From Methanosarcinales archaeon (GTDB lineage Archaea > Halobacteriota > Methanosarcinia > Methanosarcinales > Methanosarcinaceae), in the NCBI GenBank assembly GCA_012329085.1, contig JAAXQB010000227.1, positions 1 through 5,046 on the forward strand: a stretch of DNA of 5,046 bases, read 5' to 3'. Below are positions 1 to 5,046 of this stretch, piece by piece (the stretch's first letter is position 1; each line of letters starts with the position of its first letter). Made by a program: the position numbers and the translations under genes. The notes under the pieces are model-generated. The model had not been told where the DNA came from. It worked only from the letters and a program-made list of their open reading frames with translations, and made no database searches.

Positions 1-65
1 GAAAGCTCATTCGGAAAGCTCATTCGGAAAGCTCATTCGGAAAGCTCATTCGGAAAGCTCATTCG
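1..65. repeat. Five perfect 13-bp tandem repeats (GAAAGCTCATTCG)
   Basis: The 13-base unit GAAAGCTCATTCG occurs five times without a mismatch and begins at the first base of the window, so the run may continue to the left. Each unit is the left arm of the first hairpin (GCTCATTCG) plus a GAAA spacer. The last copy supplies the left arm of the hairpin at 57-77. The absence of mismatches suggests recent expansion, for example by slippage at a hairpin arm. I see no coding potential that makes sense here: 13 is not a multiple of three, and no gene-like protein results. Confidence 0.95.
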
Positions 66-259
66 GAACGAATGAGCGTATGAGAAAATCTCTGATTTTC
101 GAACGAATGAGCGTAATCACTCGTTCTTTTAGAACGAGTTTAATAAAATCTCTGATTTTAGAACTAATGATTGCAATCGCTCGTTCTTTTAGAACGAGTT
201 TAAGAAAATCTTTGATTTTCGTTCTAAATGAGCGTTTGCTCATTCTCAAAGAGAATGAG
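57..259. repeat. Array of alternating three-base-loop hairpins (types A and B)
   Basis: This stretch is almost entirely perfect inverted repeats. Type A hairpins: 57-77 (arms GCTCATTCG/CGAATGAGC, loop GAA), 119-139 (ACTCGTTCT/AGAACGAGT, loop TTT), 180-198 (CTCGTTCT/AGAACGAG, loop TTT) and 239-259 (CTCATTCTC/GAGAATGAG, loop AAA). Type B hairpins: 84-100 (GAAAATC/GATTTTC, loop TCT), 144-160 (TAAAATC/GATTTTA, loop TCT) and 204-220 (GAAAATC/GATTTTC, loop TTT). All have three-base loops. A is joined to B by TTTAA-like linkers at 139-143 and 199-203. Unpaired right-arm copies of A lie at 104-112 and, decayed, at 165-172. It is not CRISPR: there are no unique spacers of even length. Likely alternatives are a REP/BIME-like element, a MITE remnant, or a transcribed 5'-leader structure for the gene at 290. 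Confidence 0.9.
101..220. repeat. Two tandem copies of a 60-bp unit within the hairpin array
   Basis: Bases 101-160 and 161-220 align end to end with 52 of 60 identical. Each unit contains a right arm of hairpin A, a complete A hairpin, a TTTAA linker and a complete B hairpin. A shortened third version, lacking the A hairpin, is seen at 66-100. The difference at the outer B pair is compensated: T144 with A160 in the first unit becomes G204 with C220 in the second. The unit length is a multiple of three, so both strands stay open and give artefactual repeated peptides. Confidence 0.88.
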
Positions 260-289
260 TGTTGGCTCGTAAATTATCATTTATGAATT

Positions 290-1186
290 ATGCTATTTCC
301 AAGTAAATACAAATGTATTGGTCTTACTAAATCTCTCCCTGCTATTGATGATGATAAAAATAACACCATTTATTTTTTAACAGAATACTTAATCGCAGGA
401 ACAGATGATAACCCTTCGATATATTTTGTAAATAAAAATATAGACAACGAAAGTTTATTGCAAAGCGTAGAATCGCTTGATTTAATTGCAAAAGGGAATG
501 AGATAGTATGGCATGATAAAGAATTAAATATAAAAAATCGTACCCTTTTAATAGATGAAGCATTAGAAATATGTGCAAATAAAAAAGATGTGACAACTGT
601 AATTTTTACAGGAATAGATAAACACATAACATTTGTACATAAACCAGACCTTTCAGAATCACTTGAAATAGAAATAATTGATATAGTCCCACCAAAGCCT
701 GCATGGCTTATATATGTTATTGAGAAACTTGAATCTGTAAATTTATTTGGGGATTTTGGGATTCGGTTTAGTAAAAATATCATAGACCTTTCAAAATTTG
801 AAGGTACGCAATCAGTATTTCCGTGCTCTGCATCAGGACTTAAAGGCAAATATTTAGATTCGGATACTATCACAGAAAAAGGCTCATTGCTTATTGGGTG
901 CGAAATATCAAAAAAATTGTTTGAAACAAAGTTTGAAGGACTTGGATTTGATTTTATTAATATTTGTCCATTTAAATCAGATCTATTTAAGCCTACAAAA
1001 CCATTCATAACAAGGTGCTGTCTTACAGAGAATTCTGGACTTACTAAATTAAAAGGCATAGATGGCGTAGTTGTGCATTGGGGTGCATCTGAGTTTGATA
1101 TTGCAGAAGCAATAAAGAAACTTGCACTACACCTTAGATCTAAAAATAAAAACAACAATATAAATTATGAAACTTGCAGTAGTTAA
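290..1186 (+). CDS. Conserved-looking protein of unknown function, 298 aa, coupled to the dehydrogenase gene
   Basis: I do not recognise this protein with confidence; it may belong to an uncharacterised family of methanogen-type archaea. It has no signal peptide and no clear membrane helix, so it is probably cytoplasmic. Visible landmarks are a VPPKPAWL segment (residues 133-140), FPCSASG (177-183), IGCEIS (202-207), NICPF (224-228), a CC pair at 243-244 and a VVHWGAS stretch (261-267). The cysteines C179, C204, C226 and C243/C244 lie 17-25 residues apart in the C-terminal half and could bind a metal or an iron-sulphur cluster; this is inference. The ATG at 290 is preceded directly by an in-frame TGA at 284-286, so translation cannot begin further upstream. 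No Shine-Dalgarno sequence is seen. Its last 20 bases overlap the next gene in another frame, suggesting co-transcription and translational coupling. The tail after about residue 283 is Lys/Asn-rich and probably disordered. Confidence 0.88.
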   Translation: MLFPSKYKCIGLTKSLPAIDDDKNNTIYFLTEYLIAGTDDNPSIYFVNKNIDNESLLQSVESLDLIAKGNEIVWHDKELNIKNRTLLIDEALEICANKKDVTTVIFTGIDKHITFVHKPDLSESLEIEIIDIVPPKPAWLIYVIEKLESVNLFGDFGIRFSKNIIDLSKFEGTQSVFPCSASGLKGKYLDSDTITEKGSLLIGCEISKKLFETKFEGLGFDFINICPFKSDLFKPTKPFITRCCLTENSGLTKLKGIDGVVVHWGASEFDIAEAIKKLALHLRSKNKNNNINYETCSS

Positions 1187-2165
1187 AGGCGATGGAATTG
1201 GAAGGGAAGTTATAACAGAAGCTATTAAAGTACTTGATGCATTCAATCTCGATATTGAAAAAATTCCTCTTGAAATAGGTTATTCAAAATGGGAAAAAAC
1301 AGGTTTTGGAATAACAGAAGAAGATATAGATATTTTAAAAACGAGTGATTACATTCTTTTTGGAGCAATCACAACCCCAAAGAATAAAAATTATAAGAGT
1401 GTGCTTTTAACTATTAGAAAAGAGCTTGACCTTTATGCAAATGTTAGACCAATTAAACCAATTGAAGGTATAAAAGGTATAGGTAAAGACAATTTTGATT
1501 TTGTTATTGTGCGAGAGAATACAGAGGGAATGTATTCTGGAATTGAAGAGTCTGATGAGTTTGGAGCATATACAAAAAGAGTTGTGACTTATGAATGTTC
1601 AAAACGAATTGCAGAATATGCATGCGAGCTTGCAAAGAAAAGAAATGATAAAGTCACAATTGTGCATAAATCAAATATTCTAAAATCTGATAAACTTTTT
1701 TTAAAAGTAAGTTCAGATATTGCTAAATTAAATGGTGTTGAATATGATGATGCATTAGTAGATTCTTTTGCTTATCATATGATGGCATTTCCTGAAAAAC
1801 AAGGAGTTGTTGTGACTACAAATTTATTTGGAGACATTTTAAGCGATTCAGCCGCAGCTCTTGTTGGGGGACTTGGGATTGTTCCAAGTGCGAATATTGG
1901 GAAAAAATATGCGTTTTTTGAGCCAATACATGGAAGTGCACCTGATATTGCAGGAAAAAATATTGCAAACCCAATTGCTGCAATACTTAGTGTAAAAATG
2001 TTACTTGAACATATTGGATTGATTGAGGAGGCGAATATTGTGTATGAAGGAGTATGCCATGCAATAGAAAAGAAAATTATAACGACTGATCTTCAAGGGA
2101 GTGCAACAACAAGTGCAGTAGGAGATGCAGTTGCTAACTATTGTCGTGCATCATTAAAATGTTAG
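1167..2165 (+). CDS. leuB: 3-isopropylmalate dehydrogenase-like NAD-dependent beta-decarboxylating dehydrogenase
   Basis: This 332-residue protein has the normal length and full motif set of the isocitrate/isopropylmalate dehydrogenase family, which oxidatively decarboxylates 2-hydroxy acids in the cytoplasm. Motifs in order: KGDGIG (7-12), LLTIRKELDLYANVRP (80-95), VRENTEGMYSG (115-125), HKSN (167-170), NLFGDILSD (219-227) and HGSAPDIAGKNIANP (255-269). By alignment to the Thermus enzyme from memory, R84, R94 and R116 bind substrate, Y123 and K168 are catalytic, and D199, D223 and D227 hold Mg2+ or Mn2+. D260 in the APDIAGK segment indicates NAD rather than NADP. L80 and L81 sit where isopropylmalate dehydrogenases contact the isopropyl group, whereas isocitrate dehydrogenases have Ser/Asn there, so LeuB in leucine synthesis is the best call. 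Homoisocitrate (AksF) or citramalate-pathway activity cannot be excluded, and leuC/leuD are not present here. The ATG lies inside the end of the preceding gene. Confidence 0.9.
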   Translation: MKLAVVKGDGIGREVITEAIKVLDAFNLDIEKIPLEIGYSKWEKTGFGITEEDIDILKTSDYILFGAITTPKNKNYKSVLLTIRKELDLYANVRPIKPIEGIKGIGKDNFDFVIVRENTEGMYSGIEESDEFGAYTKRVVTYECSKRIAEYACELAKKRNDKVTIVHKSNILKSDKLFLKVSSDIAKLNGVEYDDALVDSFAYHMMAFPEKQGVVVTTNLFGDILSDSAAALVGGLGIVPSANIGKKYAFFEPIHGSAPDIAGKNIANPIAAILSVKMLLEHIGLIEEANIVYEGVCHAIEKKIITTDLQGSATTSAVGDAVANYCRASLKC

Positions 2166-2170
2166 CACAA

Positions 2171-2235
2171 TTTCTTTTTTATCTATGGAATGCAAGAAAT
2201 GAATTTAAAATTTTTTTTTCTTTCGTAAAAAAATT
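2171..2235 (+). terminator. Probable T-rich transcription terminator after the dehydrogenase gene
   Basis: Two T-rich tracts follow the TAG at 2163-2165: TTTCTTTTTT at 2171-2180, and nine T followed by CTTT at 2211-2223. The second can also pair with an A-rich run (AATTTTTTT at 2209-2217 with AAAAAAATT at 2227-2235). Archaeal RNA polymerase terminates at T-runs on the non-template strand, so these are plausible ends for the upstream transcript. In such AT-rich sequence the call is only moderate. Confidence 0.45.
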
Positions 2236-2263
2236 ATTAAAAATAGTATTTTATAGTTCAACC

Positions 2264-2271
2264 TATAAAAA
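2264..2271 (+). promoter_or_regulatory. Possible TATA box for the binding-protein gene
   Basis: TATAAAAA in the context ACCTATAAAAATTG resembles an archaeal TATA element. If used, transcription would start near 2290-2297 and the leader of about 110 bases would carry the double hairpin at 2333-2375. An inverted 8-base pair (AATAGTAT at 2242-2249, ATACTATT at 2298-2305) brackets the site and could be an operator, though it may be chance in AT-rich DNA. Other TATA-like strings exist nearby, so this is tentative. Confidence 0.3.
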
Positions 2272-2332
2272 TTGATATATTTAATAAGAATAAAAATATA
2301 CTATTGCATTATTAATGGATAATATACCCAAT

Positions 2333-2375
2333 CAAAATCAAAGATTTTTTTAAACTCATTCTGAAAGAATGAGCG
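2333..2375 (-). repeat. Dispersed, inverted copy of the A-B double hairpin
   Basis: Read on the minus strand, these 43 bases match 178-220 of the left array at 38 positions. The A hairpin is CTCATTCT (2355-2362), loop GAA, AGAATGAG (2366-2373). The B hairpin is AAAATC (2334-2339), loop AAA, GATTTT (2343-2348). Two of the five differences are the two sides of one A-stem pair (A:T here, G:C in the array), so pairing is kept. The outermost B pair is lost here. The copy ends 28 bases before the start codon of the binding-protein gene, in the place where a promoter or leader would be. Confidence 0.88.
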
Positions 2376-2403
2376 ATGTAACAAATTTTCAATAAGCCCA
2401 TCT

Positions 2404-3330
2404 ATGATTTTATCATTATTATTGATAATGTCTATGATTTTTTCAATTGGTATTGTTGCTGCAGAATCGCCAGAGCGAATTGTATCACTTGCACCAAGTA
2501 ATACTGAAATTCTTTTTGCAATAGGCGCAGGAGATAGAATGGTTGGAGTGACTACATTTTGTGATTATCCAACTGATGCAAAAGACATAGAAAAATTGGG
2601 TGGGTTTTATCCTGATGCTCCTGAAAAAATAGTTAATGCAACACCTGATATTATTTTTGCAAGACCACATAATAAGGAAATGATTGAAGGTATAGGAAAA
2701 ACAAATATTACAATTTTTATTGATGAAAAAAATGTAGAGGACATATTTGAAAATATTAAATTAATTGGAACTCACATAGGAAATTTACCTGAAGCAGAAA
2801 CATTAGTGAATGATATGCAAAGCCAATTACAAATTATAGAAAATGTAGTAGAAGGAATTCCAATAAATCAAAACCCTCGAATCTTGTATATAACATGGCA
2901 TGGCCCAATATTTGCAGCAGGTCCTGATAGCTTTATTGGAAATATAATTAATATTGTAGGCGGCATAAATGTTGTAGAGGAAGGAGATTGGTCTGTTATC
3001 GGAATTGAATCTATTGTGGATATGAATCCAGATGTTATAATTGCTTCAAATGAAATGGTTCAAGATGGAATTATAACAAATCCTGCATTATCAGGAATCG
3101 ATGCTGTGGCAAATGGAAAAGTGTTTGTTATGAATGATGAAAATATAATATCAAGACCAGGACCACGGATTGTAGATGGTATTGAAGATATGCATTCTAT
3201 TATACTTCAAAATTTAAAACCTGAGTTAGAACCTGAACCAAAACCAGTAGTTCCAGGATTTGGAATAGTTGCTACAATACTTGGATTTTTTGTATTAGCG
3301 AAATTAATGCAAAAGAAAAATAAAAAATAA
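2404..3330 (+). CDS. BtuF/FepB-like ABC-transporter substrate-binding protein with PGF-CTERM anchor
   Basis: This 308-residue protein is a periplasmic-binding-protein fold of the cobalamin/ferric-siderophore class, acting outside the cell membrane to capture a corrinoid or iron chelate for an ABC importer. Residues 1-20 form a hydrophobic signal segment ending in VAA/ES. The family opening RIVSLAPSNTEILFAIGAG (25-43) is followed by the VTTFCDYP region (49-56), and RPGPRIVDGIED (251-262) is the usual C-terminal lobe motif. A Pro/Glu linker (272-283) leads to PGFG (284-287), a hydrophobic stretch to about residue 299 and a KKNKK tail. This is a PGF-CTERM signal, processed by archaeosortase A. 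Two N-glycosylation sequons (N78, N101) are visible. The ligand cannot be fixed from sequence; corrinoid is slightly favoured by the BtuF-like CDYP region. Permease and ATPase genes are absent. The signal peptide lacks the usual Lys/Arg before the hydrophobic core, yet no in-frame ATG, GTG or TTG lies between this ATG and the upstream stop at 2362. Confidence 0.9.
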   Translation: MILSLLLIMSMIFSIGIVAAESPERIVSLAPSNTEILFAIGAGDRMVGVTTFCDYPTDAKDIEKLGGFYPDAPEKIVNATPDIIFARPHNKEMIEGIGKTNITIFIDEKNVEDIFENIKLIGTHIGNLPEAETLVNDMQSQLQIIENVVEGIPINQNPRILYITWHGPIFAAGPDSFIGNIINIVGGINVVEEGDWSVIGIESIVDMNPDVIIASNEMVQDGIITNPALSGIDAVANGKVFVMNDENIISRPGPRIVDGIEDMHSIILQNLKPELEPEPKPVVPGFGIVATILGFFVLAKLMQKKNKK

Positions 3331-3469
3331 ATTATAGTATAAATTATGTTGATTTTTTGAAATAGATTGTCATTACATAAAATTATAATTTTTGCGAATA
3401 TTGTAGATATTTATTATAATTTTGCTAATCTATTGAAACTCTTGCCAATATTATTGCTTTCATAATTTT
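3331..3469. other. Convergent intergenic gap with AT-rich imperfect repeats
   Basis: These 139 bases separate two genes that face each other, so promoters are not expected; termination for both is. T-runs suit the plus-strand gene (3387-3393), and A-runs in plus orientation suit minus-strand termination only weakly. A loose motif, TTGC-N-AAT followed by ATTG, recurs near 3391, 3421 and 3441, and ATTATAATTTT appears near 3382 and 3413. No gene or RNA is evident. Confidence 0.5.
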
Positions 3470-4855
3470 TTATTTTAAATATATTTCATCTTTCACATAC
3501 TTCGCATTTAACCAAAAACAATGCTTTGTATATTCCGTTGCGTTTGTTAATCTGTCTTTTACTGGTAAACCATAACAATCTTCTTTATTTCTTGCGTGAG
3601 GTCTTACATGACTAATTCTATTCTCTATTTTTTTAGGAAAATATGTTTTTCGAATTCCTTTATCAGTAATTTCTTTTACTATTTCTCCTTTATTTATTGT
3701 TACAATAGTATTGTCCCAAACTTGTTTGACTTCCTCTATGTCAGAATATGCCATATTCCAAAATTTTACTTTTTTCAATGTTAAAATTCCGTTTTTAAAT
3801 TTGTAGAAAACAAAAAAGAATTTTTGTTCTAAAATATGTTTAAAATCACTTTCTTCCCAATCTATTTCAACTATTTCTTCATATTTGAAGTTTTTGAAAG
3901 AAATATCTTCTTTTGGAAGATTATTTTCCTTTAATCGAATTGTTTTTACTTGAATATCTGCTTTTTCAAATTCTTCAATTTTCTTGTTTAAACCAATTCC
4001 TAAAATTGCTTTGGTAAGGTTAGCAAAATAACTCTTTGCTTTTCTATTTAATTCAAGATTGAAGTGTTCTTCCATTTCAATAGAAGTTTTTCCGTAAAAA
4101 TGTTCAAATTTTGAAATTACAATTTCTTCAATTGAAGGTAGTTGCTCAAAAATTGTTTCTTGAGTTAGAATTTTACCATAGGTGGCTTGTTCTTCTTGAG
4201 TAATATTTGCAATTATATGATTTACATAACCTTGTTTTAAAGAATATGCTCTTTGTTTTGCTTTAATTTCATTAAAAGGTTGGTTTCTTAATGATTTTTC
4301 TGCTGTTGAACCTTTGGTGCAAGCACCTAAATAAAATGTATCTCCTTCCGATAATTCGTGTGCTTTTCCGTCCTTTATTTTTTTATTAATAGTTTCCCAA
4401 TCAAATTTAATTATTTGCAAATCTTGATTTGGATATTTCCAATCGTCAACAAGTTTGATTGGGTAATCTATTAAATCTTTCTCTTTGTCAGGTAGATAAA
4501 AGATAAATAATAAATGAGCGTTCTTTTTCCAAAATGAACTGTTTTCAAATTCTTCTTTATGTACTTCTAAATAATTGATAATATTTAATACAATTCTTTC
4601 TTTTGATCGAAATTCTCCGTTTTTGAGTATCTTCAAAGGGCTGGATTTAAGTTCCATTCCAACTTGGTCAAAGTCTGCTTCTGCTTTTGGATTTGGCTCA
4701 TATCCGAAATAAAATTTTTCCAATATTTGACCAAACTTGCCTTTTCCTTTGTAACTGTGTTTTTCAATTTCAACACCACAAGATTGTCTTAATGTCTGAT
4801 TCTTTAGTTTTTTAGCAAAATCAATAATCGAATCTGCTAAATTTGCTTTATACAT
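3470..4855 (-). CDS. Sau3AI/MutH-family restriction endonuclease, probably GATC-specific
   Basis: The protein is 461 residues from the ATG at 4855, or 467 from a TTG at 4873; the ATG is preferred because neither has a ribosome site. Sau3AI, at 489 residues, is similar in size and likewise has two MutH-like halves. In the N-terminal catalytic half, GQILE (42-46) and ADFDQVGMELKS (60-71) match the MutH active-site pattern: E46, D61, E68 and K70 correspond to MutH E56, D70, E77 and K79. GDTFYLGACTKGS (171-183) and KAKQRAYSLK (198-207) follow, as is usual in the family. The C-terminal DNA-binding/regulatory half shows KTIRL (304-308), FWNMAYSD (365-372), HVRPHA (416-421) and CFWLN (446-450). The expected reaction is Mg2+-dependent double-strand cleavage of unmethylated GATC; specificity is inferred from the family. 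It should protect against foreign DNA and needs a GATC methyltransferase, which is not in this window and may lie beyond the right edge. The gene looks intact and is probably horizontally acquired. Confidence 0.9.
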   Translation of the reverse strand: MYKANLADSIIDFAKKLKNQTLRQSCGVEIEKHSYKGKGKFGQILEKFYFGYEPNPKAEADFDQVGMELKSSPLKILKNGEFRSKERIVLNIINYLEVHKEEFENSSFWKKNAHLLFIFYLPDKEKDLIDYPIKLVDDWKYPNQDLQIIKFDWETINKKIKDGKAHELSEGDTFYLGACTKGSTAEKSLRNQPFNEIKAKQRAYSLKQGYVNHIIANITQEEQATYGKILTQETIFEQLPSIEEIVISKFEHFYGKTSIEMEEHFNLELNRKAKSYFANLTKAILGIGLNKKIEEFEKADIQVKTIRLKENNLPKEDISFKNFKYEEIVEIDWEESDFKHILEQKFFFVFYKFKNGILTLKKVKFWNMAYSDIEEVKQVWDNTIVTINKGEIVKEITDKGIRKTYFPKKIENRISHVRPHARNKEDCYGLPVKDRLTNATEYTKHCFWLNAKYVKDEIYLK

Positions 4856-4973
4856 AGAAAAATTTCTTAGCAACTTTAGTTTCTAATAAAAATTTTAATC
4901 TTAATTAGACTTGTTGCAAATTAGAGATTATGCTTATGAGAATTTTGATTTACCTCTCTTTTTACTTTCCCAA

Positions 4974-4980
4974 TTATATA
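4974..4980 (-). promoter_or_regulatory. Possible TATA box for the endonuclease gene
   Basis: On the minus strand TATATAA, preceded by CCTAAAAG, resembles an archaeal TATA box with a purine-rich upstream element. It lies about 120 bases before the ATG at 4855 and just inside the hairpin at 5000-5020. Transcription from here would give a leader of roughly 90-100 bases. AT-rich context makes this a weak call. Confidence 0.25.
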
Positions 4981-4999
4981 CTTTTAGGAAGTTTTGATA

Positions 5000-5020
5000 G
5001 CTCATTTGGAGCAAATGAGC
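5000..5020. repeat. Third-site hairpin of type A
   Basis: Arms GCTCATTTG (5000-5008) and CAAATGAGC (5012-5020) pair perfectly around a three-base GAG loop. The GCTCATT/AATGAGC ends are those of the left array's A hairpins, and AAATGAGCGTTT (5013-5024) is identical to 226-237. The TTTAA after it (5022-5026) matches the A-B linker, but no B hairpin is recognisable before the window ends. It lies upstream of the minus-strand endonuclease gene. Confidence 0.85.
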
Positions 5021-5046
5021 GTTTAATTTTTAAGGTTTTTCAAAGC

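Follow-up and report, generated by a model that had tools for sequence, protein, structure and literature searches.

A probable family of dispersed composite hairpin repeats from a low-GC, uncultured archaeon in or near the Methanosarcinales

Dispersed hairpin families are known from bacteria and mitochondria, as three papers document (PMC2817692, PMC3733652, PMC2800124). Bacterial REPs and BIMEs are described there as short palindromes with short loops and stems of mostly 6 to 9 bp, mostly intergenic and often clustered or in tandem; the palindrome is preserved by complementary changes, and some copies are intragenic (PMC2817692, PMC3733652). The RHE (double hairpin elements) of sponge mitochondria are portrayed in PMC2800124 as hairpins of two types that adjoin one another and make up double or multiple hairpins between genes, with incomplete copies and with stems that differ by complementary substitutions. 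Short intergenic stem-loop repeats (REPs) have been reported in archaea too, in the RepRanger paper (PMC12306157); the word Methanosarcina is absent from its main text, and the likeness of those repeats to the unit presented here is one of description only.

We analyzed a window (i.e., the whole stretch of DNA, a contig of 5046 bases with 29.6% GC and four recognized genes) that begins with a hairpin array. The repeated unit is 42 nt long and consists of a hairpin with a 9-bp stem (B), a 4-base spacer (TTAA), and a hairpin with a 7-bp stem (A). The unit probably belongs to a dispersed, intergenic family of composite hairpin repeats that would have spread in its host, an uncultured archaeon of low GC content that belongs to or stands near the Methanosarcinales. 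Most likely, our analyses suggest, this family resembles the bacterial REPs/BIMEs or the mitochondrial hairpin elements and was locally amplified by tandem duplication.

The resemblance to REPs and BIMEs lies in short palindromes (stems of 7 to 9 bp; 3-base loops) that are located outside genes, are clustered, and carry complementary stem changes. Set against the 5- to 13-bp stem and short loop of REPs, stems measured 7 to 9 bp and loops 3 bases. Regarding REP-type dispersal, there were three sites outside recognized genes in 5 kb, and relatives on five other contigs were found in translation. Unlike the bacterial families, the unit has an archaeal host, joins two different hairpins, and has no GTAG/CGTC tag, which REPs carry unpaired at one end of the stem-loop. 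Of 10 hairpins examined, 0 had the tag on either strand, whether inside the stem or up to 10 bases away from it, and it did not occur anywhere in positions 1 to 290. In REP/RAYT systems, the repeats flank a cognate Y1 transposase gene; no RAYT/Y1 transposase was among the four recognized genes of the window. The likeness to RHE consists of repeated, often double hairpins between genes with complementary stem changes, which were found here as well; those elements are mitochondrial, whereas the window carries archaeal-type genes of Methanosarcinales affinity, and a sequence relation is not expected.

An initial annotation of this DNA had proposed a REP/BIME-like unit, a single-strand transposase substrate of the IS200/IS605 or RAYT kind, or a protein-binding array. 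The first proposal is supported in that the repeats are composite, lie outside genes, occur in two orientations, have compensated stems, are present in more copies than the array contains, and have given rise to reading frames on five other contigs; membership in a RAYT-type REP family is not supported, given the missing GTAG/CGTC and transposase. That annotation had also set the array apart from CRISPR and from simple terminators, and both distinctions stand. The DNA between the hairpins is itself repeated with a period of 60, unlike unique CRISPR spacers, and no cas gene is among the four recognized genes. Intrinsic terminators have a GC-rich stem with a T run directly after it. Four sites in the window resemble such bacterial-type terminators; they include positions 5000 to 5020, but neither the array hairpins nor positions 2333 to 2374.

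Hairpin array and its copies in the window

Seven perfect triloop hairpins with stems of 7 to 9 bp lie within positions 57 to 259, in the order B-A-B-A-B-A-B (Table 1). In 2000 first-order Markov resamplings (stem of at least 7 bp), triloop hairpins in the first 290 bases averaged 0.0645 and never exceeded 2, compared with the 7 observed. A chance origin of the array was ruled out on this count (7 hairpins versus 0.06 expected). The remainder of the window contained 2 triloop hairpins (2355 and 5000), compared with a mean of 1.05 and a maximum of 5 in 100 resamplings. Folded as single-stranded DNA, positions 1 to 290 had a z score of -8.8, which was equaled by none of 200 shuffles.

Table 1. 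Coordinates of repeats, hairpins, and genes in the window
Feature	Positions	Strand	Basis and details
13-bp tandem repeat GAAAGCTCATTCG	1..68		Tandem Repeats Finder: 5.2 copies, 100% matches
B hairpin 1	57-77		Stem 9, loop GAA; hairpin scan and B model
60-bp tandem repeat (A hairpin, B-like half arm, B hairpin)	83..219		Tandem Repeats Finder: 2.3 copies, 88% matches; repeat families D3 and D4
A hairpin 1	84-100		Stem 7, loop TCT; hairpin scan
A-to-B linker with B-like half arm GAACGAATGAGCG	101..118		Direct reading
Composite unit: B hairpin 119-139 (stem 9), TTAA, A hairpin 144-160 (stem 7)	119..160	+	R1, 69.7 bits; model-building copy
Composite unit: B hairpin 179-199, TTAA, A hairpin 204-220 (stem 7)	179..220	+	R1, 71.5 bits; model-building copy
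Overlapping alternative (eighth) hairpin	227..244		Stem 7, 4-base loop
Last B hairpin of the array	238..260		Perfect core 239-259, stem 9, loop AAA
DUF7714 family protein	290..1186	+	PF24830, E 8.7e-87; start codon agrees with 8 aligned homologues
Isopropylmalate/isohomocitrate dehydrogenase type protein (leuB-type)	1167..2165	+	TIGR02088, above cut-off
Dispersed composite unit, inverted	2333..2374	-	R1, 67.7 bits (model-building copy); inverted repeat I1, 44 nt, 91% complementary to 176-219
Periplasmic-binding-protein type ABC substrate-binding protein	2404..3330	+	PF01497
Sau3AI-family type II restriction endonuclease	3470..4873	-	NF040973, 515.6 bits
Dispersed B-type hairpin	5000..5020		Stem 9, loop GAG; hairpin scan and R2

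The number of perfect triloop hairpins, their two types, and their stem lengths were as the initial annotation had reported. Its description of hairpins lying almost end to end is not strictly accurate: the A-to-B gaps span 18 to 19 nt and, by direct reading, hold variants of a half arm resembling that of B (GAACGAATGAGC and similar). Likewise, the linker that it gave as a fixed TTTAA (i.e., the TTAA gap plus one stem base) is present at two of the three B-to-A junctions, but the first junction reads GTATGA. Its view that the array was not an ordinary tandem repeat has to be abandoned, as the array is itself the 60-bp tandem repeat of Table 1. The limits of 57 and 259 were accurate, whereas the whole unit at 2333 to 2374 and the B hairpin at 5000 to 5020 had been missed. 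The possibility that no further copies exist anywhere, which it had named as counting against a dedicated element, did not come about: copies are present in the window, although 237 genomes were searched without finding the unit.

The B hairpin near position 180 has a perfect core at 180 to 198 (stem 8) that an outer G-T pair extends to 179 to 199 (stem 9). At the other end of the array, the 13-bp repeat, which corresponds to the left arm of the B hairpin plus a short spacer, extends to the contig start. The contig thus starts inside a perfect tandem repeat and may have ended there because of it; the exact number of 13-bp repeats at the edge could be an assembly effect. At 90% identity, the cluster that includes the DUF7714 protein was found on ten contigs, the longest of which has 5046 bases, and the hairpin repeats may cause contigs of this host to break off early. 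Two mechanically called open reading frames cross the array (2 to 286, plus strand; 46 to 249, minus strand) and were regarded as spurious because they are made of repeat.

The three copies that start at 119, 179, and 2333 (alignment A3) served to build a model of the 42-nt unit (R1; B, TTAA, and A). The unit at 57 to 100, which was omitted from A3 owing to its longer spacer, was nevertheless recovered by R1 (37.7 bits; E 1.4e-6). The inverted copy at 2333 to 2374 is located 2.1 kb from the array, between the leuB-type and binding-protein genes, and the outermost pair of its A hairpin is mismatched. A second model (R2) of the 21-nt B hairpin was built from five B copies (alignment A4). The hairpin at 239 to 259 was excluded, as its stem has one additional pair next to the loop, and the hairpin at 2354 was entered in the orientation of the unit (minus), in which its outer pair is G-U (A-C on the plus strand). 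R2 detected one further B copy (238 to 260) and no other site in the window with an E value below 1e-3. The hairpin at 5000 to 5020 is situated 5' of the Sau3AI-family gene. All three sites (the array, 2333 to 2374, and 5000 to 5020) lie outside recognized genes, in DNA that makes up 16.6% of the window; three independent sites would do so by chance with a probability of about 0.005. A weak B-like hairpin at 4520 to 4539, inside the restriction endonuclease gene (E 0.06), is perhaps due to chance.

Host lineage and occurrence of the repeats elsewhere

In species genomes, the ten highest-ranking relatives among the matches listed for the dehydrogenase were 63 to 67% identical, and nine of them were named as Methanosarcinaceae or its genera. 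For the DUF7714 protein, the ten best relatives beyond its own cluster (among the 120 best of 451 matches) were 57 to 62% identical, and the named ones were Methanosarcinaceae, Methanococcoides, or Methanohalobium. Judging from these protein identities, the host is a distinct lineage within or near the Methanosarcinales.

When the repeat open reading frame of the window was compared with 5.8 billion proteins, five matches were obtained (E values of 5.5e-5, 0.0083, 0.015, 1.5, and 2.9), corresponding to proteins P0121 to P0125 on five other contigs. In tblastn searches against the repeats of the window, these gave E values of 1e-11 (P0121), 2.6e-9 (P0122), 8.6e-9 (P0123), 4e-11 (P0124), and 6e-9 (P0125), which are to be read in light of a 5-kb target and of proteins preselected by the search with the same repeat reading frame. 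A query that joined frames returned three proteins, all among P0121 to P0125; the query held similar pieces, so its E values are not independent. Most of B, TTTAA, and A is present in translation in P0121 and P0122 (SFFQNEFKKIFD), and relatives of the 13-bp repeat are present in translation in P0121 and P0124. A codon-degeneracy hairpin test on P0121 to P0125 performed no better than it did on shuffled proteins in any of the five. These reading frames, from contigs known as translations only, plausibly come from the host of the window.

P0125 (HF967_08595; a partial sequence under the record name Methanosarcinales archaeon) matches a protein family over its first 117 to 118 residues. Counted from the same point, the family members of all five loci (five of five) end after 123 to 124 residues, and the repeat-derived residues of P0125 (121 to 141) begin near where these homologues end. 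The repeat is therefore at the 3' end of that gene, a conserved archaeal one, which reads into the repeat over residues 120 to 143 and thereby gains approximately 19 residues. The best match to P0125 among 185 genomes of the order was 46% identical, so that the genome it comes from is apparently not one of these. Misassembly of the whole array is unlikely in view of the inverted unit 2 kb away and the repeat translations on other contigs.

The B pattern was detected in 0 of 19 genomes, which stand for 19 of 20 loci chosen. With two variable positions, it was found once in each of 5 of the 185 genomes of the order of G001 (locus L001), compared with 4 of 185 for the reversed control, and arrays of the pattern were present in none of the 185. 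A stricter B pattern occurred in isolated form in 2 of 237 genomes of one class (reversed control, 2), and the unit model found none in the 237 genomes of the class in a search run with strict filters and without a positive control. Upstream of DUF7714, no hairpin array was observed in any of the 27 relatives with 289 bases of upstream sequence, two of which had one unrelated hairpin each; three of the 30 DUF7714 loci (L003, L006, and L015) had too little sequence to be counted. Hairpin clusters in 91 loci comprised at most 3 hairpins within 205 bases (2 loci), compared with 7 in the array here. Of six pattern scans of viral contigs, five were empty and one gave a single match (L091), which consisted of an A hairpin alone; R2 found nothing there, and we attribute the match to chance. 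As far as the searched genomes tell, the family is apparently confined to the host lineage. Among the open-license papers listed for palindromic or extragenic repeats in Methanosarcina or the Methanosarcinales, double hairpin elements, and Lost City archaea, no description of the unit was seen, and of three strings of the repeat only the shortest was present, in two open-license papers that were unrelated by title.

Stem pairing and explanations for the repeats

Across the five B copies, 45 of 45 stem cells were paired (two as G-U, which are A-C mismatches on the opposite strand). Four of the nine pairs had changed on both sides (A-T to G-C, C-G to T-A, T-A to G-C, and G-C to A-T), and no such pair was seen when partners were slid by 1 to 3 columns. 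The covariation score was reached by 1 of 500 shuffles, as was the percentage paired; 32 of 500 had as many two-sided changes, and 341 of 500 as many pair types. For the composite unit, represented by three sequences only, 70 of 500 shuffles reached the covariation score. Pairing may have been kept because the folded strand is under selection, or because palindromes are made perfect as they are copied.

We propose that copies of the unit would spread as non-autonomous palindromic elements, with the hairpins recognized as single strands by an enzyme acting in trans. An HUH/Y1 transposase would be the leading candidate; alternatively, copies may have spread by template switching at replication. 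Arrays could then grow via unequal exchange or slippage, and effects on nearby transcripts, if any, would be secondary. Y1 transposases were present in 7 of 10 neighboring genomes, but none of these had the B pattern; the enzymes therefore demonstrate availability and do not prove a role. It is possible, but doubtful, that the repeats belong to an archaeal mobile system, in which the TTAA-joined two-hairpin unit would be copied as single-stranded DNA by an HUH-type enzyme in trans, producing BIME-like arrays and genome-wide copies that are devoid of GTAG and sometimes extend the 3' end of a gene (P0125). A two-hairpin archaeal family, if true, opens the question of whether archaea have a RAYT-like mobilization of their own.

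We think it unlikely that the repeats act primarily as RNA, i.e., that transcribed hairpins function in 5' leaders or at 3' ends in mRNA stability, processing, or termination. Such a role would agree with the strong folding of four units as RNA (z scores of -3.7 to -4.5), the location of the G-U pairs at the outer stem pair of B hairpins, the repeat at the 3' end of the P0125 gene, and the position of two sites that end 29 to 30 bp upstream of start codons (2404 and 290, the latter being that of DUF7714, 30 bp beyond the last perfect core of the array). However, the unit faces one way with respect to the downstream gene in the array and the other way at 2333 to 2374, the only convergent intergenic stretch (3331 to 3469) is without such a hairpin, and the hairpin at 5000 to 5020 is the sole family member among the terminator-like sites. 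Nor was there any Rfam match in the window at the gathering score; a sub-threshold miRNA match was located at 4801 to 4852.

An origin of the hairpins and of the 13- and 60-bp repeats as selfish palindromes born from replication slippage or template switching alone, with no enzyme or function, also has a low probability. The 13-bp repeat includes one B arm, the 60-bp repeat is in tandem, and template switching alone can keep stems perfect, all of which this origin would explain; alone, it fails to account for the inverted 42-nt unit 2.1 kb away and for the repeat reading frames on other contigs.

That the array represents palindromic operators for a dimeric DNA-binding protein near a DUF7714-leuB promoter appears very improbable. 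The sites are dyad symmetric with conserved half-sites and are directly upstream of two genes whose linkage extends to relatives. Against this, hairpin centers alternate at distances of 23 to 25 and 37 bp with a 60-bp period, which are not whole helical turns (a turn of DNA is 10.5 bp), and copies are found near unrelated genes. Compensated pairs in triloop hairpins are what the folding of a strand would predict, and operators do not need them. Finally, hairpins are substrates in the IS200/IS605 and attC systems, but an identity as IS200/IS605 ends, integron attC sites, or CRISPR is scarcely credible, as the four recognized genes include no transposase, integrase, or cas gene, the DNA between hairpins is repeated, and blastn with positions 1 to 290 found no match at E 1e-5 among 50,697 records of phages and 72,556 of plasmids.

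Neighboring genes

A DUF7714 relative was located within approximately 1 kb of a leuB-type dehydrogenase in 30 of the 91 loci, 80 of which had been retrieved via the dehydrogenase. This proximity suggests a linked function of DUF7714.

No methylase was among the four recognized genes of the window, which carries the gene for the Sau3AI-family endonuclease. Sau3AI cleaves GATC, and the window contained 4 GATC sites, compared with 13.6 predicted from its base composition. This scarcity would fit site avoidance.
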